64,000 bases of DNA from Aurelia coerulea (taxonomy: Eukaryota > Cnidaria > Scyphozoa > Semaeostomeae > Ulmaridae): NCBI GenBank assembly GCA_039566865.1, contig CM076943.1, forward strand, positions 40,246,663 to 40,310,662, given 5' to 3'. Both the position numbers and the translations under genes were made by a program. Position 1 is the first letter of the stretch. Each line of letters opens with the position of its first letter. The notes beneath the pieces are model-generated. The model was not told the DNA's origin, ran no database searches, and was given only the letters and a program-made list of their open reading frames with translations. Shown one piece after another: positions 1 to 64,000 of this stretch.

Positions 1-558
1 AGCACAATCAAGTTTTGTTTGGTCAAATCTGAAAGAGAATTCACTGGAAAGGGTTCTTGGTATTTCTAAAAACGAGATTATCTGCTCTCAAACCCTTACG
101 TGAAAAGTAAAAGAATATCACCACATGTCCGTCGAGAGGCGTGGCGAGGTCCCTGGCGAAGGCACCAGAAATTTCTTGGACCATGCCGCTTTTCTCTCGG
201 GCCATACCCTCTTAAACACTGTTAAAAGGATAATTTTTAGATGGAAAATTTATTTATCTCGTGTGTAAAATTAAGCTTAGAATGACAGTGGCCCTATGGT
301 CCTAGAAACCTTCCTCAAGGAAAACTGAAAATGAAGAAAAATATCTACCTTATTTTTCTAGGCCCCTAAAGGCCTCGAGCCCCCCGGTAACTAACCTTGC
401 TTCCTCCCCCTCCTCTTCTAGACAGTCCTGTATGACCACTAGTGCACTAACCTTCCCAGTTTACTTTCGTAGCATTGTTTTCCCAATTCTTTGTAATGAG
501 CAGAATAACTCTGAAACACGTTGGTGGGTTGCAAATTGAAATACACAATTATTTGCAG
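1..558. other. Left-edge intronic DNA, no feature recognised
   Basis: Presumed intron upstream of the first visible channel exon. I see no further exon with the expected M1 helix and no repeat I can delimit. Confidence 0.3.
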
Positions 559-653
559 GACTCCAGAGAAAACCCGGAGGAATTCCCGCAGAGTTTCCCG
601 AGAGGCGTGTGCAGCGGCATTTATTGGGCATATGTGACAATGACAACCGTTGG
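559..653 (+). CDS. Channel exon: pore helix and first half of selectivity filter
   Basis: The acceptor is a good TTTGCAG at 552-558. The exon encodes NPEEFPQSFPRGVCSGIYWA followed by YVTMTTVG and stops after two bases of a glycine codon at a GG|GTAAGA donor. The next exon supplies T and continues TAT GGA GAT, completing TVGYGD. The hydrophobic GIYWAYVTM run is the pore helix of potassium channels. Confidence 0.8.
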
Positions 654-3600
654 GTAAGACATTGTATTAATTTATTATATTGTCTGTAAGTTTTCAACCG
701 GTTGCACAAAAGCTGAATATTCAGAGGGGTTTGATCTCATTACCAAACAGAATGTTCTTGTTTGTTACCCAGCACTCTCTCTATATTTACTTGTTACATA
801 CAGACTATATTTTACTACAGGATGTCCCAAAAAAATTGTGCCCTGTTTGTCTGGAGATTGCGACAAAACGGCAAAAGATTGTCGCCAAACCTTTGCATGA
901 TGGTGCTCTTCAGATGTTCAATTAAAGTTTGCCACCATCCCCGTAAAAATCCGTTGAAAAATGATGGAGCTATGACCTTCAGAAGACCAAGTTTGCCTGG
1001 TGACTGAAACCAGCGGTCGGCCATTTTGTCTTACTATTTTGCAGTGATAGGTATCTTCACGTGAGGTAAGAAATAATTTCTGTGAGGTCAGAACTAGTGG
1101 AACTCTCCGAGGATTATCGGAATTTTCACGAGAGCTATGACATTGGAGGCTGCTGTTTCATTTTCAACCCATGAAGCTATTTATCGCTGCAAAATAGTTA
1201 GACAAAATGGCCGACCGCTGGTTTCAGTGATCGGGCAAATGTGGTCTCCTGAAGGTCGTAGCTCCATCATCTTTCGACGGCTTTTCATGGGGATGGTGGC
1301 AAACTTTAATTGAACATCTGAAGAGCACCACCATGCAAAAGTTTGGCGAAAATCTTTTGCCGTTCTGTCACAATCTTCAGACAAACGGGGCACAATTTTT
1401 TTGGGACACCCTGTATGTGTGCATAAATGCTTTTGCATTAAATCTTTAAAAGATGATTTAGCACCTGATTAAAACTGAAAATTCTTTGGATCTACAGGGT
1501 GTCCCAAAAAATTGTGCCCATTTGTCCGAAGATTGCGACAAAGCTGCAAAGGATTCTCGCCAAACTTTTAAATGATGGTGCTCTTCAGATGTTCAGTTAA
1601 AGTTTGCTACCATCCCCATGAAAATCCGTTGAAAAATGATGGAGCCATGACCTTCAGGAGACCAAATTTGGCAGATCACTGAAACCAGCAGTCGGCCATT
1701 TTGTCTTACTATTTTGCAGCGATAAATAGCTTCATGGATGGAAAATGAAACAGCAGCCTCCAATGTCATAGCCTTCGTGAAAATTCCGATTATCTTCAGA
1801 GAGTTCCACTATTTCTGACCTGACAGAAATTATTTCTTACCTCATGTCAAGATACTTATCACTGCAAGATAGTAAGACAAAATGGCCGACCGCTGGTTTC
1901 ATTCATCAGGGAGATTTGGTCTTATGAAGGTCATAGCTCCATCATTTTTCAACGGATATTTATGGGGATGGTAGCAAACTTTAATTGAACATCTGAAGAG
2001 CAACATCATGCAAACGTTTGGCGACAATCGTTTGCCGTTTTGTCACACTCTGCAAGCAAACGGGGCAAAAAAAATTTGGGACACCGTGTAAAAATGTGTT
2101 TTTGGCTGATTTTAAAACGGTATTAGGGAGCGGTCATTAAATATCTGCTATTTTTTGGGGTGGATGATATTTGGATGTGCTATGAAGAATTCTGCCATAA
2201 CTTTATGGAGCTATGAAGAAAATCAAGTTCATTTTACGGGGCCATAAAGATTTGCTGCAAAACTTGTTTTCTATTGCTTTTTCTCACTTGACACTTGCAA
2301 TTGCTTTTCTATTGATTTCCTTTCTTCCCTTTATCATTTCTAAGTAAGTTGGCTAACCAGTGCTAAGTTACATTTCTGAAATTACACTACTGGGCAAAAT
2401 TATCCAGCCACCCCTCATACAACTTACAAATGCATTTTTACAGTAGTCCAATGCAACTTATTTTAGCTAGTGTGTCACTCTCCATTGCTTCAGATTAATT
2501 TTTCATTTAGCTTCAAAAAATTGATCTGGTTTTGCAAAATCATGTGATTTTCTCGTGACATCATGATGTTGTTTATATGAAACCTGGAAATGTTAGTCAA
2601 GTCAGCAGCCATGTCTACCCCACGGAAGTGGTATTAAATGTACAATAATATCCAAAATACATATTTTAAGGTTTTTAGATGTGCTTTAGATGTGTTTGCA
2701 CGTTAGTTCTTGCAGAAACAATAGGCTCACATGTTTCTGTGAATTTTTGGTAGAATTCATAACATATAATTTGGTAAATTTTTCGACAAATGGAAAAATT
2801 GAAAAAGTGCGATGAGAGAGAACTTGCGACCTCCTGTATTCTAGGCAGTTGCTCCACCGACTGAGCTGTCTCTGCCACACTTGCTGTATAAATGTGGCTG
2901 AGATAGCTCAATCGGCAGAGCAACTGCCTAGAATGCAGGAGGTCGCGAGTTCGAAACTTGTTCTCGTCACACTTTCCATTTTTCGATTTGTCGAAAAATT
3001 TACCAAATTATTTGTTTCTGTGAGAATATATTCATAACAAAGAGTTCAGTTGTAGTGAAATATGAGTATAGATACAATCCTCCTCATGTAAGAAACTGTC
3101 CTGAGATCAGGCTGTAAAGTTTCTTACACGAGGGTAGCTGGTTTATGATGTCATCACAAATTTGTTGTTACTCGTGCCTATTAACAAAAGCGCTATGATG
3201 ACCTCCACTTTTGGACAAACGAGCCAATGAAAAATAAAACATGCAACTGGTCCTCTATCTATATTTAGCATGTTTCCCATTTTGAAACCTATTTGTAGCC
3301 AATTTTGAACAAAACAGATGGCACTAGAGCAAGCAAGCTCTCCTCCAGTTTGGCTTATGATGCACTCCTTTCGTGGACCTTACAATGTTTCTTATTTTCG
3401 TAGTTATGGAGATCTGACACCAAAATTGACACCTGCGCGCCTATTTGCGATGGTGTGGATGATTGTTGGATTGATCTCTTTATCCCTTCTGTCTGCCAAG
3501 CTCACAACTGCTTTGACTGTCCCTCAAGCAAAAGACACCAAATTATATGGTCAAGAGGTATATCTATTGAATTACTGTCCTTACGGCATTTACTTGGCAA

Positions 3601-6600
3601 ATAATATGTAGTTATGTACTCTGTCACATTTTTTGCAGGCCAGCAAGTCAAGTAATCTGCAGGTCAAACTCGAGAGCAAACATACGGGTCACCAATACAG
3701 CCAATGCCTCGATACAACAATCAACCTGTTCTGTTTGTTCTGCTTAATTGCTTCCAATAACTTCAGTATTCTACATATAGTAAATTTTATTCATATGAAG
3801 TCTTTTGATGCACTCAGTGTGTTGCTGATTAATCAGGCAAACATGGTGTGATGTCCAGTTCATACACATACAGTATAATAATAATAATCAATTTATTTAC
3901 AGTTGGTGTATACAGTTGTTGTGTTGGAGTATGTTTATTCAACTTATGGAATACGCCTGTTGATATACGAGAGGCCTCAACTCTCGGTTGCTTCAAAAAA
4001 CAATTGAAAACACACCTACTGGCTGATCAAAAACGTTAACTTCAAAACGCGACCCCCTGGAAGAACAGCAATATTAACAATTTAGATACTACATTGCCTT
4101 TGAAATTATTTTTGTTTGTTTATTTTAAAAGATTGTATATATGTATTATTAGATGATGAAGGGTTTATTTTTCGTGTATAAATATTTATTCCTATCTTAT
4201 CATATATGGACAAATATAAGGACTTGGGGTTTAACTATAGCACGGCACTAGGGTGAGGTCCCAGTGTGTTGAAGTTGCCCCCTTTGAACCAGCTTTATCC
4301 ATCATAGAATAGCACCGTTGATCATGGAACGTTCCTGAAAGCGTCTTTATATAAGTTGAATGACAAAGGAAGGTAAATAATGATGGTTAATCAGCCCTTG
4401 ATGAACTGAGAATTATCCATAAGTTGAATGAACATACTGTAACAGGCTAGTTCTTGGGGTTTGAGTTCCTGTAGCATTGCAAATCTATGTCATTTGGAGG
4501 TTGTTAGAACATTAGAAGTTAGATAGGTGATTGGGCTAAGGATGGCACAATGGAATGTTTCCGAAGATCCATTTCGTTCCATGGTAAATTGACAAATTAA
4601 ATCATTCAGAATTCTTTCAAACGCCATAGTTGAAGGGAACCGACATAGTTAAAGCTGGCCCGGGCCAAGTTAAAAATATAATCTACAGGGTGTCCTAAAA
4701 AACATGTGCGCTCTTTGAATGGCTTCTGCGGAGCAGCCATAAATCTAATGTTTCTGATTCTAAGATTATTGACAGAAGAGACTTCAAATTAAAGGTTGAC
4801 ACCGAGTTTGAGTAAATCTGATCACTTGTTGCTAATTTATGGAGCAAGAAAGCCAAAATTATTGGCTGCCTCAAAACCAGAGGATTCATTATTCTCCAGT
4901 GCGTTAAAATCAACGAAATTGATTGAAAAAAACATACCCAGCCCTGTTTTCTGATGTTCATAAGTGAGACAGATAGTCATACATTGAATTTTGTGACAAC
5001 CAAGAATACTGGACATATCTAGGATTGCTAAGAATGGAAATGTGCAACACAAGTGCTTCAGGCCATGTCATGCGTCCATCAGATATTCTGCTTCTGAAAA
5101 GTGATAAAATCGTTTTAAACCAACAGTATTGCGTTCAGCATGCTGCTTGGTCGATATTCTTGAAGTTTATGGTCATTGATTACTCCCAAATGCGTTTCCT
5201 GGCATAACTGTAAAGTTTGAGTTCATTTAATGTTAAAATTCAAGTTATAAGGTTAAGTATGGAGATAAAATCCTCTGGTTTTGAAGCAACCAGTGATTGT
5301 GACTTTCTTTCTCAATAAATCAGCAACCACTTGTCAGATTTACACAAACTCGGTGCCAAGTTCTAAGTTAAAATCTCTTCTATTCACAAATCTGAAAAAC
5401 AGGAATGTTAGATTTATGGCTCCTCCACAGTGGCCATTTAAACGGCGCACAAGTTTTTTGGGACACCCTGTATTGTATTCAACAACTTTGACGCCTGCTG
5501 GGTCATTGTGTGGCGAAGGAAACAATGGGTTGGTGGGCATTTCTTCAGCCTATTTATGGCAGCTTGTCGATATAGCTATGTCTATTCCATTTAAGGATTC
5601 CCTGGCATCTTTAGCGCAATTGTTTATCAGATTGAATCACTACGTTTTAGATTGCAGCCATTTACGACTCAGCTGCTCGCACAATTGCAATTCATCACAG
5701 TGCAAAAGTAAATATCAGTAAGTATTCCTCAAATTGTTTACTTGATTAATAATGCATGAGGTGTGGTAAAATTGTCATTCTTCGAGCTGTCGTATGCAGG
5801 CGTATCTATCAAGTAATCTTCTTGTCAAAATCAGAAAATTTACAGTTACTCGTAATCCTTTTTCTCTCCAAACACCGGGTATCCACAAAAATCAAATACA
5901 TTTCGTTGGGCCTAGCGATGAAAGTTTAGCTTTAACACTTGGGTAGTCATTTACAAAACATTCCTCAATAGATATCTTGAACACAGACACCTCGTTTGTG
6001 GATATGGGTGCTTTAATAGTTGAATGTTAATTTTGAAGTCCAAATTTGCGTCCACCTCTAAACCAAACCTTTGACCAAAATTAGCCTGAGCAATTTCCAA
6101 ATAAAAAAACTCCCACTAAAACTAATCAAGGACAAAGCCAGTTCGTTATTTTTGAAACTCTCTTGTCTGGTTATCAGCTTCAGCAGTATTTTGTCTTGTC
6201 ATTGTAGAAGCACTATATCGAACCATGAAAGATATTGCCGATTCACTGAAAAGACGCAAAGTACGATCAGCATTGGTCGATGTTGCATCAGCAGCTGCTC
6301 GACCTGACCTCTTCGTACACCCAGACATAGACGCAATTGACATAAAACATCCATTCTCATTTGGCTTCATCCTATCAAGAGCAAGAGACATGGCTAACGC
6401 CGCGAGTACATTCAAGGACTATATAAAGGTCGGTCAAGGAACAACACATATTACACACCTTGACACATATAACTGCTGGTGTCAAGGTAAGGGCAATACA
6501 TTGTTGCTAGTTATATTATCAAAACTCATTGCTGCTAGTTATATTACAGTAAAAACCCGCATATAAGAACCACCCACTTATAAGAACCTAAGGCCTAGAA

Positions 6601-9600
6601 TGTTCTAATTTCACCCCATTACAGAAGAACCTATTCATCCTGAAATTCAAGGAAGGTTCTTATCTAAAAAAGTTACATGTAGACTACTGGTTGGTAATAT
6701 GTGACAAGATTTTTTAAAGAAATTTAGCCAACTACTTAAGTAGATACAAAGCATATACAAACAATTCTTTGTATGAATGGATTTGATACAGATAAGGCTA
6801 GGTAGACAAGGTTGTTCTTTATAAAATTGTGTCATGATAGTGTGTATGTGAAAACGTTGTTTTCTTGTATTTGGCCTAAATTCCCAAAGATCTGTAATTA
6901 ATTCTTTTGATAAGAACCTATTTAAGAACCTTGCATCCTGTTTTCCAGAATAATATCATATGCATAAGAATCTAAACAGGGTGATTTCAAAATGCAAGGT
7001 TCTTATATGCGGGTTTTTACTGTATCCTATCAACAGCTAAAAGCATACTTCTTACATTTTGTTACAATCAGCACAAGCTCTCCAAAAACAGTTTGATCTA
7101 ATAAGGTCTTTCGGTGAAAACTCCATATGATGCATGTGACACAAAAATGTAGCATTGTAATAAGTATAATGATGGCTTTTTCTACTGGGTGTATCAGAAA
7201 AAACGAGTCACTTGAAAAGTGCCTCTGCCGTGGCGACTTGAACCTTGCAAACTTATGGCATCGATTTTTGTAATCCATAACCTTTAACTGACCTTTAGAT
7301 ATACAGTAAATCCCCGCATATAAGAACCTACTTTTTTGAGAACCAGGCTGAAATAGGTTCTTATTTTAAAGGTACAAAGACAAATTTAGACCTGATAACT
7401 AAACCTAAGCTTGCAAACAGCAGGGGAGGAGGTTCAAATTTTAACAGCCAACTGGGACAAAAATCAGCTTAATAACGACGATCAAGGATCAACTTTACTA
7501 CCCCTGCAATAAGAACATATTTTTCATCAAACTGAAACAGGTTCTTAATTACAAGGTGCATAAGTTAGGGAAAACAGCCTCTAAGTTCTTAATTTTGTAG
7601 GTTCCTATATGCGGGTATTTACTGTATTCCCCTTACCTATAATTACCAACAAAAAATATTTTTGACTCGAAGTTGCCCAAATTTGTTACCGGTTGACGAC
7701 AGAGAGTCCTAATTTTCTGATGCATCTCGATTCTTGAAAATTCCCAGAAAATTAATGTTTTGGTTGTTTTTGTTTGATTCTTCAAAACCATGTTTTAAAA
7801 GACTAGAAATAATGATTTCTAACCTCTCAGTGAATTGAGCGTTCTTGATAGCAAATTTTAGCTCAGGAAAATGCTAGTTTTTGACCATGCTTGAAGAGAT
7901 AGGCATCACTTTCCCAATTTTGGATTTGATAATCTCCCTCGGTACGGAATAGTTGGTTTCATGCTTGTAATTATGTTTCTCTTTCGGTTCCAAAAATCTG
8001 AGATTTCCCAACAAATCGTTTGCCTTACAACATAGACGAGCTTAAGATGCCATAAAAAGAGTGATGCAATGCGACACAAGGAAGTACGAAAGCCGTTGAT
8101 TCAACGGGAAACCAATGCAGAGCATGAACAGCTAATGATGGCCAACTAATGGAATCTTTTACAAAAATCATTAACGGTTTGTTGTGCACATTAGGTAGAA
8201 ATAAAGTTTGAGTTCATGGCGTTTAAATTGCCACCACAGAGGCATTTTGAAATTGGCCCGGTATCATTAACTTTAGGGCTCAGACCAACGTTACCTTGCC
8301 TGTAGGCATTGTTCCTTTAAGTTCCTTAAATTGTTCCTTAAATCCCCGCATATAAGAACCTAAAAAAATAAGAACCTACAGGCTGTTTTTCCTAACTTAT
8401 GCACCTTGTAATTATGAACCTGTTTCAGTTTGATGAAAAATATGTTCTTATAGCAGGGGTAGCAAAGTTGATTTTGGATTGTCAGTGTTAAGTTCATTTT
8501 TGTCCCAGTGGGCTTTTAATGTTTGAAGCTCCTCCCCTGCTGTTGCAAAGCTTAGCATTGGTTATTAGGTATATTATAACCTTGCAAAAACAAATAATAG
8601 GGCTGAAAATCATTGACGAAGGTTCTAAAATGGCCTACGCAAGGTACTCTTCAAATAAGAACCATTATACCTTAAAATTTGGCTTAGTACCTTTAAAATA
8701 AGAACCTATTTCAGCCTAGCTCTCAAAAAAGTAGGTTCTTATATGCGGGGATTTGATTTACTGTAACCCTCTGTCATTGCCCGGTCTAGAAATCTGAGTT
8801 ACTAGTGGCAATACTGTGCTGTTGAGCGCACCAAATTCAGTTTAGAGAATGTCAGCTTTTAAAACAACTCAAAAAGATTGCAAAAACTTATTGCATGAGT
8901 TCATGGCGTTTAAATTGCCACCGCAAAGGCATCTTGAAAGTGGCCCGTCTTTTCTGATACACCCGGTATATAATTGATAATGCCAGTTCACTTTTGGCCA
9001 TTGTGCGAAAATAAAACGGAAATGGAAAGCAAAATCCTATGCATTGCGGTCCTTAACCAAATCCCTGTAGACGTGTTTGATATTTGTGATTGGAACGCGA
9101 TGCACCTTAGTAAATATTTCCACGCCGCTTGTCTTCAGCTTCTTGTCTATCATATCATACGCTTTACAAATCTTACCTCACAAAGACCCCACATAAACCT
9201 AGTAAAACGTTATAATAGACCATTTCGCAATTTGGAAAAGGGACTGAGGAGAGCGCGGCCCATTCTGACAGCCTTGGCAACAAGTAGGAAATCTACAGGG
9301 AATCCCATCAGGTCGGCTAGGCCTAAACTGAGCCGTTTCAAAGTCGAAGGGAAATACCTGAAATAAAGTGGCTCAAATTGCACTCACAAATTGGAAGAAG
9401 GGATGACAAGACTGCTTAATAATCCAGAGAAAACACTTACTAACCTAGACAAGCATCGCATAACTCTTGAAAATTGCAAATAAACCGAGAATAACTCGAG
9501 TTTGGAGAGAGATGTGAGTGAGCCGCAAGCTGTACATTTTGCACTGCAGAAAAGAGGATTCCCTGGATTTCCCTGTTGCCAAGGCTGTCAGAATGGGCCG

Positions 9601-11286
9601 CGTTCTCCTCAGTCCCTTTCTCCAAATTGCGAAATGGTCTATTTCCCACGACATTTGATCTGGGATCTGTTACAGTAGCTCCCATTGAGTTTATGCAATA
9701 TTTTGTGCAGCGGAGGATTCAGTTTTGGTATACTATTGGCAATTGAAACCATCTAATTTGCCTTGCAGGTAAAGAAAGAGGCAGATCAATTACTCTCATC
9801 CATCAATGCACAATCCCCCATGTACCAATTAACCGTTGTCATTGTTATTTCGCTTCTTTTAATTGCTGTTGGCTGCTGCCAAAGAAGGTACAAATACAAA
9901 GTATTTCACGGTAAGTCTCGAAGAGTACTCTTTTTTAACACTTTCAATACAGTAAGTACCCGCAAATAAGAACCCCCCTTGTATAAGAAACAGGCCTCAT
10001 TTTCTTCAAAAAGGGCCCCTTTAATAACAAACAATTTTAGGTCTGAAATCTAAATGTTTCTTATTTTCAGGTTTGTCATAGTTTGTTCCTGAATGCCAAA
10101 AAATATTCCCATAAATGACGTAATATAATGTAGCATTACTGTAATATAATGTAGGATTCTCAAAACAGACTGAACATTCTCAATCTTCACATAGCAAGAG
10201 GTAACAAGGTAAACATGTAACATGTAAAGCAGTAATGTTCAATACACATGCATACGTGTTACTGTCATACACCTTCACTTGACTTGATTCCCTATCTTTA
10301 AGAAACTTTGACCCTGATCATGAAAAGGTCTCTTTAAATAAGAAACTTTCTGAGGCCTCGATGTAAAAAGTGGTTTCTTATTTGAAGGTACCCGCTGTAT
10401 ACGGGTCTCTTTGCAGCTTTTACTGAATTCACGTACCTTATCACGAGTATGGTAAATATCATTACCGTAGTGCAGATGGGGTCGCACAGTGATCCGGTAC
10501 AAAAGAAAGTTTGGAAGAAATGCCAAAACATAATTATGAAGTTTCAAAATCTGAATTTATTTCATGCCCATATTACCAAGCACACTCTGAAGGTTTATGA
10601 CACGCAAACATTTTTAAAGTGCACATTGGATTGCAAAGTAACTTATTTGTGAAGTTGGGCATAATTGTTTGATTTGTTTACGGAATAACGCTGGTTGGAC
10701 TGAATTTTCAAAGCAATATTTCTCTGCTTAGAAAGGTCCGAAAATTTTTGTTTCGATCTTGTTTCAATCCTCTAGTCGTGTACTTTCTTGCAATCTCAAC
10801 GTTGATTGGAAATATTGATATTTTCGTTCATTTTTATGTAATTCATAATGACGGAAATTTGCAAAATGCATATCTTAAAAAATCATTTTAAAAATTCAAC
10901 AGTTGAAATGTGAAAATTGCGGCAAAACGTATTTACCAAAAAAAATTACAAAATTAAAGCCACTATTCGTGCAAGTTTCTACCAAAGGGTTTGTTCTAAA
11001 TCGTACTCAAGAAAGATTTATGGCCATTCTTATTTTTGTGGTACAACGGAGATTTTGAGATTTTGTCAATGTTTTCTGCAATGAGAATATATCGACGCCT
11101 GCTAAAGCCCTCAAAACTGACTGAACTCCATCTCTTTGACATAGAGTCATGAACTTTAATCCTCAGAATGCTTTCCTTTTTGTTTTCATGCCTAAAATCA
11201 CTGTTTTCAAGCATCTTTATTTGTTATTTGTCACATCAGCAGAAAACGACCAAAAACGTGTTGTTTATGATAACTACCACGAATGA
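559..11286 (+). CDS. Potassium-type ionotropic glutamate receptor-like channel (5' truncated, multi-exon)
   Basis: Membrane channel gene entering from the left edge. Proposed exons: 559-653, 3404-3557, 3639-3687 (tentative), 5658-5717, 6208-6428, 9769-9910, 11243-11286; all junction phases agree. The translation gives a pore helix and filter (GIYWAYVTMTTVGYGDLTP), an inner helix ending SAKLTTALTV, a soluble segment (ALYRTMKDIADSLKRRK; then VRSALVDVASAAARPDLF; then HPFSFGFIL), a hydrophobic segment (YQLTVVIVISLLLIAVGCC) and a short basic tail. In ionotropic glutamate receptors the order is M1, re-entrant pore, M3, S2 lobe, M4. The TVGYGD filter is that of potassium-type members such as bacterial GluR0 and rotifer AvGluR1. 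S1 and M1 would lie left of the window. Odd points: one filter glycine codon is split by an intron, the tail has a possible frame break, and exon three is poorly supported. A two-TM potassium channel with an unrelated extracellular domain is the alternative. Confidence 0.72.
818..1413. mobile_element. TA-flanked MITE, family A, copy 1
   Basis: Ends CAGGATGTCCC and GGGACACCCTG, with TA on both sides (816-817, 1414-1415). The arms are long inverted copies of each other: the GACCAAGTTTGCCTGG block is mirrored near 1220. The TA target and the CAGGGTGTCCC end suggest the Tc1/mariner superfamily. No transposase remains. Confidence 0.85.
1495..2088. mobile_element. TA-flanked MITE, family A, copy 2
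   Basis: Starts CAGGGTGTCCCAAAA and ends GGGACACCGTG, flanked by TA (1493-1494, 2089-2090). It is the same family as 818-1413, only 80 bases downstream of it, with the same long inverted arms. Confidence 0.85.
2766..3011. repeat. Fold-back repeat carrying two tRNA-like modules head to head
   Basis: The left arm (2766-2880) and right arm (2893-3011) are imperfect inverted copies. The outer parts share TTTGGTAAATTTTTCGACAA and its complement; the inner parts are tRNA-like sequences in opposite orientation. The spacer is only about 12 bases. Confidence 0.75.
2897..2969 (+). tRNA. tRNA-like/tRNA-derived sequence (anticodon loop reads AGA; probably not functional)
   Basis: Box A (TAGCTCAATCGG) and box B (GTTCGAAAC) are intact, and a cloverleaf can be drawn with one acceptor mismatch. 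The loop CTAGAAT puts AGA (serine) at the anticodon, but the long variable arm of serine tRNAs is missing and the T-stem is imperfect. It sits in a fold-back repeat with a degraded partner at about 2815-2880 on the minus strand. I read it as a tRNA-derived repeat, not a decoding tRNA. Confidence 0.5.
3404..3557 (+). CDS. Channel exon: filter end and inner (M3-like) helix
   Basis: Follows a TTTTCGTAG acceptor. It encodes YGDLTPKLTPARLF, then the membrane helix AMVWMIVGLISLSLLSAKL, then TTALTVPQAKDTKLYGQE, and ends in phase 0 at GAG|GTATAT. The SAKLTTALTV end resembles the TATLTSALTV seen after the inner helix in bacterial substrate-binding-domain channels, and sits where SYTANLAAF lies in animal glutamate receptors. 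Confidence 0.8.
3639..3687 (+). CDS. Tentative small channel exon
   Basis: A strong acceptor (TTTTTTGCAG) opens a reading frame in the required phase 0 (ASKSSNLQVKLESKHT). The only early phase-1 donor is a weak GG|GTCACC. It bridges the neighbouring exons in phase but has no recognisable motif; another exon between 3558 and 5657 may be the true one. Confidence 0.3.
3848..4150 (+). pseudogene. LINE ORF2 C-terminal remnant
   Basis: The reading frame ends with LWNTPVDIREASTLGCFKKQ then LKTHLL. This is the 'LWNSLP..IR.A.SL..FK..LKTHLF' ending of CR1/L2-type non-LTR retrotransposon polyproteins. It lies in an intron of the channel gene with AT-rich DNA after the stop. No reverse transcriptase core remains. 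Confidence 0.6.
4686..5470. mobile_element. TA-flanked MITE, family B, copy 1
   Basis: Ends CAGGGTGTCCTAAAAAAC and TTTTTTGGGACACCCTG, between TA dinucleotides (4684-4685, 5471-5472). A second copy is at 52686-53491. It ends 187 bases before channel exon 5658-5717. Confidence 0.85.
5658..5717 (+). CDS. Channel exon: start of S2-like segment
   Basis: A 60-base exon between ATTGCAG and a strong donor (CA|GTAAGT). In the only frame that fits the next exon it reads IYDSAARTIAIHHSAKVNI and ends with one base that completes a lysine codon with AA of exon 6208-6428. The composition resembles the start of the S2 lobe, but there is no diagnostic residue. Confidence 0.5.
6208..6428 (+). CDS. Channel exon: S2 ligand-binding-like segment
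   Basis: Acceptor TTGTCATTGTAG. It encodes ALYRTMKDIADSLKRRK, VRSALVDVASAAARPDLF and HPFSFGFILSRARDMANAAS, then TFKDYIK. This matches the S2 pattern of a helix, 'G-x-V-x-A-L-V-D', and a strand ending in a Y/F-G-x-x-L motif. The phase-0 donor AAG|GTCGGT is weak; a stronger GTAAGG donor at 6486 would shift the frame of the next exon. Confidence 0.68.
6547..7022. mobile_element. pogo/Tigger-like MITE (CAGTAAAAACCCGCATATAAG ends)
   Basis: Terminal inverted repeats begin CAGTAAAAACCCGC and end GCGGGTTTTTACTG, flanked by TA (6545-6546, 7023-7024). The ends carry repeated ATAAGAACC blocks. CAGT...CCC ends with a TA duplication are typical of pogo/Tigger relatives. Confidence 0.8.
7304..7624. mobile_element. 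pogo-like MITE nested in family F element
   Basis: Begins CAGTAAATCCCCGCATATAA and ends in its inverse GCGGGTATTTACTG, flanked by TA (7302-7303, 7625-7626). Confidence 0.8.
8341..8763. mobile_element. pogo-like MITE, opposite orientation, left end degraded
   Basis: The left end keeps AATCCCCGCATATAAGAACC but lacks CAGT. The right end is intact (GCGGGGATTTGATTTACTG, then TA). Internal blocks are the inverse of those in 7304-7624. Confidence 0.7.
9214..9643. mobile_element. MITE with AATAGACCATTTCGCAATTT ends
   Basis: About 90 bases at each end are inverted copies, including a shared GACAGCCTTGGCAAC block and its complement. It lies in the intron just before the M4 exon. No clear target duplication. 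Confidence 0.7.
9769..9910 (+). CDS. Channel exon: last transmembrane helix (M4-like)
   Basis: Acceptor CCTTGCAG, donor CACG|GTAAGT. It encodes VKKEADQLLSSINAQSPM, the hydrophobic YQLTVVIVISLLLIAVGCC and a positive cytoplasmic edge QRRYKYKVFH. A membrane helix after the soluble segment is expected of eukaryotic glutamate receptors and is absent from bacterial GluR0. A MITE begins 40 bases after the donor. Confidence 0.75.
9950..10397. mobile_element. pogo-like MITE just after the M4 exon donor
   Basis: Starts CAGTAAGTACCCGCAAATAAG and ends GGTACCCGCTG between TA pairs (9948-9949, 10398-10399). It carries subterminal AAATAAGAAAC-type blocks like its relatives. Confidence 0.75.
10400..11242. 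other. Intronic DNA, nothing recognised
   Basis: AT-rich intron between the last two channel exons. No repeat ends or coding pattern that I can support. Confidence 0.3.
11243..11286 (+). CDS. Channel last exon: short C-terminal tail with stop
   Basis: After the CATCAGCAG acceptor, the required phase gives ENDQKRVVYDNYHE and a TGA at 11284-11286. This makes a short polar tail. The stop overlaps the start of a longer open frame (11283-11639) that looks coding, so this stop may reflect a one-base loss or an assembly error. Confidence 0.55.
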
Positions 11287-11639
11287 GAGACTTGAAGACT
11301 TTGAATGAAATGCGAGGAATGCGGGAGAGAGCCGCTGTTCCAGAGCCGAATTTTGCTGGAAGGAGCAATGAGGTCAATGAGACTATTTCTTACGCCACGG
11401 AAGAAGACGAAATTGACATGATCCAACCGCTTCCGTCAATGGTCGACTTCTGGTCAAGGCACCATCAAATTGCATTACAAGATCAACAAAAGCTGCACCA
11501 ACTAAAGAAGAACATGGACCCTTTCCCAAAAGACATTTCTAGCCAAAGTGGCCAAGACGTTGTAAATATGGACATTAATGGAAGGAGACGAGGTAGTGGC
11601 AGGAGACCAGGTGATGGCAGGAACGGGGTGGTGGCATAG
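11283..11639 (+). CDS. Possible extended cytoplasmic tail of the channel, or unrelated ORF
   Basis: A 118-codon open frame directly after the channel tail, in another frame. It is hydrophilic and acidic/polar (for example ISYATEEDEIDMIQPLPS and WSRHHQIALQDQQKLHQL) and ends in a Gly/Arg-rich stretch. Its non-repetitive composition resembles an intracellular tail rather than chance DNA. A single extra base near 11283, or a different acceptor such as ATGAGAG|ACTTG, would join it to the channel. I recognise no domain. Confidence 0.35.
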   Translation: MRDLKTLNEMRGMRERAAVPEPNFAGRSNEVNETISYATEEDEIDMIQPLPSMVDFWSRHHQIALQDQQKLHQLKKNMDPFPKDISSQSGQDVVNMDINGRRRGSGRRPGDGRNGVVA

Positions 11640-12049
11640 GTTCAACTTTACTGGCCAAAATAATCCGTGTAGCCTAGAAACATAAAAATGTTTTTACATA
11701 ATTATCAAATGAGACTGTTTGGGCCATTCTGTCGCTTGCTGTTGCCGGCAGGTCACTTTGTGTCATGCAGATTCTGCATATTCATATTGTTTTGCAAGAT
11801 CATGTACCATTTACTTGTGACGTCACGATCACATTTGCAGGAGGTAACCATGTTTCCTATGCAACCCCCCCCCCCTTCGCCCCCCCCCCCTGATAAAGAG
11901 CCAGATCTCCTGCCAGATTGTATCATATTTTAGTTCTTTCATATCATTTCACGATTAGTTATCAACTATTCATCATATTAAACCCATAAACGCAACAAAA
12001 TACCAAAATCTGTAGAAAGAACTTTCTTCGTACCAAAAAGAAGTGTCCT

Positions 12050-12390
12050 GTTTACATTAGATTACCATATATCGCTGATTCATCTTACAGGTTTGAAGGT
12101 CCAATTCGTAAAGCTATTAATCATTGTTACAGCACCGTTGATTCTAGGGTCATTTTCGGGTCTCTTCGTATGTTGCCTAAGGTCCAAAAGGATGTCATAC
12201 CTGCCATTAACTTGAGTAATGTTGTGTATGAATTTACGTGCAAGTGCGATGCTCGCTACGTAGGTAGGATATCCCAAAGACTTGTTGACAGGATGAGACA
12301 ACACGTACCCCTAGCCATAAGGAAAGTTACTGACAGGTACAACGGTCGAAATATTTTGCAAAAATGTTTTGATTTTCGTGCGCACGTGTA
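12050..12390 (+). pseudogene. Penelope-like element fragment (GIY-YIG endonuclease region)
   Basis: One frame reads VVYEFTCKCDARYVGRISQR then LVDRMRQHVP. This is the 'VVYEF.C.C..RYVGRT.QRL..R..QHVP' pattern of the GIY-YIG endonuclease at the C-terminus of Penelope-like retroelements. The preceding LRMLPKVQKDVIPAINLSN fits the linker between reverse transcriptase and endonuclease. The catalytic arginine region is present but the fragment is short and broken; it is a dead copy. Confidence 0.65.
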
Positions 12391-12955
12391 ACAAAGCATT
12401 GGGCATAAATCATGTTTTATCATTGCATGTTTACGTTTGGAGAGAAGCGCTAATGTTCTGAGTAGTTCACCTTACCCCGTCTTACCCTAGGGTAGTGTGG
12501 AGTAATGTGGGTCTAAATTGAGCAAAATCTCAATGTATAGCTGATAAAACGACAATAAAATGCAAACACTTTCAAATGTTTCGTTTAATTGGCATTCAGC
12601 GCTTCTTGCTTCCTAGCAAAAGACTCGGCTCTAATAGAGGCAGTTCAATATTTTTAAAAATTTATATTTCGGCAACTAAAATAGGCCCATTTTTCCCGAC
12701 GAGCGGGAAAAGTGGGTCTATTTTCAAAACTTATACAATATTAACTATACAATTTATTATCTATACTTATACAATTTATACCCCTATTTCTCCAAAATAG
12801 GGGTATAAATGTTTGAAACGTTGCGATAAAATGTCAGTGATTACGGTCTAAATGCTCATTCTTTTCTCAGTGAAAAGGGTATATTTTGGAAAGCTTCAGA
12901 CAAGCTTGTGTATCACTTTTTATATAGAAATGCACCCGCCGAGGGCTACGCCCAC
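12391..12955. other. Intergenic DNA, a small inverted repeat only
   Basis: Contains a short inverted pair around 12760-12815 (ATTTATACCCCTATTT against AAATAGGGGTATAAAT). No gene seen. Confidence 0.4.
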
Positions 12956-13172
12956 CTCGTTGTTGAAAATAAGCGCGAAAGCATCAAATTTCAGAATCTC
13001 CTTTCTAGCTACAATGCCACGCAGGGAAAGAAGTGGCGAAGGAGAGAACCATAGAACGAAGATAATTTCTTCTCGTTCGTTCTCTCCTTCGCCTCTTCTG
13101 TCTGTGCGTGGCATTGAAGCTAGGAAGGAGATATTGAAATTTGATACTTTCGCGCTCATTTTCAACAACGAG
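12956..13172. repeat. Inverted repeat / fold-back MITE
   Basis: Arms of about 75 bases (CTCGTTGTTGAAAATAAGCG... mirrored by ...CATTTTCAACAACGAG) surround a short palindromic centre (GAAGATAATTTCTTC). The two overlapping long reading frames here are by-products of this symmetry, not genes. Confidence 0.75.
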
Positions 13173-13386
13173 AGGACCTAGCAGGCCTAGCCAAGGTGAA
13201 TGTCGCAGTATTAGATCTGAAAGAAGCTCATTTGCTGCCCCAGAAAGTAACGGGAAGGGTAAACACAAGAAGGATACAAGGTGATTTATATTATTTATTT
13301 GAAACCAATTTAATTCATTCACGGGAACCTAAATTTATCCTACAACCCATGGAAAGACCCAGGCAGCAGAATTTGTTTCAAATATC

Positions 13387-14282
13387 CCTTAGTCCCTTCA
13401 AATTTCGCCTGCTTTTAATTTTCGCACAGGAGGGGAGCGAAAGTTAAAGGGGAAATTTCGGAAATATTTTGGGGGCCAAAATTAGAGGGAGCGAAAATTA
13501 AAGGAAGCGAAAAAATATATTTTCTATTAAAAACTTTAGTTTTGATTGTAATACAAAATACAAGACATGCATTTAATACTCTTCGATAACAATGACTAAG
13601 GGGTGATTTTGTTGTTCTAGTTCCACCGTTTTCTCTTCCTCCGGGGCCATATCCATCCAAATTACGTCATATCAATTCAAACCAGGGGGGGGCGAAAATT
13701 AAAGGGAGCGAAATTCCCGCGAAAGCTTCTGCACAAGGGGGGCGAAAATTAAAGGGAGCCAAAATTGAAGGCAGGCGAAATTTGAAAGGACTAAGGGTTT
13801 ATTTTTTGTTGAAAATGAGTCAATTGATTTACAAATAGATGAAAAAATGCACTAAATAATTTTTTTGACAATTTCTTCAATAATGGAACCATATCGTGAA
13901 ACAATAAGGAATAGCCTCTTACCACATGAGTACGTAAGTAACTTGACGGATGACTAAATTAAATACTGACTCTATTACATTGCACTTCTCTCAAAACATG
14001 GACAAAACACTTAGTAAAGACCATATGAAATATACAAATCTCAAATTACGTATGAAAAATGAACGATGACAATACTTTGCGCCTCATCATATTATTCATC
14101 GAAGAGTAATGAATGTCTTGTGTTTTGTATTACAATCAAAACTAAAGTTTTTTCATAGAAAATAGATTTTTTCGCTTCCTTTAATCTTCGCTCCCTAAAA
14201 TATTTCTGCAATTCGTCCCCTTTAATTTTCGCCCCCCTTTGGGGCGAAAATTAGAGGCAGGTGAAATTTGAAGGGACTAAGG
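13387..14282. mobile_element. Composite MITE pair with GCGAAAATTAAAGGGAGCG subrepeats
   Basis: 13387-13798 is one complete unit: CCTTAGTCCCTTCAAATTTC at the left, its inverse GAAATTTGAAAGGACTAAGG at the right. 13799-14282 is a second, inverted partial copy ending in the same motif. Both contain several copies of GGGGCGAAAATTAAAGGGAG near their ends. Confidence 0.7.
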
Positions 14283-14368
14283 TACCTTGCATGCAACAGA
14301 GAAAGGAAAGGAACTGCCCACAATTTTATGTAACAGTGATTCCTTCATGGACTTCCCTGTGTAGGCAA

Positions 14369-14450
14369 GCTGTGATGGCCGAGTGGTTAAGGCGTTGGAC
14401 TCGAAATCCAATGGGATATTCCCTCGCAGGTTCGAATCCTGCTCGCAGCG
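14369..14450 (+). tRNA. tRNA-Ser (CGA)
   Basis: An 82-base type II tRNA. The acceptor stem GCTGTGA pairs with TCGCAGC (one G-T), with discriminator G. The D-arm is GGCCGAGTGGTTAAGGC, anticodon arm TTGGACTCGAAATCCAA with CGA in the loop, a long variable arm ending in CCCTCGC, and T-arm GCAGGTTCGAATCCTGC. It closely follows the universal animal tRNA-Ser(CGA) pattern; the CCA is not encoded, as expected. A TTTTT tract follows within a few bases, suitable for RNA polymerase III termination. Confidence 0.95.
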
Positions 14451-15165
14451 AATTTTTACTGTTTTTTCCTAAGATGTTATCATAGTGATGTTATTCTTTT
14501 GGCTTGATTGCCCTCTGAGATACACAATGGACATTTTCAGGTAATTTTTAACTATATATTTTCATGTTTCCATTTTTTTAAATCTAATTTTTCTTAAAAA
14601 TGCTGAGGTAACTTTCGCAAAAGGAGAAGAAAAATAAACAAACAGAAATCTCCTCCTTTCAGATAAAGAAATTTTATATTAGATAGATTGACTCTACTTT
14701 TGTTCCGTCAACTGACAAAGGAAATCCCAGCCACATTCTGACCTTACCTTCATTTGCGCAATGTTTTGACATGCTTCCTGGACAGTATCATGTTACTCGG
14801 AAGGTACACTCTTTTCATAAGAATATTGTTTATAAGAATATTCAGGCTCAGAATCATCCATATTTTAAGAGGACTGTATTATAAGAATATTGCTCAGCCT
14901 CGGCTCGCATATATAAATATTTCGAAATATTTTTGTCTCATTTTTCAGCAGCTGACTGTTTTGCGATGTTGATAACAGAGAATTGCATGACTGACATATC
15001 TGGTTTTTCAAAAAGCGTGTTTAAAACTTTATGATTGTCAAGAACAGTCTAAATTTTCTTTCATTGGACCATTTCTTCATTAAATGATATTAACTATGTT
15101 CCCGTGAAACCATATCAGATTTGAAAAATAAGAATACTTTAAGCATTTAAGAATATGTTAAGGCT

Positions 15166-16021
15166 GGGAACCAAGTTTGGATTAATTGTTTGGGAACCAA
15201 GATTTAAACATAGTTGAAAACAGAATCATCCTAGAAGCAACAATTTCTTTCATTGAAGCAACAGAGCGTTTTTAATTCAAAACGTAGAACGCAAACAACA
15301 GCACCCCTCCCCCTACCTTTGTTAGATTTATCAGGGTAACTTGGTACCAAATACACGTCTTTTTTTTATAAGAAACTTGGATCAGCACTTGGTACTAAAA
15401 GTTTCTTAATTTCGCATGAAACTTTCGGTGTTTTAGTAGTAAAAGTTTCTTAATTAGTTTCTTATTTTTGGGCCTAAAATTGCGGCATTGTTCGAAGTTG
15501 AGCCTTCTTCTCGACAAAGGGCTTCCCTTTTGCATTGACATTGTCATCAAGAAGAAGCCATGCGCATCAAGGCAAAAATTTACCAATTTTGCAGTAAAAA
15601 GTCAAGAAAAGACTAAGGTACCTTTGTTAGAGAGATATAGAATAAGAGAGACATACAGAAATAAAGTTTTCGAGTTTCTTATCCGTTCTTGAGCGTAGTA
15701 CTAGAGTTTCTTAAATTTTTGGTCATCGTAGTACTAGTTTCTTATAAACCAGTTTCTTATAAAAAAAACGTGTAGTCAAATAAAATGTATATATTTTTAT
15801 CCACATTGGATCCCACATTTTGACAATCTTAAGTTTTTCTCCATCATTTGCAATTTGGTACCAAGCTACCTTACATTATTCCTTTTGTTTGTTGAAGTAT
15901 TATAATTGTAAGTGCCATCCAAAGTAGGGACCAGATGACCTTGTTTCCTTTCCTGCTTTGGATGGCACAGTAACAAGTAATCTTTTGTGTTGTAATTGTT
16001 TTGATGATGATATAAAAAAAA
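15166..16021 (+). mobile_element. Retroelement 3' fragment with poly(A) and 14-bp target duplication
   Basis: Flanked by the direct repeat AATATGTTAAGGCT (15152-15165 and 16022-16035) and ending in GATGATGATATAAAAAAAAAA. These are marks of target-primed reverse transcription, so this is a 5'-truncated LINE or a SINE. It is itself interrupted by the MITE at 15354-15772. Confidence 0.75.
15354..15772. mobile_element. TA-flanked MITE (CACGT...ATAAGAAAC) nested in the retroelement
   Basis: Ends CACGTCTTTTTTTTATAAG and TTATAAAAAAAACGTG with TA on both sides (15352-15353, 15773-15774). It has repeated TTTCTTA blocks near both ends. Confidence 0.8.
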
Positions 16022-16329
16022 AATATGTTAAGGCTCAAAACGAAAATTTCTTAAGAATAATTGAGATTGGAAAAAATGTATAGCATTCTTGTAAAAAAGG
16101 AGTGTAATTGAAATTGGAAAGGCTACAAACACATTGCTTTGACATGTTCACGAGGGCACATTTTATGTACAGTAGAAAAATTGTAAAAAGATTCGGATGC
16201 AAAAAACGAGAAGATTTAGCACTGAGGCCTTTCTGACTTGTGTCGTCATCGCGTCAGAGTGTGACTTAAAACAGAACTAAATAAATTTTGTTATACTTAT
16301 ATTGTAAATACGGTTTTACTTATATTGTA

Positions 16330-17440
16330 AAATTCTGTGATCTATTTCTTCTGACTGAGTGGCTTGAAACAAACTTTAGTTACCTATCTTTAATTCTACC
16401 GTTGGACTTTTCAGAAGTTTTCAATATTTTTCGAAATTTCAGCGTACGTTACATTTTAACTCATTTGAGCGTGTGAGGTCCTCAAATTTCTAAATCATAA
16501 ACCAGAAAAGTGACAAACTTGTGCTTGATGCCATATTGTTGACATTCATAAACTATGGTTTTCTTCGAAATTCCTTCATCTTGCCTCGCACAATTTAGAA
16601 ATTAGAGGGATGGTTTGTTAAGACTTAAGTTTTTTGAAAATTTTTCTTGAATTCTTGAAAAAGTACCGGGTGAGCCAGAAAAAAGTTCCACTTTTGAAAA
16701 TTCATAGCATCAAGAGTACTAAATGGATTGGAATTAATCAATATTTGCTTGAAAGCCAAAAGATCGAAGTATTTTTGTGATTTTTCTCGCGTTCTTACGA
16801 GCATTAAAAAAATTGGTAAATTCAAGCTTACAAAAACTTGATGGTTGCAAATGACTGAAAAAGGCCTAAACTGCTTGATCAAATCATAAAGGACTCCTCG
16901 CTCAGAACAACAGAGAAAATGCAATTTCTCATGGGTGAGAGATATCGTCTGCACATCTATTGCCATGGGATTGAAAATCTTCAGTATCTGTTTGATAATC
17001 TATTTCTTGTAACTCTTGAGAGAGGTGAAACGCATGTGCGTATTGTTCTGTGTGAGGAGAGTCCTAACGATTTGATCAAGTGCCTTTTTTCTGTCATTTT
17101 GCAGCAATGAAATTTCTGTAAAGTTGAATTTACCTATATTTGCAGTGCTCGTAAGAAGACGAGAAAACTCACAAAAATACTTCGATCTTTCGGCGTTCAA
17201 CTAGAATTTGAATCATTCAAATCCATGAAGTACTTGTGGTGCTACGAATTTTAGAAAGTGGGAATTTTTTTCTGGCTCACCCGGTAGAAAAACACTCTAA
17301 TTCTGAAAACATTGAAGATTTCAGAAAAGTCCAACGATGGAATTACAGAGAAATAGCTGAAGTTTCTTTGATGTCATTCAGTTCAAAGAAATATGCAACT
17401 CAATTTTACACCAGCCTTTTTAAAGATTGGAACCTATGCT
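16330..17440. mobile_element. Older inverted-repeat element J, copy 1, split by a family E MITE
   Basis: The two halves on either side of 16666-17284 together match the uninterrupted copy at 42745-43275 in reverse orientation. Shared landmarks include CTACCGTTGGA and TAAACCAGAAAAGTGACA. Confidence 0.65.
16666..17284. mobile_element. TA-flanked MITE, family E
   Basis: Ends CCGGGTGAGCCAGAAAAAAG and TTTTTTTCTGGCTCACCCGG with TA duplication (16664-16665, 17285-17286). The arms are extended inverted repeats (TTCTCTTGTTGT-type blocks mirrored internally). Confidence 0.85.
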
Positions 17441-17558
17441 CAAAAGTTCAAATTGTACTTGCAATCTGTTTTGGATATGACTTGATTACACTACAAGGTG
17501 GACCAAACAGAACTTCGCATGTTTGAAAATTTGTTATATGTGGAGAATACTTGAGGTA

Positions 17559-17936
17559 CACTCATTTTTTTTATAAGAAACTAAGGTCCGGTGATGGTAG
17601 GCAGTTTCTTAAATTTTTGGGCCATTTTGCTAGCAAAAGTTTCTTATGTGTTTCTTATACTGTTAATGCCGGAAGTTCATTTTATTTTGTCTAAAAGGCT
17701 CCCAAATTACTTAGTAAGATATCAAAACAAGTAAATAATATAATTCGCACTCAAAATAATGTCCAAACAGTTGCTATAACTGTACACTGTCAAAACATTT
17801 TTGATTGCGATAGGAAATTAAAATTGTAAATTACAAAAGTTTCTTAGCTTTTTCAATTCAGGTAGGGTTGTTTCTTAACTTTCGAAAAATTGAGCCTACC
17901 GTTTCTTATAAGCGGTTTCTTATAAAAAAATGAGTG
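17559..17936. mobile_element. TA-flanked MITE (CACTCATTTTTTTTATAAGAA)
   Basis: Ends CACTCATTTTTTTTATAAG and TTATAAAAAAATGAGTG, flanked by TA (17557-17558, 17937-17938). It has subterminal GTTTCTTA blocks and belongs to the same group as 15354-15772 and 41998-42341. Confidence 0.8.
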
Positions 17937-18042
17937 TATTGGAATGAATCAATGTTGATAACCAAAGGCGGAAGTATTTTTTATCACTTTTCTTCTGAGC
18001 ATGACAGATAAAATGGGAGTATTGAATATTCTTTCAAGACTC

Positions 18043-19062
18043 AGGGCCTGTCTATATGGGGAAAAACAGCTCACCTGCTAGGAGGAACCTCACTTCTCTT
18101 CAGGGAATCAGTAGAGTCTGCACGCAGGCTACTCACCTGCCAGACCCGAGGCTGACAGGCGAGATTCCTTCTTCCTACCGGGTGTCCCAAAAAAAGTACT
18201 CCCGTTTGAAAAATCATCAAAAATTGATTTCACGGCCGATCTTCAATTTTCTTTTTTTGTCAAGTATATCAAGGACCAAATTATTTTTCAATATATCGCT
18301 GATCTTGTAATTGTCTTAAAAAGTAGCAAATTTAGCTCTTTTAAGGGCTACCTGGTTTTGAACCATACTGCAAAAAAGCACTGATGATTACCAGATCAAT
18401 TTCTTTGTGCATGTAAAGCATCTAGTTTGGTCATAAATGACAGAAAGAAATGCGCAAAATCATGGCAGACCTCATTGATGATAAAAAATCTGAAAATGTT
18501 GACTCTTAGGCAAGATTGGCTATTTTGCTTAAAAACTATGGCTCAAAATAAGGTTTTTCAACGTGTAATTATTCTACCTTGTTGCATCAAAAGCAAACAT
18601 TTTATAATCTATGAATATGTTTGGGTCCTTGACAGAACAACTCAAAAAGAAAATTTTCTCAAAGGTTTGATAATCCATTTTTGGTGATTTTTGAAACAGG
18701 AGTACTTCTTTTTGGGACACTCGGTATAAAATCCGATAAAATCCCATTGCTTTTTCACTTCGCGTTTATATGACAACCGCGACACCACCGGTATGGTGAG
18801 ATATCGCCTCACCAGAAGAGGAATCTCACCTGGGCGAGGTGAAATTTTCCATATAAACGAAACACTACCGGTGTGGTGAAGTGTATTGGCTTTCTTCGTT
18901 GATTTCTATTGGTTAATTCGTTCTGATTTCACGGATGAGAGACTTTACTCCACCTCGCCTCTCAGCCCCGGGGCTGACAGGCGAGGTAAAAATCTCATAT
19001 AAACAGTGGCTGAAATTTACCTCGCCTGCGGTCCACAGTTTTTCCTCATATAAACAGGCCCT
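18043..19062. mobile_element. hAT-like MITE (AGGGCCTGTNTATATG ends) containing a family C MITE
   Basis: Inverted ends AGGGCCTGTCTATATGGGGA and TCCTCATATAAACAGGCCCT. Inner blocks rich in CTCACC and CTGACAGGCGAG repeat in both halves. No clear 8-bp duplication. The inserted 18178-18724 unit divides it. Confidence 0.65.
18178..18724. mobile_element. TA-flanked MITE, family C
   Basis: Starts CCGGGTGTCCCAAAAAAAG and ends CTTTTTGGGACACTCGG between TA pairs (18176-18177, 18725-18726). A rearranged relative is at 40857-41653. Confidence 0.8.
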
Positions 19063-19317
19063 AAATGCATGAAGAAAGGGATGAGTAATCGCCTCACTTA
19101 GAGCAACATGCTTCCCTCAAGGCTTAAAAGTAATTAACACAAAAGTATCAGATACAATACATTATTATATTGCTTTTACAAAAATTTTATTCTTTGTTAT
19201 TGACGGGAATGAAATATGCCCGAGTGAAGAGCCTGTTCTTTCGATCGAGGGATATATTTCAGGCTTCTTTTCACACATTTCAAAGCTACGGTTTTTATGA
19301 CAATTAAATTTTACCTA

Positions 19318-19918
19318 CCGGGTGTCCCAAAAAAATGTATACAGATTTGGTTGACTCTAGCAATGTGAATTTAGCTTTAATCAATGTCTAATTGGTCTCA
19401 AAATATTCCTCAATAGTTAACTTGAACATAGATACCTCGTTTGTTGGTATTAGTGCTGTGAGAGCAGAGATGTAAATCTTCAAAGCTCAAATTTGCCTCT
19501 TCCTGCAAACCAGAGCTTTAGCCTTTTGGCCTAAGCAAATTCTTAAGGCACAGGGTACAAATCATCGATAGCCTGAATAAAATTGGAAAAATATTAAATT
19601 TGATGTTATTCTGTCACCCCCCCCCCCCAGTCACTCATGGGGCAGTTTCTTAATTTTTCATTAACTTCAGTTCTTAATTTCGATGTGCTTCAGGAACTTG
19701 CTTAGGCCAAAAGGCCAAGGCTCTGGTTTGCATGTGGACGCAAATTTGAGCTTCCAGTATTGATATTTCTTCTCTCATAGCATCAATACCAACAAACGAG
19801 GTATCTATGTTCAAGTTATCAATCAAGGAACATTTTGAGAGTGATTAGCCATTGATTAAAGCTAAATTCACATCGCTGGAGTTACTCAAATCTGTATACT
19901 CATTTTTGGGACACCCGG
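19318..19918. mobile_element. TA-flanked MITE, family D, copy 1
   Basis: Starts CCGGGTGTCCCAAAAAAATG and ends CATTTTTGGGACACCCGG with TA flanks (19316-19317, 19919-19920). The long arms mirror each other (ACAAACGAGGTATCTATGTT near both ends). A second copy is at 56737-57305. Confidence 0.85.
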
Positions 19919-20029
19919 TATAAGTCCAACATTCAGAAAAATAAAATGAAAAACACCAAAACACATGAGCCTCTAGGCTTTCAAATGAACTTTGATTCAT
20001 TCCTGCATCTCAAGAATTTTTTCAAGACG

Positions 20030-20470
20030 ATGACATCGGCAAATATATGATTTAATGGTAGACATGTTCAAATCTACTTTAAAATTTACCTGACTGAAAT
20101 CGGCCTCTCAGTTCCGAAATTATGAAGGATGTTCTCAAGAAAGCCTCTGCAAGAAACCTTCAAAATGTGACCAATATCAAGAACAAATCTCCCTAACATT
20201 TCTTCCGAACACAGGTCTTACAGCAATGACTTCTGCGCGCTTTAGCACGGATGGCGTTGGGAGGATGACCAAGTCTTCCCCCTAGTATGAATAACCTATC
20301 CAAGGGGATTCCATTTTCCCAAGAGGAAAAAATACATGAATACATGTGAGTGTCATCATTATTAGAAAGGAAAACCAAGGAAATTTTGCTGATCGTTTTT
20401 GCACGTTTTTGGAAGGGGCTTTCTGCAGAAAATCCCCAATATCCAAGGGAAGGAATGGCCAATCAACGCT
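20030..20470. repeat. Interspersed repeat, family I
   Basis: The block TTTACCTGACTGAAATCGGC...GAAATTATGAAGGAT...TTACAGCAATGACTTCT recurs near 45405-45600, 46300-46440 (inverted) and 63500-63680. No ends with a target duplication were resolved. Confidence 0.55.
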
Positions 20471-20578
20471 GGGTAAATTAATAACCTAATTGAACAGATT
20501 GGCTATAAAACAAAACAATTTTCAATGTTATTGCCTTGATATTCAGGGAGCAGTGACCTTTCAAACAGGGATTGTTTT

Positions 20579-21073
20579 TTAAAGGTGATCTGAAGCGAAA
20601 ATTTGTATTGATGCGCCGTTGAATGATAAAAAATGACGTTTACGATTTGTTGATACCTTGTCTCATTTTCGAGTTATGCACTGTTTTGTACCATTGGCTG
20701 ATGATGTCATTTTCTTTGCAAAAGGTAAAGAAAGTATACAAGGTTGACCATGTTCCCAAAGATATATCTAATCTAAAAGCTTTTCACAATTAACATGCCT
20801 TCCTAAACATATGTGAAGTCATGAGGCAATTTATATTAAATTTATTTAGCTCAGCTGAAATGTTTCCTACAACTGTAACCTTTCAAAGATCAGATACAGG
20901 TCATATGTTATCCTAATCATTTGCAAACAAAATGACGCCATCAGCTGAAACATAAAATCGGTAGATAATTTGAAAACGAAATGAGATATGAAAGAAACTT
21001 AAACAGGATTTCTTATCATTCGACAGTGCTGTTCATTTGCATTTATAAAAATTTCGCTTCAGGTCACCGTTAA
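20579..21073. mobile_element. TTAA-flanked inverted-repeat element
   Basis: TTAA on both sides, with inverted ends AGGTGATCTGAAGCGAAAAT and ATTTCGCTTCAGGTCACC. TTAA targets are used by piggyBac and Kolobok elements. There is no transposase reading frame. Confidence 0.65.
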
Positions 21074-22067
21074 CTCACCTGACAGATTTCTCTAATTTTG
21101 GTGATTTTTCAAACGCCAAAACCTTTCGACCCATCCAGAACCTCAACAAACAACCAAACTGTGACGTAGCTCACCCAACACTTCCACTGATCAAAAAAGG
21201 GATATGACCAGCAAATCACACAAAAAATCCATGTTCTTTATTAAATGAAGATTAATCTGATCTCTCTCGCAATTCTACATTTCAGATCAAAATAATAAAA
21301 GAGAATTGGACAAAATTTACCTTACACAGCAAAATGGTAGATAAAGTGATCAAGGTTATCTTATGTGAAATCCTTTTCATTTGACTAAATTTGCAGACAA
21401 GTCTTCAAATTAACCCTGGTTCCAAAATTGCACCAAATAGATAAACATCTAATCCCATCCCACCATCTTAAGAGAGCTGCTTATGAAAATAACTTTAATA
21501 TATACTGTAGATACCAGCAACAAAATTTCTTAATTTTCCTTCAATATCTAAATTGTGTCAATTTAGAATTTACTAAAAATATATGAAATGCCTAAATATG
21601 CATTCTCTTTTCACAAAGTTTCCCTTGATTAGGTGCAAACCATTTCATTAAAACAGCATCATGCAAGATGGATTTTGAATGGATAATAAGAGGGATTTTG
21701 GGGGCAACTTTATGAGGAGTTTCTACGATTTCAAATGATTTTATTACAAGCATATGAGATTTTTGCACGTAAACATTATCATTCCTCAGAAAGAAATAAT
21801 TTTCAAAACATTTTCATGACAATTTCACATAAGATAACCTTGCTGCAACAGCATCCTGACTGTCTCTTGCACATATAATTTAGAAATCAAGCTATTAATT
21901 GGCATCACTCATCTGAAACTTGATCAAATAAGCTTCAGAGTTCAGCGCTCCATTGTACTGTATCTCTTTTACAAACATTTTCAGTCAGTGGCTGCTTACT
22001 TAAAAAGTTCTCTCAACAAGCATTTTTACCCATTAAATACCATTTCCTGTCCATTTCTAACTGAGAC
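21074..22067. other. 3' flank / probable 3' UTR of the V-ATPase c gene
   Basis: AT-rich with no repeats I recognise. On the minus strand it holds AATAAA candidates, such as 21237-21242. Confidence 0.35.
21237..21242 (-). promoter_or_regulatory. Candidate poly(A) signal AATAAA for V-ATPase c
   Basis: TTTATT on the plus strand, about 825 bases past the stop codon. The choice among AATAAA-like sites is uncertain without transcript data. Confidence 0.25.
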
Positions 22068-22275
22068 TTATGGCCTTGTGGTCAACATGAGGGCCACAAT
22101 TAATCCATAGAGACCAAGTACTTCTGCAAAAATGAGGATGAGAATCATACCAACAAATAGCCTTGGCTGTTGTGCAGTACCTCGGACACCTGCATCTCCA
22201 ACAATGCCTATAGCGAATCCTGCAGCAAGACCACTGAGCCCAACACTCAAACCAGCTCCAAGATCAACAAAGCTC
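22068..22275 (-). CDS. ATP6V0C: V-ATPase c exon 4
   Basis: Acceptor TTTCGTTTCAG. Encodes [57 protein letters not shown] and the stop at 22068-22070. Contains the proton-binding glutamate. Confidence 0.98.
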
Positions 22276-25200
22276 CTGAAACGAAAGAGTTTAAATGTAC
22301 AGGCAGGCCCAACAGAATTGTCAGCTCTCCTAAATGCAACAAAAATTGAAGCTGCATGCAGTCTTTTCTTTGTAAAATTGAAATAATGAGAAAAGTAAAA
22401 AGACTGTGTATTTGTAAATAATTTTTGAAAGAACAGATTTCCTTCATAGATGTTCATTTTACTGAGTCAACCATACAAGAAACCTCTTTGTGATGAGCAG
22501 TCTTCCTTTTTTGATGTTCTTGTTGAGGATACCGAGGACTGCCCCTTTTTTCTAAGCCATTTGGTTATGCTTGCAAAGTTCAAAGCAGATCAACAGCTGG
22601 GAAACCTATAACCATGCACGAGAATTTCTTTGTTTCTTTGCTAATCCTTAGTTGGATTGTGGTTAGATTCTCCGCCCACATTCTTTCCATAAACCAAACA
22701 TGCTTTCTGCAAATGATCACAGGTTTCCTTTCTAGGGGATAAACATTGCTTTGAACTTTGATGATTCGTATCCTCAACAAATTTTTTCAGTTTTAACAAT
22801 GAAAGATTGAAAGAAAGACTACAAAAACCTGATTACACATAATTTTTTGTAAGAAACTGCCCATAAGAAAGTAAACTGTCAGATTGCCAAAAAATTAAGA
22901 AACTCCAATACTGGGAAAATCCAAGTTAAGAAACTATGTATTTTGATAAAGGAGATCCTTGGCATATTTTTATTTCATTTTTGGTTGTTGCCTGTATCAT
23001 ATTACTCATAAGGTACTTGAGTAAAGTCTAAACACCTTGAAATACTATGTTGCGAAGGTGTGATCGCAGCATGCGAAGGAGAATTAGTCTCATTGCAAAT
23101 CTGCATCATGCAAAGAGTTTAAATCCACAATAAAAATAATCACTTACTTGAAGAGCTTGTAAGTCTTTGAGTTCACTGTAAAAAAGGAATGGGAATATTT
23201 TCAAGCCTTTTCATTGTACAAAACTTTTCAGAAAATGAAACAGAAACACTAATAATACAAAGTAACAAACGAGAAATGAGTAACGAGAAGGTCTAAGTTT
23301 AAATTAAACCTCCCATTTCGCAAAAGTAACACTGGCCAAAAATGGCTGTCCTACTTGGGGCCGCCTTTCTTCTGATTTAAAAACTACGAGCACTATAAAC
23401 TCGTTCAAACACAAGATAAAGGAAAATTTTTTCCAAAAGATACAGAGAGAAGAAAACAACGCATATGTGTTCTATTGAAACACGCCTCCTCTCCCATATA
23501 CAGTATATATATGACATGGCCCTACTAAATTATGCTCCATCCAAAATCACTTTAACATCTGTTGTTTACTTTTAATATTTTTCTTATGCAACCACCTCTA
23601 AGGGGACCATTATGGAAATAAGGTCAATATGACCTTTTATGCAGAGTTAATAAAATACGGTCCTGATGCACTTCACAATAGCCTCCCGATCATCATGAAT
23701 GAAGCTTTTGAAAAACACAATGACATTGAGACAGGAGTTGGAATCTTAGTTTCACTACCAAAGCCAGGAAAAGTAAAAGGTCCAGTCAAGAACTTGGGGC
23801 CAGTTATACTGCTACCGATAATTAGAAAAATGCTGTCAAATATTGTATTAGAAAGAACGAAGCCAAGTGGAAAATTTCCTGTCCAGATCACAAAGCGCAT
23901 ACAGACAATTTCGCAGTACCTCCGACATAGTTTGGGCACATAAATGGCTCATAGCCAGAGTTCATGTGTACCAAGAAAAAATCTACATAACAGGGATTGA
24001 CATGAGCAGTGCATTCGACACCATAAAAAGAGAAAAGCTGTTAGAGATTCTATCATCATTTCTGAACAGTGATGAAATCAGAATGATTCGACTACTATTG
24101 TCTAACACTACTCTTAAAATCAAATTAAATAACGTCAATACGGAACCTTTTGAAAGCAACATTGGCTCACCCCAAGGAGATGCACTGAGTGGTACATTAT
24201 TTAACATTTATTTTGAACATGCTTTAAGCAACGTAAGATCTTTTTTCAATGTTGACGAAACACTAACTTTCCCACAAGAAGCCATTTATGATGATGATGC
24301 AGACTTTATAACAACTGATAAGCAAAAACAAGAAGATCTGAAATCATACATCAAAGACATATTGTTAGAAGATAATCTGAAAGTCAATGAATCCAAAACA
24401 GAAGAGACAACACTTGAAAGAAAAATCAAAGTTCCTTACAGATGCGAAAAGACACAAGGAATCAATCTAAACATCATAAAACAAGATTGCGAAGAAAGAT
24501 GGAGGACGGTTAAAAAGTTAGGATCATTGTTGGGAGGGGAGACGTTGAAGATGTGTCTAGAAGGAAGCAATTGGCAATTGTCGCTATGAACAAATTAAAC
24601 AATATTTGGATCAGAAAAGACAAAATAAAGCAAACTCTGAAAGTCAAGTTATACAAGTCCTTAGTCAAGCCAATTCTTCTCTACAATTCTGGCACTTGGG
24701 GATTAACAAAGAAAGAAGAAGAAAGTTTAAACTCTTTTCATAGACAACAACTAAGGAGGGTACTTAAAGGGACATTCCGCAGAAAAAAACTGGATATTGG
24801 TGAACTGGGTTGTTTGCTTTTAAAACGAACATGCTTATCATTATAAACATTTTCCAATGTTTCTCCAACTTGAATAAAGCTCAAACCGGCCAAAAACGAA
24901 ACAGGTATTTTTCAAAATAGAGACCGAGAACTCAGCCATATCCTGGAATTTGAATCCGAGACAGAAAACGAGAATTCTCGGTAAAGACGATAAATTCTCT
25001 TTCGCGTAGTCGACCCTGGACACATGAATGAACGAATACAACAGGACATTCAAACTCAATTTAACGATCGTTGCGTAATGAGCCTATCAAGACTGGCTGA
25101 TGACCGACCGACGAACAATAACGAAAATATTCTACCTTCGTTCGCCGAGAACGATGCATAAAATGGTAGGGTATTAAGATTAAAGTTGGTCAAATGTTTC

Positions 25201-28200
25201 CTTCCATATCTCGCGTTTGAGAAGTGCGATCGAGGAAAGGAAAACGATTTCCAAGGGCTGACATAATCTGTTTCTCGATCGGGATCACAAAATGAATCTC
25301 TGCATGCATTTAATTTTCGAGGAATGCCCCTTTAATGTTAAATTTGATGATGTTAATATGATGTTTTGTCAACATCATAATGTCAATTAAAGAAATCAAT
25401 TTTATATGAGATACTTTTATAATAGGGGGTGGTCTCTCCTCGATTAGTCTAACTACTGAGAGAGCTCCTCCTGTAAGTAATTACCTCCATACAATCTATC
25501 TTGTGTCTATGTTTTGTATTGGTAAATTGTATTAATTTCTTGTATTTTAGATGTATGCTTGTCTTGTTATTGATAAATTGTATGTAGTGGAATTTAAAAA
25601 ATGAAAACTGAAACTGAACTTAAATACCCTGCACACATAAGCAATGAACAAGTGTACAGGCAAACTGGCGAAGATGTCTTATCCCTGGAAGTGCTACGAA
25701 ATAGATGGAAATTATTTGGACATGTTCTACAATCACACCCAGAAACACCAGTGCAAAAAGCAATGAATTACTATTTTGAAAAATCAAATGCAAAGAAGTT
25801 TCGCGGAAGACCAGTAATTACATTGCCAGTTTCATTACACAATGACATAATTATGCTGAAGAAACATAACACGTTCAAAAATAGATATAGCAGCATAACC
25901 CAGTTCAAATCGACAAATGATCTCAAAAGCTTAAGAACACTAGCGCAAGAGAGACAAACTTGGACAGCACTTGTTAACGACATTTATGTTGCTGCTAAAG
26001 CAGAAAAGAACTAATTTTAGTTTTTCTATGCGGATATAGCTATTATATATATGACCTTTTAATGCTATACCTGCCACTACAATTAGGGGTGTTTTTAACG
26101 TATTTACTTAATGAGCATTGTCATCGTATTTCATCTATTCTTTAGCTTTTTAAAACTTGTAAATTCTATCTATTTCTCGTAAATTTTTTTATTTTACGTT
26201 GGCAAATTTTAACATAAATACAAGTACAAAGCATCAGGCCAAAATAATACAAAGTATCAGGTCAAAATAATATGAAATATCAGGTCAAAAACATGTGTCC
26301 TGAGATCTTATCTTTTAATGATTCTGAAATCATTTTCGAATGCATGGGACAACCTATGTAATTCTTCCACAAAACACACCATGCATTCACAAAAGTGCAT
26401 TTACTGCTGCTAACAAATAGGACATACCAGCCAGGGTGAACATGAGTGCTTATTGTCAGAAGATTCTCAGCGCAAACTCATCTGGTCTTTGGTGCAAATT
26501 TTTGGTACAGAAATAGGTCTAAGTGTCTGCTTACATGTTCCCATCTTGCAGCGATAACAGAGCAGAAACTGTGCAAGGATGCACAAAAACTTGTAACTTT
26601 GAGCCACCTAGATCACTGCAACAGACCCTGAAATCAGGTAACACTTGATATTTTGTTCCTTTGGCCTAAACTCTTGATTTATCATTTCAAAAAGCCTACA
26701 TATCCAAACATTCCTTTATACCAGATTGCTTGAAGACATCATATTCCACAGTTTCTGCTCTGTCTGCCAGGATATTTCAAGCCTAGGCGGAATACCTCGG
26801 CTGCCTATAGAGACACAAAATTTTCACTTAGCGTTTACATGCGAGTTTCATCCCATCCTGTCTTACCAGGATTTTTCCATCGCTACTCAGCATGGTGGGA
26901 TATCCCATCTAGCCAGGATGATTTTCTCCATGTAAATAGAAACAGGTGGTATAGTCTGCCTTGCTTGGATTAAATTGATGTCAATGTGCATACAATTATG
27001 ATCAGTCTTTTGTTATAGTATTTGATGAAACCTTGGATGAGATTTATTCCCTCAGCCTTCCTGTCTCTCATGTAAATGCAAAAACAAAAACAACCTGGCT
27101 AGGCGAGATATCCCTGCCAGGCAAGATATCTCAGCAAGGCGGAATCATGAAAACAGGCCCAAAAACAATGGGCAATCCAATGTGTGATTGTATTAAATGA
27201 TTGATATCCATTAATCTTCAGCACACACTGGCACACAAAATTATTACACTCAAAACTATTTGGCACAGAGTAGCATCTAGATCCATTGAACAACTTATGT
27301 TTCAATTCTTCCACAAAATACACCATGGATTCAGTAGCAGACACTTTGCCAACTTGTTTCAGTTAAGATGCATTGTTTATTTCTATTGTTTTTGAACAAA
27401 ACTCTTTGTTCTAGCCAACATGGGGGGCCATCATAGGACCACCCCTGGCCCCCAAAGTGCATGGATTCAGAAAAGAGTTGTTGACAACAGGACACTTTTT
27501 ATGCTTCATATTCAAGTAACATTTTCCGTTCTCCTTATGCAAACTTTCTCTCAAACCACATTTGTCTCCTTTGTGCACAACACAATAAAACTTTTCAATG
27601 ATTACAGCCCTGAAGAAGTCCTGCATGGCAGGACGAAATATTGGCATAAAATTTATTCAACCATTTGCTGTTGTTTTTTTGTTGTATTGCCGTGTTTCTG
27701 CCTTTAAACTTAAAAACTTTACAAGTTGACTGCATAGCTGTGAACCCACAGAGATGTCCTAGCAGGCAGAAGTAGCAAGTTCCTGTGAACAACTTCAACT
27801 GGGTCATACACAGTATGGGAGCAGCATGAGCTTTCTAAAAATCCTCACAAAGATTGAACATGTGGGGATTTTGAGCAGCATCAGTGGCAGAGCCAAGTAA
27901 ATGGGTAAAAATCCAAAATATTCAGACTAGGGGTAAAGAGGTATGCTGGCACATATTTAACACAATTTCTTATAATATACATTTCTTATTATTAGGTTAG
28001 AGGCCTTCTTGGCCTCATTTTATAAAACAAATGTATACACATCTATCCACATTTTTGTAGTCGGTGCACAGTGATCCAGAGCAGTACAGAAATACCAAAA
28101 AACAAATTTTGAAAAATGATTTTTGCTCTATTTTTACTCCAAAGATAACACATGGATTAGTTTAACACAAAAAACCTCATTCTAATCGGAGTTATACTCG

Positions 28201-31200
28201 TAGAGCTAAAAATTCACAAAGTTAACATAAACAAATGAAATGCAACATTTAGTCAATTTCACAATGAAATCCACTATTGCCTGCAATAAAGTAAATTTTC
28301 AAATGTCTGTAGAATCACTTTGCCATATTGGATCTTTACAAACTTTTTTTTACTTGAATGAGAAACACTTTGACTATATTGTGACTTAAAAGATAAATTT
28401 TCGCGATTTTCGTTCCTTTCAATTTTTGCGAATGCCGAGATGTACTTTTTGTGAATGCTTAGGTCTGAAAATTGTTAATATTTTGAAATTTGAGTTAAAA
28501 ACATGAAATACATGTCAAAACATGTCTTCACAACATACTTTGTCGTTAAATTTGAAGCATTGGCTACACTTTTACCAAAGGTTTCGTACATATTCGTACC
28601 CAAAAATTTTCATGCAATTTTCTTCTTTTCTGGTATTTTCGGGGAAATTGGCAAATTTCTGCAACAATTGTCATATGATATGAAATGTGTTTCTGAAGTT
28701 CTGATATACGTAAAACCGTGCATGAACCAAATGAAGATATACTTGCAGACAATCTAAATGCCCTTTCATGCTACTTTTATCAGCATATTGTACTCATTTT
28801 GTTCGTGAGCAGCGTTCAAAAATCCAAAATTATGAATGGAGATATGGAAACTAACAAGAAAAGAACAGATATATTTTTGAACGTATACTGTAACCGTTTC
28901 AGTCAGCAAATATACGTGGAGTTTGTGACCATTTAATTCTTGGCTAAAGTATCGAGAATTTATGTTTTAAAACTTTCTGATGTCCTTTGACAATATATCT
29001 ACAATAGTACCCCTTAACTATTTGTATACAGTTTAAGCCTCATTAAATTTTGAGCCGTTTCTTTGTCCAATTGTATATCGTTTCATGTAAATCAAATTTT
29101 TGTCCTTTCATCCTGCAAATCGTGTTCGTAAGTTACCGGGGAGTTAGAAAGCACGCAGTAAATAAGGCAGCGCTGACTAAAGCAAACCTAATGGAAATGT
29201 TTTAGTTCAACAACTTCTTTAAAAAAAACATGGTGCAGCTAAAGCTACTCGAAAATTTTTTATTCTTGAGAAGTTTCAACCAACAACTGCTTGGCTTTGG
29301 TCCGAAATAATTTAATAATTAATAGATGTTACTATAAAAGCTTCTTTGCTGATTGCAGAATCCGAACACAAAAGGAGAAGTCACTTCATAAAATGACCTA
29401 TTTTTATATTTCTCTCCTTATGAATTCCCTAGAGACATATTCTGCAAAAACTTACAAATCAAATGAAACCATACAAATTGAGCTTTCAGAGCATCATTAT
29501 TCAATTTATTTCCGTTCAGAGCTTTTGTTCCGGAGAGTGTCAGTCTTGAAGTAACCCTTTGTTTTGATGCACCCTATGTATCACCATTGCATGCTACGAT
29601 TTTAAAACACTGCCTCACGAACAAATTGAGTATAATATGCTGATAAAAGTAGCATGAAAGGGCATTTAGATTGTCTGCAAGTATATCTTCATTTGGTTCA
29701 TCCACGGTTTTATGTATATCACAACTTCAGAAACACATTTCATATCATATGACAAATGTTGCAGAAATGTGCCAATTTCCCCGAAAATACCAGAAAAGAA
29801 GAAAATTGCACGAAAAATTTTTGGGTACGAATATGTACGAAACCTTTAGTAAAAGTGCAGCCAATGCTTCAAATTTAACGACAAAGTATGTTGTGAAGAT
29901 ATGTTTTGACATATATTTCATGTTTTTAACTCAAATTTCAAAATATTAACAATTTTCAGGCCTAAGCATTCACAAAAAGTACATCTCGGCATTCGCAAAA
30001 ATTGAAAGGAACGAAAATCGCGAAAATTTATCTTTTAAGTCACAATATAGTCAAAGTATTTCTCATTCAAGTAAAAAAAAGTTTGTAAAGATCCGATATG
30101 GCAAAGTGATTCTACAGACATTTGAAATTTACTTTATTGCAGGCAATAGTGGATTTCATCCTGAAATTGACTAAATGTTGCATTTCATTTGTTTACGTTA
30201 ACTGTGTGAATTTTTAGCTCTACGAGTATAACTCCGATTAGAATGAGGTTTTTTGTGTTAAACTAATCCATGTGTTATCTTTGGAGTAAAAATAGAGCAA
30301 AAATCATTTTTCAAAATTTGTTTTTTGGTATTTCTGGACTATTTTCTCGTTTCTGGATCACTGTGCGGTGGGAGGGGCATCTACATCCCTCATACCCTCT
30401 CACATGGTTCTACCACTGATCACAATGTGGAAACTTCCCTTGCTGCTATACACAGTTTGTGCTGCATACTGAGGGAATCATTTACAGCCAAGACCACAGA
30501 AAATATCTGCAAAATTAAAAATTTCTGGGAGTGAATAGTGCACATAATACTTACATCCATTTGCAATGAGCACAGCTACAACCAATCCATAGATAGCAAT
30601 AATACCTGCCATAACAACAGGGATGATAGATTTCATGATCAGCTCAGGTCTCATTACACTCATAGCTGCAATACCAGTTCCACTCTTTGCAGTACCATAT
30701 GCTGCTCCAAGGGCTTGAAATAAAGTAAAATAAACTTGAGAGCTAGCACTATTATGGAACTAATGATTTACTATACAGAAAGAAGCTTCCACTCAGGAGA
30801 AATATAAATTACTAAAACTGTAAAACTTTATTTTCAAAAGAAAGGACATGAAATATTTGATTTTATCTCAAGAGGACATTTGCAAAGTCCATTTCAATGA
30901 AAAAAGAAACTGCCTATCCATTATATAGTCAATCTTATAGAAATATACATAAAATTGCTAATTTACTTCACTCACTCCTGAAATATCATGATCCACAAAA
31001 CTAACAGAAATGTACATCTGCTTCTTAATCGCTTTCATGCAATACATAATACATTTCTGCACGATTACCATGCCATAATAGGCTGTTGAAAGGCCTATAC
31101 CCACTCCTCTCCTGATACATGGAAATTGGCCTTAACAAATGTTATAAATATTTCAAAATATTCTAAAAATATCTGCACAACAGAATAAGATCTCAATTCT

Positions 31201-31792
31201 TGTCATGTATGAAATTTCTCAAACAAATCTCTGTCCACCGAGACCGTGCACTCACTGCGGTGTTTTCAGAAATATATTTCTTTTGAAGGCCTATCATATT
31301 CATGAAATTATGGGGAAAATATTCACATAAATATCGTGTCAGTAACTGCCACGTAAAAGCACGCAATGGATAACTCAAATGAAAAGCAGCGCTTCTCTGC
31401 AGCAAACTAAATTTGTTTGGCTCTGAGCGAGACAGCAAGACAGCGTCAAGGATTCATTGACCTGATGAGATGGGTGGACAGTTTTGCCCTTTCAATCTAG
31501 TTTTCACGGCTGAATCTTCGTTAAATACCACTAAATGTTCATTAAAATAGAACCGAACCATAATAGGTAATATATGATCTATCTTTAAATTACTAGATGG
31601 TGTGATATTATCATTTGCTTCGCTTTGAAGATTTACATCTGACCATCAAGCCAGCGCAGACCCAGCTGCTCCAAGCTTAGGCCCATCGGCATATAGGTCT
31701 AATAAAATGATTTACTCACCACTAAAAACCATGGCTGAAGTAGCTCCCATGACGCCAAAAAATGCTACATATGTTGGTTCATCCGCAGACAT
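22068..31792 (-). CDS. ATP6V0C: V-type proton ATPase 16-kDa proteolipid subunit c (complete, four exons)
   Basis: Integral membrane subunit of the rotating c-ring of V-ATPase; it carries protons across endomembranes. Coding exons on the minus strand: 31720-31792, 30555-30713, 23148-23175 and 22068-22275, total 468 bases including the stop, so 155 aa, the usual family length. All junctions have GT-AG and continuous phase. The protein starts [20 protein letters not shown], continues with [20 protein letters not shown] and [20 protein letters not shown], and ends [16 protein letters not shown]. Four helices are visible, and the essential proton-binding glutamate is in [15 protein letters not shown]. 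No defects. Introns are 1006, 7379 and 872 bases; the second carries a LINE, a hAT-like MITE, a Penelope-like tail and a Transib-like element. Confidence 0.97.
22838..22938. repeat. Fragment of a TAAGAAAC-type MITE
   Basis: Several GTAAGAAACT / TTAAGAAACT blocks as in the MITEs near 15.4 and 17.6 kb, without clear ends. In the last V-ATPase c intron. Confidence 0.45.
23148..23175 (-). CDS. ATP6V0C: V-ATPase c exon 3 (28-base microexon)
   Basis: TTTTTTACAG acceptor and TTCAA|GTAAGTG donor enclose 28 bases encoding [10 protein letters not shown] with its neighbours. It is needed for frame and supplies the loop between helices 2 and 3. Confidence 0.92.
24764..25335. mobile_element. TTAA-flanked inverted-repeat element inside the LINE
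   Basis: TTAA followed by AGGGACATTCCGCAG at the left, GGAATGCCCCT then TTAA at the right. A second copy at about 44797-45413 matches almost throughout, which defines both ends. Confidence 0.7.
25425..25617 (+). mobile_element. LINE 3' UTR/tail fragment
   Basis: GGTGGTCTCTCCTCGATTAG to GTAGTGGAATTTAAAAAATG and a short ACTGAAACTGA tail. The same sequence ends the block at 37173-37372. Tails of short tandem units are typical of CR1/L2-like LINEs. Confidence 0.6.
26015..26819. other. Intronic DNA, no delimited feature
   Basis: AT-rich. Contains a triplicated short unit near 26235-26290 (CAGGTCAAAATAATA-like), but no coding exon. Confidence 0.35.
26820..27160. repeat. hAT-like MITE remnant (…TTTACATG…; AACAGGCCC end)
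   Basis: AGCGTTTACATGCGAG at the left and CATGAAAACAGGCCC at the right, with GCGAGATATC and GGATATCCC blocks between. Organisation is similar to 18043-19062. The left end is degraded. Confidence 0.45.
27420..27700 (+). repeat. Probable Penelope-like element 3' tail with hammerhead-like core
   Basis: The sequence at 27610-27638 has CTGAAGA, a perfect 7-bp stem (GTCCTGC/GCAGGAC, loop ATG) and then GAAA. CTGAAGAAG...GAC-GAAA...TTGG is a common 3' block of Penelope-like elements, some of which carry hammerhead ribozymes. One extra A breaks the canonical core and no cleavage-site helix was found. Confidence 0.4.
28067..30365. mobile_element. Transib-like non-autonomous element with ~760-bp inverted repeats
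   Basis: Begins CACAGTGATCCAG and ends CTGGATCACTGTG, flanked by the 5-bp direct repeat CGGTG (28062-28066, 30366-30370). The left arm (to about 28825) and right arm (from about 29600) are near-identical inverted copies. CACAGTG ends plus a GC-rich 5-bp duplication are features of Transib, the transposon family related to RAG1. The 770-base centre has no recognisable transposase. It sits in intron 2 of V-ATPase c. Confidence 0.75.
30555..30713 (-). CDS. ATP6V0C: V-ATPase c exon 2
   Basis: Encodes [20 protein letters not shown], then the conserved [19 protein letters not shown] and [15 protein letters not shown]. Acceptor TTTCAAG, donor GGAT|GTAAGT. Confidence 0.97.
30714..31719 (-). other. 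V-ATPase c intron 1
   Basis: No repeat or RNA gene recognised. Confidence 0.5.
31720..31792 (-). CDS. ATP6V0C: V-ATPase c exon 1
   Basis: ATG at 31792, [20 protein letters not shown] then MVFS; donor AGTG|GTGAGT. Start chosen by family N-terminus length. Confidence 0.95.
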
Positions 31793-32090
31793 GTTGGAAT
31801 ATGAATTCTAAAGGTTTATTAGGACTAAAATCGGTAGAAGAGTGAAGACCTTTCAAGGTTCGCTGTTCGGCAAAGGCAAGGAATTTATTTTCAAGTCCGC
31901 TGACCTGGAATGGAGTGTCACAAGACTGGGGAGAATAGTACCGTCATGCTTTGCGCGATATTATGCAACGCCCCAAAAGTATCCGAGACGTGGCGGGAAA
32001 CATTTTGCCCTTCCTCCCCTCTTTTCTCCGCGAGAGAGACTTGTAGCAAGTCCACATTTCATTTTGCCTTGCTCTTCTTGGGAGGGGGGG
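31793..32090 (-). promoter_or_regulatory. Presumed 5' UTR and promoter side of V-ATPase c
   Basis: Position upstream of the ATG only. I see no clear TATA box or initiator. Confidence 0.3.
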
Positions 32091-32371
32091 CAGTGGCGGC
32101 GCCAGCCTTAAAAAAGTGGAGGGGACGAAGGAATAGGGGGTCTGGGGGCGTAGCCCAGAGGGAAAATTTTTAGGACCACGCCCTTTTTATACTCAGGAAA
32201 CGCCCTTTTTACCCTCAGGAAACACCCTTCTTTGTCTATCAAACTCTAAAGATACCTACCTAACCCCTCCTAAGACATTTTCTCAATGGATTTAAACGAA
32301 TCGAAAAAGTGACCTCAGAGAAGAGTGGGGGGGACTTGTCCCCCCATTCCCCCCCCGTGGCTCCGCCACTG
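32091..32371. mobile_element. hAT-like MITE (CAGTGGCGGCGCCA ends)
   Basis: CAGTGGCGGCGCCAG at the left, TGGCTCCGCCACTG at the right, both flanked by G runs of at least seven bases (the presumed duplication). Internal AAACGCCCTTTTTACCCTCAG-type tandem. Confidence 0.65.
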
Positions 32372-32454
32372 GGGGGGGGCAGGACATACCACCCCATGCA
32401 ATCAAATCTTGAAATGATAAGCAAAATTAAAACGTTCTGCACAAATAATCTCAG

Positions 32455-32640
32455 TACTGTAGGAACCGGGAGGGCATTGGAGAGGGGGGGCACGTGCCCC
32501 CAAGATTTTCCAATAAACGAAGAAGTGCCCTTTTTATTTTCAGGAAGTGCCCTTGAAATATTGTGCCCCCCAAGTTTGGGATGCTTTCTACGTCCCTGGT
32601 CAGTTTCCTCCTTGGGCAATGCACAGTAACTATGGGCAAA
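32455..32640. repeat. MITE fragment (GGGGGCACGTGCCCCC type)
   Basis: Carries GGGGGCACGTGCCCCC and GATGCTTTCTACGTCCCTGG. A relative with the same two blocks is at 55497-55665. Confidence 0.55.
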
Positions 32641-33382
32641 GCAATTCATTAAAATTCTGTCGAGAAAGTGTCTAGAAGCAGTGGCGGACTGGCCCACCGG
32701 CTCACCGGCCCGTGGCCGGTGGGCCCCCTCAAAATCTTGCAAAAAGGGCCCCTTTTTGCTGGAAAAGGGCCCTTTTGCAAAATTAGGAAGTTCTTTAGTA
32801 GATCTGCATTCTTGAATAATGGACATCTCACTTCACATTTGAATCCTACCATGTCAGTGAACTTGTTCAAAGAAATGAATACAGTCGAGAGTGAAGATAC
32901 GGTAAAGGCCCCGTCCACTTCTGTCAAAAGATGCTTCTAGGGATTCTTTCAAAGAAAATAGTTTGAGTTTTGGTAGTGTAGGGTAAGACTCTCTCAAAAA
33001 TGCCAGAAAATGACTGGGAGAATCGTTCTAAGCCAAAATAAGGCTGTCAGTTTCAAAAATTTTCCAGGAAAAACTTTGTCAAGGCCTCCACTTTGGGGGC
33101 ACGTAAAAATTGGATTGCTGCATCAATGTAAAATCTTTTGCGCGAAAATGGTTATAAGAGTGTTGATTGATAGAAAACTGCTAAAATAATTTTGAAAATT
33201 TCAGCCACAGAACAGATATTTATTCAAAAAATTGCCTTGTGGATGCTAATTCATAAAACTGCTGTTACACTTGATAAAAGCTTAATCTATAGAACGACTG
33301 TTGACCAGCATGCATTGCGCGTTGCCGTCGCGAAGTGAACCACAGCTAGATAATTTCGTATATGATAAAATTAAGTCCGTTT

Positions 33383-33672
33383 CCCGGGGGGGGGGGTACA
33401 TGACTTGAGGATGGACGGGGGTCTGCCGCTCGGTTTTTAGAAAGCTACCCTCTTCTAATTACCCAAATTTGCTTTTGATACCCACTTTTATGATGAATTT
33501 TGGCGAAAAACTGCCCATTTTAACCATTTTTTGCGAATCTCAGTGAAACCCCACCCTTGTTTATGGAAAATCTGCCGAAAAAGGACCCTTGTTTAGAGAA
33601 TTTTGGGTCCAAAAACCCACCCATATGGGCGGCACATACCCGTACCCAAAATATGTTATGTACCTCCCCCGG
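33383..33672. mobile_element. MITE (CCCGGGGGGGGGG ends), perfect 8-bp TSD
   Basis: Starts CCCGGGGGGGGGGTACATGA and ends ATGTACCTCCCCCGG. GTCCGTTT is duplicated at 33375-33382 and 33673-33680. Same family as 35970-36293 and 38398-40005. Confidence 0.88.
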
Positions 33673-33796
33673 GTCCGTTTTAAACCCTCCAAACATGGGA
33701 TTGGAAGAAGTGTCCTAAGCCAAAGTTGAGGGAGTGTCCTAAGAGATTTTCCTGGAGACTTTGCCCCCAGACACCTCATTTTGATACTCCATCAGT

Positions 33797-34185
33797 CAGT
33801 GGCGTGGCCAACGGGGGTATGGGGGGCAATTTCCCCCCTTCCCACTTTTGTCGAAAGATGGTCCTCGAGATTCCTCTAAAACCGAGGAGAAAATAACTGG
33901 GTATAGGTTGGGTAAGAATTTTCCGAGAAATGTTAAATCTTCCATTTTAGCACTGGCAAGCATGATATTGCGACATGCATTCTAAGCCAAAGTAAAGGAT
34001 CTTTCTTCAAAAATTTTCCTTGTGCTCTGATTCATAGGATAACTGTCACAAAACGATCAAGGTTTCCTTGTAGCTAATGGCAAGCATGATATTGGGAAAT
34101 GCATTCTAAGCCAAAGTAAAGGGCGTGACCCCCAGACCCCCTCCTTTAGATTCCCCCCACTTCATTTACCCTGGCCACGCCGCTG
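33797..34185. mobile_element. hAT MITE (CAGTGGCGTGGCCA ends), perfect 8-bp TSD
   Basis: CAGTGGCGTGGCCAACG at the left, CCTGGCCACGCCGCTG at the right; CCATCAGT duplicated at 33789-33796 and 34186-34193. Confidence 0.88.
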
Positions 34186-34916
34186 CCATCAGTAAATTTT
34201 CCCTGGCCACACTGCTGGGCGAGGTTCGAGAAAGGGTTGCTCAACAGTTTGTGAAACGACAACATTATAGATCATCTGGCCCACAATACTCTCAAAAGGT
34301 CAGAGTTACTTTTATAAAATAGAGACTACGTAAAGATTTTAATCATGCCATGATAAGGTATAAGCCTCATTTTCAAAGAAAGTGAGTTTAGCTTTGCTAT
34401 TGGTAAGAAATCGAGGAATTGCGACGAATTTTGTGCATGACCACACCCTCATGATGTAGGCCACACCCACTTATGGCCCCCATAACTCATCCATGGCCGG
34501 TGCAAAAATCAGAGCCAGTCCGCCACTGTCTAGAAGAGGTTAGGTAGCTATCTTTAGATCTCGATAAACAAATAAAAGTATTTCTAGAGCATAGCAAAGG
34601 GCGTTTCCGGAATAAGAAATGGGTGTTGTCTGTCCTGAAATTTTCTTATACCCCACTACAGTACTTTGTCCCCTCTAGTGCTTTGCAACTGGTGCCGCCA
34701 TTTTTTATCGAATTTAACTGCTGTCGTGATAGGGTAAAAATGGGACATATTGTGCATTTATTGGCAGAAAAATTGTACTTTTCTCATCTAAAATACGCAA
34801 AGCAAGGAAACGAGAAATGAACCATAGTGAAGTGATGATATCGAACAAATGTTTCACCATTTTGCATTTTGACAGTGACACAACGGATACGATATCAAGA
34901 TATAATTGATTTTGGA

Positions 34917-35893
34917 CTGTGGCGTCGTGGAAGCATAACTTGGGGGGGCAAAGGACAGAATTTTCCGACAAAGAAAATTTTTTCCGACATAGGTCAAACA
35001 AGAAGATATCGTATAAAAAGTGGCAAAATGTCTCATAGTACAGAGCAAGACTGTTGAAACAAAAGTTGTGTTGGGAGCGAGGCTGAAACTAGGTACGAGT
35101 GGAGAGAGGAAAGAGAGGGGTTCATGGGCTTGCCCTCGGGAAATTTGTATCTTCCATGCCCTTTTAATCGTTGGAGAACGCCTCTTTTGTAAAGAATTTA
35201 ATGCTGTTTGGTTTTCCAGGGAAATCTCGAAGTAGGACCTCAAAATCATTTTCAAATTTTAGATAAAAACGCGTTAGTTTGATAACAGTAATAAGTCTAA
35301 TGATAACTGTAATAACTGTAATAAAACTTAAAATCTTCATTTCAAAAAACATGCTTTACAGAAACCAAAACTTTAGTAATCATTTCCATCGTTACAACAA
35401 TCACTTACGGAAATTGGGGAACTGAAACCTTAAAGCATGATTTATAAATGAATGACATTTGAAGTATGAAACAAACGAATAAACTGTAAATCTATCGTGC
35501 TTTAGGCACCAAAATTTACCTGAAACGTCCGAATTTTGAGGGGAAAGTTCAAGAATTTCTTTACCAAAGTTAATTGGTCCCAAATTTAATGTACCTACTT
35601 TTTCCTATAGGAAACATACCTTTTTTCACCAGAAAACACACGTTCGGACGGAAAGGTACCTTTTTGCAGAAAACATTGCTTTTCTGAACGAAAGATGTAA
35701 TTATTTGCCGAAAACCTGTGGGGTTTTAGGTGTGTAGTAAACAGTAAACTTGCAGTAAACGAACGTTGAAAGGAAAATGGATATATTCAAATTCAATTTT
35801 CTGACAGGAATGGAAAATTGACGAATTTCCGACAAGATTTTCAGAGGGAGGTCATGACGTCCTGCCCCCCCCCCCCCGGCTACGACACCACTG
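34917..35893. mobile_element. hAT element (CTGTGGCGTCGTGG...CCGGCTACGACACCACTG)
   Basis: The inverted ends differ by a few bases. Flanks are ATTTTGGA (34909-34916) and CTTTTGGA (35894-35901), 7 of 8 matching. Long G/C runs lie just inside both ends. No transposase frame. Confidence 0.7.
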
Positions 35894-35969
35894 CTTTTGG
35901 ATTCTAACAAATGTGAATGAAATAAGTGACAATGTCAAAATCTACCAAAACAGAAGACCTACCTTACCT

Positions 35970-36293
35970 CCCGGGGGCGGGGGGTACTTAGTATATTTGT
36001 CCGACGGGGATGTTCCGTTTTTAAGAGTATCGTATTCACCAATTTTTACTAGCACAGGGTATCAAAATGAGGCAATTTTTCTAGAGCAGGTTGTCAAAAT
36101 ATGTCAAAGGGGAATATTCTGCTAGATCGGGTCGTTTTTCGGTCAAATTTCATGTTTTTGAGTATACTTTTCACCAATTTTTTCTAGAACAGGTTATCAT
36201 TTTGAGCGAAAAATTCTGGAGCAGGGTAAAAAGAAATTTTTTCGTGGGCACACCCCCGTGCAAATTTAAGTTAAGTACCCCCCCCCCCCCGGG
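35970..36293. mobile_element. MITE (CCCGGGGGCGGGGGGTAC ends), perfect 8-bp TSD
   Basis: CCTTACCT duplicated at 35962-35969 and 36294-36301; ends CCCGGGGG and CCCCCGGG. Internal AGAGCAGG/TAGAACAGGTTATC tandem-like blocks. Confidence 0.88.
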
Positions 36294-36429
36294 CCTTACC
36301 TACACATATACAATCTATACACAATGCTGTATTTACATTTCTATTTACTCTGTGTAACTCAAACTTTGATAAATTTTAGAAAGGATTGATTTTGCTCATT
36401 CCAAAGTCCACTAGTACAATTAGGCCCCG

Positions 36430-36868
36430 CAGTAAACCACCTGAAAGAAACTTTTAGGCGAATGAAAATAATTAGCCCCCCTCTGCTAATAAGAAACTTT
36501 TGAGTCTCAAACCCAAAATGAAGTTTCTTGCATTTTGATCAACACTAAATCAAGGACTGACGGTCTGGGGAGTATTCCACTTCATACAGGGCTCATAACA
36601 AATTGTTACAAAGATGTTTTGCTACAAAGATAACAGATTTTTACTAGATTTTAATTGATGTTCTTGGCAATCATTGGCAACACACATATGGCTAATCTAT
36701 CTATAAATAACCCTTTTCTGTTGTAACCTTTTTTCCAGGACTTTCCAGAAAAGAACTTAGAAACTTAAGAAACTTAGCCTATAAAATGAAAAGTACCATA
36801 GATATGATATATAGAAACTTTGTAGGCTAAGTTGAGAAAAAGTGGTTTCTTAAATGCGGGCCTTACTG
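36430..36868. mobile_element. pogo-like MITE (CAGTAAACCACCTGAAAG)
   Basis: CAGTAAACCACCTG at the left and GCGGGCCTTACTG then TA at the right, with subterminal AAGAAACTTT and GGTTTCTTA blocks. The left TA is mutated. Confidence 0.65.
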
Positions 36869-37172
36869 TAGTGGTAAAAATTCCAGGTGACAATTTCAAT
36901 GAACTGTCAATCATTTTTTAGCAGAAAGGCTATGAGTCATGTCACTAAAATTGCTCATGCAGTTCACACAATTTTACTTTGAAGTTGCTTCTGAAGATTT
37001 TGAGAAATACCAGGAATCAATTTTCGTCAATAGAAAAAATTAGCCAAGATCTGTTTTATCCATTTCAAAGTCATGCAACCATACTCGATGGAGGTTTCAG
37101 CATTAAACTGGTAATACTTCTTGCATTGATCCCACGAGTTTCCATGACTCATAATGATAAGTTTTTAGCTTA

Positions 37173-37372
37173 GGGGGTGCTCTCTCCTCGATTAGTCTAC
37201 CCACTGAGAGAGCTCCTCCTCAAGAAACTCCTCTCCATACGAAATTCTATGTAATCTTATTGTCAAATTTGTCATGTTTTGTCATCTGTTGTAATTTGGT
37301 TTCTAGTTAATTGTATGTATTTTAGAAAGATATTTTGTATGTAGTGGAATTTTAAAATTAAACTGAACTGAC
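37173..37372 (+). mobile_element. LINE 3' UTR/tail fragment, copy 2
   Basis: GGTGCTCTCTCCTCGATTAG to GTAGTGGAATTTTAAAATTA followed by an AACTGAACTGA tail; the counterpart of 25425-25617. Confidence 0.6.
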
Positions 37373-37379
37373 TAAAATG

Positions 37380-38397
37380 AACTACCAAGAGGGAGATCAG
37401 TCACTTGACTAGAAGTGGGTGTAACTAGACCTTTACTGACCTTGCCTCTATTCGCCCAGGAGTGGGCAAGTAATGCAAAATATTTGACCTAATGTTTGTC
37501 GGAAAGAATTGGAAAAATAACCTGTTCTTTTATCATACAGTTCGACTTTCCTTCCCACCAGTTTTTAGGACAAAGGTGAAATTCTAAAATCAGTCTTCCT
37601 TTTCCCATCAATTTGTAACAAAAATCAAGTTTTCTAACCTCCTATCTAATCCTACCTAACCCAAAGTTTACATGGAAGGTGGTCTTATCTTTGTCTGAAA
37701 AACTTAAGCACAAAAGATCATGCCAAATTTACGAAAAAGACCAAAAACTCCTTGTTTTCACCAAAGCGGTTTTACCTTTGTCCGACACAGATGGAAGGAG
37801 ATTCTAAGTAAGCAAAACAACCAGTTTTGGGACACTGCTGCTATACACACTTCGTACGATATGGAATTTTGGTTGGCAAGAAAACCGGTTTTGGGACATT
37901 TCTTTGTGAACTACCGGTTTTCGAACCATCGTTCTCAGTGTTACATGTCATGTCCACCCTTGATTCACCTTAAGATCCAGTTTGCACAACTTTGGACCTG
38001 CAACAAAAGTGCAATAGATCAGCCTCCCGGTTACACTGCTCCTGCTAATCATTAACACTTTTCTTCCTTCCGTCTACAGAAAAATTGCCTGCTGTGCTAA
38101 AGCAATGTAAACCCTCCTAAACCATGACAACTTTATAGCGGATCAAAACTGTGCCGGTACAGTGCAAACGCGGTCTTAGACCACACGTCCGTTACAGTTT
38201 TGATCCGTTACAAAGTTGTTTCGTTTCAAGAGCGTTTACACTGCTTCAGAGCAAAACTTTAGATGAATGATATAAAAAAAAGAGCAAAACTTTTCTGTAG
38301 ATAGAAGGAACAAATAAGTGTTGCAGATTAGCAGAAACAATGTACAATGCGAGGCTGATCAGTTACACTTTTGCTACGGATCCAAACGTGTACTGAT
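37380..38397. other. Intergenic DNA with a degraded inverted pair
   Basis: Around 38128-38215, GCGGATCAAAACTG and CAGTTTTGATCCG face each other. Otherwise no gene or delimited element. Confidence 0.4.
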
Positions 38398-38862
38398 CCC
38401 GGGGGGGTACTCCCATTATGGCATTACAGGGGGTCCAGTCGGTTTGAGGGTCTCACGAAATGGCTACCAAATGGCCCTATTTGTCAAACTCATACTACCG
38501 ATTGGGGGTATTCCAAGATTCTTGGCAAGTTATAATATTTACACGCAGTAGGCTCCTCCGCATGGCAATATGGTTGTTGCAGCAATGATTATCAATGAAT
38601 TTTGAAGTTTTCTTGCTTTGTTCAATCAGCTTTTCGACAGAAAGTTTAGAAAACTGTGGAAAATTTTCGCTACTAGATGCTACCAAATGGCCCAATTTTG
38701 GTTCCACGAACTACCATTTGGGGGTTTCTGTGAAAAGATACTACCATTTGAGGCAGGCCCGTAGCACCTAATGGGGCCGGTCGGGCCCGGGCCCCCCCAA
38801 TAATTTCCAGAAGTTGAATTTTTTATTCTTCATAATAACATAGAAAACTGATCATCAGTGAC

Positions 38863-39060
38863 AGGCCCTTGGCACTGAAGCGAGTCAAGACCTATCTAAG
38901 TTCAACAACAGCAAACTACCGCCTCAACCACCTGATGGTGAAACATGTGCAAAACGACAGAGTTGATAAACTCAACCTTGTCAGCATCATAAACGAATTT
39001 GTCATAGATTCCAATGCAAGGAAATTTAACTTTGGAAAGCTCAACCCTTCTGATCTTTTG
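38863..39060 (+). pseudogene. hAT transposase C-terminal (dimerisation) remnant
   Basis: Reads LALKRVKTYLSSTTANYRLN, then HLMVKHVQNDRVDKLNLVSI, then INEFVIDSNARKFNFGKL. It fits the C-terminal pattern 'K.YLRST....RLN.L....H......LD...I..EF......R...FG.F' of hAT/ZNF862-type proteins. The N-terminal zinc finger and catalytic core are absent. Confidence 0.6.
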
Positions 39061-39170
39061 ACATCAGAAGCACTTCGTCAAGAGAGGCGAAAAGTACCCA
39101 GACTTCAAGAATCAATAATCATATCTAAACTAACGAGCAGTGGCGTGGTTCTCGAGATCCTCGAAAACCT

Positions 39171-39246
39171 AGCCTGCGTGCAGACTCGACTATCCTAAAG
39201 TGTCGACTATCCTACACTTTAGGATAGTCGAGTCTGCACGCAGGCT
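39171..39246. repeat. Perfect 33-bp hairpin (10-base loop)
   Basis: The arms 39171-39203 and 39214-39246 are exact inverse complements, beginning AGCCTGCGTGCAGACTCGAC. The motif AGTCTGCACGCAGGCTAC also occurs once at about 18115. Confidence 0.9.
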
Positions 39247-40132
39247 ACGAAAACCGAGAGAAAAAAGCTGGGTATAGATAGCTGGGAAAGAATTTTCCAA
39301 GAAATGTCAAGTCTTCCATTTTAGCATTGGCAAATATGGAATCAGAGGATGCATTCTAAGCCAAAGTAAAGGATGTTTCTTCAAAAATTTTCCTCATGCT
39401 TCAACTCATAAGAGAACTGTCACAACGCTATCAAAGATTCCTTGTCGCTAATGGCAAGCATGATATTGGGAGATGCATTCTAAGCCAAAGTAAAGGGCGT
39501 GGCCCCAAAAATTTTCCTGGGGGTTTCCCCCAGACCCCCTCATTTCAATTCCGCCCATTTAATTTACTCTGGCCATGTCATGGCTTTCGTAGGACGCCAT
39601 GAAAATTGTGTGATGACTTTTGTAAATCAAATATCAAGTAAATCTTACGCAATGCTCTCGACAAAGTATTCTTTTCCTATTGTAGCTTGATTTTAGCTAA
39701 CCTGTTTGAAATATATTTGGATTCGTAAATTTCCTATTTTTCTTCAGGACCTCAGATCATAAAATGCCCTTTCAGCAATGCACAGAAGGGCGTTGCCAAA
39801 AGAAAAGAGGGCATTGACCGAGCAATTCTTCTGGGGGCTTCGCCCCCGGAAGCTTTACCCCTTCGGTGTAAATTAGTGCCCCTCCAATCTGAAAAACGCT
39901 CCTACGGGCCTGTTTGAGGGTATTTTTCAAAATTTTTGCTTTGGCCCTCTTTGACCCTGACTGGACCCCCCTGTCAGGCCACAATGGGAGTACCCCTCCC
40001 CCGGGGTACTGATACAGTATAAACAGAGCCTTAGACCCCGTTTACAAACGCATCCAAACGCCAACAAACCATTTTAGGGGACAACTGATGATGCATTCAA
40101 GAAATAACCTCATATTGGTTAATAACTACATA

Positions 40133-40347
40133 CTAAAGTTCCAAATTTCGTGCCCTGGGTGAACCAAGGAATACAGCAATAAACACGATGATTCCTGTCG
40201 CTATGAAAATCCAGAGACATAATCTATTCAAAATGGTAGCCACAATTCGCCACTCTTCACGTTTGGCTGACTCTTCCTCCTTTTTGAAAATGCTGTTCAT
40301 CACGACTGTGAGAGCGTTCTTGGTTCTTTTTGGTTTGAAATGGGCCA
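40133..40347 (-). CDS. Cys-loop receptor exon 8 (M4, stop)
   Basis: Encodes the MA-like helix [21 protein letters not shown]4 [20 protein letters not shown] and the stop TAG at 40133-40135. Confidence 0.93.
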
Positions 40348-43300
40348 CTAGGAAAAGAATGAAAATTTTACAAATGACTTTACCATTTTTTATGATTAAA
40401 GAACGTGTTGACTATATGGGATTTCTACGGCCTATTATCCAATCAGCTATTTTTCCTCAATTCATTCGTTGTTTTCGCACGTTGCTTGCCTGATTTGGTA
40501 CCTTTTGCTACTGCCCTATTCAATGACGAGTTACACCCACTTTTACACGCTGATGATGGGTCTTGGAATTGATCTAAAACGATGTAGTATACTAGCATAA
40601 CTATGGCTTAGCCACTCGTTTATGTCTCCCAATCAAGAAAGATAGGTGAGCCAAGCTGCCTATGATATCATAAAACTTGGGTGGCAGAATCAATCAGGGT
40701 GCATGTAAATAGGCGCTAATTAGAGAACGATATTGGAGCTCCAAAAGTTTGAACCGATACACCTGCCGAAATTCGTGAGCTTCTAAACAGACTCCCGAGT
40801 GCGAATCCCTGGAAATGAAATGAAATAAGTTAGGCTTTATAGGACAAGAAGTATCGGGTGACCCAATAAAATAGTGCAAATTTGCGAAAAGTCACCAACA
40901 TTTTATCATGTTATCGATCTTTAAACTTTCTTTTCGTGTATTATTATTTCATTCTTTTGGGACAGAGATGAAACAATAATGGCACGAAAACCAACATTTT
41001 AAGCAATAGTCACCAAATCACCAAAAATTGATTATCAAACCTTTGATTAAATTTTCTTTTTGACTCGTTTTGTTAATGGCCTAAAAATATTTAAAGGATG
41101 TTAAAATCTTTGCCTTTGATACAAGAAGGTAGGAAAATTAGACGTTGAAAAACCTTGTTTTGAGCTATAGTTTTTAAGCAAAATACACAACCTTGGCTAG
41201 ACTGATTACGATGAGTCCCAGTAGTCGCTATTCAAAATGAGACTACTACACCAAACTGAGACCGCTCATACTAGGACTGCCTAGGCCCTTATTGAAACGA
41301 AGCAGTAATAGTCATTTCGAAATAATGGCATTTGATTATGAGTAGTAGTTAGGTAGAATGATTACAATTCGTCGTAAATTTCACTCATTTTTTACATTTG
41401 ATTTTAATCTTTCTGGGCGAGCAATTTCATTCAATTCAATAAGTAATTCTACTCAATAGCGAGCGAGAACTAGGAACGAACTGTAATGAGTCTAGTAATT
41501 AGGAGCGTCCGGCAGCCTTTCAATAGCGATAACTACGGTGATATAATCATTCTAAATCTTGCCTAAGAGACAACATTTTCAGATTTTTTGTTATCATTGA
41601 AGTCTCCAATGATAGTGCGCATTTTTGTCTGTCATTCATGACCAAACTAGGAGTTTTGGTAAACACACTGTAGAATGAAACAAACGTAAACAAACTTACA
41701 CTCTTCCCAGCTATGAAGAATAAGTTCTTGTCGAACTTGATCAGTTGATTTCTTGAGAAGTACAATTCTTGCTAGCCAGTTCAACACAACAACCTGTGGT
41801 AAAGGGTCAATTATTAGTAACTTTCAATGTCCGATTATCAGCATTAAATGGTGTGAGATTTCACGAAGATGTGTTTTGATAATGATACTTGCTAAAACGA
41901 CTAGAAAGCTAAATATGCTTACCAGGTCAGTTAGTGAGAAGTTGCACGCATTTAACAAAATGTACCTGTTTGAAGATTTTAGAAACTGATAGCCCTACAC
42001 GTATTTTCTTATAAGAAACTAAGAATTTGGGCCAGTACTGAAAGTTTCTTAAAACTATCAGATTTTGAGTACTCAAAGTTTTTTACCAGTTTATCTTCAA
42101 GGTTCCACAACAATTTTCTTGTTCATTGCCTGTGCCGTCGTGAAAACGTTAATACAATGTTTTTAAAGCCTTTGCAATGTTTAGACATAACTCAAGCACC
42201 TTCTAAGTAATATGATGCAAGTAAAAATTAATGATTTTTGTAACAAAATGAAGTTGCATTTTCCAAGTACGCGAGTTTCTTAATTTTTGGCGATCTGAGA
42301 GTTGATTTTCTTATCAGCAGTTTCTTTTAGAAAAATACGTGTATGACTGGACCAATCTGAAAACTTCTTTAAGCGTTTCTAAGGCAGCTCAAGATTGGGT
42401 TTTTCTCCATAAAGGAGAAACTATTGATGGAATCAAGTTAAATCATACATTGTTCGATGCGTAAGAATGTATGGATTGTAGCCATTATCAGACTAATTAG
42501 CAAATATCAAAAATTCTATTCACCAGGCAAATCTATTGCTTAAAAGAGTGTGCCACCTTCAAAAGCCATCTCATACCTTGCGTCTGACTTATATCAACAG
42601 AAAATGCAGATCCTAAGCTAGTAAGCTAGTAACGGGTGCCTCGGACTCTTCCAATTCATCCTTCCTTTGAAAATATACCCTTTCGGAGTTTTGCATATCA
42701 TTTCTCTGCCTTCATAAAGAGCATTTCAAGATTCTCAGACACAGCATCGGTTCTAAATCTTTAAAAAGGCTGGTGTAAAATTAAGTGACTTATCTCTTTG
42801 AACTGAATGACTTCGAAGAAACTTTAGCTATTTCTCTAGAATTCTACCGTTGGATTTTTCTGAAATCTTTTATATTTTCAGGATTAGAGTGTTTTTCTTC
42901 TTTTTCAAGAATTCAAGAAAATTTTCAAAAAAACTTAAAACCATCGTAATTTATAAAATCTTTTGACGCAATATGAAGTAACTTCGAAGAAAACCATAGT
43001 TTACGAATGTCTACAATGTGGTATATCAGGCAAAAGTCTGTCACTTTTCTGGTTTATGATTTAGAAATTTGATGACGTCACATCCTTAAATGAGTTGAAA
43101 TGTAAGATACGTTGTAATTTCGAAAAATGTTCAAAATTTCTGGAAAGTCCTACGGTAGAATTATAGATAAGTATCTAAAATTTCTTTCAAGCTATTCGAT
43201 CAGAAGAAATAGGTCATTAAATTTGACACCCACATTTTTACGCCGAGTTAAAGATTTGGAATCTATGCTCTCAGACACCCTTTGCTTGCCTGAACGTCTT

Positions 43301-46300
43301 TGGCTGTGTGCAACAGAATTATTCACACCAAGACGTTGCCGTTAATGTTCAAAACTGAAGACATACCTTGACCCATCTTGGCAGCTCATCAGTAGGAGGG
43401 TCATGATGATAAAAACGCAACACCCAGACACAGCATGCAAGTGCTATTGAAACTTGAAATGTCGTACATGCATAGTAAACTGCAATCAGGGGGTATTCTG
43501 ATGATGTCACTGGCAGCTTTTCCTGCAATGAAGTAGAACTGAAGTGTCACTAAAGAGCCATTGTCCCCAGGCTCCTTTGCAAGCACGCTGAAATCTCAGA
43601 CTGTCTGAAAATCATATTTGGCCTAAGCAAGCAGGAAATACGGATCAACATTGCAATACTTAAAGGAGCTTTCGGTAGAAACGATGATTTTGAAGTTTTT
43701 GATGGGCAATATCACGCAGACATTTACCTGTCTTTTACGAAAGCATCACTTTGAAGATAAATCTTTGCACTTTACAGAGGAAAAAAGCAAAAATTCATAT
43801 CTTTTACGATTGCTTGGATTTAATTGGATTTCTAATGAGCATTTTTTGGTGGCTTGGTTGAAGCTTGTACCGGGTGCACCAAAATAAACTATGCACGTTT
43901 GGCAGGCCACAATAAATCGTACATTCGATCGATTTTGATGATGTATGACTTAATCGTTAGCAGAAAGCCTGAATTAGATACTGGGATTTTTTGCAAATTT
44001 TTATCATTAAAATTTTTAGAGCTAGAAGCGAGTTTCCTAAAATTTCAGTTTTCGAAAACACTGAAAACGATCGAAAAACATCGATCAAGTGTTCAAAATG
44101 ATCGACATGAATGGACAAAGAGAGAAATTGTTCGTGGTGACTTGGTATTCAGAAATCGACTAATTGTAATCTGCTATACGAGAGTTCGTACTAAACCCCC
44201 AAATCCCCCTGAAACGTTTTCTCTTTGTTAATTCATGTAGAATCTTTTAAAATTTGATCGACGTTTTTTGATCGTTTTCAATGTTTTCGAAAACGAACAT
44301 TTTGAGAAACTCGCTTGTAGCTCTAAAAACAGAGAACGGAAAATTTGCAAAAAGTCCTAGAATCTAATTCAGGCTTTCTGCTAAAGATTAAGTCATAAAT
44401 CTTCGAAATCGGTCCAGTGTACGATTTATTATGGCCTGCCAAACGTGCATAGTTTATTTTGGCGCACTCGGTAAATTGTAAAAAAAACTTAACAATATAC
44501 TTGATGCAAACATCATCTTACTAATCATTGCTCATTATTGGTACTAAAATTACTTACTTATTGGAATGTCATCTTATTAATGCTGAAAAACGTTTTGCTT
44601 TTCTCAAGAGTTTCCAAAATAGCTTGCAGGAAAAATTGTTCAAACCTTTAGAACGATACGACCAATTTTAATGAAAGAAATTTCCACATCTAATTTAGCA
44701 TTTGTGCTTCGAAATCATAATTATTTTATTCAGATGGGTGCAAAGTTTACGATTGTACTAGGTGAGTATAAAGCACAATCCCGGTTTGAAAGGTCACTGC
44801 TCTCTGAATACCAAGACAATAAATTGGCAAAAGGGGCATTCCGCAGAAAAAAACCGGATATCAGTGAGCTGCGTTGCTTGCTTTTAAAACGAACATGCTT
44901 ATCATATCATCATAAATATTTTCCAATGTTTCTCCACCTTGAATAAAGTTCAAACCAGCCCAAAACGAAACAGATATTTTTTCAGAATAGAGAACGAGAA
45001 GTCAGCCATATCCTGGAGTTTGAATCCGAGACAGAAAACAAGAATTCTCGGTAAAACCGATCAATCCTCTTGCGCGTAGCCGACCGTGGATATATGAATA
45101 AATGAATACAACAGGACATTCAAACTCAATCAACGAGCGACGTGCAACGAACCTATCAAGACTCACCGATTACCGACCGACGCGGACCGATGGACAATTA
45201 TGCTACCTTCGTTCGCTAAGAACGATGCATAAAAAAGGTAAGATATTGAAATTAAAGGTGGTCCATATGTTTTCTTCCATATCTCACGTTTGAGAAGCGC
45301 GATCGACGAAAGGAAAACGATTTCCGAGGGCTGACATAATCTGTTTCTCGATCGGCATGACAATATGAATCTCTGCATGCATTTAATTTTCGAGAAATAT
45401 CCCTTTAATGATCGACATGTTCAAGTCCATTTTGACATATACCTGAATGAAATCGGTCACTCCGATCTGAAATTATGAGGGATTTTCTTAAGAGAGCCTC
45501 CTCAAGAAACCCTCAAAGCATGCTTAAAACTTACAAACACATTTTTCCAAATATTTCTGCCTTACAGCAATGACTTCAACACATTTTAGCATGCATGATC
45601 CTCTTGGGAAGATAAAATCCATGGGGAGGGGGTTCTTGGCCAAATTTTGGGTAGGGGTCTGCCACGAGCATATTCAAAATGGTACCGTTGGCTAGACAAA
45701 TTTTTACGAAAATAGTACCCTTGGCTAGACCAATTTGACCATTCTCTGGACCAATTTTTACGAGAATGGTACCCTTGGCTAGACCAATTTTGACCATTTC
45801 CTGGACCAATATTGTCAAATTTGTACCAAATATGATATCATGACCATTCGCTAGACCAATATTGTCGAAAATGATACCCTTGGCTAGACCGTTGCTTGGC
45901 CAAAATTGAAAAAAGTATTCCCTTGGCTAGACTAGAAGTCCGAAAAAAGACACCCTTGCTCGGGGCACATCCCCGGGGTACCCCCTTCCCCCATGATAAA
46001 GTCGTCCTGCATTATGTTTTTATGCTTCCAGGAGGGATGGCACATGCATTTTCTCAGAGGGATAATGCGCACTTAAATGCAAACGTCATTGCACTACAGG
46101 CTGATTCCACTCAGTCGAATTTTCCGAACGGACGGTCTCTAATGTTTCCGAGAGAAATCTAATGTTTACGAGAGAACATTTCACGCTGAATTTTAACAGA
46201 AATTTATGGCTGAGCGACCCATTATTATGCAAAATTCTGTTCTGGCAGAAAATTTAACTGAGTAACTAAAAATCAGCCTTGTGGCAGGAAATTTGGTGTG

Positions 46301-47493
46301 AAGATAGGCCTGTTTTTGAAGGCTTCTGAAGAGGCTTCCTTGAGAAAATTCCTCATAATTTCAGAGCGGAATAACCGACTTCAGTCAGGTAAATTTTGAA
46401 ATGTATTTGAACATGTCCTTTATTGAACAATATGGAGCAGTGGTATTTCAAACTGGGATTGTTTTTTATTCGTCTGGTACGGCTCGGTAAACGCAGGTAC
46501 ATCATTTTGGAACACCTATGGTATTTACTTGGCCTAAACTTACGTAAAGCATCAGCAGCAAGATTGTGAATGACAAAATCACAGTGATTCCATACGAAAC
46601 CCTCTCTCCGGATTCTGGTGGCAACAGGAAAACCAAAACAGTCAACACTGCAATGAGCACACATGGCAGAATGAAATTCATGACGTAATATAAGGTGATT
46701 CTACGAACAGTGATCGAATATCTAACCACTGAAAATGACTCAGAACCTGACTGCTCGTTAAAGTGTTCCACTTTTGTTCGAAAAAGTTCCCATTCTCCAT
46801 TTTTTACGTATCTGAAAAGCAAAGTGAGGTTGATTTAACAGGAAATGACAGCGTTGTGTAGAAAAACCCCATTGTATGGAAAAATGCTATCACATAAAAA
46901 TGTCCCAAAAGCATACCCTGTCCCATAAACATTGTGCTACCATGGGTAGTTAGACACTGCTGGTGTGCTTCTATGGAGGAGCGCTGGATAATATGTATCT
47001 GCGGAGGAAATATTGTTTAGTACTGCGGAGGAGATATCGAAAGAACGAAAATATTAAAAAGAGCCATCGTGAGGCTCGAACAAAAATAACGCCCCCGTTT
47101 CTATAGCTGTCAATCATAGAATGTTGCCTAGTGCTGCCCTACCTCTGACGTCAGAGGTAGGGCAATCCTTTGTTTTCGGTCGCGTGTTTTGTTACGAGCA
47201 TTATGAGAAAAATCGCTGTAGGAAGACATTGGAGGTTGCCTTCCCATTCTTCTCTCTTTCTTCTCTCTTCGTTCTTTTGATATCTCCTCCGCAGTACTAA
47301 ACAATACTTCCTCCGCAGATACTTATTATTCAGCGCTCCTCCATAGAAGCAAACCAGCAGTGTCTAACTACCTATGGTGCTACCAGTATGCATGATCAAT
47401 CAATCAAAGGGAACTCTAATTTTTCTTAAGAGACAGGTACGCATCGCAATGCATTAGACTCTATTAGTCCCAGTTATCACAGCAACAACAATG

Positions 47494-47527
<34 letters not shown>

Positions 47528-50500
47528 CCCCTTTTTCGCTCAAACTGGGACTTGAGGACTTTCGCATAAAAAAGTGGAATCAAAAGAAACAAAGGGGCAC
47601 AGACTTTTCTATTCGCATTGAAACCAGATTAATTCGTAGCCATGGCAACTTTCGACATATGTAAAAATTTTATCGCTGCGGCGTGCGTTGTGGCGAGCTG
47701 ACGGGCTAAGTCACCTTGAAAATGAGGAAATTCTGGTTGAAAGTGGAAGGTTTGTTGATTCTTGGATAGAGGAAACATTCATGCTTGTGGCGTTTGTTCA
47801 TTGTTAACGTCGCTGAAAACGTAAAATTTATGGTGTTTTATCATTGTGGATTGAGCCGACAAGTTAGGCCCATCCCTCATTGCCTGGAGCACTCGGCTCG
47901 TACAGCGTTGCTATGGTTTCCATATCGGACATAAAATCGAGGGAAAGAATTTCGTCCCAATACTCAATGTGAAAGTCCACGAGTCGTAGTTGTAGCGCCT
48001 ATCAGTCTATCAATAGTGATAACTACGAACTTGTAATCAGTCTACCCTGTTCCATAACTTTCCCTACGAAAGGATACCCTGGACCATGATTTTCTTATCA
48101 ATTATGATACCCTGTCCCATAATTTTTTTTTATCAAAGGGATACCCTGTTGAACGGCACATCTATCCGGGTCAAATGTGGGAATGCCTCCCCGGAGAGCA
48201 GAGCAATCGCAACCATTTTCAATCAAAAGACAAGGGTGATATCGTTAACAAGGGCAGATTTTGTAATAAGATAGCACCTCAATGCAAAGCGATTACAGAC
48301 AAAAGAAATTCTCTCAACCAGTAATTCCGAAATAAACGAAGCTGCAAGAGTTGCCCTGAAACCAGTAGGGCAAACTCTCGTCTTGTCCACGCGAAAAGTG
48401 GTTTATAAGAGAAGTTGTGTGCTTCTAGCGAAAGAAGAAGGGTAAATCTAAAGGTATGCCTGGCGGATTTTGTTTATTTGATTCAGTAGCTGTTTTGTAA
48501 TCGTTTCATTTAAGCCCTAAATACGCGAGAATTACAATGCCTTCTGCTCGGTTCCTGAATCAAATAAACAAAATCAGCCAGGCAGACCTTTAGATTACCC
48601 TTCTTCTTTCGCTATAAGCACATCTCATTTCTCTTAAAAACCACATTTCGCGTGCACAAGACGAGAGTTTGCTCTACTAGTTTTGGGGAAACTTTTGCGG
48701 CTTTGTTTTATTGGATTACTGGTTGAGAGAATTTCCTTTGTCTGCAGTCGCTAATCGCTGTGAATTGAGGTGTCAATTAAAGCAACTGATGCTATTGTAT
48801 TATTGTATTGTTCCTGTCGTTATAAAATCTGAATTTCCCTTGCAGATTACTCACCTCACTGCATCAATGGAGTTTTGCTCTGGTTGTATGATGTTCGATG
48901 AAATGTTGTATGTCATTGATCCGAACTTGAGATAGCAAGTCTGATCATCAAATGGAAAATATCGCACATTTATTTCACAGGAACTTTTAAACAGTGCAGG
49001 ATTTGCCCAAATGATATGACCATCAAAACGCAAAACGACCTTAGCCTTTGCACCTTGCACTTCAAAGCTTCCCTTGGCACTACGAAAAAAGTAAAAAGTA
49101 GCGACTCAAGTCCAAGAATCGTCAAATGATAACAAAGTAGCCAAATCACTGGAAATGGGTGTAGTGTAGTGACGTATGTATTATTGTAGCGTGTTTAGGA
49201 ACGTCACGTGACGAGGACCGCATGAGATAGACTAAGATGGCTACTAGAGTGGTGTCGCCCATTATGCCCATGTCGTCGCGAAGTTCTGAGTTAGCTCCAA
49301 AAAGAGCAATTAATGAAAAAACCAAATAGCCAGATTATATCACCAACTAATGGAGATAAAGATCACAGAGTATTGATTTTTTACGTAAACTCTTTATACT
49401 GATTTTAGAAGATTTTAAAGAAGGGGGTAAAAACGTCGTTTTCTTCTAGCGTCGCCCATTATGGCCGCAGGAGAAACAATGAACACTACTCTCCGGTGAA
49501 AAGTTTTAATAAGAAAAACAGCTTTAATTACTGTTCTTTGTTTATCATTTGGTACTTCAAACCCAAAAATATCAATAAGAATTAACCTAAACTTCGAGTT
49601 TCGGCAATCGAAATACATGCTTCGAGTTGTTCTAAATCCTGCCTTATCTCTTGTGTATGGATGGATGAGTTTTGGCATAGTTTCTAAAATAAAAAAAGTA
49701 AAATTTAATGCTGCGTTTTTGGGTTTCGATGATTTTCCAAGTCGGTAAGTAAGATTTTAACTCAAATTGATGTGTTTTTTTTCAATAAATGTTGCATTTT
49801 GATATTTTGAAGCGATTGGAAACTTCTCTGGTAAACTGATGGGCATAATGGGTGACGAAAATAGCAATTAGCAGCACTCAGACTTCATAACCTTAAATCT
49901 GAATCAGAAGTCACTTTGATTTGGTTTCATTGTAGATTTCCTCTCAAGAGACAGGACTTCTGAAAAATCAAAGCATATTTGAAAAATTTCAAACCGCAAG
50001 GTGCCCAGCGAACGAAAAGAAGGAAGGAATGTAAATAGAATCATGAAATTTGTAATACTTCAAAGAATCAATTAGAGATGTGCACAAACCATCTCGTCGG
50101 GTTTCAATGCAAATGAACTGAAGCTTCAGTGAAGGTCAAATCATGATAAAACAGATGTCAGCGAAGATTTTCCGCGCAATTGCAATTTTATTACTAGTCG
50201 TCAGTCCCCTGAACTTTAATTTCTCTTGCTAGCTGGCCATAATGAGCGACTGGCCATAATGGGCGACGCTACTCTAGCTGGGCACATTCCAAGTTCGAGA
50301 TATACTTCGGCTAGAAAGACGCTATGATGGGATCCCCTTTTGAATAACATGTTGTCATAGACATAATCTGATGTAACTTTTTTGGGCAAACTTTTCATTG
50401 TCTGCTTTCTGTATCAACATACAACTTTAAAATCACAGCATTCAAAATATTACCGCTCACATTGCATTTTATCTCACACAGAAGCAATTAACACCTCAAA

Positions 50501-53500
50501 TGTAACAGATAATAGAATACATTTGTTGTGGATTATGATTTGTCTAAGAAGCATTAAGCTACAGAAAAGTTTGATATTTAGTGTCATGGAATGATACCCT
50601 TATTTTGCAATTCTCTGACTTTCCATGAAAAAACTACCCTATTTTAGGAATCTATGGCCCGTTCACACGAGAAAGGAACGGAACGGTCCAAAGATGTGTT
50701 CACACGAGAGCTAAATCGCTCCGTTCCGTTCCGTTCCGTTTTATGGCTCACTTTTCAGGGTCTTCCAGTTTTTGGAACTGAACAGAAAGGAACGCTTCTC
50801 GTCGTTCTCGTGTGAACACCTGCAAAAATTCCTTTATTTTCTGGACCAGTTCCATATCGTTCTGTTTCGTTCCGTTCTCGTGTGAACAGGGCCTATGTCC
50901 TAGAATGCTTAGTTCTAGGTCACCCGTTCTCAGAGATTTCGGGAACTCACAGGATATACAAATTATGCATATAGAAGTGACCCCGCCGGGATGTCCCTTT
51001 ACTTATTTTTTCTTTTGCTTACAAGCCTGTTTCACATTGGATGTTAGGCACACTGGGCTCAAATCCATCCAATCCGAAATTGAATTTTAGATCACCCACT
51101 TTGTGCAAAACCCCTGTTAGCCCAAAGTCAGCCCGACATACAAAATGAAACATTTTTAGTACTTATCAGCAAAAATCGTTTATATCTAGTATTTTTCGTA
51201 GCCGTATGTTTAATTTTAGTTTAGTTACACGTCTTTATGTTAATGACTGCGGAGTTGTCATGGTGTCCTGCTCTCCGTGGTATCGCCCTTGTAGTGTACT
51301 GTATGGTAAAATTGCTCGTACGTAGTGTCTTAAGTAGTTTGTTTGGTCAAATTTTATGTTGAATATTAAAGGACAAATCCGGGGTTTCTACAATTAATGT
51401 CAAAAAGCAACCTTACCAACTGCCGAACACCAATAGACGATTGCGCTAAAGATGGCGGCGAGGAACCCTTACCAAGATGCATTGCGTTCCAATTACGAAC
51501 CCTTAACGATTATTTAGGAATTCGATTAACGAACGCAATGTATCTTGGTAAAAAGTTCCTTGCCGCCATCTTTAGCGCAATCGTCTATTGTGAGCTCTTT
51601 TCAACTATTGAGATCTCTTTCTGTTGTAAATTCGTTCAACATTGTTCGTAAGTTAGGCCCAATGTCGTCGCCATTTTGTAAGAGTATGCGATAAGGAGGC
51701 TAGCCTCGGCTTGGAGGTCTGATTGTGACGTCAGAAAGTACTTAATACTGTTACTACTTTAGAATTTTGCAGGAAACAGCCTCGTTCAGGTCGAAGGCGA
51801 AGTGAGCGAAATGACGTCATAAATGATGATATCATTTCGCTCATTTCGCAGATTGAAATACGCCATTTCGCAGAGAAAAGAGAGAGGAGGCTGGAAAAAA
51901 GTGCTACACCCCATTCACAGCACTGTAATCTTTCATTTTATCAACAATTATTCCAACCCCGGACTTGTCTTTAAAAGAATCGCATCGGTAAAATAACCGG
52001 TAACATAACTGGTAGCTAATCGGTAAGAAATTGTGTCTTACTTGTTGATGAGAAAAACATCAGGAACCCATAATCGATCAGGATTAACTCTTAGTTCTGT
52101 TATTGACCCATACTCCGATGTATTCCATTTCATCTTTGCATGATTCCACGACATACGAAGCCAAACGCTGGTTGTGAAAATTGCATTCTTCTCGTCCTAA
52201 GAAAGATGAAATTTAGAAAAAGCGGTGGTCTTACATCTGCAAAAAAGAAAAACGATCAAATAAAGTGAAATAATGCGAAATGAAATAAGCACGACGTTTT
52301 GAGCATGGCCCGTTATCAAGCCACAAAAGAAACTCTGTTAACATGGTTGCCGGTTGTTAGGGAGCTGTCATTAAGTATAGAATAGAGGGGGCGGAAGGAA
52401 TTTAACAGGGGCACCAAAACAAATGGGTGGAGAATGTTGGGATAACAAACTGTTTCAGGTAATTTCTCTATCTCAGTTTCTAATACAGTACAGTGGTATT
52501 TGAAAGTTCTTCCCTGCCTTATATTAACACGTTGTACCGGCTGTCCCACAAGTTTGGTATCCATAACATGATGCACAAGGGAAAAATTGAGCTGTGAAGT
52601 CCCAAAAGTTCTTCAAGAAGAAGTTTCTGAACCACGTCGCAGTTCATTTTGAAACCCTTGGGTCATAAAATTATTTGAGCACACACAGGGTGTCCCAAAA
52701 AACATGTGCGCCGTTTGAGTGGCTTTTGCAGAGCAGCCATACATAAATTTTTCTGTTTTTAAGATTCTTGGCAGAAGAGACTTCAAATTAAAGATTGACA
52801 CCGAGTTTGAGTAAATCCGATCACTAGTTGCTGATTTATGGAGCAAGAAAGCCAAAATTATTGGCTGCCTCGAAACCAGAGGATTTAATATTCTCCATTG
52901 CGTTAAAATCAACAAGATTCATTGAAAAAACATACTTAGCCATCTTTTCTGATGTTCATAAGTGAGACAGATAGTCTTACATTGAGTTTTGTGACAATAA
53001 AGAATATTGGACATATTTAGGGTTGTTAGGAATGGAAATGTGCAACACAAGTGCTTCAGGCCATGGCACGCATCCATCAGATAATTTTGCTTCTCAAAAG
53101 TGATAACGTCGATTTAAACCAATAATATTGCGTTCAGCATGCTGTTTGGTCGATATTCTTGAAGAATATGGTAATCAATTACTCCCAAGTGCGTTTCCTG
53201 GCATAACTGTAAAGTTTAAGTTCATTTAATGTTAAAATTCAAGTTTTAAGGTAAATACGGAGATAAACTCTCACTCTCATAAACTCTCACAATCACTGGT
53301 TTTGAAGGAACGAGTGATTGTGACTTTCTTTCTCAACAAATCAGCAATCACTTGTCAGATTAACACAAACTTGGTGCCAAACTCTAAGTTGAAATTTCTG
53401 CTATTCACATATCTGAAAAACAGGAAATTTAGATTTATGGCTCCTCCACAGTAACCATTGAAACGGCGCACATGTTTTTTGGGACACCCTGTAGATTTAG

Positions 53501-56500
53501 AATTTTTTGATGCACAGCATTTGATGGGAAACCATAGCTACATTTTGACAATTTCCATACCATTAGAAAGCAATGTCTGACCTAATAAGACAGTATTTTA
53601 CAATTTTTAGCCGCTGAAACAACTGATCAAATTTAACAAGTCGTCAAAGTCCGTCTCAAATTTGAAATCACCTGAGACTTGCAATTACGCGAATTCCTTT
53701 GCAAAACACTTCTATTGTGGTTATTCGCGGGCAGTTGCAATGACATCTAATTTGAGAGAGACTATAATGGTTTTAGGAAAAGCTCACGGAAGCTACTTTT
53801 TGGGAATCATTCATTTGAGCTCAAGAGGTTGCATCGCAAATTAGGCATGAATTATCACAATTATGGTAAAGGACAAGTCCGGGGTTGGTATGATTGATGA
53901 TAAAATATTATACTGCTATGAATGATGTATGATACTTTTTCAACTATTTTTCGCCTTCTCCTTGTGAAATTACGTATTCAAATAAGTAATTTGAGCGAAG
54001 TGACGTCATGTCGCGCAAACGAAAACGAGGCTGTGTGATTGTTTTTCTTTGCAAGCCTCTTTATCGTGTTCTTGTACCATTTTCAATGCATGAGTACACG
54101 ATAATGAGGCTAGCAGCGATTAAGAGGCGAAACACAATCACGCAGCCTCGTTTTCGATTGCTTGATATGACGTCACTTCGCTCAAATTGCTCATTAGAAT
54201 ACGTAATTTCACAAGAAGAAGGCGAAAAAATGTGGAGAAAAGTATCATACATCATTCATAGCAGTATTATCTTGTATTTTATCATCAATCATACCAACCC
54301 CGGACATGTCCTTTAAACCCTCAGTCAGGCAAAAAGGGGTTGTAATTTTTCAAACTGGTGTTACAGTTAATGTTGTACGACTTTTGAAAGAGTGGGTTCA
54401 TTTTCTGGACTCACCAAAGACCTGATGCTGGATAAATCGATCAAAAACTTTGATAAAGAAGATAAGTTGATTAATTTAGAAGTGGTTCACCATTGTTACT
54501 GATACAAAGGTGCTTCATTTCCTTTAAAGGTTTCATTTTTATCTCCACCATTCAAAAGATTGTTCCCGAGTGCTAAGTTACTAGAAATTTAATCTTTTTA
54601 TTTTTGGATCATTCCAGACTATTTCATACCTAATAAGTTGCCATATATCTCTTCTACCACAAGAAGTAGATTGCTGGAAATTGATAAAAACTTCAAGCAT
54701 AATTTAGGATGCAGATTTAAAAATCAGCAACGCGTGCTATTCGGCATATCGTTCAAAGTTGATACTTTGTAGCCCTCCTGGTATTAGGGCTAAGTTACAG
54801 TCTGCATTAGAATGAGAAGCTGACAAACTTTACAAACAAGATTCAGAACTTACCACTTGGAGAATGCGTAGAAGTGTGAGACTTAGCTTGATAACAAGCG
54901 GAGTCCCAGGGTTCAGAACTGGAGTGGGTTTGAAACCATTTGGAACAGAGAAGATTCCAAGTTTCTTTCGCAAAGCGGTCTCATGTTTAACTCTGTTGCA
55001 TGATCCCAGATTTGAAGTCAGTGCTGCGAGCAGAAAGTTCAAATTTCAGAGTATATTTACTAACAAGATGTTTACATTTGCAAAGGTGCTGAACTAGCAA
55101 TGTATTTATGGCAAGCTAGCACGGCGTTTATTGGCAAGCTACGATTGCGATATGCCTGTAAAAATATCCGTTATTTCATCTGGTCCAAGTCCAGCAAACC
55201 TTACCCGCCAGTCTGTATTATTTACTTCATTTTTAAGTTTTTGGGAATCACTTTTTGCATAATCTCATACGGTTCATTTGTATGGGGGAGGAGGAGGTAC
55301 ACAAATCCCCAGTTTGCCATAAATACATTTTGTGATGTATTTAGATGTATTTGCTAATAAAAACTGAAAACTGAAACTGAGCTAAGAGTTTCCTAGTATT
55401 TCATATTTCTCGAGTTGAACTTGGATGAGACCAACAAGGACAGATTTTGTAAGAAAATAGCATCATTTGCTTTTGATTGACACCGGAATCATAAATATAG
55501 GAACAAGGGGCACTGGGGGCACGTGCCCCCTTAGATTTTTGCAACAGACAAAAACTGCCCTTTTCATTTTCAAGAATGGCCCCTGTAGCTTAATGAAAAA
55601 TTGCCCTTAAAGTTTTGGGGCCCCCCTCCCCCCAGTTTGAGATGCTCCCTACGTCCCTGACCGGAATTCATAGCCATTAATGATTGCAGATAAAGGAAAC
55701 TCTCGCAATCAGTAATTGAAACAAGTTAAGCCGCAAAAGTTACTCTGAAACCCAGGTATCTGCCCACTCGTTGTGTGATCTAGAAATGGTTTTTAAGGAC
55801 AAAAATGAGCATATATCCAAGAAGAAGGATATATCTAAACATGCTCCTCGGAGACTTTTTTTTTAACATACACAATCTAAAAATTTAGTAGCATGGATAC
55901 ATTTACTATACATATATTATTTTATAAGAAGTTAAAGATTAATAGAGAAGGATGAGACAGAAGACTAATTTACCAAGGTTTGTAATTGCTGGTGCTACAA
56001 GAAACGCTCTGATGTATAAATGAATTTTAGCGTTGATTCCAAAATTTCTTTTTTTTTTTATTATTAGAAAATATTTTATCACCATACAACATTATTTGCA
56101 CAAGGGTTTGATTTGGCAGGTTTAAGATGTTGTTTAGTTGCAATACTTTGTTAACCGCGCCTAGGAGATCACGCCTTTGATCATCATATGCATGAAATTG
56201 CAGCAAGAAATGTTCAGTATCCTCAATTCCATCATTAATTAGACACATTGGTTCAACTGTGTCTCGAAAGTTATGATTAAATTTGTGACAACTTAGCTTA
56301 CTGAAGCCTACGCGTAGCTGGGTGACGATGGCAACACCTTTAGGATCATAAATTCCATAAAAAGGTTTCTGGGTAGGGCGGATAAGAGAAGAGAGTCTGT
56401 TTTTGAATGAGCTTACTGTAAGTGATTCCCTGATCTCAGAAGCAAGACTGTTCCATTCTTTTAAACAATTTGGGATAGAAGCTTGACTCAAAGCGCTCTG

Positions 56501-58814
56501 TTCTTGCATTTGTTTGGTTCAGAAGTTGAGCAGTAAGTGTTTTAATTACACCCAAAAAATACGAGATTTGAGTCGCCTCCCAATCGGCTCCTGAACCAAA
56601 CAAATCATGCGCGATAAGTCATAACTTTGAACTCCTCTCTAGCTCGCTGCAACAAATTCCGAAATAAGGCAAAAATTTGATCTTTTTATTCACAAGCGCT
56701 TGAATTCTAGATTTATCGTTTCAAAAAGCTTATGTACCGGGTGTCCCAAAAAAATGTATACGGATTTGGTTGACTGTAGCGCCATGAATGTAGCTTCGAT
56801 CAATGTCTAATCACTCTAAAAATGTTCCTCGATAGTTAACTTGAACAAAGATTCCTCGTTTGTTGATATTGGTACTTTGAGAGCAGACATGTTGATCTTG
56901 AAAGATCAAATTTGCCTCTTCCTGTAAACAAGAGCTTTACACTTTTGGCCTAAGCATTTCAACAATATTAGCTCTTGTGTTATTCTGTTTTCCAGAATTC
57001 ACCCCCCCCCCCCAAGTCATCCATTGGGAAGTTTCTTAATTTTTCATTAATGTCAGTCCTTAATTTCAATATACTTCAGGAATTTGCTTAGGCCAAAAGG
57101 GCAAAGCTCTGGTTTGCAAGTGGACACAAATTTGAGCTTTCAAAATTGATATTTCTGCTCTCAAAAGCGCCAATACCAACAAATAAGGTATCTGTGTTCA
57201 AGTTAACTATCGAGGAACATTTTGAGAGTGATTAGCCATTTGTTAAGGCTAAATTCACATCGCTGGAGTCAACCAAATCTGTATACATTTTTTTGGAATA
57301 CCCGGTATGTAGCCGCACATTTTCTAGAGACAGAATGCGCAATAATATCATTTTACGCAGTTTCTGCTCCGTCAATCTTAGCAATAACTTTAAAGATTTG
57401 CTAGAATGAATTTCAAAATTGTTTTCAAGAAGTTATTGCCTTTTTAATAATACAGATGTAACGGATAAGCCAAACTTACAGGTTTTGAGTACACATTAGC
57501 TAATTCAAAAGGAACGAGAGTACTTGTATTCTCTGTATTCCTTTCATAAGAAACTCTTTGTAAGAAGCCCAATTTTCAGATCAAGTAATAAATAACAAAT
57601 TCAAGTACTGTCCAGGAACGTCTTTATTTCGCCTGATGCTTATTCTCTTTGTTTCTTGTACTTTATTGTTCTTTCCTACTCACGTTATGACCAGATGCAT
57701 GGCGATATTTTATAAAACTGGCTTTGAAATATTCACGACGGCACAGGACCTCCTCCATTGATAAATAAACATTGAAGAACCTTACGCCAAACTGTCAAGA
57801 AACTTTTAATACTCAATATGTGCTAACTTTACGAGACTTTCAGTGCTGAATAACTTCTTAGCTACTAGGATAGAATTCGTGAGCATGTGCGTCAAATCTT
57901 TGTAAAATAAAAAAAAAACATTAAAAAATTATCTCCCTATTCTTTCAAATGAATTGGTAGAAGGAAACTTAAGGCAATGTCCCGTAATCCTAGAGCGAGC
58001 ATTCTGGATATCATCAATATTTCTAGCACTTACAGCGGTTTTGAATGTCTGCTAGTTTGAAATTGTGACGTTGTGAACCATAAAATCTATAGACCTTTGC
58101 TTGATACCATCTTTTAGACCTTAAAAATTGAGTTGTTCCTGTGGGTGTCTTCTATTTAGAATTTTTGGTAAAGCACTGCAATGGTAAAAGTGATGTTGAT
58201 GTCAAAAATACTCACTCTGGATTTATGGGAAATTGCATAAAGTTTTGCTAGAGCAATTCAGTTGAAAGCATAGCGCAATAACATTTTACGGATTTAACTT
58301 GAAAGTTTTGCAAAAATCCGAAGCCAATGCTCAACACGTGTAGTTTGAAGCTACACTCTTTTTTATAAGAATATTGTTCATAAGAATATTCAGGCTCAGA
58401 ATCATCCACATTTTAAGAATATTATAAGAATATTGCTCATAGCCTCAGCTCGCATATTTGTGTCTCATTTTTCAGCAGTTGCCTGTTTTGCGATGTTCAT
58501 AACAGAGCCCCAAGACTGACGGATCTCGTTTTTTCAAAAAGCGTGTTTAAGCTTTATGATTGCTAATAAATTTTTCTTTCGTCCAACCACTTCCTCGTAA
58601 TGACATGACATTTCTTTTAACTATGTTCCCCTGAAACCATATCAGATTCGAAAAAATTAGAATACTTCAAGAATATGTTAAGGCTCAAAACGAAAATTTC
58701 TTAAGAATATTGAGGCTGGACAAAATTTATAGTATTCTTATAATAAATAGAGTTTGAAACCTTACCAAGAATGAAAACAGCAATTGCAAAGCACCGTGAG
58801 ATCTTTGTTGCCAT
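40133..58814 (-). CDS. Nicotinic-type Cys-loop receptor subunit, non-alpha (complete, eight exons)
   Basis: Subunit of a pentameric ligand-gated channel in the plasma membrane. Coding exons (minus): 58766-58814, 54854-55023, 52042-52196, 48855-49079, 46544-46811, 43367-43522, 41700-41793, 40133-40347; 1332 bases, 443 aa, all phases consistent and all introns GT-AG. It has a signal peptide ([17 protein letters not shown]), loop [11 protein letters not shown], loop [10 protein letters not shown], the Cys-loop [15 protein letters not shown] (13 residues between cysteines), M1 [20 protein letters not shown]2 [21 protein letters not shown]3, a short intracellular loop and M4. Glu at -1' with no Pro-Ala insertion predicts cation selectivity; 9' Leu is kept. 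It lacks the loop C vicinal cysteines. The loop B Trp is Met (KFGSMTYN) and the loop A Tyr is Ile, so it is not a canonical acetylcholine-binding alpha subunit. Confidence 0.92.
40857..41653. mobile_element. Rearranged family C MITE with another MITE inside
   Basis: The left end is TCGGGTGACCCAATAAA; internal sequence is the inverse of 18178-18724 (for example AAAATTTTCTTTTTGA and CTTGCCTAAGAG). It is interrupted at about 41204-41553 by a separate element with ATGATTATA/TGATTACGA ends. Confidence 0.55.
41700..41793 (-). CDS. Cys-loop receptor exon 7 (intracellular loop)
   Basis: Encodes [20 protein letters not shown] then [11 protein letters not shown]; matches the conserved post-M3 'VFLNWLPRIL' segment. 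CCACAG acceptor, GAGT|GTAAGT donor. Confidence 0.85.
41998..42341. mobile_element. TA-flanked MITE (CACGTATTTTCTTATAAG)
   Basis: CACGTATTTTCTTATAAGAA at the left and TTTAGAAAAATACGTG at the right, TA on both sides (41996-41997, 42342-42343). Confidence 0.8.
42745..43275. mobile_element. Inverted-repeat element J, copy 2 (uninterrupted)
   Basis: Its two ends mirror each other (TTCTAAATCTTTAAAAAGGC against GTTAAAGATTTGGAATC). The middle matches 16330-17440 without the family E insertion. Confidence 0.65.
43367..43522 (-). CDS. Cys-loop receptor exon 6 (M3)
   Basis: Encodes [20 protein letters not shown], then [20 protein letters not shown] and [12 protein letters not shown]. The 20' Glu comes from its first codon. 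Confidence 0.9.
43870..44471. mobile_element. TA-flanked MITE, family H
   Basis: CCGGGTGCACCAAAATAAAC at the left, GTTTATTTTGGCGCACTCGG at the right, TA flanks (43868-43869, 44472-44473). Nearly full-length inverted arms, with TTGGCAGGCCACAATAAATC near both ends. Confidence 0.85.
44797..45413. mobile_element. Inverted-repeat element, second copy of 24764-25335
   Basis: AAAGGGGCATTCCGCAG to GAGAAATATCCCTTTAA, with the same interior as the copy in the LINE. TTAA is clear only on the right here. Confidence 0.7.
45660..45925. repeat. Degenerate tandem repeat (ACCCTTGGCTAGACCAA)
   Basis: At least four copies of CCCTTGGCTAGACCA with variable spacers, between GGGTAGGGG and CCCCGGGGTACCCCC ends. 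Probably the inside of a CCCGGGG-type MITE. Confidence 0.6.
46544..46811 (-). CDS. Cys-loop receptor exon 5 (loop C, M1, M2)
   Basis: Encodes [58 protein letters not shown] and [18 protein letters not shown]. There are no adjacent cysteines in loop C. Donor TTTAC|GTAAGT. Confidence 0.95.
46942..47376. mobile_element. Fold-back element with 8-bp TSD and CRE-centred palindrome
   Basis: Inverted arms from GGTAGTTAGACACTGCTGG to CCAGCAGTGTCTAACTACC; GTGCTACC on both sides (46934-46941, 47377-47384). Arms carry GCGGAGGA blocks. The centre holds the perfect palindrome 47135-47164. Confidence 0.8.
47482..47528. repeat. (CAA)n microsatellite
   Basis: About 14 CAA/ACA units, one interrupted by TG. 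Confidence 0.9.
48275..48772. mobile_element. Fold-back element
   Basis: Long inverted arms: AAACTCTCGTCTTGTCCACG against its complement near 48655, and GCGAAAGAAGAAGGGTAA against its inverse near 48600. The centre is AT-rich. A partial relative is at 55435-55810. Confidence 0.7.
48855..49079 (-). CDS. Cys-loop receptor exon 4 (signature loop)
   Basis: Encodes [34 protein letters not shown] and [13 protein letters not shown]. The FPF motif and spacing are canonical; the W of 'FGSWTY' is replaced by M. Confidence 0.95.
49244..50277. mobile_element. Inverted-repeat element with GTCGCCCATTATG motifs
   Basis: The left end CTAGAGTGGTGTCGCCCATT is mirrored by GGGCGACGCTACTCTAG at the right. GTCGCCCATTATGG / CATAATGGGCGAC recurs at about 49453, 49845, 50240 and 50265. 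In an intron of the receptor gene. Confidence 0.65.
50654..50896. mobile_element. hAT-like MITE (GGCCCGTTCACACGAG ends)
   Basis: TGGCCCGTTCACACGAGAAA and its inverse CTCGTGTGAACAGGGCC. CTATG lies at both borders. The inside has stacked CCGTT units. Confidence 0.7.
51366..51974. mobile_element. TTAA-flanked fold-back element (AGGACAAATCCGGGG), copy 1
   Basis: TTAA at both ends; AGGACAAATCCGGGG mirrored by CCCCGGACTTGTCT. Inside is a second nested inverted repeat at 51431-51592 (ATAGACGATTGCGCTAAAGA and its inverse). Confidence 0.7.
52042..52196 (-). CDS. Cys-loop receptor exon 3
   Basis: Encodes [20 protein letters not shown] then [20 protein letters not shown] and VFLIN. Includes loop D and loop A; N-T-S is a possible glycosylation site. 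Flanked by TTTCTTAG and AACAA|GTAAGA. Confidence 0.93.
52686..53491. mobile_element. TA-flanked MITE, family B, copy 2
   Basis: CAGGGTGTCCCAAAAAACAT to ATGTTTTTTGGGACACCCTG, TA on the right (53492-53493); the left TA is mutated. Same interior as 4686-5470. Confidence 0.82.
53867..54316. mobile_element. TTAA-flanked fold-back element (AGGACAAGTCCGGGG), copy 2
   Basis: AGGACAAGTCCGGGGTTGGT mirrored by ACCAACCCCGGACATGTCCT, TTAA on the right and GTAA on the left. Both arms carry TGACGTCA and GCGAAG blocks; the centre is GCATGAGTACACGATAATGA. Long reading frames here are a symmetry artefact. Confidence 0.75.
54854..55023 (-). CDS. Cys-loop receptor exon 2
   Basis: Acceptor CTGCTCGCAG. Encodes [19 protein letters not shown] and [15 protein letters not shown], the N-terminal helix and first strand of the binding domain; donor GTG|GTAAGT. 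Confidence 0.9.
55497..55665. repeat. MITE fragment (GGGGGCACGTGCCCCC type), copy 2
   Basis: Shares GGGGGCACGTGCCCCC and GATGCTCCCTACGTCCCTG with 32455-32640. Confidence 0.55.
56027..56509 (-). pseudogene. LINE ORF2 C-terminal fragment
   Basis: Frame with [39 protein letters not shown] and [20 protein letters not shown], ending in poly-Lys. This is the 'WN.LP..IR...S...FK..L', 'LR...S.L..HKF.H.F' and 'ED..HFLL.C' pattern of the extreme C-terminus of many LINE polyproteins. In receptor intron 1, same strand as the gene. Confidence 0.7.
56737..57305. mobile_element. TA-flanked MITE, family D, copy 2
   Basis: CCGGGTGTCCCAAAAAAATG to TTTTTTGGAATACCCGG, TA flanks (56735-56736, 57306-57307). Confidence 0.85.
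57306..58353. other. Receptor intron 1, weak MITE remnants only
   Basis: Around 57516-57790, blocks such as AAGAAACTCTTTGTAAGAAG and CACGACGGCACAGGACC relate to 41998-42341 in reverse. No exon seen. Confidence 0.4.
58354..58755. mobile_element. TA-flanked MITE (CACTCTTTTTTATAAGAATAT), uninterrupted copy
   Basis: The counterpart of 14807-16104 without the retroelement insertion: AAGAATATGTTAAGGCTCAAAACG is continuous here. The right end is degraded and lies next to the exon 1 donor. Confidence 0.7.
58766..58814 (-). CDS. Cys-loop receptor exon 1 (signal peptide)
   Basis: ATG at 58814; [16 protein letters not shown], donor CTTG|GTAAGG. A MITE end lies only about 10 bases downstream of this donor. 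Confidence 0.8.
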
Positions 58815-59091
58815 TTTCGCTTCTACATGCTGCCAAAATTGATCACAAACAGGAAAACTTGAGATTATTCGATGAAATTAAACCATTTTAAGACTTCCCA
58901 CATAAAAATCTTGTGAAAATGCATATATTATTGATTAGTAAGAAAACAATAGTTGCAGGTACCTTTTTTGAGAAATTGAATGGAGTGAAGTAAACATTTC
59001 ATGAAAAAATGATGAACCATCGATTCAACATATTATTTGTTTCCATGGCAATGATGGATTCTAAAAAATAGACACTCAATATAGGTATTAA

Positions 59092-59540
59092 GGACCTGAT
59101 TACATGGGAGTTTTCAACCCCGGGGTTGAATTTCAGCCCACCTGGCCGAGTTGAAATTCCATCTCATCTCTCCATTTATTCCTGTATTGATTTGGATTTT
59201 CAATTACACGGAGAAATCTCAACCCCAGGGATGAAATCATACCTTGAGGCTGAAATCTCATCCCACCTTGAGCTAGCCGACTTTTGAGGCGTTAATCCCC
59301 ATCGCTTTCAATGCGTGAATGTCCATGTTATCGCAGTCTCGATTCAACCCCGGGATCGAATTGCTCTTGACGCATGCGTGATGTATTGCGCATGGCGCAC
59401 TTTTTCATACCCGGAGGTGAAATATTACGGCTCGCTTTTTCATACCCGGACCCGGGAGTGAAAATACCCATGTAATAGCAAATTTATTTCAACTCGGTCA
59501 GGTGGGTTGAAGCTCAAACCCGGGGTTGAAAACTCTCAGT
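59092..59540. repeat. hAT-like MITE (TTACATGGGAGTTTTCAACC)
   Basis: GATTACATGGGAGTTTTCAA at the left, AAAATACCCATGTAAT at about 59460-59475, and repeated CAACCCCGGGGTTGAA blocks. The last 60 bases are an extra partial copy of the left end. Confidence 0.55.
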
Positions 59541-59549
59541 AAGTTTAAC

Positions 59550-59972
59550 GAGGGGGGCTTTGGGGTTTCACGGGTTGCGGGTTTGACCAATTTTAGCCAT
59601 CGGTTTCGGGTTTTACGTCTAAATCGTGCGGGTTTTCGGGTTTTGAGCTGCTCCACGGGTTGCGGGTTTGGCCAATTCTTATGCTCGGGTTTCGGGATTT
59701 CTTTAAAAAATTCCAATGTTTTTGGGTTTTCGAAGTCATACAGTCAATGTAGTTAGCTGAGATCGAAAAACCAGCTTCCGAATGCTTGAAACGATGCACA
59801 GAGTGTTAGTGAAAACGAAAATGTAGGAAATAGTCGAAGATTATTACCGAAAATTGAAATTTTGCGTCCCGAAGTGCAATTTCGGGTTTCGAATTTTTTG
59901 CTTGCGGGTTTTCGGGTTTTTGCTAATTTTGGTCCGGGTTTGCGGGTTCTAGTACCCCCCAAAGCCCCCCTC
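59550..59972. mobile_element. Element with 16-bp G-rich inverted ends and TTTAAC duplication
   Basis: GAGGGGGGCTTTGGGG and its exact inverse CCCCAAAGCCCCCCTC; TTTAAC at 59544-59549 and 59973-59978. The inside repeats CGGGTTTCGGGTTTT and CACGGGTTGCGGGTTTG-like units on both halves. Confidence 0.85.
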
Positions 59973-59979
59973 TTTAACA

Positions 59980-60950
59980 TAAGAATCGCCAGTTTGATTT
60001 CATCTCGTGAACTAGGTCTTACTAAGGGACAGTGCATAGTTTATTGTGCAATACGTAACGGGGCAACTACTTCTTTAGAGCTTGTAGAGAACTGGGTCGA
60101 CACTTTTTACAAAGCAATATGGACGGGACAGTAACTTTTTATAAGCTCAAGATGAAGTTTGAAATATAACATGGCTCATTTTGAGGACAAAATTGTGAAT
60201 CATGCAAGTTGAGAAATGCTTGGAAGGATGTGTATGAAAATGATGCAAAAAAACGTCCTTGTCAGTCGTTTGCAAGAACGATTCCTCAGTCATTTCTTTT
60301 CATCTTCAAAGTCGATTTTTTCATTGACAAAGACTCGTAAGGGCAAGAATTGATTTTGTTATGGTCTTTGGCAAATTCATCGGTGGTACTTTACTTTACA
60401 GCAACATCTGTCGTTCATGAATACGGGAGACACTCTTTTAAGGAAAGGGTGACGCACCAGTTGCTTTTTTGCAATAACTGCATACAGGGCGAGCAGATTT
60501 TTCACAAGAATTTTTGTTCTCCACCGGCCATGTAATATAATAATTTTGCGCTGTCCCTAACAGCAGATTCGTTTGAGAAATGATTAAAAATCTTATTCGT
60601 TACTGATCATCATATCATTATTCAATGAATGCTTCCTGTGGAAGAGTCCTCTGTACTTCTTTCTAGTTAGTCCATGGGTATCTTAGCCAACAAGAGGGAA
60701 ATTTGTACTTGCCATGCGCAAAAAGCGCACAGGGGATCAATGATTACAAGATTGATTTAATGCGAGCTTTGGTGTGGTGTTGCCTAACTTTCTTCATTGA
60801 TGCAAGCACAAATGTAATTTAAAAACAGTTTACCTGGATAATTGTCCAGTTTACATTCTTATCAATCGTCGAAAGAGCTGTGGGTGCAAGCTGGTACAAA
60901 ATCAGATTTATATTATTGTTGAAATTGAGGTCTTCTCTTCTATACACATT
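59980..60950. other. Intergenic DNA, nothing recognised
   Basis: No coding pattern, RNA gene or repeat end that I can support. Confidence 0.35.
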
Positions 60951-60952
60951 AT

Positions 60953-61600
60953 TACATTTTCATTTTCATTTCATTTCATTTTTATTTATTTAGGCAGGGT
61001 AGCCCCGTCAGTCCATAAGAACTGCTTTTCAGGGGGCCGTGGCAAAACATTTACTAATTAAAAGATCACTACATAATAATTAACAAAATAAGAATTCTCG
61101 TCATGGCTAGTTTTTTATTCTTCTCTTAAAGGTGGCAAGGGAGGGTGCCTGTTTAGCATCAGGTTCGAGTTGATTCCAAAGCTTAGGTCCACGAAAAGAT
61201 ATAGCCCTCTGCCCATTGTTAGTTTTTCGTAATGGTAATGAGAGATCAGTTTCGGTGTTTCTCAGTTTTCTGACATTTCGAGAAGAATTTTCTTCGAACA
61301 AATCTGAAAGGTACTCCGGAACCAGACCATTTAGTGACTTGTACATTGTGGCAGCTGTTTCGCTTCTAATAATATCATTTACAGTAGGCCAATTTAAACT
61401 GCGAATTAATGCCATAGCAGGCGTATCAAATCGACTTTTAGTTACAATCCTAGCTGCTCGATTTTGCAGCTTCTGCAGGGTTTGCAGTTTAGTCACCCCA
61501 TTACTTCGGCTTGTTGTTTTTATCCTGCCAGCAAAGGAGCGTGAAAGAAGACTCAACTTTTCCAAGAACTCGTAATAAAAAGCGAATACCTGTTAATAGT
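60953..61600 (-). pseudogene. LINE 3' end: ORF2 C-terminus and tail
   Basis: Minus frame 61107-61565 reads LQKLQNRAARIVTKSRFDTP, LNWPTVNDIIRSETAATMYK, SLNGLVPEYLSDLFEENSSR and PKLWNQLEPDAKQAPSLATF. This is the conserved C-terminal half-thumb of CR1/RTE-like LINE polyproteins. After the stop come a short 3' region and a tail of TGAAA-like units (60953-60990). 5' truncated. Confidence 0.78.
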
Positions 61601-63869
61601 AATGGCCTGCGTGCAGCCTCAACAATGCTCCTCCGGAAAGTGCAGAGTCTGCGCAACAAAGTCGAAACGCTTGTCTTATGACTCAGCAGAAATTGCAGTC
61701 TCGTTATCTCACAGACCTGCCACTGGCGGTTCCGCGGCCTTTTTGAGCAGTGTTGGATTGAGAAGAGCGTCAACATACCGAGATGACTGATAATTATCCT
61801 TTATGGTCACAGGAAAATATCGCATAAGGAAAAGCAATAATTTGTACCACTGCATGAAATGTATCTTCGTGCGTTTTTGTTTCAAGAATATTTCGTTGAA
61901 GGATGGTCGCAAAGACATTAATTTGCTCGATGGAAAAGGGAAATTTAACGTGAACGCTGCTTTGCAACAATTGGAGGTCGTTGTACGGCCTACTGTACCT
62001 AGGCTGGGCCTACGGCAACGAATATTTGGGCCAGGTCGGAAACTCGTATCACAGGTTACAGGTTGACAACCGGCTTTAGAAAAAATGCCTTCATTTGATA
62101 CCCGGCGTCAGAAAAAGAGGCGAAAATGATAACCGTAAAGGAGTGCACATCCCGTCAGCAAAATATACTAACTACCAGCCCCCCCCCCCCACCAGCATAA
62201 CCTCCTGCCATTTTTGCCACAAATCCAGTTTTGCCCTCTCGTGGAGCTTTCGAAATGCCGTTTGGAATGCCTGCCGTTCTCGAAATTTTGCCAGTATCGT
62301 GTGAACGCTGGCTCAAACCCTAAAATGCCGCAAAAAGTGGTTTTCCTGAAGTGCTACACTGCAAAAAAAGCTATCAGTACTTAGATGAATGTTTCTTCGA
62401 GCTATTAAAGCAAACAACTTCTACCTAGAAGTGATATTTTGCTTGTTTGGGGGTGCAAAAGATCTTGTAAATTTGCTCGCTACTTTGAGATTTTGATCGT
62501 TGCAGCAGTTCAGTCGAATGCGTTGTTCGAACGCTTTTATTTGCCTTTGGCGGGAAGTTTAAATTGAAGAAGAATCAGCCAATCCGATCAAGTTATTTCA
62601 AGTGTTGCATCCTGATTGGTTGGGAACAAATTTGTTCCCAGCGGGAAATTTTTTGCCGTTCTGAGAAGAGTTTGTCCATAAGGCCCTCACTGAAGCGACA
62701 ACAACAGCAACAATTGACTTCAATTAGATCAGCGTAAGTTGAGGGTCATTGTGTAGTGAGGCTAGGTACATATTAGTTGCAGCGCTCACACAAGCAGTGT
62801 CTAACTACCCATGCTCTCAGATCAAAATCAGATATTGCATAGTTAAACATATGCCGCTTGTTAGTGTATAGGTATCAATTACCATTCAGCCTTGCGATAA
62901 CAATAGATAACAAACACCAATCACTGCTCGTTATTTTGGTCACCTGTTCAAAGGGATCATTATCAGTCTTATCGCCTTGAGAAGAAAACACGGGGGTCAT
63001 GAAACCAGTAATATCACAAAGTATATTTCCCGCCAAAACAAATGGATTGGTTTTCTTTGTTTGACAAGGGTTGTAGGGCACTTGCGTCCATTGCAGTATA
63101 GTTTTGGTCGGCAACCCTGCGCGCTTGCTCAAGCTATCTAGCAAGCAGCATGCGCACAAGGTGAGTGAGCTCGTCACCGCCTAAAACTACTGCAAGTGAA
63201 GAACTGCCTTAAAGGGAATCTAAGTATATATAAGCCGTTGATAAAAACAGCCGTGCAAAGACAATAGACTATAACACGTGCCGCACCATATTTGGGTAAC
63301 TGATATGATCTACGTCAACAGGACATACTGATATCTGATGGACTAGATTTTGACTGCAAATGGCTTGAGCCACTTTTATATGCTTACATTCCCTTTAAGA
63401 AGATAGCAGTGTGAGCTAGAGCAAACCAGGTGAGTAAAAATCAATCCCCATTTGAATGGCCACTGCTCCCAGGATATCAAAACGATATGATTGGTAAATA
63501 TTTTATTTAATAATGGTCATGTTGAAATCTATTGTGAAATTTACCTGACTGACATCGACCACTCTGTTCTGCAATTCTGAGGGATTTCAAAAGAGGGCTA
63601 AAATCGACCAAATTTTCCAAAATATTTCTGCCTTACAGCAATGACTTCTACATGTTTTAGCACGTGTGATCCTTTTAGGAGGATGAAATCGCCCGGAATA
63701 ATAATATAAATTTGTATGGGAATAATATTGTTGTGCTCCCACTCCCAGGGATAACACAATCATCCTCCCAAAGGGATAACTAGATTAAAAAGTTTGAATC
63801 CGTTGCTGACCAAAGCGAACATCTTAAACAGTTAACTAAATTGGATGTCTAGCATGTGAATAACACATA
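61600..63869. other. Intergenic DNA, mostly unrecognised
   Basis: Contains a solo end (GCAGTGTCTAACTACCCATG, about 62797-62816) of the fold-back family at 46942-47376, and a family I repeat at about 63500-63680. I see no gene. Confidence 0.4.
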
Positions 63870-64000
63870 CACGTTTTCCTTATAAGAAACTGGTTTACAA
63901 GAAAATAGTACTACGATGACCAAAAATTTTAAAAACTCTAAACTAGTACTACGCTCAAGAACAGTTAAGAAACTCTAAAATTCTATTTCTGTGTGTCTCT
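63870..64000. mobile_element. TA-flanked MITE (CACGTTTTCCTTATAAGAAAC), truncated by window end
   Basis: Starts CACGTTTTCCTTATAAGAAA after TA (63868-63869). The inside matches the inverse of 15354-15772 (TAGTACTACG, ACTAGTACTACGC). Confidence 0.7.

What the first reader, a model, noticed from the sequence alone, without database searches (positions are those of the whole stretch)
559..11286. Potassium-type ionotropic glutamate receptor-like gene in an animal genome
The exons join in phase to give a TVGYGD potassium filter, an inner helix ending SAKLTTALTV, an S2-like lobe with SALVD, and a further membrane helix. Known potassium-selective glutamate receptors are bacterial GluR0 and rotifer AvGluR1; animal receptors usually lost TVGYGD. 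A native cnidarian or similar copy would be a ligand-gated, inhibitory, potassium-conducting receptor of ancestral type. The S1 half is not in the window, so the receptor assignment is partly inferred.
Basis: partly seen in the sequence, partly recalled or inferred. Interest (0 to 1): 0.82.

Follow-up and report, generated by a model that had tools for sequence, protein, structure and literature searches.

The report
Decayed copy of animal potassium receptor family
The window holds a broken copy of a receptor gene with a potassium-channel pore, from a family of potassium-type glutamate-receptor relatives that turns out to occur across corals, anemones, jellyfish, hydroids and some worm-like animals and not only in bacteria and a rotifer.

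Summary
The exons are real: potassium filter, inner helix, S2-like lobe, a further membrane helix. The missing S1 half lies just upstream of the window but is broken, M1 is missing, and the S2 exon has a frameshifting difference near its end, so this copy is most likely a pseudogene. A sister copy at C1:25.33 Mb reads open through S1-M1-pore-M2-S2-M3; I count 38 pore-exon places in this genome. Relatives occur in anthozoans, Hydra, Hydractinia, Rhopilema, annelids, Lingula and hemichordates. Models of two relatives match the bacterial potassium receptor GluR0 best, tied with bacterial amino-acid-binding proteins; profiles align with GluR0-like proteins from S1 to S2 (E 7e-48). The filter is kept; the amino-acid-binding arginine is not, so glutamate is an unlikely ligand. 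Some members carry EGF, CUB-Ig or FN3 domains. My searches found no paper on this animal family, but key papers were not held. Potassium conduction and gating are inferred.

The parts
559..653 (+). pore-helix exon, ends inside the filter (TTVG|)
   Evidence: sequence; AG/GTAAGA; homologous exon in sister copies
3404..3557 (+). rest of the filter (YGD) and inner helix M2, ending SAKLTTALTV...LYGQE
   Evidence: Ion_trans_2; sister exons listed at 36-77% identity
5651..5717 (+). first S2 exon (IAAIYDSAARTIAIHHSAKVN)
   Evidence: same exon in C1:25.33 Mb and C20 copies
6208..6486 (+). second S2 exon with SALVD; family donor after 6486; frameshifting length difference against five sister copies between about 6429 and the donor
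   Evidence: dN/dS of this exon against sisters 0.13-0.56 where it could be computed
9769..9910 (+). exon of the membrane helix after S2 (place of eukaryotic iGluR M4) and basic tail
   Evidence: homologous exon in sister copies; same place in P0249
   Evidence: AG acceptor and stop only; homology not established; an alternative frame is open to 11639

Best explanation
The feature is the 3' half of a decayed copy (pseudogene) of a multi-copy animal gene family whose intact members are GluR0-type ionotropic receptors. Their chain is: extracellular ligand-binding lobe S1, helix M1, a re-entrant pore loop with the potassium filter TTVGYGD, inner helix M2, lobe S2, one more helix, cytoplasmic tail. 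Intact members probably work as tetramers: a ligand closes the clam-shell formed by S1 and S2, this pulls M2 open, and potassium leaves the cell, so the response would be inhibitory. Shown here by computation: order of parts, filter, predicted clam-shell fold of two members, conserved S2 aspartate, missing S1 arginine, lesions of the window copy in the assembly as held. Inferred: tetramer, gating, potassium selectivity, inhibitory role. The ligand is probably not a plain alpha-amino acid; in members with EGF, CUB-Ig or FN3 domains it may be larger or matrix-bound.
Against: The window exons are mostly open and family-level dN/dS is low, also for window pairs (0.19 and 0.33 over the joined exons; dS is near saturation for C20 pairs), so decay must be recent or partial. 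No transcripts, reads or currents of this species were seen. By sequence the S1-S2 part gives no Pfam ligand-domain hit in the animal members scanned, and the 60 PDB rows shown of 449 were potassium-channel pores. S1 alone against bacterial S1 is weak (20%, P 2e-4). The window protein itself finds its best animal relative at only 36% over 59% of its length (only proteins of 0.55-1.75 times its length were candidates).
Confidence: 0.84

Rival explanations
1. The window gene is still functional: an alternative upstream exon supplies S1 and M1, or it makes a short modulatory subunit.
For: Window exons remain mostly open; splice sites good at most junctions; dN/dS to the C20 copy 0.19.
Against: Tblastn with four S1+M1 exons and an M1 query finds in 30 kb upstream plus window only the two S1 pieces at E below 0.01, besides the pore exon; the frameshift before the family donor puts M3 out of frame.
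Confidence: 0.1
2. It is an ordinary potassium channel (Kv or KcsA kind) with an unrelated outer domain.
For: Best PDB sequence matches are TOK1, KcsA and Kv pores; several members are named 'Potassium voltage-gated channel'.
Against: S2 homology without the pore; colinear profile match through S1 and S2 with GluR0-like proteins; iGluR and GluR0 fold in two models; a helix after S2; no voltage sensor in the chains read.
Confidence: 0.03
3. The apparent lesions are assembly errors in one intact gene.
For: The assembly is used as held; no reads could be checked; near-identical copies elsewhere could confuse assembly.
Against: Several lesions of different kinds in two exons, one of them an insertion of about 0.6 kb; the window copy is well diverged from its nearest compared sister (69% protein identity to the C1:25.33 Mb copy), so mixing with near-copies is unlikely.
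Confidence: 0.06
4. On origin: the animal family came from a bacterial GluR0-like gene by one transfer into an early animal, instead of descent from the ancestral iGluR.
For: Sequence and ligand-domain fold are nearest to bacterial GluR0-like proteins among what was compared; all 45 animal rows are one side of a branch from 18 bacterial-type rows (SH-aLRT 100).
Against: An extra helix after S2 as in eukaryotic iGluRs; the tree held no eukaryotic iGluR or AvGluR1, so it cannot decide.
Confidence: 0.35

Closest known systems
GluR0 (bacterial potassium-selective glutamate receptor, Synechocystis and Nostoc)
   Same: S1-M1-pore-M2-S2 order, TVGYG filter, clam-shell domain (first in the fold lists, tied with binding proteins), S2 aspartate
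   Different: one more helix after S2, introns, added EGF, CUB-Ig or FN3 domains in some members, S1 arginine missing (103 of 105 bacterial-type rows have it; at most 8 of 53 animal rows have Arg at any column of 128-149)
AvGluR1 (rotifer Adineta vaga)
   Different: AvGluR1 is described as having the architecture of eukaryotic iGluRs (passage, PMC12332018) and amino-acid agonists (passage, PMC12226733); P0129 has no room for an amino-terminal domain before S1, and the family lacks the arginine; direct sequence comparison was not made
AMPA/kainate/NMDA/delta receptors
   Same: ligand domain, pore and helix after S2 in the same arrangement
   Different: potassium filter kept; FTA-TT-L inner-helix pattern where iGluRs have SYTANLAA; 11-17% identity in Foldseek rows
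Insect ionotropic receptors (IRs)
   Same: iGluR relatives that often lost the glutamate-binding arginine (recalled, not tested here)
   Different: IRs have no potassium filter (recalled)

Membership tests
GluR0-type (potassium-filter) iGluR | TVGYG filter in the pore loop | tested here: met
   window; 52 of 53 family rows TTVGYGD, one with F for Y
GluR0-type (potassium-filter) iGluR | S1 before and S2 after an M1-pore-M2 module, in the window copy | tested here: not met
   S1 broken and M1 missing upstream
GluR0-type (potassium-filter) iGluR | S1 before and S2 after an M1-pore-M2 module, in intact sister copies and relatives | tested here: met
   C1:25.33 Mb copy; P0249 in one chain; hhalign colinear
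GluR0-type (potassium-filter) iGluR | type II periplasmic-binding (clam-shell) fold of S1+S2 | tested here: met
GluR0-type (potassium-filter) iGluR | S1 arginine for the alpha-carboxylate of an amino acid | tested here: not met
   at most 8 of 53 Arg at any column 128-149, against 103 of 105 in the bacterial-type set; the register in S1 is not certain
GluR0-type (potassium-filter) iGluR | S2 aspartate for the alpha-amine | tested here: met
   52 of 53 D, 1 E; D of SALVD in the window; 102 of 105 D in the bacterial-type set
GluR0-type (potassium-filter) iGluR | glutamate-gated potassium current | not testable with these tools
   needs expression and recording
Classical animal iGluR (AKDF, NMDA, epsilon) | helix after S2 and cytoplasmic tail | tested here: met
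   window 9769-9910; P0129 helix 423-454
Classical animal iGluR (AKDF, NMDA, epsilon) | amino-terminal clam-shell domain (ATD) before S1 | tested here: not met
   P0129 S1 begins near residue 55; no ATD model listed for 13 relatives scanned
Classical animal iGluR (AKDF, NMDA, epsilon) | Pfam Lig_chan over cut-off | tested here: inconclusive
   window 22.7 bits, under 30.8; P0129 35.3 and P0249 41.4 over it, P0143 28.9 under it
Kv-type potassium channel | voltage-sensor helices before the pore | tested here: not met
   C1:25.33 Mb copy and P0249 have the ligand lobe and one helix before the pore

The most novel reading that the evidence does not exclude
Eumetazoans inherited a whole class of potassium-selective, ligand-gated (hence inhibitory) iGluR relatives, kept and expanded in cnidarians, kept in annelids, brachiopods and hemichordates, gated by ligands other than plain amino acids and often bearing EGF, CUB-Ig or FN3 modules; AvGluR1 is not a lone relic but a hint of this class.
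Probability: 0.6. Interest if true: 0.86.

Novelty: new variant of a known kind. Interest (0 to 1): 0.72.

Why it matters
The passages I saw name GluR0 in bacteria and AvGluR1 in a rotifer as the iGluRs with a potassium filter (PMC12332018; PMC12226733; PMC3483616). A family found in many cnidarian and several bilaterian lineages, with intact chains in laboratory species such as Nematostella and Hydra, makes the hypothesis that glutamate receptors arose from potassium channels directly testable in animals. It also suggests a class of inhibitory receptors that work without chloride and whose ligand is open.

Tried and rejected
Ordinary potassium channel: rejected (S2 homology without the pore, fold). 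Contamination from bacteria: rejected, because of introns, many places in the genome and relatives in many animals. A second S1 or M1 exon in 30 kb upstream plus window: none at E below 0.01 by tblastn (a short piece of the S1 start, E 1.2, lies before the insertion). CUB, Ig, EGF or FN3 exons upstream of the window copy (30 kb), the C1:25.33 Mb copy (2.9 kb) or the C20 copy (about 6 kb): none by tblastn with N-terminal parts of nine relatives; the only hits were to the S1 start. Identifying the species by COX1 failed: no match in the assembly. Whether the frame 11289-11639 is a real last exon: not settled, the genome search did not complete. A count of pore exons by DNA pattern did not complete, so 38 is my reading of the rows (29 places, window included; that list was cut off; 9 more). 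P0249's EGF part folded poorly (pLDDT under 50).

My models of the C1:25.33 Mb and C20 copies used were joined wrongly or cut short at the S2-M3 join (about 19 residues left out in the former); the correct join was found later. One of 53 family rows was dropped for lack of the motif (52 used). The 105 'bacterial-type' rows are rows other than the two octocoral ones, over 330 residues long and with the motif; those with names are bacterial, many have none.

Full report
What is in the window. Joined as read, they give 241 open codons; 0 of 20,000 random joins of the first five lengths from window 12000-63000 were open. Pfam sees an ion-channel pore (Ion_trans_2, 52 bits) and a sub-threshold Lig_chan (22.7 against 30.8), and lists no ligand-domain model. 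The window lies at C1:40246663-40310662 of a 574-Mb animal assembly of 294 contigs.

The copy is broken. I fetched 30 kb upstream. Comparison of open frames with sister copies showed the S1+M1 exon directly upstream of the window. Against the C1:13.08 Mb copy the window copy has an insertion of about 0.6 kb, a frameshifting length difference, and no M1 segment. Tblastn with four S1+M1 exons finds, at E below 0.01, only the two S1 pieces (C1:40246214-40246408 and 40246417-40246518), and no M1. In five sister copies the S2 exon ends at a shared donor; the window copy has a frameshifting difference before that donor, and with that donor M3 falls out of frame. Over the joined exons dN/dS is 0.13 (C1:25.33 Mb against C20), 0.19 (window against C20) and 0.33 (window against C1:25.33 Mb), with dS near saturation in the C20 pairs; decay is therefore recent or partial.

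Intact copies. The C1:25.33 Mb copy joins over six exons with GT-AG ends and matching phases into 396 open codons: S1, M1, pore, M2, S2, M3; its first and last exons were not found. The C2 copy has EGF-like exons, the nearer of which fits the S1 exon in phase (by eye from the sequence). From the listed rows I count 38 places with a pore exon, the window included: 29 and 9 more. In 6 of 28 places compared, the S2 exon carries in-frame stops, so other copies are decayed too. Six copies on C1, 0.28-0.95 Mb apart, are identical over the 68 S2 codons compared.

Relatives. With the window protein the best animal hits were Xenia and Dendronephthya proteins, the former at 36% over 59% of the query, followed by bacterial-type GluR0-like proteins (533 of 1,711 candidates pass, 120 listed). 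With the C2 protein 386 of 4,840 candidates pass, 120 listed: all that bear an organism's name are cnidarian (among them Nematostella, Actinia, Stylophora, Pocillopora, Porites, Montipora, Acropora, Xenia, Dendronephthya, Rhopilema, Hydra, Hydractinia) except the annelid Dimorphilus. With the Dimorphilus protein 542 of 6,918 pass, 120 listed, adding Owenia, Lingula, Saccoglossus, Glandiceps and Ptychodera. Most are called 'uncharacterized', 'hypothetical' or some potassium channel; one is called Cubilin. CUB-Ig, FN3 and EGF fusions are seen by Pfam. P0249, an intron-free 731-aa protein on a 3,115-base JGI contig, has five EGF domains and the core in one chain and matches the C2 copy exon by exon; that is cDNA-like evidence that these exons belong together, though from a relative and not from the window's species.

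Key residues. Filter TTVGYGD in 52 of 53 rows, the other TTVGFGD; S2 Asp in 52 of 53, the other Glu. The S1 Arg present in 103 of 105 bacterial-type rows has no conserved counterpart: at most 8 of 53 Arg at any of columns 128-149. The S1 register is not certain. So a potassium pore is likely, and an amino-acid ligand held by the usual arginine is unlikely; which residue holds which part of glutamate is recalled knowledge.

Tree. Quick tree of 63 rows (45 animal, 18 bacterial-type): all animal rows form one side of a branch (SH-aLRT 100); annelid, brachiopod and hemichordate rows group (97); window, C1:25.33 Mb and C20 copies group with cnidarian CUB-Ig and FN3 rows (92). One row (P0007) has a very long branch. 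No eukaryotic iGluR was in the tree.

Literature. Listings. Passages found by term: PMC12226733, PMC12332018, PMC3483616, PMC6307864 (no GluR0, potassium or TVGYG in its text), PMC6259924. None of these passages or listed titles describes such an animal family. Janovjak 2011 and a review that I tried by a recalled DOI were not held, and subscription journals are mostly missing, so 'not described' is limited to these searches.

Verdict. The copy itself is probably dead; the family is the finding.

Noticed in passing
G000 C1:16.79-17.52 Mb and C1:22.55-26.55 Mb: Near-identical gene copies of the family at roughly 160-950 kb spacing; six are identical over the 68 S2 codons compared. Recent large duplications or assembly duplicates.
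   Followed up: partly
window 2816-2995: Two tRNA-like stretches in opposite orientation (ARAGORN calls tRNA-Ser at 2897-2970) inside the intron that splits the filter; looks like an inverted pair of tRNA-derived repeats.
   Followed up: no
window 821-1420, 1497-2090, 4687-5470: Repeats with the same GGGTGTCCCAAAA-like ends and inverted halves, as in short inverted-repeat transposons (seen by eye).
   Followed up: no
window 6550-8760 (several places): Repeated 'CCGCATATAAGAACC' elements in both orientations in introns (seen by eye).
   Followed up: no
L001-L003 (C13:18.67-18.77 Mb), L005, L007: The genome also has ordinary iGluR pores (QQGPDYTPR, TANLAAFF) and long-exon receptors that look NMDA-like to me.
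   Followed up: no
P0252, P0255, P0256, P0263, P0265, P0270, P0271: A CUB-Ig form of the potassium-type receptor in anthozoans, a hydroid and a scyphozoan; CUB proteins (Neto, SOL) are separate helper subunits of iGluRs in bilaterians (passage, PMC6259924).
   Followed up: partly
window 653/3404 and the sister copies read: An intron splits the selectivity filter itself (TTVG|YGD) in the copies of this genome that were read.
   Followed up: partly
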